A DNA stretch of 44,006 nucleotides from a virus, in the IMG/VR virus record IMGVR_UViG_3300022752_000130, positions 1-44,006 of that record; one strand, 5' to 3'. The notes below the pieces were generated by a model. The model was not told the DNA's origin. It was given only the letters and a program-made list of their open reading frames with translations, and searched no databases. The position numbers and the translations under genes were made by a program. This document shows positions 1 to 44,006 of the stretch, one piece after another (position 1 is the stretch's first letter; every line of letters starts with the position of its first letter).

Positions 1-888
1 GAAGTCTGTGTAAAGAACTCCAATGTTTCCACTTGTGGCGTTTTGTAGGCGAATTCCACCAGCATTGGTTGATGTATTGTTGGCGATGTTTAACGCAGAC
101 CCAGGACTCGTAGTGCCAATCCCTACGCGGCCTGAGCGGTCAATACGCATACTTTCAATCGGTGCGCCAACCGTATTGTCGTTAGTGCCGAACGTTAAAT
201 AATAGCCAGTACCATCGTAGGAGTAACCAATGTCTGCGGCGTGAATAGTTCCGTCGTAAATTGCTACAGCCGAAGAAGTGATGTTGCTGGTGGAATAAGG
301 AATGTTTGTTATGACGGCCTTTTTGGCGTAAGCCGCATCGCCTGATTGTACGTTTGCCGTCTTGGACTCTAATACTGCTCCAGGCGTAGAAGTCCCCAGA
401 CCTAAGCGGCCACTGGAGTCCAGGCGCATGCGTTCGGCGCCCCCAGTGCTAGCAATAATCGCTCCAGTTCCAACAGCAGATAAAGAAATGCGGCCAGGAG
501 CAGAGGCGTGCGATTCGCCAAAAGCAATAATGTTTGCGCCCGTGCCACTACCACTTCCGCCGTCGATGCGAATGTAACTTGTTGCAGAAGTCTGGAAGAT
601 CTCACCAGTAGATACTTTGACATTCCCACTGCTGTCAACAAACAACCGCCCAGTGCCATTAGTTGAGATGGCTAATGCGTTTGTTCCACTGCGATAGATT
701 CCAGTGTCTTTGTCCGCCGCAAAAGCAATGGCTGGCGCCAGTGCGTCTCCGTCAGCCAATCCACGAGTGATGCCGCTAACAGTGACGCTTTTGTTTGGCG
801 TTACCGCATCGCTAACGTCACGAATAAGAAACTGATCGTCAATTGCTAACGAATCACCAATCGATGAAAGCTGAGAAATCTTAGTCAC
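1..888 (-). CDS. Tail fibre protein, N-terminal part (truncated by window edge)
   Basis: An open frame of 296 codons runs off the left edge, so the C-terminus is missing. It begins at GTG 888; a TAA lies two codons upstream and there is no other early start. The N-terminus (MTKISQLSSIGDSLAIDDQF) has the look of phage fibre attachment domains. The body is rich in Gly, Ser, Thr and Asn and contains a repeated motif of the type R(I/L)D.SGR(V/L)G(I/L)GT(T/S).P, seen near residues 160 and 265, which is common in trimeric fibre shafts of aquatic phages. The likely role is receptor binding at the tail tip. No convincing Shine-Dalgarno is visible. It is the last gene seen of a leftward receptor-binding module. 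Family-level call by pattern; the receptor is unknown. Confidence 0.8.
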   Translation of the reverse strand, partial: MTKISQLSSIGDSLAIDDQFLIRDVSDAVTPNKSVTVSGITRGLADGDALAPAIAFAADKDTGIYRSGTNALAISTNGTGRLFVDSSGNVKVSTGEIFQTSATSYIRIDGGSGSGTGANIIAFGESHASAPGRISLSAVGTGAIIASTGGAERMRLDSSGRLGLGTSTPGAVLESKTANVQSGDAAYAKKAVITNIPYSTSNITSSAVAIYDGTIHAADIGYSYDGTGYYLTFGTNDNTVGAPIESMRIDRSGRVGIGTTSPGSALNIANNTSTNAGGIRLQNATSGNIGVLYTDF

Positions 889-950
889 GGTTTAGTTTAC
901 ACCAGAAGATAGTGACATTCTAAAGGCAATTCACATGTGTTCTTATTTCT

Positions 951-1478
951 CTATACAATTTCTAAGCGATATGGAACACCGGCCACTTGAATGCTCATAT
1001 AGTTAGCAATAGTCTTTCCCGATTCCACACTGATATTGCCGCTGCCCACAAGATTGTTTAAGCTTAGTCCACTAGGTATTGTCACTCCAGAAGCTGTCTC
1101 CAACTGAAGAGAGGACAATGGGGAAGAGCGGGCAAATAACGTGTCAGTGCTGCCAGAAAGAACAATTCCACTAACGACCAAGCCACTGGCTCCAATCTTG
1201 CCTTTATTTGTCCATATACCAGTCAGCACATCTCCCGCCTTGTTCGCATACAAAGCCGGGGTGATAGTCGCAAGAATTGCAGTGGATGCATTAATTTGCA
1301 ATTGGAAATTGGATGATGAATTAGCAATTTTTTGTATTTCTACATTGCTTACTCCCGAAGAAAGAAATAAGCCTCTAATGCGCTGATAGTCAACAGTTTG
1401 CAAATTAAGATTAATTCTCGCCCGAATAGGGTCTGGTAAATCGCTTAAATTGTTTTTTCTGACAAGTCCGCGAGTCAT
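951..1478 (-). CDS. Putative tail fibre/appendage protein, 175 aa
   Basis: ATG 1478 follows the neighbouring stop by 2 nt, so it is probably co-translated with the gene at 1481-2809. The N-terminus contains NNLSDLPDPIRARINLNL, similar to the NLSDV...AWDNLG motif of the two genes upstream, which suggests a shared attachment element. The rest is rich in Ser, Gly, Val and Ile with SG(I/V) turns (GLVVSGIVLSGS), consistent with a beta-rich fibre. No enzymatic motif is seen. I infer a small structural protein of the receptor-binding complex; an assembly partner is possible. No named family recognised. Confidence 0.6.
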   Translation of the reverse strand: MTRGLVRKNNLSDLPDPIRARINLNLQTVDYQRIRGLFLSSGVSNVEIQKIANSSSNFQLQINASTAILATITPALYANKAGDVLTGIWTNKGKIGASGLVVSGIVLSGSTDTLFARSSPLSSLQLETASGVTIPSGLSLNNLVGSGNISVESGKTIANYMSIQVAGVPYRLEIV

Positions 1479-1480
1479 TG

Positions 1481-2809
1481 TTAATCAGCCTCCACTTTAG
1501 AATCGTCCTCTAATAACCATATTGCATTTCGCTCGGTATGCAGCACTTTCGTATATGACAATGAGGCTCCGTCTGGATCAAAAACAAAGCCATACCTCCA
1601 TCGAAAATATTCTTCTATCGAATTAACTTGCGTATTGGATAGCACTTCACTGAACAAAGTAAGAGCGTGAACGCTTCCCTGGAAAGCCTGCGATCTGCTT
1701 ATTGAATCGCTCACGCCAATAACAAAACTACCGGCGCTTGAATAGGAGTACGATGGAGGGGAAATAAATGACAACTGTTGCCCATTGATTCTCATTTCCA
1801 AGCCATATGCCGAACTAGCGCGAACAGTGGCTACAAAGGTGCCATTAACTGGCATATTTGCAGGAAATCCTCCAATCAAGCTAGCAGTGAACAATCCCCA
1901 CGCTCCTCCTCTCCAAGCACTAGAAATATTTGCAAGTGAACTAATAATTGAATAATTTGTGTCGCCAGCAGATAGCGAATTGCTAATACTAAAAACCACT
2001 ACCAAAGTGGCAGCAGAAGGAATGGAGCCTCCAATTGCTCCAATGTTCAAAAAGTCGTCGCTGCCATCGAAATACACTCCATTTTTTTCGTTGAGTTCGG
2101 AAGATATAATTGTCGGCCTATAAGCACTTTCAGTTTGTACGGCACTGCCTCGTCCCAATACATCTTCCCATCGCCTCACTCCTGCATCTTCTAAGGTAAT
2201 TGTACTATATTCAGAGTCAAGCCACAATACATTTGAAGAAATGGTTGAAGGCGGTCCCAGGTACAAAGGTGCATATCTTTGCGCTGCTGCATTGTCCGTA
2301 AATTGAAAATATTGCCTTGATTTAACAAAATAAGAGGACCAGTTTTTTGTTTGCCCCTTAAAATTTACTCCGCTAACAGTAAGAGCAGGCACGTAAACTG
2401 GGCCTGTTAAATACTGGGCTCCAACGCCGTAATTGCCTGATGCCGTTGGCGAAAAATAACTGTTAGTTGATGCGGAAATAATATCAAAATTAACATTATA
2501 ATAAGCCCTGTCATTATTAACTGTTGCGCCTGATAAGTATGTAATACCAGAGTCGCCATTTTTGCTAATCTTGCCAGACATGGCCGTTAGACCAGACGAA
2601 GCCCCAACCGTCAAGCCGCTAATTTGCGATTCCAAAAAGGTGGTAAGGTCTTTACAATTGAAATAATCTCCTTCCGTGACGCCAGCGGCGCTGGTGCCAA
2701 CGAGCAAAGCAAGGTCGCGACGATCAATGCCGAGATTGTCCCAGCATTTGTTTCTGTCTTCTACTTCAGCAAGACTTCGCGATGCTCTAAAACCAAACTG
2801 TTGCGTCAT
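1481..2809 (-). CDS. Fibre/appendage protein with concanavalin A-like (LamG-type) lectin domain, 442 aa
   Basis: Residues 1-50 carry an attachment-like motif (RSLAEVEDRNKCWDNLGI). The C-terminal half (about 195-430) matches a ConA-like/LamG pattern common in viral and bacterial surface proteins: WLDSEYSTITL, then a WEDV segment, RPTII, GVYFDGSDDFLNIG, and a closing EVLSNTQVNSIEEYFRWRYG. Such domains bind carbohydrate, so the likely role is recognition of host polysaccharide. Start ATG 2809 overlaps the upstream stop by 4 nt (ATGA), indicating translational coupling. It lies in the leftward fibre module. The lectin-fold call is from motif memory; sugar specificity is unknown. Confidence 0.75.
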   Translation of the reverse strand: MTQQFGFRASRSLAEVEDRNKCWDNLGIDRRDLALLVGTSAAGVTEGDYFNCKDLTTFLESQISGLTVGASSGLTAMSGKISKNGDSGITYLSGATVNNDRAYYNVNFDIISASTNSYFSPTASGNYGVGAQYLTGPVYVPALTVSGVNFKGQTKNWSSYFVKSRQYFQFTDNAAAQRYAPLYLGPPSTISSNVLWLDSEYSTITLEDAGVRRWEDVLGRGSAVQTESAYRPTIISSELNEKNGVYFDGSDDFLNIGAIGGSIPSAATLVVVFSISNSLSAGDTNYSIISSLANISSAWRGGAWGLFTASLIGGFPANMPVNGTFVATVRASSAYGLEMRINGQQLSFISPPSYSYSSAGSFVIGVSDSISRSQAFQGSVHALTLFSEVLSNTQVNSIEEYFRWRYGFVFDPDGASLSYTKVLHTERNAIWLLEDDSKVEAD

Positions 2810-3363
2810 GATTGCCCCGCCTTTAAGTAGTAAATATAGCCAGCCTCTTCAATGGGAATGGCAACTTCCGGCGATAATACGGTGCCGCTAGTAATTATAT
2901 TTTGTATTACCACGCCACTATTAACAATCAATTTGTCCAATAAAATGCTTGTTGTAGCAACGCCGCTAGCAAATGGGGAGGAAGACAAAGACTGTGCATT
3001 ATTCCCATTGATTCGCAATGACTGTACAGACAGCACTCCATTCAGCGAATAGTTGCCAACAGACGACGGCGACGCTTTTAGGAGAGCATTGTTTTGCAGA
3101 ACAACGCCGCTAGCCACTTGGGCAGCAATGGTATTAAGTCGGGACTGCGCATTGCTTGTCAATCCCTTTAATAAAAGTAAGTCGCGAGCACTTACCCTAC
3201 TTACACCATTAAGAGCTAAAATATCGGCCCCTTTAACAACAATTCCGCTAACAGTTGCGTTGTTAATTACATAACTAATGCCATTGCCTAAATTATCCCA
3301 AGCCACTTCTGCGCTGGCCACATCGCTTAAATTTTGAGAGGCTACCAAGCCAGCAAATGCCAT
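2806..3363 (-). CDS. Putative tail fibre/appendage protein, 185 aa
   Basis: The N-terminus reads GLVASQNLSDVASAEVAWDN, the clearest copy of an attachment-like motif shared with the two genes downstream. The remainder is beta-prone with repeated (A/V)SG(V/I) turns and ends in a hydrophobic YIYYLK segment. The start ATG 3363 overlaps the last base of the upstream stop, with a GGAGG-like ribosome site within that gene's 3' end, so expression is coupled. No catalytic residues are seen. Probably a virion structural component of the receptor-binding apparatus; no named family. Confidence 0.6.
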   Translation of the reverse strand: MAFAGLVASQNLSDVASAEVAWDNLGNGISYVINNATVSGIVVKGADILALNGVSRVSARDLLLLKGLTSNAQSRLNTIAAQVASGVVLQNNALLKASPSSVGNYSLNGVLSVQSLRINGNNAQSLSSSPFASGVATTSILLDKLIVNSGVVIQNIITSGTVLSPEVAIPIEEAGYIYYLKAGQS

Positions 3364-5744
3364 TATTGTTCCTCCCAGTTGATGCTTACGCTTGCTTCTC
3401 CAGATGCAGTGCGAGCAGTGGCCACAACAAACAGCGCCCCGGTGCTTTCAATACTTCCTGGCTGTCCTGTTATAAACATTTTATCTGGGCCAAACAATGG
3501 ACTGAGATCGAATTGACGACTTTCGCCACTTGCAATGAAATAAGTGGCTACTCTCTGACCACCACGCAGTACTCTTTGCCCTTGTGTATCCACCAATACT
3601 GCGCTCAATGGATCGGCCAATGTATTCTCAAATTTATTTGCTACGTATTCAGTGCCGCCAGCAGCAGCGGAATTTTGAGTCATGCCACTGGTCAGGGGCC
3701 ACGAAGTTTGAGCTTGCGTAGAGCCACTGCCGGGAATCAAACGTGTGGCCAATGCCTGCTCTGCTAGCACCACATCCGAAACGACACTATCAGAATGCCC
3801 TTCCACAACAAGCCGAATAGGCCATGGATTATTGCCTGAGATGGTAATCGAACGCCCTGCTGCGCTAATAGTGGTGGTGCTTGCGTTGGGAAATGCAATG
3901 GAGAAATCAGTTGTTTGATTGCATCCAAAACTGCTTGGAAATCTTGCCTCTCCAACGACTTGCCCAAACCTGTTAAATTGAAAAACTGGATAATCTGATG
4001 CTACCCATAGCACTGTATCGTTTTCTGGGTTATAAGATAACCCGCTCGCATTAGGAAGGAGTCCGACGCGAGAATAACCAGAATTAAATTGCCTGAAAAT
4101 GGTGCCTGCCATTACGCCACTAGCAACGAAACCGCTACTGACGGCGTAATTATTCATGCGACCAAATGTAATACTTGTTATTCCTCCCGGCAATGTTCTG
4201 TCTGTAGTAATAGTCGTGAGATCATCCGTAATAGATACTACATGTGTAGCAAGAATACCAGCCCCTACAACTTTAGTTTTACGTCCCAAGCGATAATCTG
4301 TGCTTCCACTAATTTCGTTCCTAATATCTGGAAAGAATTGACCTGATGGAGTGATTAAAACATTAGCTCCCGCCCTTGTTACTGTAATGCCAGAAGCCGC
4401 ATTGCTAGTAAGTGTTGTTCCATTTCCATAGAAATAGCTTTCTTGCCCGCAAGTGCCATTTTCCTGAAATACTAAATCAAGGCGAGCATCAGTGGTAGCA
4501 AAGGCCGAAAGTCCATTCGGAAATACAGCCTTCTTGTTTGCCACTCCATTGATGGTGCTTTTGACTTGCAAGCCAATTAAAGAGCGAGGGATGTTGGTAA
4601 TTGGCTTTAAGCTATCAAGTCCTGCAGCGCCAGTAGTAACAGTCCCTTTATCTCCTCCATCGATGTAGACGCTGCTTCCATAAAGATTAATAAAAGCAGG
4701 AGAAGTGGCTCCTGCTGTGGTTTGCGCCTCCACAAAAAGCTTCAAAAATGGACTGCGCAGGCTAGGTACAGTAAATTGATTTTCCGCAAAGATATAGTGC
4801 AATGCCACCCACCTTGCTTCATCATGATCAATGGGCACATAAGCTAAAAACTTTGCCCCAACAGCTCCGTACCAGCTAAATTCAATTTTGAACATTGTCA
4901 CTCGCGACAAGTCAAGGTTCCAGCCAGTAGAACCTTCGTTTGGCTGAATAGGATCACCATTCCAACTATCACGATCTACTTTCAGTGTGCCAAGATCAGG
5001 TGAAGTGCGCACAATATACAAGTCACTTCCTTTTTCAAACTGAAAGAAATAGCCGTCTCCCACGCTATTTCTACATCCCCATCGCACCACTTCTCCTTGG
5101 TAATCGCTGCCCGTAGACATTCTCACGCCAAAAGTAAAACTATTTACTCTTCCGGGCTGATAACGAAATGTACGCTTACTTTCCCAGAAGGTTCTCATTG
5201 AACCATCGGTTTTGCCACCAGGAAAGCGCCCGCTGTTATCATCTACAAGATAAGTGAAGCTAATGGGAGGAGGAAATGCATAGGCTTGTAAAGCGCTTTC
5301 TGCTGGAATGTGCCGCCAAAAATAACCATAATCATCAGCAAAAGTCCAATCCGTAGGATCAGTTGCATATACATAGGCAGCACTGTCAGGACCAGCATAA
5401 AATTCCTTATCATTTACGCCATAGATATTTACTGCGTCAAACAAGCCAAGAGCTGTTTCGCTTCTTTCTACGCCAAGCAAAGTCGTCGCTACTTCGCTTT
5501 GGTTTCTATTAATAATGTCAACAGAAATTTGGGAGCCCGTTGAATTAGTAATTACTACCGGCGTAAGCCCTTCATCAGCAACCAGCACCAATGTGCCCTT
5601 CGCATCGCCAGTTAGCTTTTTTTGATCAGCCGGATCAATCAGGGAGTCGCCAGTTAGAAAATCAATAAGTTCTGCATCAATTAGTTCATCGCCTGCAGGC
5701 GCAACGTTGTCGGGCAGTTGATAGTACTCCGAGATAGTTGTCAT
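3363..5744 (-). CDS. Large virion structural/tail fibre protein, paralogue of the 5756-7501 product, 793 aa
   Basis: Shared blocks with the neighbouring 581-aa protein include FRYQPGRV...FGVR, (V/M)TMFK.E.SWYGAVG..FLAYVP, YIDGGDKGT and a C-terminal S(I/L).WEEQ, so the two arose by duplication. This copy has about 250 extra residues inserted around 420-690, including PENDTVLWVASDYPVFQFNR followed by a G.VVGE.RFP turn, which resembles a blade of an NHL or SdiA-regulated-type beta-propeller. The size and place in the fibre module suggest a distal tail or side-fibre component. Start ATG 5744 lies 11 nt after the upstream stop. Role inferred; the duplication is seen directly. Confidence 0.7.
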   Translation of the reverse strand: MTTISEYYQLPDNVAPAGDELIDAELIDFLTGDSLIDPADQKKLTGDAKGTLVLVADEGLTPVVITNSTGSQISVDIINRNQSEVATTLLGVERSETALGLFDAVNIYGVNDKEFYAGPDSAAYVYATDPTDWTFADDYGYFWRHIPAESALQAYAFPPPISFTYLVDDNSGRFPGGKTDGSMRTFWESKRTFRYQPGRVNSFTFGVRMSTGSDYQGEVVRWGCRNSVGDGYFFQFEKGSDLYIVRTSPDLGTLKVDRDSWNGDPIQPNEGSTGWNLDLSRVTMFKIEFSWYGAVGAKFLAYVPIDHDEARWVALHYIFAENQFTVPSLRSPFLKLFVEAQTTAGATSPAFINLYGSSVYIDGGDKGTVTTGAAGLDSLKPITNIPRSLIGLQVKSTINGVANKKAVFPNGLSAFATTDARLDLVFQENGTCGQESYFYGNGTTLTSNAASGITVTRAGANVLITPSGQFFPDIRNEISGSTDYRLGRKTKVVGAGILATHVVSITDDLTTITTDRTLPGGITSITFGRMNNYAVSSGFVASGVMAGTIFRQFNSGYSRVGLLPNASGLSYNPENDTVLWVASDYPVFQFNRFGQVVGEARFPSSFGCNQTTDFSIAFPNASTTTISAAGRSITISGNNPWPIRLVVEGHSDSVVSDVVLAEQALATRLIPGSGSTQAQTSWPLTSGMTQNSAAAGGTEYVANKFENTLADPLSAVLVDTQGQRVLRGGQRVATYFIASGESRQFDLSPLFGPDKMFITGQPGSIESTGALFVVATARTASGEASVSINWEEQ

Positions 5745-5755
5745 TTAAGAACTCC

Positions 5756-7501
5756 CTACACCTGCTCTTCCCACGTTAGCGATGCGCTCATGTCTGCACT
5801 TGCCCCAATACCTTTGGCAAACACATAGAGGGCATCGCCAGCAGCAGCAGTCAATGGGTAGGAAAGATAGTCTTTGTTGTAACCAAAGTAAGGAGCCAAG
5901 TCAAGATCAACACCGCCAGCGCCCACATAAAAAGTGGCCACATTGATGCCACCCGAAAGCGTAACGACACCGCTCGTGGTGGTCACATTGACGGGGCTAA
6001 GCGTAGCAGCGCTTGTGAACGATGGAGTGCCGGAAACAGTAGTGGGATTTTTGATGAGCTTGACAACTGCACGTCCGCTGCTTCCTACACCAAGACGAGT
6101 GGGATAAACTTGCATACGATTGCGAATGGAGTTGATATTTTCCTTCACTTGAATGCCAACCAGCATGGTGCCGCTAACTGTTATTGTGCGATCAGCAGCA
6201 TTGCTTTCAGAACGAGCAGTGATTGTTCCTTTGTCTCCTCCATCGATATAATAAGAGGCTCCATATTTGTAAATAGCACATTCATTAGCGCTAGTGGCTT
6301 TTTGCGCCAAATAAGAAATGGGAAGGGTGGGGTTAGCTAGGCTCGGGCTCGTTAGTTGGTTAGAAGCCCTAATGTGATGCATTCTCACCCATCGAGCTTC
6401 ACCAGTGCTAGTGGCATCAGGCACATATGCTAGAAAATGACCACCAACGGCGCCGTACCAACTATATTCCGTCTTGAACATCGTCACTTTTGAAAAGTCA
6501 ATGTTCCATACACTGGTGTCGCTCACTACATCGCCATTTACATCAATAACAGTACTGCCATTGATATAAGTGATCACGGGAGAAGAAGCAGTACCTCCAA
6601 CGGAGAGAGTGAATGAATTGCGACCTGGTGTTTTGTCTGAATAATATTGTGCCTTCGTTTCGCCATCTAGCCGGTCATGGCTGAAATATTTACGAGGCAC
6701 ACGATATTCGTAAGTGTAGCGATAGGAGGGCTCCACTGCAATGAAAGACCCTGAAACGCTTGTAGTGCCATCAGAAGATGCAATGTTTCCAATGTTTACG
6801 CCCCCACTACCTCGAACGCTCCTATCAAATAATCCTGCGTGAATGTAGGTGAGACCGGCTCGAACAATCACAAGATCTGTGCCTGCCGTGCCAATGTCAC
6901 CATCGGCAACATTAGGAGTGCGAATGCCTGCCTCGTTGCTTTCAAAAGCGTTACTGCGCCTCACACAATAAAAATTAAAGTCTTTGTCGGCACTGCTTGC
7001 TTGACTGCCACCTTGCACTTCAATATAATATCCATCACGCTTATCAAAGGCTCCAAATTTCTTGATGTCTGTAAAATCGTTTGATACTGATGTCCTCACG
7101 CCAAAAGTTGCAGCACTCACTCGACCGGGCTGATAACGGAAAAAACGCTTGCTGCTGAGAATTTGATAGTTATTTGTCGTGGCCACGCCAAGCGCTACTT
7201 TCGCTGCACTTTCATTGGCAACGTGAGTGGTCGTGCCGCCACCTTCACTTGCCCATTCGTTTGGGTTGATGTCATAAGTAGTAACATCAGCAAAGATGCC
7301 AAGAGCTACCTCTGCGCGAGGAATGCCAAGCAAGCTTAAGCTCACTTCACTGATTTGCTGGTTAGCCACCTCCACTGGCACTGCCGTTTGGTCGCTAGCG
7401 ACGACCACGGGCAAGCTAGTTGCCATTGTTTGCTGCCCAGGAGGAATAGGAGCAGTGCGTCCAATAGTAACTACACTTACACCTTCTTTTAAATCAGCCA
7501 T
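5756..7501 (-). CDS. Virion structural/tail fibre protein, shorter paralogue, 581 aa
   Basis: Aligns by eye along most of its length with the 793-aa protein downstream: SLLGIPRAEVALGIFADV against TLLGVERSETALGLFDAV, SKRFFRYQPGRVSAATFGVR, TMFKTEYSWYGAVGGHFLAY, YYIDGGDKGTIT, and the terminal SASLTWEEQV. It lacks the central propeller-like insertion and probably represents the ancestral form. No signal peptide, membrane segment or catalytic motif is apparent. It lies between a BppU-like gene and its paralogue, so a role in the tail appendage is likely. Start ATG 7501, 6 nt after the upstream stop. Confidence 0.7.
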   Translation of the reverse strand: MADLKEGVSVVTIGRTAPIPPGQQTMATSLPVVVASDQTAVPVEVANQQISEVSLSLLGIPRAEVALGIFADVTTYDINPNEWASEGGGTTTHVANESAAKVALGVATTNNYQILSSKRFFRYQPGRVSAATFGVRTSVSNDFTDIKKFGAFDKRDGYYIEVQGGSQASSADKDFNFYCVRRSNAFESNEAGIRTPNVADGDIGTAGTDLVIVRAGLTYIHAGLFDRSVRGSGGVNIGNIASSDGTTSVSGSFIAVEPSYRYTYEYRVPRKYFSHDRLDGETKAQYYSDKTPGRNSFTLSVGGTASSPVITYINGSTVIDVNGDVVSDTSVWNIDFSKVTMFKTEYSWYGAVGGHFLAYVPDATSTGEARWVRMHHIRASNQLTSPSLANPTLPISYLAQKATSANECAIYKYGASYYIDGGDKGTITARSESNAADRTITVSGTMLVGIQVKENINSIRNRMQVYPTRLGVGSSGRAVVKLIKNPTTVSGTPSFTSAATLSPVNVTTTSGVVTLSGGINVATFYVGAGGVDLDLAPYFGYNKDYLSYPLTAAAGDALYVFAKGIGASADMSASLTWEEQV

Positions 7502-7507
7502 AATTCC

Positions 7508-8206
7508 TCAAGGAAAACAATTGGAAAATGTAGTGCCTACAAGCACTCCACCACCAACCACTGTATCTTGCTTTAGTCTATAAACTTTTCCACCTATTCC
7601 CGAGGCTGTAATGCCAGAAAGAGAAGCAATGGTAAAAGAATAAGGAGCTAAATAAGTAATGCCAGTCAAATTGGTATAAATACGAGCACTTGTACCATTG
7701 TAGTTGATACCACTTGATGTGGTGGTGCCACTAAATACTACTCGTTCTGTAGCTCCAAGTCCATGATTAGTTTGCGAAATAAATACACCACTGCTAACAC
7801 TTATTAAATCAGCTAATTCATCTTGCTTTTCAATGCGCACATCCCATGACAATGAACCTTGCACTTCATTTTCAGTGTAAGTAGTAGGAAAAAAACTTTG
7901 ACTAATCGCTGCATTTTGTGGTTCTTCTGCTGCATCCCAGATTGCAGCCACTTGAGAAGAACTTAACCATAATTTTATCACTCCATTGCGTAATGGTTCT
8001 TGCTTTTCTATGTTAAAAGCTGTAATTTGCGATAAAACTCCAGATGTCTGGTATTTCCAAACTGAAGCGCAAACTTCTACAGCACTTAAGTCAAATGGCT
8101 CGCCATCACTATCTTGCAATAACAAACTAATACCATCAAAGAAATCTCTACGCAATAAATGTAAATTAATTTGCGGTACAAGTTTAGTGGCAAGAAAAAT
8201 GCTCAT
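7508..8206 (-). CDS. BppU-like baseplate/tail structural protein, 232 aa
   Basis: Residues about 20-145 follow the pattern of N-terminal domains of phage baseplate upper proteins and lambdoid structural proteins: GISLLLQDSDGEPFDLSAVE, a variable strand region, GVIKLWLSSSQVAAIWDA, and a DVRIEKQDEL..LISVSSGV strand. This is an Ig-like beta sandwich. The C-terminal part has SGI-rich repeats typical of fibres. It overlaps the 8203-8610 gene by 4 nt (ATGA). Probable role: anchoring fibres to the tail tip. Homology is from pattern only. Confidence 0.6.
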   Translation of the reverse strand: MSIFLATKLVPQINLHLLRRDFFDGISLLLQDSDGEPFDLSAVEVCASVWKYQTSGVLSQITAFNIEKQEPLRNGVIKLWLSSSQVAAIWDAAEEPQNAAISQSFFPTTYTENEVQGSLSWDVRIEKQDELADLISVSSGVFISQTNHGLGATERVVFSGTTTSSGINYNGTSARIYTNLTGITYLAPYSFTIASLSGITASGIGGKVYRLKQDTVVGGGVLVGTTFSNCFP

Positions 8207-8610
8207 GCCACCTCTCGATATGAAAGCATCACCGTATAAGTAGTGGTGCCACTTACTACAGCATTAATTTTTTCACCAATAACACTTTCAAAAAGCCCTA
8301 AAGGATTACTTTGTGTTAAATTACCATTGCCATCAATATGAAATGGAGGTGTTTTATCGGTTGATGCACCACTTTGTAGTTTTACCGTACAGCCCGATAC
8401 TGAAGTAATAGTCATTGCTATCACTCGTAGTTTACGACTATTTACGGCTGCAATTACATCTGCACTAGCAGTGTTAGTAATAAAAGCACTTTTCAGCTCA
8501 GAAGTAAATAAATCATTATTTACAATAAATGGATCGCCAGTGGCACCAGCTCCAGTGGCTTTTATGTAGGCAGCATTGCCAGCAGCATCAAGTCCGTAGA
8601 GATTTGCCAT
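8203..8610 (-). CDS. Putative virion structural protein, 135 aa
   Basis: A Gly/Ala/Thr-rich protein beginning MANLYGLDAAGNAAYIKATG, with a central SRKLRVIAMTITSVSGCTVK strand pair and a TTTYTVMLSY end, giving an all-beta impression. It sits between a detached J-like fragment and a BppU-like gene, with a 4-nt overlap downstream and one base to the upstream gene. That spacing points to a structural operon member, perhaps a small tail-tip decoration. No named family recognised and no catalytic residues. Confidence 0.55.
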   Translation of the reverse strand: MANLYGLDAAGNAAYIKATGAGATGDPFIVNNDLFTSELKSAFITNTASADVIAAVNSRKLRVIAMTITSVSGCTVKLQSGASTDKTPPFHIDGNGNLTQSNPLGLFESVIGEKINAVVSGTTTYTVMLSYREVA

Positions 8611-8611
8611 A

Positions 8612-9010
8612 TTAAAAAATTAAGAAAAGGTAACGCTGATTAGGCACTTCCGCACCGTTCACTAATTTTACCGTTTGATTTTTAGTAAAATCAAAAGCCA
8701 GTGGACTGGAAAATGCTACTGTACTATAAGCATAAGGAGAGCGAATGCCATTAATGCCTATTGTAGCAATTCTAATTTGATAAACTGCTTGTCCGGTGTA
8801 ATTATCAGCAGCAAAACGAATATAGTTTGTAGCGCTACGGCCAATATTAGTCCACAATTTATTTTCTACATCTAAATAATCAACATCAAATACTCCAATA
8901 AAAGGATTATTTTGCAATGGATTCCAGCAAATGGCTGGATTAACTGCTGCATTAAGAATTGAATAAGACGAATACTGAGGGTACTCCCATGTGACTTCAT
9001 TATAAGCCAT
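8612..9010 (-). CDS. Fibronectin III-like tail-tip protein, possible detached J C-terminal domain, 132 aa
   Basis: Contains YQIRIATIGINGIRSPYAYS, which fits the last strands of a fibronectin type III fold (Y.IRV.A.N..G.RS), after an aromatic N-terminal half. In lambda-like phages such domains are the C-terminal part of the host-specificity protein J. Here the gene begins on the base at which the shortened J ends (9010), so it looks like a J domain that has become a separate, translationally coupled gene. That origin is inference. It could also be an independent small tip protein. Confidence 0.55.
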   Translation of the reverse strand: MAYNEVTWEYPQYSSYSILNAAVNPAICWNPLQNNPFIGVFDVDYLDVENKLWTNIGRSATNYIRFAADNYTGQAVYQIRIATIGINGIRSPYAYSTVAFSSPLAFDFTKNQTVKLVNGAEVPNQRYLFLIF

Positions 9011-11142
9011 TACGACCTCGTTCCAAGACGGATGCTATCTGGTGATACAATTGGCATCGATTGAGTTTTGGATAGTGAGATGCGAGAAGATCCAATCAAA
9101 GGGGTGTCGGCAATAGCAAATTTATCTTCATTATAAAGCGAAGCTATTAAAGTTACTTCTCCTTGATTTTCATTGATTGAAATCACTCGAAATTTCCTGA
9201 TGCCATCATTATCTTCTTGTAACACCCACGGAGCGCCTGATGTCGGCGCTGTAGACAATGCCGGGTTTATGCTAAGAACATTTGTCGCTCCAGGAGAATT
9301 GAGTACTGTACGGCTCTCCAGCGAGCCATTAGGAAGCATCACTGTCAGTGTATAAGATTTGTTTGTTAATAACGTAAAAGGAGAATCAATGGTAACGGCA
9401 ATTATGGTAGCATCAACAATTCTTCCCCCATAACGTTTTCCTCCTTTTATTGGATCAGCAATACCAATAATTTCTCCCGGTAAAACAAAAAAACCTTCTG
9501 TACCAGTTTTGAATGTTACAGTTTCTACATCTAATTGATCTGTCAATAAAATCCACCTTCCAATACGCTGTGCTTGTCCTTGTGATGTGGTTCCAAATGC
9601 TCTTACTTCTATTTCATGGTAACCATAACGATCAATTCCTTCACTATCTTCTACATATTCAATTTTGCTTTTATACATGTCGCTAGGATCATTCCAGCTA
9701 ACTAATGCTACAGTTTTTCTTGCTTTACGTGCAGTGCCCTCATAGGAAAATGGTGGTGATGTTACATTACCATTATCATCAACTTCTTGTATAACATTAG
9801 CAGGTGAAAATATTTTGCTAATAGATTTTGGTACATCTTGAATTGCAACAACAGAGCCTTCCGCAAAATATAACATGCCACGAAAAGCAGCAGCTAAACT
9901 ATTTAATACACTATAAGCTTCACCTCTATCTGTGATATAAGCATTAAAAGTAAATCTTGGTTCTAAACCGCCCTTGCCATCGCTAACCAGTTCGTCGCAA
10001 TATTGAGCAATAGGTAAAAGACCGTAGCGATCTACCTGGCTTTCAGCTATAAATTGTCCCGCACCATACCTGGTATTTGTTAATAAATCATAAAATACCC
10101 ATACTGGATTATTGCTCCATTCTGTCTTAAATGTACCATTCCAAATGCCTGAATACGTGCGGGCAATAGGATTATAATTTTGAGGGATTTTGATTTTTAT
10201 ACCTAACATATCAGCCCCTACTGTTGGCACTGATGAAAAATTTTCAGCGCCAATTTTTAATCCCAATAATGCAGTATTAGGATAACGGAATGATTGATTT
10301 ATAATTCCTACAATTGCCTTGAAATATAAATCATTACTTTCAGTGGTACTAACAGGATCGGCCATTGTGCGTTCTACACTTACTATCCATGGACCATTAC
10401 CGCTTAATGAATATTCGTATTCAAAATCAACTGGCCCTCTTGATTTACCACCAATTACTTTATTATCATTAACAATAACAGAACCACCATCAGCTTGAAT
10501 TTGAATATTAAAACTTACAAATCCTCCTTTTACATCGCCATTATCTTTGTTCACATAAAACAATGAACCAATGCCAACTCTTACTCGCACACGATTAAAT
10601 AAACTACTACTTGTAACTCTAAATACACGACCCGCAGCCCTTGTAAGTTTAATGTTTACACCTTGTTCTGTTCTTATATCATCAAAACCTGGCATTGGAT
10701 CTTGATTTTGTACTCCCACTCGATAATCAGCAACAATAGTATTTATACTGCTATTGGTATTATTTCTATCTAATCCTGGTATTGAATTAGAAATAGCAGA
10801 AATTAAACTTCCTTTACCTTGTGCCGTTGTTGGTGATCCTGTAAAAAATGCATTAATTGCAAAATTAGAACTGCCATCTCGATTTTTTAATGGTACGCCA
10901 TCCAAGAAAATACGAGTGAGTGGATCTACTCCTTCTTCAAAACCTTGCACCTCACCTTCAGATAATACGGCAACAAAACTAGCTTCCGATCTACTTCGTA
11001 AAGATTCTGGATCTTCTTGTGGTTTTCGCTGATTACTACCACCTTTTCCTTTGCCGCCTCCGCCTCCGCCTCCGCCTCCGCCTTTTCCTCCGCCAGCGCC
11101 GCTATAAATAATATTCTCTTCTGATGCTATTGGTAAAGTCAT
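9010..11142 (-). CDS. J: Tail tip / central fibre protein, lambda J-like, 710 aa
   Basis: Begins with a striking Gly/Lys-rich stretch (residues about 16-38), then the conserved N-terminal block SLRSRSEASFVAVLSEGEVQ typical of J-type proteins. Further J-like features are IFLDGVPL, VRVRVGI, NPVWVFYDLLTNTRYGAG and the ITDRGEAYSVLNSLAAAFRG.LYF block near residues 395-430. Lambda J is more than 1100 residues, so this copy lacks much of the receptor-binding C-terminus; a separate FN3-like gene follows. It forms the tip at the end of the tail tube and probably helps eject DNA. Start ATG 11142 abuts the stop of the I-like gene. Confidence 0.88.
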   Translation of the reverse strand: MTLPIASEENIIYSGAGGGKGGGGGGGGGGKGKGGSNQRKPQEDPESLRSRSEASFVAVLSEGEVQGFEEGVDPLTRIFLDGVPLKNRDGSSNFAINAFFTGSPTTAQGKGSLISAISNSIPGLDRNNTNSSINTIVADYRVGVQNQDPMPGFDDIRTEQGVNIKLTRAAGRVFRVTSSSLFNRVRVRVGIGSLFYVNKDNGDVKGGFVSFNIQIQADGGSVIVNDNKVIGGKSRGPVDFEYEYSLSGNGPWIVSVERTMADPVSTTESNDLYFKAIVGIINQSFRYPNTALLGLKIGAENFSSVPTVGADMLGIKIKIPQNYNPIARTYSGIWNGTFKTEWSNNPVWVFYDLLTNTRYGAGQFIAESQVDRYGLLPIAQYCDELVSDGKGGLEPRFTFNAYITDRGEAYSVLNSLAAAFRGMLYFAEGSVVAIQDVPKSISKIFSPANVIQEVDDNGNVTSPPFSYEGTARKARKTVALVSWNDPSDMYKSKIEYVEDSEGIDRYGYHEIEVRAFGTTSQGQAQRIGRWILLTDQLDVETVTFKTGTEGFFVLPGEIIGIADPIKGGKRYGGRIVDATIIAVTIDSPFTLLTNKSYTLTVMLPNGSLESRTVLNSPGATNVLSINPALSTAPTSGAPWVLQEDNDGIRKFRVISINENQGEVTLIASLYNEDKFAIADTPLIGSSRISLSKTQSMPIVSPDSIRLGTRS

Positions 11143-11744
11143 TAAACTGCTACTTGTTGAGTAGAAAGAGAAGAACTAATAATCAATGGGCTTTGAGCTA
11201 AAAATCTACCATAAAGCAATGGTATTGGCGCACCTTGAGATGTTAATTCTGTCGCACGATCAAATAAAAAACTATCCTTACGTTCGGCATCGTTTTTTGG
11301 TGTTTCTACCGGTGGCGTAAGTAATGATGCGATACCAGTAAGAACTAATCCCACACCAAAATTAAATAACAAACTTCCCACACCAATTGGTGTCGCACCC
11401 AAAGTACCAATAGCAGCAGCGCCTATGAAAGGAGTAAAAGCCAATGCAACTAATGCCACACCTATCAAAATCCTTCCCACAGTGCCCCCACCGCTAATGA
11501 TTGGTGCAATTACAAGACGGTTACAATTCATCAACACATTAGAATAATCCATGCCGTCTGAATTATCATTTATAAGTTTAAATCCAATTCCATGTTCATG
11601 AGCTTCAACCATATATTGCTTGAATCCATCTAATTGATTACATAAAGCAGATATCACGTCTTTAGGGGAATTAGCCATAAATTCATAGCTGCGACCAAAT
11701 TTTCGTCCTAGTTCTCCTAGTAGTTTTACTTTGATTAATTGCAT
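11142..11744 (-). CDS. I: Tail assembly protein I-like, 200 aa
   Basis: The N-terminal 90 residues have a ubiquitin-like beta-grasp pattern (IKVKLLGELGRKFG...VISALCNQL.GF), known for lambda I-type tail assembly proteins. A hydrophobic glycine-rich hairpin follows (about 95-150, with GRILIGVALVALAFTPFIG and a second segment ending GIASLLTPP). Near the C-terminus is APIPLLYGRFL, a motif regularly seen before J. The gene order L-K-I-J is lambda-like. The start overlaps K by 10 nt. Likely needed to assemble the tail tip and not necessarily kept in the virion. Confidence 0.85.
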   Translation of the reverse strand: MQLIKVKLLGELGRKFGRSYEFMANSPKDVISALCNQLDGFKQYMVEAHEHGIGFKLINDNSDGMDYSNVLMNCNRLVIAPIISGGGTVGRILIGVALVALAFTPFIGAAAIGTLGATPIGVGSLLFNFGVGLVLTGIASLLTPPVETPKNDAERKDSFLFDRATELTSQGAPIPLLYGRFLAQSPLIISSSLSTQQVAV

Positions 11745-12454
11745 AATAAATCCTTGTGCCTCAATATTCTATTTGTTACTTTAGCCCAGTAGCCTCCATA
11801 AACATTCTGTTCTGAGACGCGGCCCATTAAATGCTGGTAAAAAATATTGGATGTTGGCGACACAATAAAACCAGCGTGATTTGGAAATGAAGCTTGCAAT
11901 TGCATTAATAGCATATCGCCTTTTTTCATGGGACCATCGCAATCAATGAATCCTTGTTGCTCTACATTTTTTTCAAACATCCGCCATTCTGGATTTCTCC
12001 ATTCGCCTTCTTCGCCACGATCAAAATCATCTAACATAATATTAAATTCTCTACAATAAAAATCTTTCATTAATGCATAACAATCATAAATACCATATTG
12101 CCATGGTCGGCCAAGGTACGGAGCATTTCCTGAAGGATCAATTTCCACCCATTGATTTGCACCAGTACAATATAAAATCCAAGGTAGTTTACTTTGCTTA
12201 CATGCTGCAATATCATGACTACTAAAACTATCTAATGAATTTGGATGGGAATGGAATATTGCTTGAATGTCACCTTTATCTGATGCTTTTGCATAATCTT
12301 TTGCATCAATAGCAAAATAATTCAATGGTAAAGAATGTACATTATTGCATGGTAAATACTCATTATTGACAACTAAACCACACGCTTCTTCAGGAAAACA
12401 TTGCATAGCATGAATTTTCATGGTTGCGTATAAAGCGGAAAATTGTTCAATCAT
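11735..12454 (-). CDS. K: Tail tip peptidase K-like: JAMM plus NlpC/P60 domains, 239 aa
   Basis: Two peptidase domains are visible. Residues about 1-105 are a JAMM/Mov34 metallopeptidase: Glu22/23, then HSHPNSLDSFSSHD, which matches HxH-x7-S-x2-D exactly (His68, His70, Ser78, Asp81). Residues about 118-230 are an NlpC/P60 cysteine peptidase with Cys125 in YGIYDCYALMKDFYC, His193 in NHAGFIV and His208 as a candidate third residue. Both active sites look intact. The family sits at the tail tip and is thought to cut peptidoglycan or process tip proteins. It overlaps L by 4 nt and I by 10 nt. Confidence 0.92.
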   Translation of the reverse strand: MIEQFSALYATMKIHAMQCFPEEACGLVVNNEYLPCNNVHSLPLNYFAIDAKDYAKASDKGDIQAIFHSHPNSLDSFSSHDIAACKQSKLPWILYCTGANQWVEIDPSGNAPYLGRPWQYGIYDCYALMKDFYCREFNIMLDDFDRGEEGEWRNPEWRMFEKNVEQQGFIDCDGPMKKGDMLLMQLQASFPNHAGFIVSPTSNIFYQHLMGRVSEQNVYGGYWAKVTNRILRHKDLLCN

Positions 12455-13599
12455 CGTACTAAATTAGCTCCAGGGAAAGCACCAAAAGGTAATGATTCAT
12501 GTGGAAATCTCAACTGACAACTCTTCAATCGTTTACCACAAACATCTAAATTAAATACTGGATCATTCGCTGGTAATGCAGTCATAGCATTATTTAAGCT
12601 TACGATAGAAGCATTATAGGCGGCAAGTGCTGCAGCAAGATTAGCATTAGCAGTTGCTAAATTAGCTGTTGCAGCAGAACATGCGGCTGCATCTAGTCCC
12701 CATTCTTCAATTTCATAATATGTAATATTACTGGAGTCATCATATTGTCGCTGCGTACCTTGTCTATATTCCAGCCCCAAGTAAACTGTTGCTCCTGCCC
12801 AAATTGCAGTTATTACGCCATCATTAGCATTGCTGCTAACATAATAATCCAAAAATCCACTTCTATCATATTCATTGCTTAACAAAGAATAAGGAGCACA
12901 AGCAATTACTTCAGCTTCTCTTGCTTTATTTCTAACAGAAGAAGCATTTTGATATTCAACATATCGTTGTTGTGATAATGTGTAAGCATTGAATACTGCT
13001 ACCGCTTCGGCGCTAGATCCCAAAGAAGTAATGCGTTCATCATTTCTTTCAAATATTGGTGGGCCAACATAGCCGCATTCACTACTACGATATTTCCATA
13101 AACAATGATTTTGCGTAATAACACGACGAGGTAATTGCAACCCCTCTAAATCCATTACACTACCAAGTTGCCAGGAAATCACTAATGCAGATTCTTCTAA
13201 CTTACGTTCAATATAAAAAATATCAATGGGAAATTCTTGTGTTATATCAGCAGATGGTTCACCATCTAAATATTTGGCAAATGTGCGTCGTCTTGTAACT
13301 TTACTTCCTACTAAATCATTATAATCGTTTATTGCGGCACTAAATGTGCCTAAAATATTTGCAACTGTTAAAGAAGGTTGTGCAATTTGCCCAGTTGTAT
13401 TACGTTCATAGCCCATTGATAAAATTGGTAATGCTTCGTAAGTATTACCTTTCCATATAATGGCAGAAGAATCTGGTTTCAATTGATTTGTGAAATAATA
13501 AATATCATTGATATCTCCCGTTATAGGAGATAAATCAATGTCATACATTTCCACGATGGCATCATGCCATCCTTTTTGAACGTCAATTTCTAGGGTCAT
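12451..13599 (-). CDS. L: Minor tail protein L-like, 382 aa
   Basis: The N-terminal two-thirds fit the lambda L family (tail tip hub): VEMYDIDLSPITGD, GRNTTGQ-type strand, and FYIERKLEESALVISWQLGS. Four conserved-position cysteines are present: two in NHCLWKYRSSECGY (about residues 165-175) and two in DVCGKRLKSCQLRF (about 353-361). In lambda-like L proteins such cysteines hold an iron-sulfur cluster. A helical insertion rich in Ala, Asn and Leu lies between them (about 300-345). It overlaps M upstream by 17 nt and K downstream by 4 nt. Confidence 0.85.
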   Translation of the reverse strand: MTLEIDVQKGWHDAIVEMYDIDLSPITGDINDIYYFTNQLKPDSSAIIWKGNTYEALPILSMGYERNTTGQIAQPSLTVANILGTFSAAINDYNDLVGSKVTRRRTFAKYLDGEPSADITQEFPIDIFYIERKLEESALVISWQLGSVMDLEGLQLPRRVITQNHCLWKYRSSECGYVGPPIFERNDERITSLGSSAEAVAVFNAYTLSQQRYVEYQNASSVRNKAREAEVIACAPYSLLSNEYDRSGFLDYYVSSNANDGVITAIWAGATVYLGLEYRQGTQRQYDDSSNITYYEIEEWGLDAAACSAATANLATANANLAAALAAYNASIVSLNNAMTALPANDPVFNLDVCGKRLKSCQLRFPHESLPFGAFPGANLVR

Positions 13600-13936
13600 A
13601 AATCTGCTCTACAGTAAAAGAAAATTTGTTGCTATTGGGACCAAGACTAGACCATTGCCATTGGTTTGGTGATAAACGATATTTATACAAATGGTCATCC
13701 ATGAAGAATTGCGAATAGAAAAAATCGCCTTTTAATGAAATTAACTGTGCATCTAATGCAATTGCGATGGTATCAGCAATTGGTACTGTATCGATTTGGT
13801 ATTTCCTGATTTCATTATTTATACCATCAGGAGCTATTTGTGCATAGCCATCACCAAATTTTGTTTCTTTTGTGCGTACACCACGCACAACTGTGAGACC
13901 GTATTCACAAGGTAAAGCCAATGTTGGTTGGGGCAT
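13583..13936 (-). CDS. M: Minor tail protein M-like, 117 aa
   Basis: Short beta-rich protein with the family pattern YG..V.RGVRTKETKFGDGYAQIAPDGI, then KGDFFYSQFFMDD and a terminal FTVEQIYDPRN. Its length is close to lambda M (about 109 aa), and it lies between the tape measure and L as in lambda. It forms part of the distal tail ring beside L. The ATG at 13936 follows the tape measure stop by 2 nt. Confidence 0.85.
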   Translation of the reverse strand: MPQPTLALPCEYGLTVVRGVRTKETKFGDGYAQIAPDGINNEIRKYQIDTVPIADTIAIALDAQLISLKGDFFYSQFFMDDHLYKYRLSPNQWQWSSLGPNSNKFSFTVEQIYDPRN

Positions 13937-13938
13937 GA

Positions 13939-16900
13939 TTAACGTCTCCCAGCTAGAATGCCACCTGGTCTTAGTTCAGTCACAATCACTTGTTTTACAG
14001 CTCCTTCAATTTTACGTCCTAAGTCTACAGAATTAGAACCATTTATATTGCTTGAGCTTTGCCCATCAGAATTTACATTGACCACAATATTGCTATTAAT
14101 ATTATTCGTAGCAGCCGCATCACCAAGTTCCACAGGAACGCTCTTACCATTGGGCAGTGGAATGATAGCTTCGTTATAACGACCTTCGCCTACAAGGCCC
14201 AACGTAGGGCCTGTGACCATGCCGCCATCGGCAAAACGTTGCACACCAAAACCACCCATGCTAACGGGCTGAAAACCCGCCCCACCTGTAAACGAAGGTA
14301 AAGAAGATGTGGCGCTCATAGCACCACCGTAACTACCAGCAGCCCCTTGCCCACCAGGACCGCCCAAAGCAAAGCCTTCGCCAGCAGCAGCGCGAGGAGC
14401 GAACATGTTAAATATGCTCATAAGCCCTTGTATTGCTTGTATTTCAATCCATTTTGAAATTATTCTGCTGCCCATATCCAAGAAATAATTTCCAACACTT
14501 TGGAACAAAGAAGCCATAGATTCTTTGACCGTCTTACTGCCGTTAATCATATCTTTAAACGAACTACCAAATGCTTCTCCTATGGATTTAGCGCCACCAA
14601 TTGCCATTGAAGACGCACTACTCATTTCCATTAATTCTCTTTTTGCTTCATTCACTTGTTTTGCTAATTTAACCATTGGCGATTCAATGGCTAGCGCAGC
14701 AGTTCTTTCTAGTTGCTCATTAAATAATCTTTGATTCTCCGGAATACCAGCAATAGCAAGATTATATGCTGCGGTTTGCTCTGTTAAGAATTTTATTTGC
14801 TCCCTGTCTTCTACAGTCGTAATTTTTTTGCCTTTTAATTTTGTTAATTCCTCGTTGTTTTTAGCTATTTTTTCATTTAATATTTGCAAGTTATATGCAT
14901 TTTCTTTGACTGCTTTATATTTTTGTACTTCCATATCAACAATTTCCTTAGAAGCGCCTTTTAGTTCAAGATTATTGCGCATTTCAAGCAGGTCATTTTC
15001 TAATTTTTGCTCTTTTACGGGAAAAATAGAATCTATATTTTGCTGCACTAAAGTAATTGTTTGTTGAAGAGCAAGATTATTTGCATTTCTAATTGTTAGT
15101 AATTTTTCTGCTGCACGATTTTGCGCATTTTGTTGCTCTACTGCTAGTTGACCTTCAACTTTGTCTCCACGCCGTTGCATTGCAAAAGCACCTGGCCTTG
15201 TAGCAGGTCCGACCGAACTAGATTTTGAGCTAGGGTCTAAATGCATAAGCTGGCTGCCTCCCTGCATTGTGCCAGTAACACCAGCAGCACCACCTAAATT
15301 GCCAACATTTGACAATGGCACAGGGACAAAAGTGCCTTTAGGTACAAAAATATCTATAGCGCCTGCGCCGCTGGCGTATTGTTTGTGAGCAGCAATGCCT
15401 CGTCCTACTAAATCAGCAATTTGACCGTCTGACATTGAACGATTAAATTTAGCGCCGCTGCTCAATTCTGGCGTTACTCCTTGTTGCAACAATGACTTAA
15501 CAAGGGCTATTGAATCACTTTTAAGCGCACCTCGATCCATGTTTTGAACATGACCATGTACAAATCCAGGAGCATTAAAGGTTCGCCCGGTATCTCCAAA
15601 TTTTGCAGATCCTGGAGCCCCACTGACTGCCGCTGCTTTTACAGTTGCTGATCTTAAATCTTGAACAGCTTTAACTGCATCTAATTCTGCTTTCCTAATG
15701 CTATCAATACGACGATTTTCAATTGCTTTTAAATCTTGCTGGAATTTCTTTTGACGAGCTTCAATGGAATCAAGCCCTGAAATTTCACGCTCAAAATAGC
15801 TATCTTGCAATGCTCTCTTGTGATCATATTCAGCATCGCTCATTCTTAATCGACTTTCAAAACTGCTTTGATCAAGAGCAACTTGACGGTTTGCTGCTTC
15901 TTGCGCTAGCTGATCTTGCCTATTTGCAAGTTTATCTCGCTCCCTTGCTTCTCTTTCAGCCGCTTTACCATCATCCTCGCCTTCAAGTTTAATTTTTTTA
16001 ATTTCTTCCTCGTCTTTTACTTGTTTAGTTTTTGCTTCATTTAATGCTTTCTGACTTTGCACTATACGTGTTTGAGTTTCCAAGTAACCTTTTTGAGCAG
16101 CTTGAATGTTTGCATCAAGTACACCCACCATTGAAACTTGTACTGTCAAATTTTGAGATAAATTGCCAGGTCCACCTTCTTGGAAGAAACCCATATTCGA
16201 AGTAAGCCCAAGAGCATCTAATTCTTCTTTTTGTTGCTTGCTAATACTTTTCTTTCCTTTTTTTATTTCCTCTAATAACGCTTTTGCGTTTTTTATTCTT
16301 TTTGCCATTACTTTTTCTTCTGCCAATGTGGTCGTTAGCCCTGACACATCACTAGCTTTACCTGCTTGCTTAACAGAATCCGCAAATTGCAACATTTTTT
16401 GCTTTGCGTCATCTGCTTTAATCCCAGCCATCATTAATTTTTCAATCAACATTCCCAAGCCCAACAAAGCCACTCCTATAACGGTGGTAGCAAATGCAGT
16501 TTTGATTATTCCAGAAAGAAGCCTAATTTTAACTCCTGTCGCAGCAGCCGTTAGACCTAGCCCATATGTTGCGGCTTTAAATGAGCCGAGAGTGCTCATG
16601 CCTCTAAGCTGCGATGCTGTAAATGCTACAAAAGCAGGAACTGCCGCAAGTAAATTTCTTATTAATGGAATGAGTGCGCTTAGATTAAGAGCTTGAATAG
16701 CAATGGTAAGGGGAAGTACAGCTAGATAAACTCGCGCTAAATATCCAACAAATGGATTACCTGCAATTTGCAATAAAATTGAACCCAATGATAGGGCAAT
16801 CTTTCCAAAGCTTTGCAATAATGGCAAAATTTGTGCAATATTATTTCGTATTCCTTCGAAAGATGGTTTGAGGTTATTTAATTGCTGAGCAAAAGCGTTG

Positions 16901-18939
16901 CCGCCTGCTGTTTGAGCTGCTTGTCCCGTGAAGAAAGCATTAAAACCATCGGTAAGAGTTTTGATGCCGCTTGTCATGGGCATGACGACAGCGTTTAAAA
17001 ATCCAACAGCTACAGGTTCAAATGCCTCATAGAAAAGTTTTAAAGAATTTTGCATTCTATTAATCGAACCTTGGAACGTTTTTGCAGCCCCTTCAGCTCC
17101 AGGCCCAAATTCTTCGCGCATTCCTATACCCACATTTGTGAGCAAAGTTTTCATTGCTTCGCCTTTATATGCGCCGTCTTCTAATGCTTTGGAGAACTTA
17201 GTAATTGCTTCTGGTCCTTTAAAGCCAGCAGCTTCAGCAAATATTGCCATTGCACCAGGCAAGACATCACCCAATTGTCCTTTAAGTTCCTCGCTCATAA
17301 TCTGGCCCTTACTAGCCATTTGAGCGAATGCATAATTAACGCGATCAACTTTATCTGCGCTCATTCCAAAGGTAGCAGCGGCTTGACTTATCCCTAGAAA
17401 CAAGTCACGAATTTCATTACCACCAAAACCAGCGGGTTGCATTGAAGCATAAAGTTTAGTAAAACCATCACGAGCGGATTGCAATGGAATATTATATTTA
17501 TCTACAACATCAAGAATGAATTGAGATGATTGACCAGCTTCTTGTGCAGACGGAGAAATAGCCTTCAATGTATTCCTAAAAGTCTGTAATTGTCCTACTG
17601 CCTCTCCAACTTTAGAAGGAAAATCCGTAAGAAAAGCCAATGCTTTATAAGCAGAACCAAATAATAGAACTTGTTTTGTTGCAAATGCAAATTCAGTACC
17701 TAATGCCTCCACGACACCTGATGCAGGGAGTTTAGGCATTGCAAATTGCATTCCACCGAAAGCACCGCCACCGCGAGGAGGAACTCCTCCGCCTCCGCCT
17801 CCACCTGCAGTGCCACCACCGCTAACAGGCATTCCACCGCTAGCTTGCTGAATTTGCGTGGCTCTTTGAGAGAAACCACGGAAATTCCCTGGAGTTCCAA
17901 GTGACGGTTGAATTTGCGCAGCATCCCTAGAAAATTGCAAAAAACTATTTGGAGCAGCAGCAATAGGTTCTCCACGAACACGCGAAACCATTCTTGGTTC
18001 ATATCCTGAATATCCGAATTTACCTCTGTCTCCCTTAGCCCAAGGGGCTTTGGACTCCATAGGTAGCGGACCAATAGGAGCTGTATAGGCACGATTGCCT
18101 AAAAGTTGTTGACGCAATCTCCCTGTACTAGGACCAACACCAGCTCCACTTATATCTTTGATTTTGGCAAACTCTAATTTTAATAAAGCAACAATTTTTC
18201 TAACTTCTGAAATTGATTTATTCTTGAAATCTTTTAATCCATTTAAAAAACCAAGCTCAAGACCATCAACGCTAAATTCACCAATTTGCCTAAATACTTT
18301 TGATGGAGATGCAATACCAAGTGCGTCTTTGATACCACGAACACCTTTCTCACCTACCTTGGCAGCAACTTGCCCGATTTTTGATGAAGAATCTTTTAAT
18401 CCAGCAGCAAAACCATTAATTGCTTCTTGCCCACTATTAGTAAAACCTTGAATAATTGATTTTTTATATTCATCTGTTGATGCTTTAGCAAGATTTCCTA
18501 TCTCGCCGACAGACATCCCAGCAAGTACCATTGCTTTGCGAGCGCTTTGTAATTGCGACCTGCTTAAGCCTTCTAATGCTTGAGAGCCCCTAACACCTCC
18601 TGAAACAGCTCGTCCTATCTCGGCAGTTCCACCAGAAGGTGATTTACCAACTTCTACATATTTAACTTTAATTTCAATGGGAGTAGCAGTTGCTCTACGT
18701 AGTGTTGCTAAACTTTTGTTTAATATGCCAATTCTTTCTCTTGCCGCAACAAGTTGACTGTCATTAATTGTTATGACAGGTTTAATTTTTTCTAAATTTT
18801 TTAATTGTTTTCTAAAATCCGTCGAATCTATTGATAACTTAACACCAAAATAATGCGCACCTGCTTCTGCCGTTAACTTATTTAACTGTGCGCGAAATCC
18901 TGCTAAATTTAGCGTTACGTCAAGTTTTAATTCAGCCAT
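13939..18939 (-). CDS. Tape measure protein, 1666 aa
   Basis: The longest gene in the window; length sets tail length (by the usual rule of roughly 1.5 angstrom per residue, a tail near 250 nm). The N-terminus has an IASPSKVFRQIGEFSVDGL motif (about 215-235). Residues about 410-650 match the conserved tape-measure core (SAYKALAFLTDFPSKVGEAV through EELKGQLGDVLPGAMAIF). Hydrophobic stretches at about 730-840 could be membrane-interacting segments. Charged coiled-coil sequence runs about 935-1080. Residues about 1120-1250 hold a possible degenerate peptidase-like module (HGHVQ, LMHLD). I start at ATG 18939; TTG 18948 is also possible. Confidence 0.93.
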   Translation of the reverse strand: MAELKLDVTLNLAGFRAQLNKLTAEAGAHYFGVKLSIDSTDFRKQLKNLEKIKPVITINDSQLVAARERIGILNKSLATLRRATATPIEIKVKYVEVGKSPSGGTAEIGRAVSGGVRGSQALEGLSRSQLQSARKAMVLAGMSVGEIGNLAKASTDEYKKSIIQGFTNSGQEAINGFAAGLKDSSSKIGQVAAKVGEKGVRGIKDALGIASPSKVFRQIGEFSVDGLELGFLNGLKDFKNKSISEVRKIVALLKLEFAKIKDISGAGVGPSTGRLRQQLLGNRAYTAPIGPLPMESKAPWAKGDRGKFGYSGYEPRMVSRVRGEPIAAAPNSFLQFSRDAAQIQPSLGTPGNFRGFSQRATQIQQASGGMPVSGGGTAGGGGGGGVPPRGGGAFGGMQFAMPKLPASGVVEALGTEFAFATKQVLLFGSAYKALAFLTDFPSKVGEAVGQLQTFRNTLKAISPSAQEAGQSSQFILDVVDKYNIPLQSARDGFTKLYASMQPAGFGGNEIRDLFLGISQAAATFGMSADKVDRVNYAFAQMASKGQIMSEELKGQLGDVLPGAMAIFAEAAGFKGPEAITKFSKALEDGAYKGEAMKTLLTNVGIGMREEFGPGAEGAAKTFQGSINRMQNSLKLFYEAFEPVAVGFLNAVVMPMTSGIKTLTDGFNAFFTGQAAQTAGGNAFAQQLNNLKPSFEGIRNNIAQILPLLQSFGKIALSLGSILLQIAGNPFVGYLARVYLAVLPLTIAIQALNLSALIPLIRNLLAAVPAFVAFTASQLRGMSTLGSFKAATYGLGLTAAATGVKIRLLSGIIKTAFATTVIGVALLGLGMLIEKLMMAGIKADDAKQKMLQFADSVKQAGKASDVSGLTTTLAEEKVMAKRIKNAKALLEEIKKGKKSISKQQKEELDALGLTSNMGFFQEGGPGNLSQNLTVQVSMVGVLDANIQAAQKGYLETQTRIVQSQKALNEAKTKQVKDEEEIKKIKLEGEDDGKAAEREARERDKLANRQDQLAQEAANRQVALDQSSFESRLRMSDAEYDHKRALQDSYFEREISGLDSIEARQKKFQQDLKAIENRRIDSIRKAELDAVKAVQDLRSATVKAAAVSGAPGSAKFGDTGRTFNAPGFVHGHVQNMDRGALKSDSIALVKSLLQQGVTPELSSGAKFNRSMSDGQIADLVGRGIAAHKQYASGAGAIDIFVPKGTFVPVPLSNVGNLGGAAGVTGTMQGGSQLMHLDPSSKSSSVGPATRPGAFAMQRRGDKVEGQLAVEQQNAQNRAAEKLLTIRNANNLALQQTITLVQQNIDSIFPVKEQKLENDLLEMRNNLELKGASKEIVDMEVQKYKAVKENAYNLQILNEKIAKNNEELTKLKGKKITTVEDREQIKFLTEQTAAYNLAIAGIPENQRLFNEQLERTAALAIESPMVKLAKQVNEAKRELMEMSSASSMAIGGAKSIGEAFGSSFKDMINGSKTVKESMASLFQSVGNYFLDMGSRIISKWIEIQAIQGLMSIFNMFAPRAAAGEGFALGGPGGQGAAGSYGGAMSATSSLPSFTGGAGFQPVSMGGFGVQRFADGGMVTGPTLGLVGEGRYNEAIIPLPNGKSVPVELGDAAATNNINSNIVVNVNSDGQSSSNINGSNSVDLGRKIEGAVKQVIVTELRPGGILAGRR

Positions 18940-18971
18940 ATTCGACAATAGCCCTATTATTCATAATATAG

Positions 18972-19951
18972 CTACTCGCTACTTGGTTCACGGGTGGAAG
19001 CAGTTTTTAGTTCATCAGCTAATAATGCAATAACTCGACCATCTAATCGTCTGGTGCGCATCAAACCTTGCAATACACCCAGGCTTTCATCTGTCATACC
19101 GCTTTGTTTTTTTAGCCTTCTAGTGTCAAATGGCAAGAAATCATCTGCTGATACTTTAGCTTTCTTTCCTCCCAACGCTCCTACAACTACAGTTCCTAAT
19201 TTAGCTGTTGAAATACTACTAATATTATATTTTGTAATATCATGATTTTCCAGCCACTTCAATGCTGCAACAACATCTTTCACCCGTTGCTTACCAAAAT
19301 TATGCGCTTCCCATCGGCAATCATTAAAATCTGATGAATTAAGACGAAAATAAATTTCATCCCATTTTGTTAAATTTTTTAAAAATTGCCGGGCTTGTTT
19401 TTCTAGTCGCTCGGCAAAGCTTCCTTCGTCCGGCGAGGTGCTTTTTTTGCTTGTCCTGCTTCTTTTGTCTCAGCCTCTTGCTCACTCGCTATAAATTCCA
19501 TCCCTTTAGCAATTAAACGTCTTCCCATTGCTTTAGTGTCTTCAATGGACCAATCATCAAGGGATGACCATTCCCCATTGCTCATCAAGCCTTCACCCCG
19601 ACAACGCATGAATACTGTCACCATACGAGCATTACCTAACTCAACACCACCGCTGCTATTGATCATTCCTAGCGTTTCCTCAGTGAAATCGCTTAATAGC
19701 TCCATTTCACTCATATCAGCACCGCCTTGCAACAAAGCAAATGCTTCATCTAATGGAATATCTTTTGCAATGGCAATTCGTTTAGCTAATTGCACCGCAC
19801 GAATAGTGGCTTGGCTTTGCACCTTACTCAGTTCTTCTTGTTCAATACCTTCCGCAACTAACCATCCACCATGTTTACGTAAACGCAACTTGGGGCTTAG
19901 TTCAAAAAATTCAGGCTCTTCGCTTTGCAGCAGGAAGCTATACTTGCTCAT
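18972..19951 (-). CDS. GT: Tail assembly chaperone G-T fusion made by -1 frameshift, 326 aa
   Basis: The shorter chaperone frame starts at 19951 and reads to a run of seven A residues (19448-19442). The -1 frame is open from there to 18972 with coding-like, charged sequence (FAERLEKQARQFLKNLTKWDE onward), although its first usable start codon lies far downstream. Frameshifting at A AAA AAA therefore joins 170 residues of G to 156 residues of T. This mirrors lambda gpG/gpGT, which load the tape measure during tail assembly, and the position directly before the tape measure fits. The mechanism is well established for the family; this site is read from sequence. Confidence 0.85.
19403..19951 (-). 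CDS. G: Tail assembly chaperone G (unshifted product), 182 aa
   Basis: The zero-frame product ends 13 codons after the slippery run. It begins MSKYSFLLQSEEPEFFELSP with a compact alpha/beta domain (residues 1-145) and a charged Ala/Lys/Glu tail. It would be the major of two chaperone forms, coating the tape measure through its N-terminal domain. The start ATG at 19951 overlaps the upstream small gene by 14 nt. There is no membrane segment or catalytic motif. Position between tail completion genes and the tape measure supports the call. Confidence 0.82.
   Translation of the reverse strand: MSKYSFLLQSEEPEFFELSPKLRLRKHGGWLVAEGIEQEELSKVQSQATIRAVQLAKRIAIAKDIPLDEAFALLQGGADMSEMELLSDFTEETLGMINSSGGVELGNARMVTVFMRCRGEGLMSNGEWSSLDDWSIEDTKAMGRRLIAKGMEFIASEQEAETKEAGQAKKAPRRTKEALPSD
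19442..19448 (-). promoter_or_regulatory. -1 programmed ribosomal frameshift site (A AAA AAA)
   Basis: In the chaperone frame the codons read GCA AAA AAA GCA, so the heptamer A AAA AAA is in the X XXY YYZ phase. A one-base backward slip gives AGC ACC TCG, which enters the long downstream T frame. No obvious strong hairpin directly follows. Typical of tail chaperones in siphoviruses. Confidence 0.82.
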
Positions 19952-20186
19952 AATTTAGAACGGTTAAAGTGGCATTGAAAGCCTTTACTCTTTCGCTTTG
20001 AGAGCGAAATTCTTTAGGCACTTCAACAAGAAAAGAATGATCTTCGTTTGAAATTCTAATGGCATCTTCAGGAAATGCCATAAGACAAATAATACCTATT
20101 TCAAGGCTAGATCCTATGTAACAGCAATTAATGGCATGACATCGCCCGTCTTTACTCCATAAATAATCAATTTGCATTGAGAGCAT
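19938..20186 (-). CDS. Small conserved-looking tail module protein, 82 aa
   Basis: A short acidic protein with Cys residues in the N-terminal third (DGRCHAINCCYIGSS) and a mixed alpha/beta C-terminal half (FLVEVPKEFRSQSERVKAF). Two starts are possible, ATG 20186 and ATG 20177; both overlap the end of the gene at 20167-20616. It overlaps the tail chaperone by 14 nt. No named family recognised. Its place between a gp10-like protein and the chaperone suggests a tail assembly accessory role. Confidence 0.55.
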   Translation of the reverse strand: MLSMQIDYLWSKDGRCHAINCCYIGSSLEIGIICLMAFPEDAIRISNEDHSFLVEVPKEFRSQSERVKAFNATLTVLNYEQV

Positions 20187-20616
20187 TCAATTCTGCTTGT
20201 ACTCTAAGCACAAAAGCTTTAGCTACTGGTTTTCTAAAAGAAAATGCAATGGATAAATCATCGGTGAATTTCCTGGGATACCCTGCATTTGTGCCTGTGC
20301 CTTCGTGTACATATTCTGCATATTCTTTGCCGCTATTATTTTTAGCATCCCAATGCCAACGTGCTGTTAGGTTACCTGCAGAATTTGTCAACTTGTAACT
20401 TTGTTTACCACTTTCATAAAGTGCTCCTAAGTCATAAATATCACGAGGTGATCCTACTGTGTCACCATTTCTTCTTGTTGTAGATGGACTATGATCCCAC
20501 TTGTCTTCTTTAAATTGATCATCCCAAAAAGCATCATTAATATCTTGTTCAGTCCAGTTCTCAAAAGCTTTTGCTAAAGCCTGTTCAATCTGATTAATAC
20601 CATCAAAACTTGCCAT
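20167..20616 (-). CDS. Putative tail completion / minor tail protein, 149 aa
   Basis: Amphipathic N-terminal helix (IEQALAKAFENWTEQDINDAF), then a Trp-rich charged section and a Gly/Tyr loop (EYAEYVHEGTGTNAGYPRKF) before a final helix. This arrangement, with a Y..YVHEGT motif, resembles HK97 gp10-type head-tail and tail completion proteins. It follows another connector-like gene by 2 nt and precedes the chaperones, the expected place for such proteins. Call by motif and position. Confidence 0.6.
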   Translation of the reverse strand: MASFDGINQIEQALAKAFENWTEQDINDAFWDDQFKEDKWDHSPSTTRRNGDTVGSPRDIYDLGALYESGKQSYKLTNSAGNLTARWHWDAKNNSGKEYAEYVHEGTGTNAGYPRKFTDDLSIAFSFRKPVAKAFVLRVQAELNALNAN

Positions 20617-20618
20617 GA

Positions 20619-21029
20619 TTAAGGACCAGGGAAAATACGACGGATTGTCATATCAGGAATAATAAAACGGCAACGTTCATATGCCACATCATCTCCAGGC
20701 GTAAATCGTAGTCCAGCATCAGGAAATCGCCTTACCATTCGATCCATTGCTTCTGCAATTTGTTTGCCATCAGGATTATATTGTATAATTATTATTTCCC
20801 ATTGTTGTAATATACTTACTATTCCTACACCAGCTTCAGGCAGTAATTCTGGATATTGCCGTATGGTAACTTCCATGCCAGTAACTTTCCATTCTGTTGG
20901 CACACCTTTCTGCCCAACCACATAAATAGCTGGTACTTGTGTATTATCAGGAAAGATATAAGAACCAATCAAATTGGGAGCTGCTGAAAGCAATTCATAA
21001 ATTGTTTCCCTAAGTTGATTGATGTCCAA
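20619..21029 (-). CDS. Putative tail terminator/completion protein, about 136 aa
   Basis: Compact alpha/beta protein: DINQLRETIYELLSAAPNLI helix, AIYVVGQKGVP strand, LQQWEIIIIQYNPDG strand, then a helix with AMDRMVRRFPD. The pattern fits the tail terminator/completion family that caps the tail before joining the head. Start choice: the longest frame begins at ATG 21047, but that codon lies in the loop of a strong terminator hairpin, so I prefer TTG 21029 (sequence from LDINQLRE). A GAGAGG in the terminator arm could serve as ribosome site. Start uncertain. Confidence 0.6.
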   Translation of the reverse strand: MDINQLRETIYELLSAAPNLIGSYIFPDNTQVPAIYVVGQKGVPTEWKVTGMEVTIRQYPELLPEAGVGIVSILQQWEIIIIQYNPDGKQIAEAMDRMVRRFPDAGLRFTPGDDVAYERCRFIIPDMTIRRIFPGP

Positions 21030-21058
21030 AATAAAAAGCCTCTCCATAAAGAGAGGCT
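21028..21058 (-). terminator. Rho-independent terminator after tail tube gene
   Basis: Perfect 8-bp stem (arms 21037-21044 and 21051-21058, AGCCTCTC with GAGAGGCT), 6-nt loop, followed in the leftward direction by TTTTTATTTT. It lies 25 nt after the tail tube stop codon and overlaps the possible start of the next gene. It would reduce readthrough after a highly expressed gene. Confidence 0.88.
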
Positions 21059-21082
21059 AGCAGAAAACAATGGAAAGAGTGC

Positions 21083-21661
21083 TCAGTTAGGAGCAGTTGG
21101 AATGATGCTACCGGAGTTAGTAGCATTTTGGTGGATACCAATACGACCACGGCTCATGAGATCAAAAGTTACCTCAACTAAGTTATCAGCAGGATAGCTT
21201 TCGTTGTAGTTCATAACACGACCAACATAAGCTACGCGGTCATAGTAGTAAGTGCTGCCACTAACGCCAAGTTGCTTGTTGATTTCAACATATACTTCGG
21301 CTGTCTTGTCGTAGCGACCAGTGGCAATCACTTGGAATGCTTCATCGAAACTATCTGGAACAAATACTGTGCCATCAACATCCTTTTGGAAATAGGAAGT
21401 GATAGAAGCTGTTGCCGCACTGGTAACAATTACGCTATCAGAAAAGCCACCGCCACCAAGCAAGTAAAATTCAGTGTTGCCATCATTGAAAGCAACAGAA
21501 GCTGTAGTAGCTGCTTGCAACGTATAAAGAGTAGGAGCGCCAGATACAGTGAAAGTAGCGCCACTTTGAGTGATGATTGGACGACCGCTTGCTGCGATAA
21601 TAGAACCAACACGTACAATTACGTCTTGGCTCTTAACCAGTTCTGTGGGATGGTAGAGCAT
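21083..21661 (-). CDS. Major tail (tube) protein, 192 aa
   Basis: Size and pattern fit siphovirus tail tube proteins: MLYHPTELVKSQDVIVRVG at the N-terminus, a beta-rich core, and a C-terminal strand set YYYDRVAYVGRVMNYNESYP then VEVTFDLMSRGRIGI, typical of tube subunits. It is followed by a strong terminator, as expected for an abundant virion protein. The start ATG 21661 is preceded by a CTTTCCCATTGTTGAGG stretch containing GAGG at a suitable distance. It lies between connector genes and tail completion genes. Confidence 0.78.
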   Translation of the reverse strand: MLYHPTELVKSQDVIVRVGSIIAASGRPIITQSGATFTVSGAPTLYTLQAATTASVAFNDGNTEFYLLGGGGFSDSVIVTSAATASITSYFQKDVDGTVFVPDSFDEAFQVIATGRYDKTAEVYVEINKQLGVSGSTYYYDRVAYVGRVMNYNESYPADNLVEVTFDLMSRGRIGIHQNATNSGSIIPTAPN

Positions 21662-21672
21662 GAGAATGCCTC

Positions 21673-21686
21673 AACAATGGGAAAGA
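21673..21686 (-). promoter_or_regulatory. Recurrent CTTTCCCATTG element upstream of tail tube gene
   Basis: Leftward sequence TCTTTCCCATTGTT ends 12 nt before the ATG. The same element occurs before NrdB (38953-38966) and before the 54-aa gene at 43723 (43896-43909), with a shorter form at 21067-21080. Function unknown; could be a transcription or translation signal. Confidence 0.35.
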
Positions 21687-21701
21687 GAAAGTGGTTAAGC
21701 G

Positions 21702-22091
21702 TCAGACGTTCTGTACGCTTCCTTTACCAACCAGTCTAAAGATTCCTCTGATTGGTGTGCCTAAAAATTGCCAATAATGTTCAGCAATTTGTTCATTAGG
21801 CAATAACTCGAATCGTCCTTCTCTTCCATTGATTGTGGCAGAAGCCGAGCTTCCAGGAGTGATGCCAGAAAGAACCAAAGGCCCAGTCAAGCGTCCTTCC
21901 ATATACACAGCAGTATTATCAGCACCAAGCAAATAATCATACTGTGGATTACGTTTTTGCTGTAACGTAGCGTAATAAGTAACACCAGTAGCAGTTGGAA
22001 CGTAATTACCAGTGCCTGATTCAACGATATAACCAGAAGCTACGGACCACTCAAGAGTAGCATTAGCTAATGGTAATAATACGTTGGTCAT
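21702..22091 (-). CDS. Putative head-tail connector-region protein, 129 aa
   Basis: Beta-rich protein starting TNVLLPLANATLEWSVASGY, with a central RNPQYDYLLGADNTAVYMEG segment and a C-terminal HYWQFLGTPIRGIFRLVGKGS. The length and the place between a DUF4054-like adaptor and the tail tube suggest a head-tail joining or stopper protein. It overlaps the adaptor gene by 4 nt (ATGA). No family certain. Confidence 0.58.
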   Translation of the reverse strand: MTNVLLPLANATLEWSVASGYIVESGTGNYVPTATGVTYYATLQQKRNPQYDYLLGADNTAVYMEGRLTGPLVLSGITPGSSASATINGREGRFELLPNEQIAEHYWQFLGTPIRGIFRLVGKGSVQNV

Positions 22092-22402
22092 GCAACAAAA
22101 CCAATTGAAAGAGAGCCAGCGACGGTTTCAAGCATTCGTTTAAACTCTTGGCCATATTGTGTGGCCTCAAGCCCTTTACCATAAACCTTGCCTTCTGTAG
22201 CGCCAATTTGAATGCCCATTTGTGCAAGTTGAATGGCAACGATATGTGCTGTTAAGTGTTTTACTGCTCTGTCTGTTTGACTGCCGAATACATCTACTGA
22301 TGCATCTGCAGTAGCTTCGAGCAATGCCCCATTTACAATCCCCGATGGATGGGGAGTAAATTCAGGGAAACGATCTAAGAATGCTGCATATGTGACAGTC
22401 AT
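22088..22402 (-). CDS. Head-tail adaptor, DUF4054-like, 104 aa
   Basis: Alpha-helical adaptor pattern: TYAAFLDRFPEFTPHPSGIV, then a helix ending AVKHLTAHIVAIQLAQMG, and a C-terminal QYGQEFKRMLETVAGS. Proteins with an F...FPEF start and an H..LA.HI helix are DUF4054-like connector proteins that attach below the portal. The gene follows the 128-aa gene by 2 nt and overlaps the next by 4 nt. Function from family and location. Confidence 0.72.
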   Translation of the reverse strand: MTVTYAAFLDRFPEFTPHPSGIVNGALLEATADASVDVFGSQTDRAVKHLTAHIVAIQLAQMGIQIGATEGKVYGKGLEATQYGQEFKRMLETVAGSLSIGFVA

Positions 22403-22404
22403 GG

Positions 22405-22791
22405 CTATGCCTTGCCTGCTTTAATGGATTCTTGACGTTTGGCAATGCTATTACGTACTCTCACTCGTCCTTCGATTTTTTTCCATGCCGCGAGTTGATC
22501 GAGGTCATGAATTATTTCAATGATTCGTGAGGCTTCAATAATAGGAAGATTAGAAAGGGTTTCTACGTCCTGCGGAATTGTTTCCACAGTCACTCGTTCC
22601 CTTACTTCTTCAATGGCCCCAATAGTAATCAATTTTTTTACAATTGCATTTTCTTGGGCAATTTTCCATTGTGATTCTGGTACATCCTGATTCAAGCCAG
22701 GAGTAAGTTGAATCATGCCACCATCGGTGATAATACCGAATCCACCTTCGCGGGGTGGATTTTCAAGCTCAGGGCGATAAGCAATCAACAT
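22405..22791 (-). CDS. Hypothetical capsid-region protein, 128 aa
   Basis: N-terminal Pro/Gly-rich segment (ENPPREGGFGIITDGGMIQL), then helices rich in Ile, Glu and Arg (IIEIIHDLDQLAAWKKIEG) ending in a basic tail. Such proteins between the capsid and adaptor genes often contribute to the connector, but I recognise no family. ATG 22791 is the clear start; the next gene begins 2 nt downstream. Confidence 0.55.
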   Translation of the reverse strand: MLIAYRPELENPPREGGFGIITDGGMIQLTPGLNQDVPESQWKIAQENAIVKKLITIGAIEEVRERVTVETIPQDVETLSNLPIIEASRIIEIIHDLDQLAAWKKIEGRVRVRNSIAKRQESIKAGKA

Positions 22792-22845
22792 GTGAAAAGG
22801 TTCGGAAGAACTGATGATAGCTTAACGCCCATTGCCGGGTTAGGC

Positions 22846-23763
22846 TCAAGCCGCCGAAGCTTGAACATAGATGACGCTCTTGGGGAAGTACAGAGCCACA
22901 CCACCCACGCGAGCGTGAGCAGGAACAATGAACTCAAGACCGCGTTGCTGAGGAGGGAACAATTCGAGAGGCTGAGGAATATGCAGTTGCACTTTCTCAG
23001 GATCGCGCTTGTAAACCACCATGCGATTAGTATTTAATACGCTATTACCTTCATCCAGTTGATTGATAGGTTCAACATTACGGATGTAAGGATTGGTACG
23101 AAGGAAATACTCAAGCACAGTAACGTCCGAAGAATCGGAATTACGAGTGGTGCTTACTACATTGTAGTCTTCGTAAGCCATCAAGATGGTATCGGGCTGC
23201 TCTTTCATCTTGGAAGCATTGATGATGGCAGAAACGCCATAGTTCAATAATTCCAGCATGTCTTGAGCAGTGCCACTAGCAGTAGAGCCAGTAAACCACT
23301 TGTTAGCCGCAATTACATCAACAGTTGCATTGTTGAAGAAACCAGCCAAGCCAACAGAAGATTCGCCAAACATGGCAACAGCTTCTACTTTCTCTTCATA
23401 AGCACGACGCACCGCTTGGGCGCGACGTTGCTCAAGAGCAATATTAGCCATTTGAGCAGCACGTAATTCTTGTACGGTATAACCGAAGCTACCACCGAAA
23501 GAACGAATGTTGATGCTCTTTTCCACTTGGCTAATGTCTGCACGAGGCAAATCATCAGCAGCATCTGCAATCAGTTTGAACTCACCAGTGGAGTCCATGA
23601 TGCGGAAGGTGAAAGTTTGTGCGCCAGGACCAGCTTCGCTGGTTACAGGCAAGATGGTTGGATATTTGATATCGGCATAAACCGTTTCAAATACTTGAGG
23701 GCGGATGAACTCAAGCTGACGCTCAAGAAACAGACCCGCATCGTCCAGACGAAAATCAGACAT
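22846..23763 (-). CDS. Major capsid protein, DUF2184-type, 305 aa
   Basis: Length and motifs fit the DUF2184 major capsid family (HK97 fold): N-terminal LFLERQLEFIRPQVFETVYAD, PGAQTFTFRIMDSTG, FGYTVQELRAAQMA near residues 95-108, EEKVEAVAMFG..S.GL.GF, and a terminal GVALYFPKSVIYV. A strong ribosome site (AGGAGG) precedes ATG 23763. It follows the decoration protein and protease/scaffold genes, the order expected with these head types. It forms the icosahedral shell. Confidence 0.9.
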   Translation of the reverse strand: MSDFRLDDAGLFLERQLEFIRPQVFETVYADIKYPTILPVTSEAGPGAQTFTFRIMDSTGEFKLIADAADDLPRADISQVEKSINIRSFGGSFGYTVQELRAAQMANIALEQRRAQAVRRAYEEKVEAVAMFGESSVGLAGFFNNATVDVIAANKWFTGSTASGTAQDMLELLNYGVSAIINASKMKEQPDTILMAYEDYNVVSTTRNSDSSDVTVLEYFLRTNPYIRNVEPINQLDEGNSVLNTNRMVVYKRDPEKVQLHIPQPLELFPPQQRGLEFIVPAHARVGGVALYFPKSVIYVQASAA

Positions 23764-23778
23764 TAATAGGGCCTCCTA

Positions 23779-24339
23779 TCAAGAATCAGCGGAAAGAACA
23801 AAGCTTGGACCGTTGAGTTCCAAAATTGCCAAGCCACTACCAGTGGTAGTAGAAAGGAAACGAGCATTGGAAAGACGAACGGTTTTACCCGAAGCGAAAG
23901 CATGACTGAATTGACCAGCCTTGCCAGTGCCGCTTGCTGAATACAGCACGCGAACAGGTGAAGTAGGTGTGACAGCGCCAGTGACATAGACAGCCACTGC
24001 ACCTTCATTAGCAACGTTCAACACTTGATCAACTTTCACGCCAGGACGGCTATCGCCATTCAAAGCAGTTTCATCAACATAAGTGAGAACATTAATACCA
24101 ACAACGGTATCGCCACTAGATGAAATGGTCTTAGCAGAATTAGCTACGGTGCCAGAAGTATTGAACACCTGTACATCACCGAAAGGCAGTACAACTGCAG
24201 TTTCGTTGATATAGGTGCCAATGGTGTTGTCGCGAATATCAGAGAGTTGGCCTTCTAACAAGGCAGCATGAACCAGCGCATAAGTCTGTTGCACACCACC
24301 AGCAGAAGCAGTCCCTGACGTGGTAAAAGTTACGGCCAT
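23779..24339 (-). CDS. Head decoration/structural protein, DUF2190-like, 186 aa
   Basis: Small-residue-rich protein beginning AVTFTTSGTASAGGVQQTYA, with DNTIGTYINETAVVLPFGDV and a GAVAVYVTGAVTPTSPVRVLYS segment. This beta-tulip-like pattern is common in capsid decoration proteins just before the major capsid gene. AAGGAG lies about 10 nt before ATG 24339. Likely binds the outside of the capsid and stabilises it. Family assignment is by pattern. Confidence 0.72.
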   Translation of the reverse strand: MAVTFTTSGTASAGGVQQTYALVHAALLEGQLSDIRDNTIGTYINETAVVLPFGDVQVFNTSGTVANSAKTISSSGDTVVGINVLTYVDETALNGDSRPGVKVDQVLNVANEGAVAVYVTGAVTPTSPVRVLYSASGTGKAGQFSHAFASGKTVRLSNARFLSTTTGSGLAILELNGPSFVLSADS

Positions 24340-24342
24340 GGA

Positions 24343-24960
24343 TCAGCGCTCCTTAGAGACGGAGAGAGGGGATTTCCAAGCATTCTGCAATTTATCCATG
24401 TAGGACGAAGGTGCAGATATTGGAGAAACAAGAGAAGCAACAGCTTTACGCAGTTCTTCTGTAGCAGCAGAATCACCACGAGGAGTTGATTCAGCTAAGG
24501 TATCGAACATGGCAGTTACATAATCATCGGAACGATCCGATAAATCAGCATCACCACGAACGGCTTTGATGGAAGTTTCCATGATTTCACGAGCAGTTTT
24601 GCCAGTAAAATCAAAAGCAGCATCAAGAGAAGGACGAGCTTTATCAATTAGCGCAATACGCTCTTCAATAAGGCTGTCAACATTCGTTTTTTGCGCTTGG
24701 GACAATTCACCTTTAAGGCTATCTACTTCTTCAGCAAGTGCATCAGCACGGCCTTCAGCAGCATCAACTTTGCTTTTCATTTCCTTTTGCATGGCATCCA
24801 TTTCTTCCTTCATTTTGGAAGCTTCTGCCATCATATTATCGTATTTTTTCTTCATGTCTTCATAAGACATTTTGGCGTCATCTCGTTCTTTAGTGATCGC
24901 TAGCGCTACGCTTTCGGTCACCTCAAACTCAGCGCCATCAAAATTGACTTTTGCAGTCAT
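24343..24960 (-). CDS. Possible separate scaffold from internal start, 205 aa
   Basis: In frame within the protease gene, ATG 24960 opens MTAKVNFDGAEFEVTE, directly before the coiled coil. It is preceded by TGAGGAACC, a good ribosome site about 8 nt upstream. Nested scaffold genes in the 3' half of prohead proteases are well known (lambda Nu3 inside C). The internal start here is inference. Confidence 0.45.
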   Translation of the reverse strand: MTAKVNFDGAEFEVTESVALAITKERDDAKMSYEDMKKKYDNMMAEASKMKEEMDAMQKEMKSKVDAAEGRADALAEEVDSLKGELSQAQKTNVDSLIEERIALIDKARPSLDAAFDFTGKTAREIMETSIKAVRGDADLSDRSDDYVTAMFDTLAESTPRGDSAATEELRKAVASLVSPISAPSSYMDKLQNAWKSPLSVSKER

Positions 24961-25536
24961 AGATGGTTCCTCAATGGGAGTAAATAAAGAAGGATCGGCA
25001 GCATCTAGACGATCTAGATGTAGCTTCACTTGCGGGCCAGCCCGGCCCCGGCGTACAACAGCAATGTGATTTCCGCTGATATCTTTTTGGATGCCATCGT
25101 AATTTTCACCACTATCAGTTACACCAGGAATCGCTTCATAATTGACACGATAACCAGCGCTGACCTCCTTTGCATCACCACGCATAATACGTTCAATAGC
25201 ATCTTGATCAGTGATTGTCATAACTGCACGAACAAAGCCGTTGTCATAAACCACTTCAGTGCTAGTGAAGCCAATTTGATAATCCTTTGTGTTAGAACTA
25301 TCTAAAAGAACTGATGGATGTTCAAGAGTAATTGCTTTGCCCGCAAACGAGGCCAAGCTAATGGGAGAGGCCACCTCTGCCTCCGGGCGATATTCACGAC
25401 GAATTAAACCATCAGCATCAGTGTACTGTTGTACACCAGTGCGAGCGATGGTTGCCCAAGCACGAAGATAACCTTCGGGGGTTAGCTCATACTTGTCAAT
25501 CGGCGCTACATCGTAACGGAAGCAAGTGTCGCTCAT
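24343..25536 (-). CDS. Head maturation protease/scaffold, DUF2213-type, 397 aa
   Basis: Residues about 1-185 fit the DUF2213 prohead protease family: YELTPEGYLRAWATIARTGV, ISLASFAGKAITLEHPSVLL (His in LEHP as probable catalytic residue) and AKEVSAGYRVNYE (candidate Ser). Residues about 205-290 are a Glu/Lys/Met-rich coiled coil typical of scaffold, and the end is a helical capsid-binding-like region. The protease would cleave scaffold and capsid during maturation. An internal ATG at 24960 with its own ribosome site may give free scaffold. Start ATG 25536 lies by a divergent promoter region. Confidence 0.82.
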   Translation of the reverse strand: MSDTCFRYDVAPIDKYELTPEGYLRAWATIARTGVQQYTDADGLIRREYRPEAEVASPISLASFAGKAITLEHPSVLLDSSNTKDYQIGFTSTEVVYDNGFVRAVMTITDQDAIERIMRGDAKEVSAGYRVNYEAIPGVTDSGENYDGIQKDISGNHIAVVRRGRAGPQVKLHLDRLDAADPSLFTPIEEPSMTAKVNFDGAEFEVTESVALAITKERDDAKMSYEDMKKKYDNMMAEASKMKEEMDAMQKEMKSKVDAAEGRADALAEEVDSLKGELSQAQKTNVDSLIEERIALIDKARPSLDAAFDFTGKTAREIMETSIKAVRGDADLSDRSDDYVTAMFDTLAESTPRGDSAATEELRKAVASLVSPISAPSSYMDKLQNAWKSPLSVSKER

Positions 25537-25597
25537 ATCAACACTATATCAAAGAATCTACTATAAAATAGACTAACTTAGTAAATACTGCCTAGAA
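25537..25597. promoter_or_regulatory. Divergent promoter/operator region between protease and XRE genes
   Basis: The 61-nt AT-rich gap separates diverging starts (25536 minus, 25598 plus). It holds CTATAAAATAG (CTAT-AAA-ATAG inverted repeat, 25561-25571) containing a TATAAA -10-like hexamer. This is a plausible operator for the adjacent XRE protein. No clear -35 was seen. Confidence 0.4.
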
Positions 25598-25894
25598 ATG
25601 CAACAGATTCAACATCGCAGGCTTACAACTCGGCTGAAAGCACCAAATATTACTATTCAGGAAAGCAGGCAAGTAATTGGTGATCGTATGAAAGAAGCGC
25701 GATTAAATTGTGGCATGTCACAGCAGGATATTGCACAAATCTTACATTGTGATCAAACTACTATTTCACGCATGGAACGTGGAGCAATATCTCCTGATTG
25801 TGCTCAAATTCGTACACTTAGCTCAGTATTTCAACTTTCTATTCTGTACCTACTTGGCTACCCAACTTTTGTTGTATCAGCCACTGCTAGTTAA
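25598..25894 (+). CDS. XRE-family (Cro/CI-type) transcription regulator, 98 aa
   Basis: A helix-turn-helix is clear at about residues 30-68: RMKEARLNCGMSQQDIAQIL followed by TTISRMERGAISP, the classic XRE signature. The N-terminal 25 residues are basic and unassigned; the C-terminus is hydrophobic. It is an isolated plus-strand gene inside the minus-strand head cluster, converging with the next gene so that both stops share TTAA. It probably binds the divergent gap upstream and may control the protease-capsid transcript. Confidence 0.85.
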   Translation: MQQIQHRRLTTRLKAPNITIQESRQVIGDRMKEARLNCGMSQQDIAQILHCDQTTISRMERGAISPDCAQIRTLSSVFQLSILYLLGYPTFVVSATAS

Positions 25895-26199
25895 TTATTA
25901 TCATTTTCATCACGCAATTCAGCTAATTGATCTTCAATGCCTGCCATAACATAAGCTTTAGCTATTGCTTCGGCTTCAAAAACTAAGAATTTAATTTCTT
26001 CAAACTGCTCATGAGGTTTGTCATAAGAGCTTTTGACAAAAATGTGTGTTTCATCTAAACGGCCATTTTTAAAATGCTGCTCTTCAATTAAACGCCAATG
26101 AGTGGTGCTGCGATGCTCGTTGGCCGAAAGAATGGCCAATGCCTTCATTGTACCAATGCCTTCATCCTCTTCTTCAATGACGCGGACGTATTCGCTCAT
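25891..26199 (-). CDS. Hypothetical acidic protein, 102 aa
   Basis: Acidic (EEEDEGIGTMKALAI), then a mixed strand/helix region with HWRLIEEQHFKNGRL and a C-terminal helix EAEAIAKAYVMAGIEDQLAE. ATG 26199 overlaps the upstream stop by 4 nt (ATGA), so translation is coupled to the frameshift product. Its stop overlaps that of the convergent XRE gene. No family recognised. Confidence 0.6.
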   Translation of the reverse strand: MSEYVRVIEEEDEGIGTMKALAILSANEHRSTTHWRLIEEQHFKNGRLDETHIFVKSSYDKPHEQFEEIKFLVFEAEAIAKAYVMAGIEDQLAELRDENDNN

Positions 26200-26815
26200 G
26201 ACTGTAATTGGCGATTTTCCACCATCTTAACGATGCGATTCGCCCATGACATACCGGCATCGCCACCCCACAACATATGGCTGATAAATCCTGCATCATC
26301 TTCACCTCCGCTCTTATTCTTTGCATGACGGGAAAAAAACGCAACCATACGCTTAATAGTCTCATAGCTTACGGACTCTCCATTGGCTAAGCTTGCTGCC
26401 CTCGCCACTCCACTACCAATGCCTTGCTTGCCAGCTTCCTGTGTGGTCAAGCCACCTTTTCCATATTTCTTGCGTAGCTCTAAACCGCGACGTGCGGCAG
26501 ATCGTACAGCAGCAGGAGGGGAGAAGCTTTCTACATCTCCCCGTGATGCTTTTTTCCACCCATATCCATCTCCTCTTCTTCCATGCCCTCCTCTTCTCCG
26601 ATGAGAGTCATAAAATAACTATCCCAGTATTCATCACTCTTGCCTTGGCGGCTCATGCCAGCTTCGGAGAGGGCAATTGCAATGGCCTGTTTCCTATCTT
26701 TAATTTTCTTGCCACCACTGCCTTTTAAAGTGCCAGCCTTAAATTCGCGTAAAACTTTGGCTACCTTGGCCTGCTTTTCTTTTTTGGTCATAGTCAAAAT
26801 GCTTTTCTTAAGCAT
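26196..26815 (-). CDS. Probable -1 frameshift fusion: DUF6496-like domain joined to GGDAG-type phage domain, about 206 aa
   Basis: The zero frame (from ATG 26815) encodes the DUF6496-like domain up to AAA AAG, where the -1 frame opens at GCA TCA CGG. From there coding-like sequence continues without a stop to 26196: SPPAAVRSAARRGLELRKKY, GGLTTQEAGKQGIGSGVARA, and IKRMVAFFSRH..., closing with MLWGGDAGMSWANRIV. This matches a conserved domain in phage head regions, whose N-terminal half lies upstream of the first ATG (26450). No ATG or GTG exists in the open stretch before it, only TTG 26459. Shifted translation therefore explains the domain best. Confidence 0.68.
26518..26555 (-). promoter_or_regulatory. 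-1 frameshift signal: A AAA AAG, 6-nt spacer, hairpin
   Basis: The heptamer A AAA AAG (26555-26549) is in phase with GGA AAA AAG. After a 6-nt spacer comes a 7-bp stem, GGGGAGA (26542-26536) with TCTCCCC (26524-26518), whose 11-nt loop contains part of the zero-frame TAG stop. The same heptamer is used in E. coli dnaX. Confidence 0.72.
26531..26815 (-). CDS. DUF6496-like protein (unshifted product), 94 aa
   Basis: Basic N-terminal block with VAKVLREFKAGTLKGSGGKK and RKQAIAIALSEAGMSR, the recognisable core of DUF6496, a small protein frequent beside phage head genes and in bacteria. The C-terminus is an acidic Met/Glu tail ending just after the slippery site. Start: ATG 26815; ATG 26791 would also fit the family. 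The upstream gene stops at 26818. Function unknown; the strongly basic core suggests nucleic acid or protein binding. Confidence 0.75.
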   Translation of the reverse strand: MLKKSILTMTKKEKQAKVAKVLREFKAGTLKGSGGKKIKDRKQAIAIALSEAGMSRQGKSDEYWDSYFMTLIGEEEGMEEEEMDMGGKKHHGEM

Positions 26816-26817
26816 AC

Positions 26818-27534
26818 TCAATAAATGAAGCCTATAGGCGCCGTTTCAATAATCATGCCAGGAAAAAATTTATCACGATACAAAACCAAACCAGTTAATA
26901 AACGCTCAGCAATAAACGCCAAGGCTCGTTTGTCATAACCTTCAATGGAAAGAAAATTTTCTTTATGCTTCTCCCAAATGGGCAATAAGCAAATAAAAAG
27001 AGTGGCCATAAATTGCTTGTAATATTGCTTTGGACCGCGAACCATATTGCAACCAATAAACAGATTTTGTGCCCATAATTTATCAATTTCTTCTCGCGTG
27101 AATGCCCAAGCGCCAGTATCAGCAAGTTCGCGAGTGATGGCAGGAGCATTAAAATCGGAATGCCCGCCATAAAACTGCTGTTCTAAGGTGCAAGTAAATA
27201 CTGCTGGTTCCGGCACGTAAAGTACATTCTCTGCATACCAACCATCTTTCGGCTCCAACCAATTCCGGCGATACTGAGCATTGCCAATGTTTGCTTCTTC
27301 GGCATTTAGCAACATCCAATGGATGCAAGACAATTCTCCCCATCGCCTATTCATGGAAGAAAGAAAAGCTCCTTCATCATCAAATACATAGCCTTGCTCT
27401 CGTAATGCTCTGCGCTCTGCATCAACAATGTTGCATGCCCCACCCATAATTGGAACAATTTTTGATTGCGCTTCGTAACGAACTTTTTCGTTTTGAATGC
27501 ACACTGCATAAATGGTGTAATCAGACGGTTTCAT
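26818..27534 (-). CDS. DUF4422-type glycosyltransferase, 238 aa
   Basis: Fits the DUF4422 pattern of capsular and exopolysaccharide glycosyltransferases: an N-terminal AVCIQNEKV strand, SSMNRRWGELSCIHWMLLNA then IGNAQYRRNW (compare the family's Y.ELTA.YW and HYRR), and a C-terminal FIGCNMVRGPKQYYKQFMAT with FIAERLLTG. It probably transfers a sugar in surface glycan assembly. Start overlaps the upstream transferase by 14 nt. No membrane segment, so it is cytoplasmic. Assignment by remembered motif. Confidence 0.75.
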   Translation of the reverse strand: MKPSDYTIYAVCIQNEKVRYEAQSKIVPIMGGACNIVDAERRALREQGYVFDDEGAFLSSMNRRWGELSCIHWMLLNAEEANIGNAQYRRNWLEPKDGWYAENVLYVPEPAVFTCTLEQQFYGGHSDFNAPAITRELADTGAWAFTREEIDKLWAQNLFIGCNMVRGPKQYYKQFMATLFICLLPIWEKHKENFLSIEGYDKRALAFIAERLLTGLVLYRDKFFPGMIIETAPIGFIY

Positions 27535-28237
27535 ACACTTGTCTCGCAGCCCACATTTCGTTGTAATTGTTAACGCTTTTGGCGCCTAGTCCAGTAAGAT
27601 CGCCGCCGCCAGCAGGCTTGCTCCACGCCATAATAGTGCCATCAGGAAGAACAAATGCTCTATTCTTTTGTTCATGCGTAGGTGTAAGCTCTAAGTAATC
27701 ACCATAAACAAAATCGGTTTGGCTTCCATTGGTCGCCAATGCCTTGCCAAGAAGTGTGGGGCCAGTGGGGCATAATGGTGTGATGCCATAATATTGTTCC
27801 ACGCAGTTAGCCACAATCATTTCAATGGCAGTTTGCAAGGCTTTATTATTGGGCTGTGAATATAAAACAGTAGTGGCACAGGCCCAACTGGTATAGCTAA
27901 ATCGTTGGATATCACGAAAGGCTAAAAACTTAATGCGATCTCCCACATCCACAGCATTAACAGCTCGAATAGCAATGTCAAAATACCAGCCACCAAAATG
28001 ATTAAGGAGACAGAAACGCCCAAGATCAGCTTTATACGAAAAAGGACGTAACGAATCGTAAGCCCATAAAACATGCTCACCATAAATAGAGCCAATGAAA
28101 TCACGGAGGCGCTCATTGTTGTAAATGACATGGTTTGCATTGGGAAACACTGCATCAATTGTGCCAGTGGCATATTGAAGAAAAGGGGAAAGCTTTTCTT
28201 TTGGATCAGTAGTAAGAAAAATTTGAGAAATTTGCAT
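27521..28237 (-). CDS. GT32-like glycosyltransferase (DXD-type sugar transferase), about 238 aa
   Basis: The core SYKADLGRFCLLNHFGGWYF with following D-I-A resembles the GT32/Gly_transf_sug signature A..SD..R...L...GG.Y.D.D. In this copy the second Asp of the DXD metal motif is Ala, so metal binding may rely on another residue or activity may be reduced. I use ATG 28237; the longer frame starts at TTG 28246. It follows GT4 by 5 nt and overlaps the DUF4422 gene, forming a three-gene operon of transferases. Confidence 0.72.
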   Translation of the reverse strand: MQISQIFLTTDPKEKLSPFLQYATGTIDAVFPNANHVIYNNERLRDFIGSIYGEHVLWAYDSLRPFSYKADLGRFCLLNHFGGWYFDIAIRAVNAVDVGDRIKFLAFRDIQRFSYTSWACATTVLYSQPNNKALQTAIEMIVANCVEQYYGITPLCPTGPTLLGKALATNGSQTDFVYGDYLELTPTHEQKNRAFVLPDGTIMAWSKPAGGGDLTGLGAKSVNNYNEMWAARQVYETV

Positions 28238-28242
28238 GATGA

Positions 28243-29460
28243 TCAATTAATTTTTGCGGGAGTGCCAAAGCCTTTAAACTCAGGCTCTTCAGGCTTCATC
28301 GCTAATGTAGTCTCCACTTGCTCCAGCATTTGCCGCGTAATTTGAGGCCAGGTAAATTCTTCGATGCGTTGTTTGCACCATTCACCATCAGCTTGCAGTC
28401 TCTCGCGATCTTCGTAATACATCGTGAGCAATTCAGCCAGACTATCTGGAGATGGCTGACCACGATCTAGGCCATAATTCCTATCTACTTCCCAACTTTC
28501 AATAGCAATTCTTGGCACACCATTGAAAATTTCCTTGCAGCTCGTATGGTCTGGCACCAATTGAGCCACGCCAGCAGCAGCATGTTCAGTATTGACCAGC
28601 CCCCAACCCTCGCCAATGCAAGTGTTAACGCCCACGTCAACGGCGTTATAAACCATGTTAAGTTGCTCTACGTTTAAACAATTGGTTGTGGAAAAATGAG
28701 GACTGGTCAAAATGAGCTTACCCGTCGGATCGTAGCCTTCGTCCCTCGCCACACGCTTAAACAATGGAATCAAATCCCAGCCCATATCTTTGCTACCCAT
28801 GTTCAGCCATAACCTTGCGTGAGGCTTGTCCTTTGCAAATTTAATAAAGCCCTTAATTGTTAGGTCAATGCGCTTGCGCGGCTGATTTCTATTACCATTA
28901 AAGACAATGAACACATCCTTGGGAACGTTCAATTTTTCACGACATTCAGCTTTGTCCATCGAGAAAAATTTGCTGAAGTCAGTGCCGTGCCCCATAATGC
29001 CAATGGGCTTGTCATAGCCAATCTTGCGAATTTCTTCTGCACCAAATTCCGTATAGGTGGCAATGCCGTCCCATTCATTGATAGAAGTCAGGAGTTCGGG
29101 GAACAGTCCGTAGCTATCAATGGGCGTATAAACAAAAAACTTGAAGCCAATGCTTTCCTTGAAAGCCTTCACGGCCTCCCATAAACTGATGCCTATCCAA
29201 ATATCATTGGTCACCCACACTAAATCTGGCTTAATCTTTTGCACTAATTCCCCAATGCGATGGGAGCCAAACGGATCGGAGCCATGCAGCATGGCAGGAT
29301 AGGTGTCATATTTCCTAGCTTCTTTATCCGGGTCGCCGTGGTAATTAATAGCCAATACACTCACTTCATGCTCCTTGGCCAATGCGGGAAGCAAGTTTTC
29401 CGCTACTCGACCGAAACCAGTTTCTACAAAAGCGTCGCCGCAGTAAAGGATCTTACTCAT
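28243..29460 (-). CDS. Family 4 glycosyltransferase (GT-B fold), 405 aa
   Basis: Starts MSKILYCGDAFVETGFGRVA, the usual N-terminal Rossmann strand with a Gly-rich loop. The second domain has FIVFNGNRNQPRKRIDLTIK (nucleotide-sugar domain entry) and the catalytic EX7E motif as EGWGLVNTE, followed by HAAAGVAQLVPDH. This identifies a retaining GT4 enzyme acting on a nucleotide-sugar donor. The longer frame from 29490 adds ten residues (MMSNESFCFS) that are not family-like, so I prefer ATG 29460. It lies opposite the plus-strand gene at 29527. Confidence 0.88.
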   Translation of the reverse strand: MSKILYCGDAFVETGFGRVAENLLPALAKEHEVSVLAINYHGDPDKEARKYDTYPAMLHGSDPFGSHRIGELVQKIKPDLVWVTNDIWIGISLWEAVKAFKESIGFKFFVYTPIDSYGLFPELLTSINEWDGIATYTEFGAEEIRKIGYDKPIGIMGHGTDFSKFFSMDKAECREKLNVPKDVFIVFNGNRNQPRKRIDLTIKGFIKFAKDKPHARLWLNMGSKDMGWDLIPLFKRVARDEGYDPTGKLILTSPHFSTTNCLNVEQLNMVYNAVDVGVNTCIGEGWGLVNTEHAAAGVAQLVPDHTSCKEIFNGVPRIAIESWEVDRNYGLDRGQPSPDSLAELLTMYYEDRERLQADGEWCKQRIEEFTWPQITRQMLEQVETTLAMKPEEPEFKGFGTPAKIN

Positions 29461-29526
29461 TGAAAAACAAAAGCTTTCGTTCGACATCATAAGCCGCGTT
29501 TATACTATGGGCGCAGCAGGAAAACC
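29461..29526 (+). promoter_or_regulatory. Candidate promoter for plus-strand glycan genes
   Basis: A TATACT hexamer (29501-29506) lies 20 nt before ATG 29527, with GCAGGA as a ribosome site between. No good -35 hexamer at 16-18 nt is seen. The gap is divergent with the GT4 gene and may serve both strands. Confidence 0.35.
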
Positions 29527-30225
29527 ATGCAATTAAAGCCAGGCTCAGTGCATTTTTGCATTAGTACGTGCCAGAAATTTGCAACGCACACTCTGCCAGT
29601 GATTGTGCCAGCCATGTTGCGTCTTGGCATTGCTAAAGATCACATGTTGATTGTAAATGGCGGCTGGCAGGATTCCCTGACTATTGCCGACCATGAAGGT
29701 GTACCCATGCTTCTGACGCCGCAAAATTCTTTTGAATACACGCCGCTCATTGAAATTGTTGAACACGATATTGAAGCTGACCATTGGTTCTTGCTGCATG
29801 ACACTTGCATTCCTGGTCCCTCATTTTATGAATTAGCACTTTCCGTGCCAGTGGACCGGCCTAAGAAGGTGGCGCTAAAAAATACACCTTCCATGAGCGT
29901 TGGCCTCTATCGCATGGACTACCTGTTACGTCATAAAGACCGCCTGATGGCCATCAAGAACACAGACTGCTCTCCCGAAGCATTACAAAAATGGAAGCAA
30001 TGGGGAGTGCCAAATGAGGACTACATGCTCTGGAAATTAGACGACGTGCCTACCTACGTTTACCATCCTGAACTTCATGGTTTAGATGAATGGAACTACC
30101 AAGGCCATTCCGACGTGTATGGCACCGGCTTCGCTCGCCGCATTGAATACTTCCCGCAGCTAGACCTGTACAAAGCCAAAAGTAATTGGCAGGGTGTGCA
30201 GCCAGTATTATGCCTCGACATTTGA
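29527..30225 (+). CDS. Putative glycosyltransferase-like protein, 232 aa
   Basis: N-terminal strand VHFCISTCQKFATHTLPVIV and an aspartate-containing centre IEADHWFLLHDTCIPGPSFY resemble a GT-A domain, in which the acidic segment after two hydrophobic strands binds the nucleotide-sugar. A Trp/Tyr-rich C-terminal region (PTYVYHPELHGLDEWNYQGH) may form the acceptor site. It overlaps the following FAD gene by one base (TGATG), so they are co-translated. No named family is certain; the call rests on neighbours and pattern. Confidence 0.58.
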   Translation: MQLKPGSVHFCISTCQKFATHTLPVIVPAMLRLGIAKDHMLIVNGGWQDSLTIADHEGVPMLLTPQNSFEYTPLIEIVEHDIEADHWFLLHDTCIPGPSFYELALSVPVDRPKKVALKNTPSMSVGLYRMDYLLRHKDRLMAIKNTDCSPEALQKWKQWGVPNEDYMLWKLDDVPTYVYHPELHGLDEWNYQGHSDVYGTGFARRIEYFPQLDLYKAKSNWQGVQPVLCLDI

Positions 30226-31199
30226 TGAAAAATATTGCAATTATTGGAGGAGGCTGGGTGGGCTGTCATCTGGCCAAGGAATTTAGCAAAAAACACAATA
30301 TTACGATTTATGAACGCAATAGTCATTTGATTAACGAAGCGTCATTGATCAATCAAAATCGACTGCACTATGGTTACCATTATGCGCGTAACGGAAAAAC
30401 ACGGCAGTTATGTCGCACCACTTTTCATTCTTTTCTCAAGGACTACGGCCATCTTGTTGAGGACATTACGGACAATTTGTATGCCGTTTCGCAAGATGAA
30501 AGCTTGCTGGACGATACGACTATTTTGACGATTTTCGATGAATGGCCGCATCGTGTGGTTTATGCTCCATGGCTAAATAATACTTCCTGCGCCATTGCTA
30601 CGCCGGAAAAATTCATCAATCCTCTATTGGTTAAAAAATATTTTGAGACTCTTTTGTCGCCCTTTGTCATTAATGAAGAAATAGTTGCAAATGAACTTCC
30701 GCTCCTGCAGCAAGATTATGATTTAGTGCTGGATTGCACTAATAATTTTCTTTTAGGGCTGGAAGCAAATTGTTTGTTTGAGCGCGTCATGATGATGCTT
30801 TATACCATTGAACAGCCTCTTCCTTTCGGTGCTCTCACTTACATTGACGGAGAACTATTTTCCCTCTATCCCTACGGCGATGGCCTCATGTCGTTGAGCC
30901 ACGTTAAGCACGGCATCTTGTCGCAAAGTGCCTCTCCAGTAGACAATTACAACGATTATGATTACAATCTCCATCGCCTCAAAATGGAAGAACACACCAA
31001 GCAATACTGGCCAGACTTTGACTTATATTTAAGACCAATCACTTCGGTCTGCTCTACCAAAGCTAAAGTTAAAGACAAAAGCGCCAATCGCATGCCTGTT
31101 TATCAACAGCGAGATAATTTAGTTTCCATCTTTACTGGCAAAATTCAAGGCATCTATGCCATCAAAAATTACATTGAAACAATTATTAATCAGGCGTAA
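30225..31199 (+). CDS. FAD-dependent oxidoreductase, UDP-galactopyranose mutase-like or DAO-like, 324 aa
   Basis: The N-terminus MKNIAIIGGGWVGCHLAKEF with following YERNS is a Rossmann dinucleotide fold with GxGxxG and the acidic residue after the second strand. LINQNRLHYGYHYARNGKTR resembles the substrate-side motif of DAO-type and mutase flavoproteins. It probably oxidises or rearranges a sugar or amino-sugar precursor in the cytoplasm. I use ATG 30225, which overlaps the upstream stop; ATG 30186 adds non-family residues. Its end overlaps the convergent isomerase gene by 10 nt. Confidence 0.75.
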   Translation: MKNIAIIGGGWVGCHLAKEFSKKHNITIYERNSHLINEASLINQNRLHYGYHYARNGKTRQLCRTTFHSFLKDYGHLVEDITDNLYAVSQDESLLDDTTILTIFDEWPHRVVYAPWLNNTSCAIATPEKFINPLLVKKYFETLLSPFVINEEIVANELPLLQQDYDLVLDCTNNFLLGLEANCLFERVMMMLYTIEQPLPFGALTYIDGELFSLYPYGDGLMSLSHVKHGILSQSASPVDNYNDYDYNLHRLKMEEHTKQYWPDFDLYLRPITSVCSTKAKVKDKSANRMPVYQQRDNLVSIFTGKIQGIYAIKNYIETIINQA

Positions 31200-31933
31200 A
31201 TTTGCCTAAATAACGAATATTCGCGAAGATAATTTGTAGCCTTAAATAATTCGCGCACAATGCCAAGTTGGTAACCATATGTGCCAAGTAATTGCCTCAC
31301 TTTTTCATGCTTATATTTATTCAATATCGGCCCATTGTCAATGTCGCTTACATGCACATGAGCAATATAAGGAAGATAATCGCCCAATATCTTCTCAGGG
31401 CTATCGTTTTCTAGCCATGCGTTATTTGTATCGAGCATAGTCTTAACGTTTTTTAAATTGTAATAATCAATTAAATCGACAATTTCCGCCACTGTATGAA
31501 AATATTTGCCGCCAAAACTTCTTGCCACTGGTTCGATGCACAGAATGGCATCATTGACCTCCAAGATCTTATCCATACAGCGAAGCACGTTCATCAAGCA
31601 AGCCGGGCTTCCTCGCCGTAAGCTGGGACTACCAAGCACAAAACGCTTAATTCCCATGAAGGAACCAAGCTTAATAACACGCAATAAATGCTCTTGAGTG
31701 GCTTCAATGTTTTCAAAACTTTGTACATTACTGCCAAAAAATAAAGCCTGAGCAGAATATGTCCAAAGACCATATTCTTCCCTATACTTCTTGGCTAAAT
31801 CTGCATAATCAAGATTTTGCTGAAAAATGCGATGGGGAATAATTTCCAGCAAATTAAAAGCACCGGTATTAGCGCTTAAAATTTGCTCTTCCTGCTCTGG
31901 CTCCCAGCCAATCGCACTAATTCCGATAAGCAT
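31190..31933 (-). CDS. Sugar phosphate isomerase/epimerase (AP endonuclease 2-like TIM barrel), 247 aa
   Basis: TIM-barrel pattern of the xylose isomerase-like superfamily. Candidate metal ligands are Glu134 (LCIEPVA), Asp168 (TMLDTNNAW), His194 (HVHVSD) and Glu228 (GIVREL), the usual E-D-H-E set in order. The enzyme would interconvert aldose and ketose or epimerise a sugar. It overlaps the epimerase gene by 17 nt at its start and converges with the FAD gene at its end. Exact substrate unknown. Confidence 0.8.
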   Translation of the reverse strand: MLIGISAIGWEPEQEEQILSANTGAFNLLEIIPHRIFQQNLDYADLAKKYREEYGLWTYSAQALFFGSNVQSFENIEATQEHLLRVIKLGSFMGIKRFVLGSPSLRRGSPACLMNVLRCMDKILEVNDAILCIEPVARSFGGKYFHTVAEIVDLIDYYNLKNVKTMLDTNNAWLENDSPEKILGDYLPYIAHVHVSDIDNGPILNKYKHEKVRQLLGTYGYQLGIVRELFKATNYLREYSLFRQIYA

Positions 31934-32612
31934 TGATAAATGCCTCCATTTTTGTCATCATTTCTTCCTTGCAATACTTATAACTCCCGCAATGATATTC
32001 AATACGAGAGCCATAACTCACTTTAGCTTCGGGAAAGAAATGATTAAGAATTTCCTGTGTTTCAATGGGCTCAGAAAATAAATCGTAAATTCCAGCTTCC
32101 TTAATCTTCAAAGTGTCTTCCCATAGATCGTTTAAATCATACCACTGATATGCAGAATTGCCATTGATTTGTTCAACATTATTATCGTTCAACAAGTCAA
32201 ACAAAACATTTTTTTTAATGCGTTTGTGAAACAATGCGGGAAGGCGAATAATTTTTACAACGCTATTTGGAAACATTGCTTTCACAAGCAGTTCAAAGAT
32301 GTGCCTTACGCGCCCATAGTCTAAATTGCCAAAAGAATGCTTGTAAATATCAATGGTGGAATAAAGAATAATTTCCTTTACTTCCCAAGGACGAATGGTT
32401 GCTGCAATTTCCTGCATATTAAAAAAATCTTTTGCCGGATTTTGATTGGCCTTCCATTTCTCCGCAGGAAGACACGCCAAATATAGCTTGTCAATCGTCC
32501 CATTTAATAATGAAGCACGATACAAATTGCTGGAATTGTACGAATGGTTAAATTGTTGATGTTCTTGAAGAATGCCACCAATTAAGCCGGTGCTTCCAAT
32601 TAATACATTCAT
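31917..32612 (-). CDS. NAD-dependent epimerase/dehydratase-like (extended SDR), 231 aa
   Basis: The N-terminal MNVLIGSTGLIGG is the extended-SDR nucleotide-binding loop. The active-site region keeps Ser85 (YSTIDIYK) and Tyr99, but the Lys four residues after Tyr is Arg103 (YGRVR). At 231 residues it is shorter than typical 300-residue epimerases, lacking part of the substrate domain. A nucleotide-sugar or sugar derivative is a probable substrate. It is read leftward just after the head morphogenesis gene (stop 32615), and its end overlaps the isomerase. Confidence 0.75.
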   Translation of the reverse strand: MNVLIGSTGLIGGILQEHQQFNHSYNSSNLYRASLLNGTIDKLYLACLPAEKWKANQNPAKDFFNMQEIAATIRPWEVKEIILYSTIDIYKHSFGNLDYGRVRHIFELLVKAMFPNSVVKIIRLPALFHKRIKKNVLFDLLNDNNVEQINGNSAYQWYDLNDLWEDTLKIKEAGIYDLFSEPIETQEILNHFFPEAKVSYGSRIEYHCGSYKYCKEEMMTKMEAFINAYRN

Positions 32613-32614
32613 GA

Positions 32615-33295
32615 CTAAACCGCCACAACAGGCGCTTGCTGACGCAGATACTTTACCCTACATTTGCAATTGGAACGGCATGCACAGCGCTGCCCTGGTA
32701 GTGGCAAGCTACCAATTGGCACAATACCTCGTGCCGCATAATCCAAACAATCCTGACAATGCTTAGCCTGGCTGTCAAGGATGCGCTGCATCAGCGTATA
32801 TCCTTGCCGCTCTTGCCGCATAGATGTGCCCTCCCAGTAGGAGCCCCTTACGCTCTCAGAATACATTCCAATACGAGCAAGGGCCATGGGAGTGGATATA
32901 CCCCCAGCCAATAAATCACGGGCAAACGCTTCTAGGTAGCGGTATTCAGCACGAAGTCTTTGGCCGATTCGCCCCCATTCGACTGGCGTCATGCTATTGC
33001 GCCCACCACTACCAATCATCGCAGCTTGAACATGGGCCAGCTTTAACGCTTCCCTGACGCTTTGCTGCCACTGATCCAGCGTGATATTGCCACGATCAAG
33101 CATGCTTGTATAACGACGTAGGAGCCGACCCAGATTAGAAATGCGACCATCGACTAAAGCCTCCACGGCAGTTTGAGAAAGGAAACGTCCATTTGCCCCG
33201 CGATAACGTCCGCTAATTGGGTCGTAATTCCATTCAACATCAAAACGAACAATGGAAGCGGAAAATTCCGAAAGTGGATTAATAGGGCTGAACAT
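32615..33295 (-). CDS. Head morphogenesis protein (Mu F / SPP1 gp7-like), 226 aa
   Basis: Helical protein with DPISGRYRGANGRFLSQTAV at the N-terminus, AQAAMIGSG-like and WGRIGQRLRAEYRYLEAFAR helices, and a Cys-rich end (AKHCQDCLDYAARG...RCACRSNCKC) typical of phage head morphogenesis proteins, where the cysteines probably bind zinc. It is the gene after the portal and overlaps it by 17 nt, as in many phages. It is usually a minor capsid component needed for assembly. Position and Cys pattern both support the call. Confidence 0.8.
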   Translation of the reverse strand: MFSPINPLSEFSASIVRFDVEWNYDPISGRYRGANGRFLSQTAVEALVDGRISNLGRLLRRYTSMLDRGNITLDQWQQSVREALKLAHVQAAMIGSGGRNSMTPVEWGRIGQRLRAEYRYLEAFARDLLAGGISTPMALARIGMYSESVRGSYWEGTSMRQERQGYTLMQRILDSQAKHCQDCLDYAARGIVPIGSLPLPGQRCACRSNCKCRVKYLRQQAPVVAV

Positions 33296-35360
33296 CTTCG
33301 GCCTCCAGAATATTCTTAAACCGTTCCGGCGCTTCTTGTTTCCATTGATTCAATGCAGCATCAATGTCCTCTTCGGAAATTAACGAAGCCTCGTCCACAT
33401 CTCCCAGCACTAAACCACTGGTTTTCAATGGTTCAATTGCATCCACTTTGCTGCTAACCATTTTTGCTGGTCCTTTGCGCTCAGGGTCAGGGTCAGCTTT
33501 GCGCTTGCGGGCAACAATTGTTTGACGCTCTTCTTTTGATAAAGCTTGTGCTTTTGCTTCAGGAAGGCATTTTGGTTTACCTTCTTTCTCTCCGCGCCCG
33601 CCGCATGGCCCCATGATTTCGCCATTGGCACCAATTCTTACCCACTTTTCCTTAAACCATTGCTCAAGATCATCGACATAAATTTCGCCTTTATCTCCCT
33701 TAAAAGCTCCGCTCAGTGAGCCATGCTTCTCCTTATACATCTGCTTGTACTGTTGCACTACATAACCACTGGCATAAGCTGATGGCCACACTTTGAATTT
33801 TGCTTTTGCTGCTGCTACAGCACGGTTATGAAGAGCTGCATCAGTAAATTTCACATCACCACGCACTTCTTCTAAATCACCAGAAAGAAATAAGCCAGCA
33901 GCATCTTCCACTTCGCGACTACCATCCATTGGCAAGGTGCCATTTTCTTCATCTAATGGATCACGACCACCAACTGGAATTGCAGGCTTACTACCCCCTT
34001 GAGGGGTGGAACCACCTCCTTGTTGAGTGGGAAGTTCTCGAGGAAGCGATGGATCAAGAGTAAGTTCCATTGACCATTCCGAGCCGCCATAACGAGCATC
34101 TGCCACTTCTTTTGGATGAAGCACCCCTAGTTGTATGTAGCGACCATCAACAGCGGCTACACGCGCTCTAACATCAGCTTTTTCACGTTCATTTAATTCA
34201 AATAGATCATTGAATTTAATCCGCCATGATTCAGGCAATCTGCCATTTGTTGGGCCATCTTTACTCAACATTAAAATTTTCATTAAATGCTGTAATGATC
34301 TCTTGTAATGCGTAGACTGATAGTCACCAAGATGTTTAGCAAAGTCACGCTCCTCACTGCGGCCAGTAGAACCAAGGCCACCAGGGCTTTCGCCAAACAA
34401 AATTGTATGCGGTATTTGTGATGCTCCAATAATATCAATACGAAGCTTTTCTAATATTTCACCAACCCCACCGAAATTCCTGCTAATAAATTCAAGCTCT
34501 TCTTTTTCTGCATCAATTGCATAGCCACGATAAATGCTTTTGCTCATATCATTTAATACCAAGCGATCTCTTACATCACTCTCTTTACCAGCAGCCAGCA
34601 TAGAAGAAAGACCACGTAATTTATGTACAAAAATATCAAATTCTGTCAATAATGTTGCGGCAGAGCTAATGCCAGTGGAATAAAAACGAAAGCTATCATA
34701 TACACTTTGCAGTGTACTCATTCCCCACCCATAGTTTCTTTGTCTAATGCGATATGGTAACCATTCACCATCAAAACGTAACACTCTATCTTTATGAATT
34801 TTGATTAATTGTGGTTGCCTAATAAGATCACCAGAAATAATTTGATAATAAGTTGCTTTTGAATAATCATATAAACTATCTTCATTAATTACTGGTGCAA
34901 TTTGCCAACGATCCAATACTTCCATGCCTTCTACAGCGCGAATATTGCGATAATCAACTGGTTGATCCGCTGACCTACCATCGTCGATATAAAGCAAAAT
35001 TACTGAGCCACCAAATAACCTTGCATTTTTGGAAGCTAAACCCAAATTTTCAAGGATATACAGATCTTCTATTATTTGTTCAATGCCAGCCACTTCTTTT
35101 GCTGCTGCGCCTTCGCCACCAAACAACACCTTGAACCCCTTGCGGGTGGATTGTTCTGCCACAATATCGATAATACGTTTAGGAATCCATTCGCTATAAA
35201 GATTCTCTAATTCTTCTTGGGTAAGAAAAACAATGGGAGTGGAACTGGTGTACTGGCTTTTATCTCTTCTCGTACCCATGCCTGTCAAAGCATTCACCAA
35301 ACCATCAGCCCTAAGGGAAATGTCACCATTGTGCCCCAAATCAACAATTTCGTTTGACAT
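33279..35360 (-). CDS. Portal protein, DUF1073-type, with C-terminal extension, 693 aa
   Basis: Residues about 30-430 fit the DUF1073 portal family: EWIPKRIIDIVAEQSTRKGF, KNARLFGGSVILLYIDDGR, IPHTILFGESPGGLGSTGRS and ERDFAKHLGDYQ. The C-terminal third is unusual. It contains AAKAKFKVWPSAYASGYVVQ (about 515-535) and a DUF5872-like piece, WFKEKWVRIGANG..MGPCGGRG...KPKCLPEAKA (about 567-605), followed by a basic ARKRK tail. The portal forms the dodecameric DNA channel; the extension is usually a separate small phage protein. Start ATG 35360 faces a divergent gap. Confidence 0.88.
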   Translation of the reverse strand: MSNEIVDLGHNGDISLRADGLVNALTGMGTRRDKSQYTSSTPIVFLTQEELENLYSEWIPKRIIDIVAEQSTRKGFKVLFGGEGAAAKEVAGIEQIIEDLYILENLGLASKNARLFGGSVILLYIDDGRSADQPVDYRNIRAVEGMEVLDRWQIAPVINEDSLYDYSKATYYQIISGDLIRQPQLIKIHKDRVLRFDGEWLPYRIRQRNYGWGMSTLQSVYDSFRFYSTGISSAATLLTEFDIFVHKLRGLSSMLAAGKESDVRDRLVLNDMSKSIYRGYAIDAEKEELEFISRNFGGVGEILEKLRIDIIGASQIPHTILFGESPGGLGSTGRSEERDFAKHLGDYQSTHYKRSLQHLMKILMLSKDGPTNGRLPESWRIKFNDLFELNEREKADVRARVAAVDGRYIQLGVLHPKEVADARYGGSEWSMELTLDPSLPRELPTQQGGGSTPQGGSKPAIPVGGRDPLDEENGTLPMDGSREVEDAAGLFLSGDLEEVRGDVKFTDAALHNRAVAAAKAKFKVWPSAYASGYVVQQYKQMYKEKHGSLSGAFKGDKGEIYVDDLEQWFKEKWVRIGANGEIMGPCGGRGEKEGKPKCLPEAKAQALSKEERQTIVARKRKADPDPERKGPAKMVSSKVDAIEPLKTSGLVLGDVDEASLISEEDIDAALNQWKQEAPERFKNILEAEDVQPY

Positions 35361-35425
35361 TTACAGATTTTGTGTGTTCTCTTTATCTTAACAGTGGCTA
35401 TGATAATATTGATTTGCTTTTCTTT
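35361..35425 (+). promoter_or_regulatory. Divergent promoter region between portal and terminase operon
   Basis: AT-rich 65-nt gap between minus ATG 35360 and plus ATG 35426. Contains GGCTATGATAATATTG with a TATGAT -10-like hexamer in plus orientation. No good -35 was found. Likely drives the terminase genes and perhaps the portal on the other strand. Confidence 0.35.
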
Positions 35426-35917
35426 ATGCCCACTCCCATTCAGTTTGAATTTTCGGAAGAAGAGAAAACACTTGCAATGGCAGAAGGCATAAGGCGACAA
35501 GGCACCAATGAAAACCAAGGGCTTCGTGGTCGCAATGGTGGGGCATGGAAAGGCAAAAAAGCACTAGACATTCATCTGTTAGGTGCTGCAGGTGAAATGG
35601 CAGTGGCCTCTTACCTGGGTATTAAACAGCATTTGTATAAAGAAACTAAAGCAAAACGTGGCAGTGATGACCTCCCTGGTATCGATGTAAAAACACGTTC
35701 TAAACATAAATATGATTTAATTGTTCAAAAAAATGAAGATCCTCGGAAAAAATTCGTTTTAGTTACCATTGAAGATCAAAAAACTTTTATTCATGGGTGG
35801 TGCTATGGTAAAGACGCAATGAAAGATGAATACTGGGCTGATCCTGCAGGTGGTCGCCCTGCCTACTTCGTCGAGAAAAAGCACCTGCGCCCCATGGAGA
35901 CATTACGCGATGACTGA
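35426..35917 (+). CDS. PD-(D/E)XK nuclease-fold protein upstream of terminase, 163 aa
   Basis: The centre reads HLLGAAGEMAVASYLG (Glu57 on a helix), then DDLPGIDVKTR with Asp87 and Lys89 as the acidic-x-Lys pair, followed by strands KYDLIVQ and KFVLVTIED. This is the order of a restriction-endonuclease-like core. The gene occupies the usual place of the small terminase and is separated from TerL by 39 nt. It may assist packaging or cut DNA for other purposes; no TerS-like helix-turn-helix is seen. I use ATG 35426 (MPTPIQFEFS); an upstream ATG 35354 adds hydrophobic residues. Confidence 0.65.
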   Translation: MPTPIQFEFSEEEKTLAMAEGIRRQGTNENQGLRGRNGGAWKGKKALDIHLLGAAGEMAVASYLGIKQHLYKETKAKRGSDDLPGIDVKTRSKHKYDLIVQKNEDPRKKFVLVTIEDQKTFIHGWCYGKDAMKDEYWADPAGGRPAYFVEKKHLRPMETLRDD

Positions 35918-35956
35918 TAATTTGCGGCGATTTTATGTTGATGCATTTTTACGCTG

Positions 35957-37336
35957 ATGGCAAGATTAACCTGCGCTCAATTTTCTAAACACGTATTAAA
36001 AACAGAGCTATGGCCAAAACAACAAGAAATATTAAATGAATATTTTGGTGGTGGTAAAACCCATGCAGTATGGGCGCTTGGTCGACGAGCAGGAAAAACA
36101 CTTATGGCTTCTATTGCAGCAGCATATGCTTGCTTTGTATTAGAAAGCTATTACAAAAATAAGGTACGAAAAAATGAAAAATGGTATATTGTTACCATTG
36201 CAAATGATCAACAACAATCAAAGATTTCTTTAAATAATATTCGTCAATTGATATTAGATAGCCCTCTTGGTGATGAAATTACTAGGGAAACTGCAACAGA
36301 AATTGAAATTAGCAATGGTTGTGTATTCCAAGCAATTCCTGCTTCTGCTCGCGCTTCTCGTGGTAAAGCCGTTGTAATGTGTATATTTGATGAGCTTGCT
36401 TTTCAGCTTGAAGGTGATGCTAATCGTGGCGCAAAAGCTATTTATCAAGCCCTTTCGCCTTCCATTGCTCAATTTGGTAGTCATGGTCGTATTTTAGAAT
36501 TATCTTCACCTTGGCTTACTGATGGATTATTTTATGAGCATTTTAAAGAAGCAGAAAGTGGTGAATTTCCATTCATGCAAGCAAAAAATATTCCAACATG
36601 GGAAATAAATCCTAATCTTCCATGGGGTTGCCCTTTCCTTGAAGCAGAACAAAAGCGAGATGAAGATAAATTTTGGACAGAATATGGTGCAAGATTTAGA
36701 GGCAACAGGTCTGCATTATTAGCAACTGAAATTATAGATGCTGCAATTAATAAAGATAGAAACATTTTGTTACCATCAAGAGAATTTATGGGAAAATATG
36801 TATTAGCACTTGACCCAGCTCGTGGTGGTGTTGGTCGAGATGAATATATTGCTTGTATTGTGCATTTTGATCACGCTACTTTAATCGTAGATAAATTTCA
36901 TGCATTTGCTGCAGATTTTGAAATCAATGGGAAAAAAGAAGTTTCTATTCAGGCGGTAGAAGATTGGATACGTGATCATCATAAAATTTATCAATTCGAC
37001 AGTATTGTACTTGACCAATTCAATAGTTCAGCTACTATTCAAAGTTTATCGACTGATTTCCCAATTCGAGAACTTACTTGGTCTGTAAGCACTAAGATGA
37101 AAGCTTTTAGTAAAATGAAAGAATTGTTTAATGCTGGCCTTGTTGATATTTATCCACACGGACAAGCTATTAGACAACTTAAAAACTTAAATGTTCTTTA
37201 TCGACAAAGTGGTCAATGGTCAGTAACTGGTGGTAAAGAAATTGGTGTGGATGATTATTGTTTTGCTTTAGCTGCTGCAATCCTTGAGGCTTCTAAAGAT
37301 GATGATTTAAATTGGTTGGAAGGTTTAATTCGTTGA
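35957..37336 (+). CDS. terL: Terminase large subunit, 459 aa
   Basis: The ATPase domain has Walker A at residues 42-48 (GRRAGKT) and Walker B at 139-146 (VVMCIFDE, Asp145 and Glu146). The C-terminal RNase H-like nuclease has Asp286 (LALDPARGG), Asp353 (IVLDQF) and the Asp432-Asp433 pair. All needed residues are present, so it should package DNA into the prohead through the portal. It is on the plus strand, opposite to the portal, which is uncommon, and has a nuclease-like gene immediately upstream. Confidence 0.95.
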   Translation: MARLTCAQFSKHVLKTELWPKQQEILNEYFGGGKTHAVWALGRRAGKTLMASIAAAYACFVLESYYKNKVRKNEKWYIVTIANDQQQSKISLNNIRQLILDSPLGDEITRETATEIEISNGCVFQAIPASARASRGKAVVMCIFDELAFQLEGDANRGAKAIYQALSPSIAQFGSHGRILELSSPWLTDGLFYEHFKEAESGEFPFMQAKNIPTWEINPNLPWGCPFLEAEQKRDEDKFWTEYGARFRGNRSALLATEIIDAAINKDRNILLPSREFMGKYVLALDPARGGVGRDEYIACIVHFDHATLIVDKFHAFAADFEINGKKEVSIQAVEDWIRDHHKIYQFDSIVLDQFNSSATIQSLSTDFPIRELTWSVSTKMKAFSKMKELFNAGLVDIYPHGQAIRQLKNLNVLYRQSGQWSVTGGKEIGVDDYCFALAAAILEASKDDDLNWLEGLIR

Positions 37337-37384
37337 TTGCCATTAGAATTTGCAAGAATTTATTTTTATCCTATTTCATGAAAA

Positions 37385-37585
37385 ATGACAAATTTTGAAC
37401 TTTCCCTCAAAGAGGTGTCATATCTAATTGCAATTCTTGAAGGCAATAGACAAACTGCTCTCCAACTTCTTGCTGCTGATCATTTCTATCAGCCTTCTTT
37501 ATTGCCACGCCTTAAAAAATTTCAACAAATGTTAAAAAGTGAAAAAATGCTGAAAAACGAAAATTCGACAAAGCAAAAAGAATAG
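37385..37585 (+). CDS. Small hypothetical protein, 66 aa
   Basis: A leucine-rich helical protein (KEVSYLIAILEGNRQTALQL) with a Lys-rich C-terminal tail (LKKFQQMLKSEKMLKNEN). It follows TerL by 48 nt on the same strand and could be co-transcribed. Base composition is like the neighbours. No family recognised; small regulators or structural helpers are both possible. Confidence 0.5.
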   Translation: MTNFELSLKEVSYLIAILEGNRQTALQLLAADHFYQPSLLPRLKKFQQMLKSEKMLKNENSTKQKE

Positions 37586-37609
37586 AATATTTATTCATGC
37601 TGCTTTACC

Positions 37610-37795
37610 ATGGTCCTATCAAAAGCTGCGGAAAAAGCATTTGAGGCTGCAATAGAAGCTGCATACATAATGGAAGAAACAGGAAAGCGATGGGCTAGAA
37701 ATAGTAAGGAAATAGCTTTAGCAAGCATGGTCTACAATTGGCGCACAGAAGAATACGACGCATTAAGAGAGAAACAATGTTCTTACAACATTTAA
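37610..37795 (+). CDS. Small hypothetical helical protein, 61 aa
   Basis: Mostly helical, Ala/Glu-rich (KAAEKAFEAAIEAAYIMEET) with several Trp and Tyr residues later. It lies 24 nt after the previous small gene and overlaps the next by 19 nt. No strong ribosome site is visible before ATG 37610. Function unknown. Confidence 0.45.
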   Translation: MVLSKAAEKAFEAAIEAAYIMEETGKRWARNSKEIALASMVYNWRTEEYDALREKQCSYNI

Positions 37796-37926
37796 CAATG
37801 ATTTGCTTGTTGTATTCATTGAATGGCAAGCGTTATGAAGAAATTGTGCCATTGCATTTAGCACGACTAAGAAATAAGCAATTGTTCCTACAAGGTGCAG
37901 CAGTGTATTGGAGCGAACGTTGTTAA
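37777..37926 (+). CDS. Small hypothetical protein, 49 aa
   Basis: The longer frame starts at GTG/ATG-like position 37738, but ATG 37777 has GAGAGAAAC just upstream and overlaps the previous stop, so I use it. The product (MFLQHLTMICLLYSLNGKRY onward) has a hydrophobic N-terminus and a basic C-terminus. No family recognised; membrane association is possible. Confidence 0.4.
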   Translation: MFLQHLTMICLLYSLNGKRYEEIVPLHLARLRNKQLFLQGAAVYWSERC

Positions 37927-37948
37927 ACTTTAAGAGCTTCTGCAGAGC

Positions 37949-37988
37949 CCAGTGGCCACTGGTGACCAGCATCTTATCACCGCTGGTC
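37949..37988. repeat. Palindrome and inverted repeat after small plus-strand genes
   Basis: A perfect 14-bp palindrome CCAGTGGCCACTGG (37949-37962) is followed by GACCAGC (37964-37970) paired with GCTGGTC (37982-37988), loop 11 nt. No U-run follows on either strand, so it is not a standard terminator. It may be a protein-binding site or a processing stem. Confidence 0.5.
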
Positions 37989-37993
37989 GTTAA

Positions 37994-38119
37994 ATGAAAA
38001 ACAATAAAGAACTGAAGGCCCTTTATTGTCTTGCAAGTGGGATGCCCGCCGCACGGGTTAAAGAACTATTGCGTTCTAATCCTGCTTCTTCATATTGCTG
38101 TAACTTAAATGGGGAATAA
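37994..38119 (+). CDS. Possible small protein, 41 aa
   Basis: ATG 37994 opens MKNNKELKALYCLASGMPAA followed by RVKELLRSNPASS and ends at TAA 38117-38119. The helical ALYCLASG..AARVKELL piece looks like the start of a helix-turn-helix. It lies directly after the paired hairpins. Codon use is ordinary. Low confidence because of its length and lack of a ribosome site. Confidence 0.3.
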   Translation: MKNNKELKALYCLASGMPAARVKELLRSNPASSYCCNLNGE

Positions 38120-38185
38120 CGAGAACTGCCCTCGTCTCTTCTAAGCTATCTGCCTAGCGCTGCTCAGCTTCCCCTAAGTAATATA

Positions 38186-38926
38186 TTATGCTGCGCCGTA
38201 GCTTGGAAGATTTACGTTTGAACTTTCAAAAAAACTAATCATCCTGCTAGCGCGAGATTCTACCATATCAGGAGCTTTACCTTCCCAGAACAAACGCTTT
38301 GAGCGATTCATCCAAGCATCTTTATCTAACCATTTATCATCGCTTTTTCCTAAATCATCAAATAACCATGCTGCTGTAGCAGCACGAAGTTTATTTAAGC
38401 TTTCAGAATCTTTTTGATTTAATTCCTTAGCAACAAGTCCATGCACCCCACAGTGAACTTGCTCATCTCTTGAAATATCGGCTGATACTGTTCTCATGCC
38501 AATATTACCATTAAAACGAAAAAACGGTAATGCAACAAAGAAAACAGAACGTTCTATAATTGCAACTTTATGAATTGGATGGGCGGGATGTTCCATCCAT
38601 ACTTTTAAAATATTCATTACTTCACTTTCAGCTTTAACATTAGTACCATAAGCTTGCGCTACATAATTTAAAGCTTCATCATGACGTTCTTCATCTTTTT
38701 GATTTGAATGTAATGCTTCTACAATTCCAGGTGTAGATGGCAGGTCACGTTGTAAACCTTGCTCTAATAAATCTTTAACAGGCAATTCAATATGCCTTAA
38801 AGCAAGAGCTTTATATAAGGTGGCTTCAGCACCTTTTTTAACTGGTGCATTATCTACTGGAGTGGCTTGCCACGAGCGCTTCTTAGCAATCATTTGCAGA
38901 TAGGGACTGCGAATTTTAGTCGTCAT
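38186..38926 (-). CDS. nrdB: Class I ribonucleotide reductase beta subunit lacking radical Tyr, 246 aa
   Basis: Aligned by eye with E. coli NrdB: STPGIVEALHSNQKDEERH matches the helix holding Glu115 and His118 (here Glu79 and His82), but the Tyr122 position is Leu86. Other metal ligands are present: Glu125 (IIERSVFF), Glu155 and His158 (RDEQVH), with Glu47 as a candidate first ligand. Tyr243 near the C-terminus may serve in radical transfer. At 246 residues it is short (usual 320-375). It lies 43 nt after the alpha gene on the same strand. A metal-only (class Ic or Id-like) or modified radical cofactor is implied. Confidence 0.82.
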   Translation of the reverse strand: MTTKIRSPYLQMIAKKRSWQATPVDNAPVKKGAEATLYKALALRHIELPVKDLLEQGLQRDLPSTPGIVEALHSNQKDEERHDEALNYVAQAYGTNVKAESEVMNILKVWMEHPAHPIHKVAIIERSVFFVALPFFRFNGNIGMRTVSADISRDEQVHCGVHGLVAKELNQKDSESLNKLRAATAAWLFDDLGKSDDKWLDKDAWMNRSKRLFWEGKAPDMVESRASRMISFFESSNVNLPSYGAA

Positions 38927-38952
38927 TTGTTTTCAGCGAAAAGGATAAAATT

Positions 38953-38966
38953 AACAATGGGAAAGA
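38953..38966 (-). promoter_or_regulatory. Recurrent CTTTCCCATTG element upstream of nrdB
   Basis: Leftward TTCTTTCCCATTGTT lies in the alpha-beta gap, 26 nt before the nrdB ATG. Same element as at 21673-21686 and 43896-43909. Purpose unknown. Confidence 0.35.
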
Positions 38967-38969
38967 AAA

Positions 38970-40421
38970 TTATTCGGCGCAACTACTACAAAAATTAGTA
39001 ACCTTTTCTGGTGAAACAATTGTTTCATTTTCATTGCTTGAATCACTCAAGCCAAACATATCCTTGAAATCGTCATCTAATGCCGCATAGGCATCATCTT
39101 TTCGTTGCGTGTCCGAAAGAACTTGCAAAGAATAGTACAAACTGGTCTGTGATGATTCTAGCCAATTTGCCAAGAAATCACGATCATAAATCACCATATC
39201 ACTCCAGCTATTAAAGCTATAACCATGAAATAATCCTGAATATTCGTATAAAGTAACAATGCCATTTACTACTTTACAATAATTCTCCCAGCCAACTTCT
39301 TCAGCAGTTTCAACATTACCATAATCAAAACTTTCTACACCAAATGTACCACTATCTCTATCAACAAAACGAGCAATGGGAGGGGCAATTTCTGGTGCAG
39401 TGGTGAAACCTAACTTATCTAAATAACGATAAGAACATGAAGCAGTAGGAGCAATAGCAAAAGCACGATCCATTAAATAACATTGTGCCATTAAAGAAGC
39501 ATCTGCAATTGCAGCCGATAGTTCAATTACAATTTTACCTGCTGTTGTATCACGCCATACATCAGACCATGGAAGTACATCTTTATTTAGCCATGCTGTT
39601 AATGCATCACCAAAATCTTTATATGACACTTGTTGAGCAGCTAAAAAATTAGCTAAACCAATCATTCCAAGACCAACTTGCCGATCTTTAGCAGGTGAAA
39701 GGTATTCGCCACTACTATCAACTTGAGTGGTGGAATGCAATTGGCATAATTGTTCCATACCATCGACAAATGCTGCCCTGATTTCATTAATTTCACAAGC
39801 ACCCATATTTACATGCTGTAGCAAACAAGTGCCACGATGGGGTAGATATACTTCTAGGCAAACATTAGCATAAATACGTTTTCCATCTTCGTCATAACGT
39901 ATTTTATTTAACCAAAGATCACCAGAACTAATTTGTTGTAATACAGCATCAATTAATTCAGGAGAAGAATTTATCAAGAAATCATTATCTACATTTAGAC
40001 AACGTTTTACCCATGGTAATTCTTTTCTAGTAGCTTTTATAAAATCAATGGCATCAGGATGATTATAATCTAAATGCAATACTACTGCACCATTTTTATA
40101 CACTCCGCCCCTACGTAAAATTTCATTTAATGTTGAATAAATTTTACCAAAACTTACGGGACCACTTGCTACTAAACCTTTACCATTTTCATTACCTTTA
40201 CCACGAAGTTTTGATAGGTGTACTGCAACACCAGCACCATTTCGTAGCCCATGGGATACAAACCTCCAAGACTGCTCAATGCCATTAGGGCCTTCCATGG
40301 CATCTTCTACCACAAATACAGTGCAACTCACCGGCAAACGGCCTTCAGGGTTCTCTAACCAGCTTTCCACCCTTCCTGTGCGAGCAATCTTTGCGCACTT
40401 TGCATTTTCTTTTAGCTTCAT
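38970..40421 (-). CDS. nrdA: Class I ribonucleotide reductase alpha subunit, short form, 483 aa
   Basis: Catalytic residues are all present: Cys33 (LPVSCTVF; E. coli Cys225), Asn186/Cys188/Glu190 (ANVCLEV; N437/C439/E441), Cys199 (GTCLLQHVN; C462), the Tyr429-Tyr430 pair (SLYYSLQ) and the C-terminal redox pair Cys478/Cys481. The active barrel is thus complete. About 190 N-terminal residues of normal NrdA, including the ATP cone and helical domain, are missing. I use ATG 40421, since the longer GTG frame (40463) would translate a hairpin. No Shine-Dalgarno. It reduces ribonucleotides with NrdB. Confidence 0.88.
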   Translation of the reverse strand: MKLKENAKCAKIARTGRVESWLENPEGRLPVSCTVFVVEDAMEGPNGIEQSWRFVSHGLRNGAGVAVHLSKLRGKGNENGKGLVASGPVSFGKIYSTLNEILRRGGVYKNGAVVLHLDYNHPDAIDFIKATRKELPWVKRCLNVDNDFLINSSPELIDAVLQQISSGDLWLNKIRYDEDGKRIYANVCLEVYLPHRGTCLLQHVNMGACEINEIRAAFVDGMEQLCQLHSTTQVDSSGEYLSPAKDRQVGLGMIGLANFLAAQQVSYKDFGDALTAWLNKDVLPWSDVWRDTTAGKIVIELSAAIADASLMAQCYLMDRAFAIAPTASCSYRYLDKLGFTTAPEIAPPIARFVDRDSGTFGVESFDYGNVETAEEVGWENYCKVVNGIVTLYEYSGLFHGYSFNSWSDMVIYDRDFLANWLESSQTSLYYSLQVLSDTQRKDDAYAALDDDFKDMFGLSDSSNENETIVSPEKVTNFCSSCAE

Positions 40422-40431
40422 GAGACAACAA

Positions 40432-40450
40432 AGCCCGCGCTTGGCGGGCT
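40432..40450 (-). terminator. Terminator-like hairpin just before the nrdA start
   Basis: Stem AGCCCGC (40432-40438) with GCGGGCT (40444-40450), loop 5 nt, followed leftward by TTTGTTGT. The nrdA ATG is only 10 nt past it. It could terminate an upstream leftward transcript or form an RNA element at the 5' end. Confidence 0.6.
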
Positions 40451-40553
40451 GCAATGAGAACACTGCCTAGTCTAGCCCATCAGGAGACTGCTTCAACATA
40501 ATTTCATAATTCATCTTTGTCTTCTGCAATAGTTATAAAAATAAAAGAAATAA

Positions 40554-40796
40554 CTACCAGTCAGGATAAAAGCTTCCAGGCTCAAAATCAAGCGCTTGAT
40601 CAATGGTAAAATCAATTAAATCTGCTTGGTAACCATTATATTTTGCACCAGAAGCTTTCCATATACAAGAATTGATTGGTTGTAAACGTTCTCTTAATTC
40701 AGCAAGTGCTTGTTTGAAATAGCGACTGGCCCCTGCTTTAAATTGCCAACGTTGAGTGACAACAAGAATAGTTTCTTTTGGTTCGTAATAAGTCAT
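40554..40796 (-). CDS. Hypothetical protein, 80 aa
   Basis: Reads TYYEPKETILVVTQRWQFKA, then a helix RYFKQALAELRERLQ and a strand-rich end with DFTIDQALDFEPGSFYPDW. Well-formed small alpha/beta protein. A good promoter match lies directly upstream, with the -10 only 5 nt from ATG 40796, so the mRNA may be leaderless. It precedes nrdA on the same strand with 132 nt including a hairpin between. No family recognised. Confidence 0.6.
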   Translation of the reverse strand: MTYYEPKETILVVTQRWQFKAGASRYFKQALAELRERLQPINSCIWKASGAKYNGYQADLIDFTIDQALDFEPGSFYPDW

Positions 40797-40801
40797 GACT
40801 A

Positions 40802-40829
40802 ATCATAGAACATAAGCGTAAAAATGCAA
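40802..40829 (-). promoter_or_regulatory. Sigma-70-like promoter for the 80-aa gene
   Basis: Leftward TTGCAT (40829-40824), 16-nt spacer, TATGAT (40807-40802). ATG 40796 lies 5 nt after the -10, so transcription would start on or near the start codon. Confidence 0.5.
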
Positions 40830-40941
40830 AACTTGCTCAAATCTTAAAAAAATATGTAGATATTCAGTTTTTTGCTCGAAAACACTAGGTTTTTTTGATG
40901 GGCCTAATGCCTTTAATGAGATTGCGATATACGATAGGTAA

Positions 40942-40976
40942 AGACCTTGCTCATGCTTAAGTTCATTACAAGGTCT
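40942..40976. repeat. Inverted repeat AGACCTTG / CAAGGTCT
   Basis: Perfect 8-bp arms (40942-40949 and 40969-40976) with a 19-nt AT-rich loop. No U-run adjacent. It is one of several stems in the 40797-41653 stretch, which is otherwise without a confident gene. Confidence 0.5.
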
Positions 40977-41017
40977 ACGCAGCATGTGGCAGTAAGTTAC
41001 ATCTGCTAGCCGCTACG

Positions 41018-41128
41018 AGAAGGAGCCCCCAAGGCGTACTGTCCAAGCGGCTCTGCTTCTTTATTATCCTTTCGCCAAAGGAGCCGTACGAGCAGAGCCC
41101 CAGCGACTATATTCACAAGGCTCCTTCT
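41018..41128. ncRNA. Candidate structured RNA: three nested inverted repeats, about 111 nt
   Basis: Outer stem AGAAGGAGCC (41018-41027) with GGCTCCTTCT (41119-41128), 10 bp. Middle stem GGCTCTGCT (41049-41057) with AGCAGAGCC (41091-41099), 9 bp. Inner hairpin TCCTTT-CGCC-AAAGGA (41067-41082), 6 bp. All arms are perfect and correctly nested, which is hard to get by chance. Strand cannot be told. Not a recognisable tRNA or riboswitch. A DNA cruciform or origin element is an alternative. Confidence 0.45.
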
Positions 41129-41240
41129 TAATTAACCATCAAATACTTCTTTTCAAACGTATCAAAAAACCGCTGATATAGTACCTTGCTCGCACCACGC
41201 TGAAAATATTAATTTATACCAATAAAAAAAAAGAAAAGAA

Positions 41241-41287
41241 GGACGCAATGACTGACGCTCTTTGGGAGCTACCTTCGCGATGCGTCC
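41241..41287 (+). repeat. Inverted repeat GGACGCA / TGCGTCC around a small ORF start
   Basis: Perfect 7-bp arms (41241-41247 and 41281-41287), loop 33 nt. The 5' arm holds part of the AAGGA ribosome site and abuts ATG 41248, so the stem could hide the start. Confidence 0.4.
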
Positions 41288-41349
41288 AAAGAAAAAGAAA
41301 TGCCAGAAAGATTTTAGCTCGAACTGTAGTGACCTCACAAAGCTCGTAA
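41248..41349 (+). CDS. Possible small basic protein, 33 aa
   Basis: ATG 41248 has a good Shine-Dalgarno (AAGGA, 5 nt spacing) and opens MTDALWELPSRCVQRKRNAR, ending at TAA 41347-41349. The middle is strongly basic. An overlapping frame (41280-41513) is also open but has no ribosome site. Short length makes this a weak call. Confidence 0.3.
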   Translation: MTDALWELPSRCVQRKRNARKILARTVVTSQSS

Positions 41350-41614
41350 AAGCGCAATTGTTCGGTCAGTCGCCATTGATCTTTACAATGGTGCAAGTAA
41401 TTTTTTGTAATAGCTGCAAAATTAAAAACTCGATGAAAAAATTCGTCGCTTTTTTAAGGGGTATCCCCAACCCCCCAAAAATAAAACATACGTACTACTG
41501 CTCCCTGTTATAAGTAGTGCTAATATAAGTAATGCTAATGTTAAGATTAGTTTATGATATTTAGTGGCGTTTTAGTTAGTGTTATTTAGTGAATTCTCCC
41601 TATGGATAATTAAG

Positions 41615-41642
41615 GCCCCCATCGTATCTAAGCGATGGGGGC
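41615..41642 (-). terminator. Hairpin terminator after GP88 family gene
   Basis: Perfect 10-bp stem GCCCCCATCG (41615-41624) with CGATGGGGGC (41633-41642), 8-nt loop, followed leftward by CTTAATTAT. It lies 11 nt after the minus-strand stop at 41654. The U-run is weak, but position and stem support termination. Confidence 0.65.
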
Positions 41643-41653
41643 TGCAAGGGGCC

Positions 41654-42532
41654 TCAACCTAAACAGAACGCTTGCCTTTCGGCTTCAGTATATTTCACGC
41701 CATGGGGAAGCTTAAAGCGCAGTCCTATGATGTGATAGCCTGAAGGATCACTAGGTCTGTGGTCCGTCAGGTCGCCATCAATGACGGATAACTGACGGTT
41801 GCCCAAATAAGCGAATTTAGGCAAAGTTTCACTCTTTTTAATGTTAAACGCTGCGGCAATATTTACCCCGTTAGAAATAGCGCTGGCAGCTAATTTGAAG
41901 TTGGCACGGTTACTGTAACCATCAAAACTAAATGTTAAGTGATAACCTAATCGCTTACATTCGGCCCAATTACGCCTAATTTTAGTGTAATCATAAAATT
42001 GAACTTTTAAGCCTGGATCGTTAGCCATCAAATAATTAAATATTTCAAAGATATTACGCTTACCTAGTGGCAATATAGTGCCAAATTTAATCCGACAAAA
42101 TCTCGCGAAATCAGGCAATATATCAAAGTCTATAGTTTCGAAGGCTATATCACTAGTTCCATTGAGTCTAAAAGCTAACGATTCACCGGGGTGATTATTA
42201 ACTTTGCCCAATATTGCGCAGATAATTAAGCGCATAAATTGCTGAGGATCGCTGGCATAGGCTAAGGTCCGGCGAATTCTGGCAGCTTGTTTAGCGTTCA
42301 TATAGACGGGATTACCTGCGAAGTGTAAGCAAATTTTGGCACAATTGCCAGCACCGGGGCAAACATTCACCCCGGAGGTGTTGGCAGGTGCTAGGTGTAA
42401 GATGTAAGTTTGAACTGCCGACTTTTCAGTTTTGGGATTAGTTGACAATAGATTGTGATGATTAAGCTTAAACTTTTTAGCAAATCCGCCTAGATCAGTG
42501 GGGAGCGTAGCACGTGAATTAATGGCAAGCAT
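41654..42532 (-). CDS. GP88 family phage protein, 292 aa
   Basis: The stretch LHLAPANTSGVNVCPGAGNC followed by AKICLHFAG..VYMNAKQAARIRRT is the hallmark of the gene product 88 family found in many phages and plasmids, with three conserved cysteines near residues 58-70. The rest (IFNYLMANDPGLKVQFYDYT, LTFSFDGYSN, FNIKKSETLPKF) fits the same family. Its biochemical role is not established; the Cys set suggests metal or Fe-S binding. It is bordered by a terminator downstream and the repeat-rich gap upstream. Confidence 0.8.
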   Translation of the reverse strand: MLAINSRATLPTDLGGFAKKFKLNHHNLLSTNPKTEKSAVQTYILHLAPANTSGVNVCPGAGNCAKICLHFAGNPVYMNAKQAARIRRTLAYASDPQQFMRLIICAILGKVNNHPGESLAFRLNGTSDIAFETIDFDILPDFARFCRIKFGTILPLGKRNIFEIFNYLMANDPGLKVQFYDYTKIRRNWAECKRLGYHLTFSFDGYSNRANFKLAASAISNGVNIAAAFNIKKSETLPKFAYLGNRQLSVIDGDLTDHRPSDPSGYHIIGLRFKLPHGVKYTEAERQAFCLG

Positions 42533-42763
42533 TGGTTTGAAGAAAGTAAGGATTAATCAGCCGATCGCTCGAGCTGACTAGTAAAGGATGCCAGACAATC
42601 GCGCAACGTACCAACACGCTAGGACGGTTTAGGAAGTGGCCACCAACCAATCGCTTTGCGTTGACAATATAGGCGCCATAGAGTAGGCGCAAGCTTAGGA
42701 ACCCCTAGGCCATTAATAGTTTCAAATTAAATAATAAATTACATTTAAGGGCGAATGGTTTTT

Positions 42764-42811
42764 ATCACCTAGGAGCGAACAGTAAGCATCACCTAGGAGC
42801 GAATGGTGAGC
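42764..42811 (+). repeat. Two 24-bp direct repeats with CCTAGG core
   Basis: Units 42764-42787 and 42788-42811 both begin ATCACCTAGGAGCGAA and differ at only a few bases in the last eight. A third partial copy (GGGCGAATGGT, 42749-42759) lies just upstream. Sits next to the phased array. Candidate binding sites. Confidence 0.75.
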
Positions 42812-42851
42812 ATTGGCAACCGTACGGGTCAAAGTATAAAGAATTGGAAGG

Positions 42852-43075
42852 TTAAGACTGGGTTAAGAAGGTTAAGGATAGGTTAAGAAAAGGTTAAGGA
42901 TAGTACATTTGTACTAGGTTAAGGGAAGGTTAAGAAAGTTAAGAACAGGTTAAGAACAAGTTAAGATTAGGTTAAGATTAGGTTAAGATTGGATTAAAAA
43001 CAGGTTAAGAAAAGATTAAGAAAAGGTTAAGAAAAAGTTAAGAAAAGGTTAAGAAAAAGTTAAGAAAAGATTAAG
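42852..43075 (+). repeat. Phased tandem array, about 20 copies of an 11-bp GGTTAAGAAAA-type unit
   Basis: TTAAG (once TTAAA) begins at 42852, 42863, 42872, 42883, 42894, then 42919, 42930, 42939, 42950, and from there every 11 bp to 43071. Two steps are 9 bp and one is 25 bp where a palindrome intervenes. The unit consensus is (A/G)GTTAAGAAAA, purine-rich on this strand. Repeats this regular and close to one helical turn suggest cooperative protein binding or bent DNA. No ORF crosses it. Confidence 0.9.
42901..42916. repeat. 16-nt palindrome TAGTACATTTGTACTA inside the array
   Basis: Arms TAGTACA (42901-42907) and TGTACTA (42910-42916) with a 2-nt centre. It replaces one repeat step, giving a 25-bp gap between TTAAG units. 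Operator-like; could be bound by a dimeric regulator. Confidence 0.7.
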
Positions 43076-43271
43076 ATGAGAATGATTCGCAATAGCAATA
43101 GATACCGAGCGAGCCGGATCCTAGATACCGAATCAGCCCGCCCCTTTTAGGGCCGTAGCCGGGTCTTTTATACCTCTGGCCGGTTCCAATTTTTTGCAAT
43201 ACGATCCTGTCGATTTCCAATTTTTACAAATACAAAGCCAGCGTTTTCTCGTTCCATTTATTAACGCACAG

Positions 43272-43427
43272 CTACCAGCCCTTGCGTTCCTGAGCCGCCT
43301 CGATGGCGGCTTCTTCGTCTTCATATGGCCCCCCCACTTCCTCCCCATCGTCCTCATACCAATACCAGCCCTCGAGCAGTTCTGTGCCCTGGCAGCAGGC
43401 TTCTGAGAAATAGTCAATAAGAATCAT
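43272..43427 (-). CDS. Small acidic phage protein, 51 aa
   Basis: ATG 43427 overlaps the upstream stop (ATGA), giving MILIDYFSEACCQGTELLEG then WYWYEDDGEEVGGPYEDEEA and a helix AAIEAAQERKGW. The G.Y.....G...GPY...EEA pattern is typical of small phage proteins of unknown function that contain a GPF/GPY motif. A longer overlapping frame (43133-43417) is less protein-like. Function unknown. Confidence 0.6.
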   Translation of the reverse strand: MILIDYFSEACCQGTELLEGWYWYEDDGEEVGGPYEDEEAAIEAAQERKGW

Positions 43428-43723
43428 CGCACTTCCTCCACGAGCCTATTCCACATCCATTGCTGCCTCGTATCAGGGCGCATCAGCTCGTAGCCTTCGT
43501 GGTCAACGATGCTATCACCAGCACTATCTACATGGCCTTCAAGCTCCCTGCGCCAAAGGCCCTTGCAGGAGCCTTCAGCATCAAAAATAGCAATGGTGTC
43601 CTCCTGATCTTCCATAGCCAGACGCACATGCCTAATGAGGTCTGACACGCGAGCTGCCTGGTAGCAGCCTTTCGTTGCTGAAAAATAGGGGCCGTTGTCT
43701 TGGTAGGTGTGAATAGTAATCAT
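43424..43723 (-). CDS. Hypothetical protein, 99 aa
   Basis: Begins MITIHTYQDNGPYFSATKGC, then a helix VSDLIRHVRLAMEDQEDTIA and an IFDAEGSCKGLWRRELEG segment. The first ten residues resemble those of the next gene upstream (MITIRTYQDDN), suggesting duplication. Start overlaps the upstream stop by 1 nt (TGATG), end overlaps the next gene by 3 nt. No family known. Confidence 0.62.
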   Translation of the reverse strand: MITIHTYQDNGPYFSATKGCYQAARVSDLIRHVRLAMEDQEDTIAIFDAEGSCKGLWRRELEGHVDSAGDSIVDHEGYELMRPDTRQQWMWNRLVEEVR

Positions 43724-43887
43724 CAGTTCCTCTCAGCAGCGGACAGGGCAGAAGACGATGGATCAAAGAATTCATCTTCATCTTCATTTTCATCTTCTTC
43801 GTAGTAATCATAATCATCAAACTGATAGCTAGTTATCGTAGCTCCAGCATGAAAATTATCATCTTGATAAGTGCGAATGGTGATCAT
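43723..43887 (-). CDS. Small acidic protein, 54 aa
   Basis: ATG 43887 opens MITIRTYQDDNFHAGATITS followed by a run of Asp, Glu and Tyr (YDYYEEDENEDEDEFFD). Very acidic; such phage proteins may mimic DNA or bind a basic partner, but this is inference. Its N-terminus is like the following gene. The CTTTCCCATTG element lies 8 nt upstream. Not a shadow: the frame is closed by TGA that overlaps the next ATG. Confidence 0.55.
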   Translation of the reverse strand: MITIRTYQDDNFHAGATITSYQFDDYDYYEEDENEDEDEFFDPSSSALSAAERN

Positions 43888-43895
43888 GGTTTTAA

Positions 43896-43909
43896 AGCAA
43901 TGGGAAAGA
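43896..43909 (-). promoter_or_regulatory. Recurrent CTTTCCCATTG element upstream of small acidic gene
   Basis: Leftward TTCTTTCCCATTGCT, third full copy of the element found also at 21673-21686 and 38953-38966. Ends 8-10 nt before the ATG. Confidence 0.35.
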
Positions 43910-43924
43910 AATAGTTGTTAACAA

Positions 43925-44006
43925 TTAATCTTGATCAATAATACAAAAATCAGGATCATTTACTTTTTTAATCCATCGGCACTGATTAACTTCACCATTG
44001 TTGTCT
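43925..44006 (-). CDS. C-terminal end of a small protein (truncated by window edge)
   Basis: The frame is open from the right edge to TAA 43927-43925 and reads DNNGEVNQCRWIKKVNDPDF then CIIDQD. The sequence is protein-like and in the same orientation as the following small genes, from which it is separated by 37 nt containing the CTTTCCCATTG element. Too little remains to identify it. Confidence 0.45.
   Translation of the reverse strand, partial: DNNGEVNQCRWIKKVNDPDFCIIDQD

Follow-up and report, generated by a model that had tools for sequence, protein, structure and literature searches.

How might a small ribonucleotide reductase (RNR) subunit hold an oxidizing equivalent when leucine occupies the site of the radical tyrosine? 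The question is raised by a gene on the minus strand of a viral DNA stretch of 44,006 nucleotides (IMG/VR record IMGVR_UViG_3300022752_000130, positions 1 to 44,006), referred to here as the window. A preliminary description, made from the sequence letters, had called the gene at 38186-38926 an RNR beta subunit, and the open reading frame, the predicted fold and the neighboring alpha gene all bear this out. The encoded protein matches PHROG 6799 (3.4e-105), and its match to Pfam PF00268 lies below cut-off (E 0.0019). Its compactness, 246 aa as described, is typical of the family, in which most homologues have 237-248 aa and the published average for class Ø beta is 240 aa (Burnim 2022, PMC9531940); the usual class I C-terminal extension is missing. 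Comparison with a near relative gave dN 0.016 and dS 0.28 (dN/dS ~0.06), and the gene is under strong purifying selection. It lies 43 bp downstream of the alpha gene. The two genes and the main elements of alpha are as follows.

38186..38926, minus strand: class Ø (Cyano SP) RNR beta subunit, ferritin-like, 246 aa (open reading frame, PHROG 6799, AlphaFold2 model)
38970..40463, minus strand: class Ø alpha (catalytic) subunit, 497 aa from GTG (match to 7urg_A)
39858..39860, minus strand: catalytic C202 in the finger loop NVCLE (alpha residues 200-204), a class Ø motif
39132..39137, minus strand: Y443-Y444 dyad, predicted radical transfer into C202 (102 of 103 alpha homologues)
38979..38990, minus strand: C-terminal CSSC (CXXC) redox motif of alpha (sequence)

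The start of alpha is uncertain, with GTG used here and an ATG at 40421. Among PDB sequences its match to 7urg_A, the class Ø protein of phage S-CBP4, has an E-value of 1.7e-194, the next PDB sequence following at 4.8e-08. The NVCLE finger loop, found in 94 of 103 alpha homologues, is a published class Ø-specific motif absent from classes I and II (Burnim 2022, PMC9531940). The tails of these homologues carry CXXC in 87 cases and CXC in 16. Alpha gave no ATP-cone Pfam match, and its barrel match begins at residue 45, which leaves too little sequence ahead of the barrel for an N-terminal ATP-cone. The alpha match, the NVCLE loop, the small alpha, the short ferritin-like beta downstream, Leu86 and the Asp/Asp second sphere identify the window beta as the small subunit of a class Ø (Cyano SP) RNR from a cyanophage-like siphovirus related to S-CBS4, and in the beta tree it sits in the branch containing that siphovirus. 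The beta gene adjoins alpha in most homologue loci. The window ORFs that were scanned contained no NrdI, glutaredoxin or thioredoxin gene. A plasmid search with beta gave no match, and one with alpha gave distant matches only, mostly to class II. Upstream of the RNR genes, a 292-aa ORF (41654-42532, minus strand) matches the phage protein family GP88 of Pfam (1.5e-21).

Helix C of the window beta reads KDE79ERH82DEAL86NY88V, and the spacing of E79, H82 and L86 is that of E-x-x-H-x-x-x-[Y] in class I beta helix C. To place these residues, a profile of 46 homologues (A2) was compared by hhalign with a profile of 10 class I betas, E. coli NrdB and NrdF among them (A3); E. coli residues are given in mature numbering. 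The alignment (E ~5e-4, probability 30-34%), weak as evidence of homology but residue-exact, pairs E79 with E115, H82 with H118, L86 with Y122 and Y88 with H124 and, further on, E125 with E204, D154 with D237, E155 with E238 and H158 with H241.

38669..38671, minus strand: L86, at the E. coli Tyr122 position (hhalign; homologue column)
38663..38665, minus strand: Y88, the rejected alternative radical tyrosine (hhalign, helix wheel, homologues)

The hand alignment in the preliminary description, which had equated E115 with Glu79 and H118 with His82 and had put Leu86 at the Tyr122 position, is confirmed by these pairings and, for Leu86, also by the homologues. Phage records, viral contigs and genome contigs together yielded 120 non-redundant homologues, of which 114 carry Leu at position 86 and 6 carry Phe (SS120-1 among the latter). 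Tyrosine occurs there in none of the 120, a set whose viral-contig part comprises 80 loci kept of 597 confirmed, so that rarer exceptions are possible. Because the residue is Leu or Phe and never Tyr in these homologues, Leu86 is no sequencing accident; the homologue columns and the dN/dS ratio mark it as a family trait of a strongly constrained gene, and Leu versus Phe at this position is normal variation in the class Ø beta family.

The novelty that the preliminary description attached to this residue does not stand. Harrison 2019 (PMC6370689) identified the beta subunit in P-SSP7, reported that Y122 is missing and proposed a new subclass, If; the Cyano SP group of that study was renamed class Ø by Burnim 2022 (PMC9531940), who likewise reported the tyrosine missing, with "Phe or Leu" at the radical site of a short beta. 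Since these two studies describe the family, the missing tyrosine here is one more case of a trait already published for it. In a 2026 preprint (PMC12918982) the class Ø group is still described as lacking biochemical characterisation, and a different clade of viruses is reported to have Ile or Val at this position. Class Ø beta proteins can be unstable without metals (Burnim 2022, PMC9531940), and our literature search found no published determination of the metal center of any class Ø beta.

The metal ligands otherwise remain, as the preliminary description had stated: all six (E47, E79, H82, E125, E155 and H158) are present in the window beta. They are listed here with the other conserved residues.

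38870..38872, minus strand: W19, proposed equivalent of E. coli W48, radical-transfer path (invariant, 120/120)
38786..38788, minus strand: metal ligand E47, helix B, Glu in place of Asp84 (invariant, 120/120)
38681..38695, minus strand: D78-E79-E-R-H82, second-sphere Asp and ligands E79 and H82, helix C (hhalign, homologues)
38552..38554, minus strand: metal ligand E125, helix E, pairing with E204 (119/120)
38453..38467, minus strand: D154-E155-x-x-H158, D237-like Asp and ligands E155 and H158, helix F (hhalign, homologues)
38198..38200, minus strand: Y243, C-terminal tyrosine, E. coli Y356 equivalent (homologues)

D78, E79 and H82 are invariant in all 120 homologues, as are D154 and E155, while H158 is found in 119, the remaining sequence having X there. 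E47 lies outside the hhalign block and was matched through P-SSP7 E42 in Table 3 of Harrison 2019 (PMC6370689). The carboxylate/EXXH pattern thus occurs twice, as E47 with E79xxH82 and as E125 with E155xxH158, and the first sphere E/E/H/E/E/H with a D/D second sphere (D78 and D154) is the P-SSP7 set (D70 and D146 in the second sphere). W19 is likewise outside the aligned block and is proposed as the W48 equivalent from its position and invariance. All 119 homologues with a complete C terminus have Y243, and a C-terminal tyrosine is a reported class Ø trait (Burnim 2022, PMC9531940). Among the viral-contig sequences, one (L077) has Val in place of the ligand E125, the sole exception in the 120; the otherwise invariant D83 is Leu in three relatives (L077, L082 and L083).

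Searches of PDB sequences with beta, by phmmer and by profile, returned no significant class I match, so a comparison of folds was needed. AlphaFold2 on A2 gave a model with a mean pLDDT of 88 and a pTM of 0.84, in which one helix spans residues 68-93 and the C-terminal tail bearing Y243 has a pLDDT below 50. VIA-align 2 superposed this model on class I R2 chains with Z 18-20 over ~215 residues at ~3.1 Å rmsd, the Mn/Fe class Ic C. trachomatis NrdB (Z ~19) being among the best matches. The best Foldseek matches are also R2 proteins, the first being the Mn2 class Id beta of F. johnsoniae at a marginal E-value (1.2e-3). The predicted structure thus shows a class I R2 fold for the window beta. 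The R2 subclasses differ by no more than 1-2 Z units, in effect a tie, and the metal is therefore not readable from the fold. Because the window beta resembles class I beta only weakly in sequence, the case for a class I-like mechanism is built on the fold and the residue pattern.

The preliminary description had taken the Leu to imply a metal-based or otherwise unusual cofactor; a metal-based oxidant is indeed the natural inference, and the first sphere E/E/H/E/E/H matches subclasses Ic and Id. Our main reading, to which we give a probability of roughly 0.85, is that the protein is a class Ø beta with a dinuclear Mn and/or Fe center that serves as the oxidant store and passes a hole to alpha C202. 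In this mechanism the six ligands would hold the dinuclear Mn and/or Fe center, an oxygen species would activate it, and the center itself would store the one-electron oxidant, because no tyrosine is present at the Tyr122 position. The hole would then move by proton-coupled electron transfer from W19, with D154, to the flexible C-terminal Y243 and on through alpha Y443/Y444 to C202, where ribonucleotide reduction would start; the active-site cysteines would be returned to the reduced state by the C-terminal CSSC of alpha. It is conceivable, though rather unlikely, that the cofactor chemistry of class Ø beta resembles no characterised class I subclass and that the Leu86 form is one instance of it, for example through a new metal pairing or through a path of activation that the invariant second-sphere Asp78 determines.

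A stable radical on a nearby tyrosine, in what would be a displaced class Ia/Ib-like subunit, is highly improbable. The obvious candidate, which the preliminary description had itself raised as a possible occupant of the radical position, is Tyr88, two residues from the canonical site and kept in 107 of the 120 homologues. It pairs with His124, however, and is replaced in the other 13 (Phe in 10, Met in 2, Asn in 1). Side-chain geometry, judged from the helical periodicity of the continuous model helix 68-93, places E79, H82 and L86 within 60 degrees of one another and Y88 ~180 degrees from E79, facing away from the metal ligands; Tyr88 was rejected as a displaced radical site. Y9 is nearly invariant among the homologues and is another candidate, but the helix E counterpart of E. 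coli Y209 is Phe (F130) in all 120. Degeneration to a non-catalytic protein would fit the absent radical tyrosine and the relative without E125, yet is the least credible of the readings, given the dN/dS of ~0.06, the full retention of the metal ligands and the position of the gene beside alpha in most loci.

Acquisition by a phage of a true subclass Ic beta (Mn/Fe, Chlamydia-type) would explain the first-sphere ligands, which are identical to those of Ic and Id; Leu86 also fits the criterion by which Ic-type sequences are classified, a Phe, Leu or Val in this position (Harrison 2019, PMC6370689), and C. trachomatis NrdB aligns among the best. However, the residue before the first EXXH is Asp78 in all 120 homologues where Ic has Glu, published trees hold Cyano SP apart from Ic (both PMC6370689), so that phylogeny argues against Ic membership, and alpha belongs to a distinct class Ø clade; we regard this origin as very unlikely. 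A class Id-like center, in which Mn2(III/IV) would be the oxidant and a radical tyrosine would play no part, is instead a choice of metal within the main reading, and its probability overlaps with that of the latter. The first-sphere Glu set shared with Id and the leading Foldseek match make it a tentative possibility. Against it, Id keeps a tyrosine (non-radical) and has a second-sphere Cys/Ser (PMC6370689) where the window has Leu86 and Asp78, and the marginal Foldseek E-values with tied R2 subclasses give no preference for Id. Class Ie, in which three metal-binding carboxylates are lost, was rejected, as all the carboxylates are present in the window beta.

Four known systems come closest to that of the window. 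The class Ø system of S-CBP4 (7URG; PMC9531940), whose alpha is ~65% identical to that of the window, has the same NVCLE loop, YY dyad, short ferritin-like beta directly downstream, Phe/Leu site and C-terminal Tyr. The window alpha tail is CXXC, as in 10 of 24 published class Ø sequences, in contrast to CXC in S-CBP4, and the window beta, unlike that of S-CBP4, has three residues after the terminal Tyr. The S-CBP4 beta itself (NC_025464, L041:2498-3210) gives a match broken into two parts, and the CDS annotated for it stops prematurely, which suggests a frameshift in the record. P-SSP7 of the Cyano SP group (proposed If; PMC6370689) shares the first- and second-sphere metal residues and the missing Tyr122, its beta being 48% identical; P-SSP7 is a T7-like podovirus, whereas the head and tail genes of the window are of siphovirus type. 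The nearest named phage is S-CBS4 (beta 71% and alpha 70% identical), in which alpha likewise adjoins beta and the head-gene neighborhood is similar, although at the DNA level only ~1 kb (the major capsid region) of 24 kb searched matches, at 79% identity. C. trachomatis NrdB (class Ic) resembles the window beta in fold, first-sphere Glu set and lack of a radical tyrosine but differs in its Phe at the site, second-sphere Glu, larger size and separate clade.

The A2 profile was also used to search 386 cyanobacterial genomes, and it detected a class Ø-like beta in two, one of them labelled Limnothrix sp. CACIAM 69d. Both loci (L146:709-8179 and L262:347-8673) have the order metE, small ORF, alpha, beta, second small ORF, proS, with 95-97% protein identity between them for metE, alpha, beta and proS. 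The small ORFs on either side of alpha-beta are paralogous to each other (28% identity, 2e-16), and the second genome carries the locus on a contig of 472 kb. The arrangement has the look of a chromosomal class Ø operon (metE-nrdA-nrdB-proS) and not of phage contamination, with capture from a phage in the distant past a possibility. Bacteria are already listed in class Ø, a clade called marine-associated (Burnim 2022, PMC9531940); the conserved chromosomal operon context in these two cyanobacterial genomes may be new, and nothing in the literature searched connected Limnothrix with class I RNR. Both genomes also encode the B12-dependent NrdJ. The Limnothrix NrdJ (G001:C52:58093-62469; L164, L167) is split by an extra open frame of ~2.1 kb, an intein-like interruption within a 1512-aa frame, and the NrdJ of the sister genome (G038) is uninterrupted. 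A class Ø-like beta of 263 aa is present in Calothrix membranacea FACHB-236 (L141:4932-5723), and no class Ø alpha was found in that genome assembly.

The window adds one member to class Ø, from the siphovirus (S-CBS4) branch. A branching point ahead of classes I and II has been proposed for class Ø, and how its beta subunit generates a radical bears on the origin of oxygen-dependent DNA precursor synthesis. In the homologue set gathered here, nearly every member has Leu or Phe at the radical site together with Asp78, W19 and the C-terminal Tyr, which makes the hypothesis of a tyrosine-free metal oxidant readily testable.
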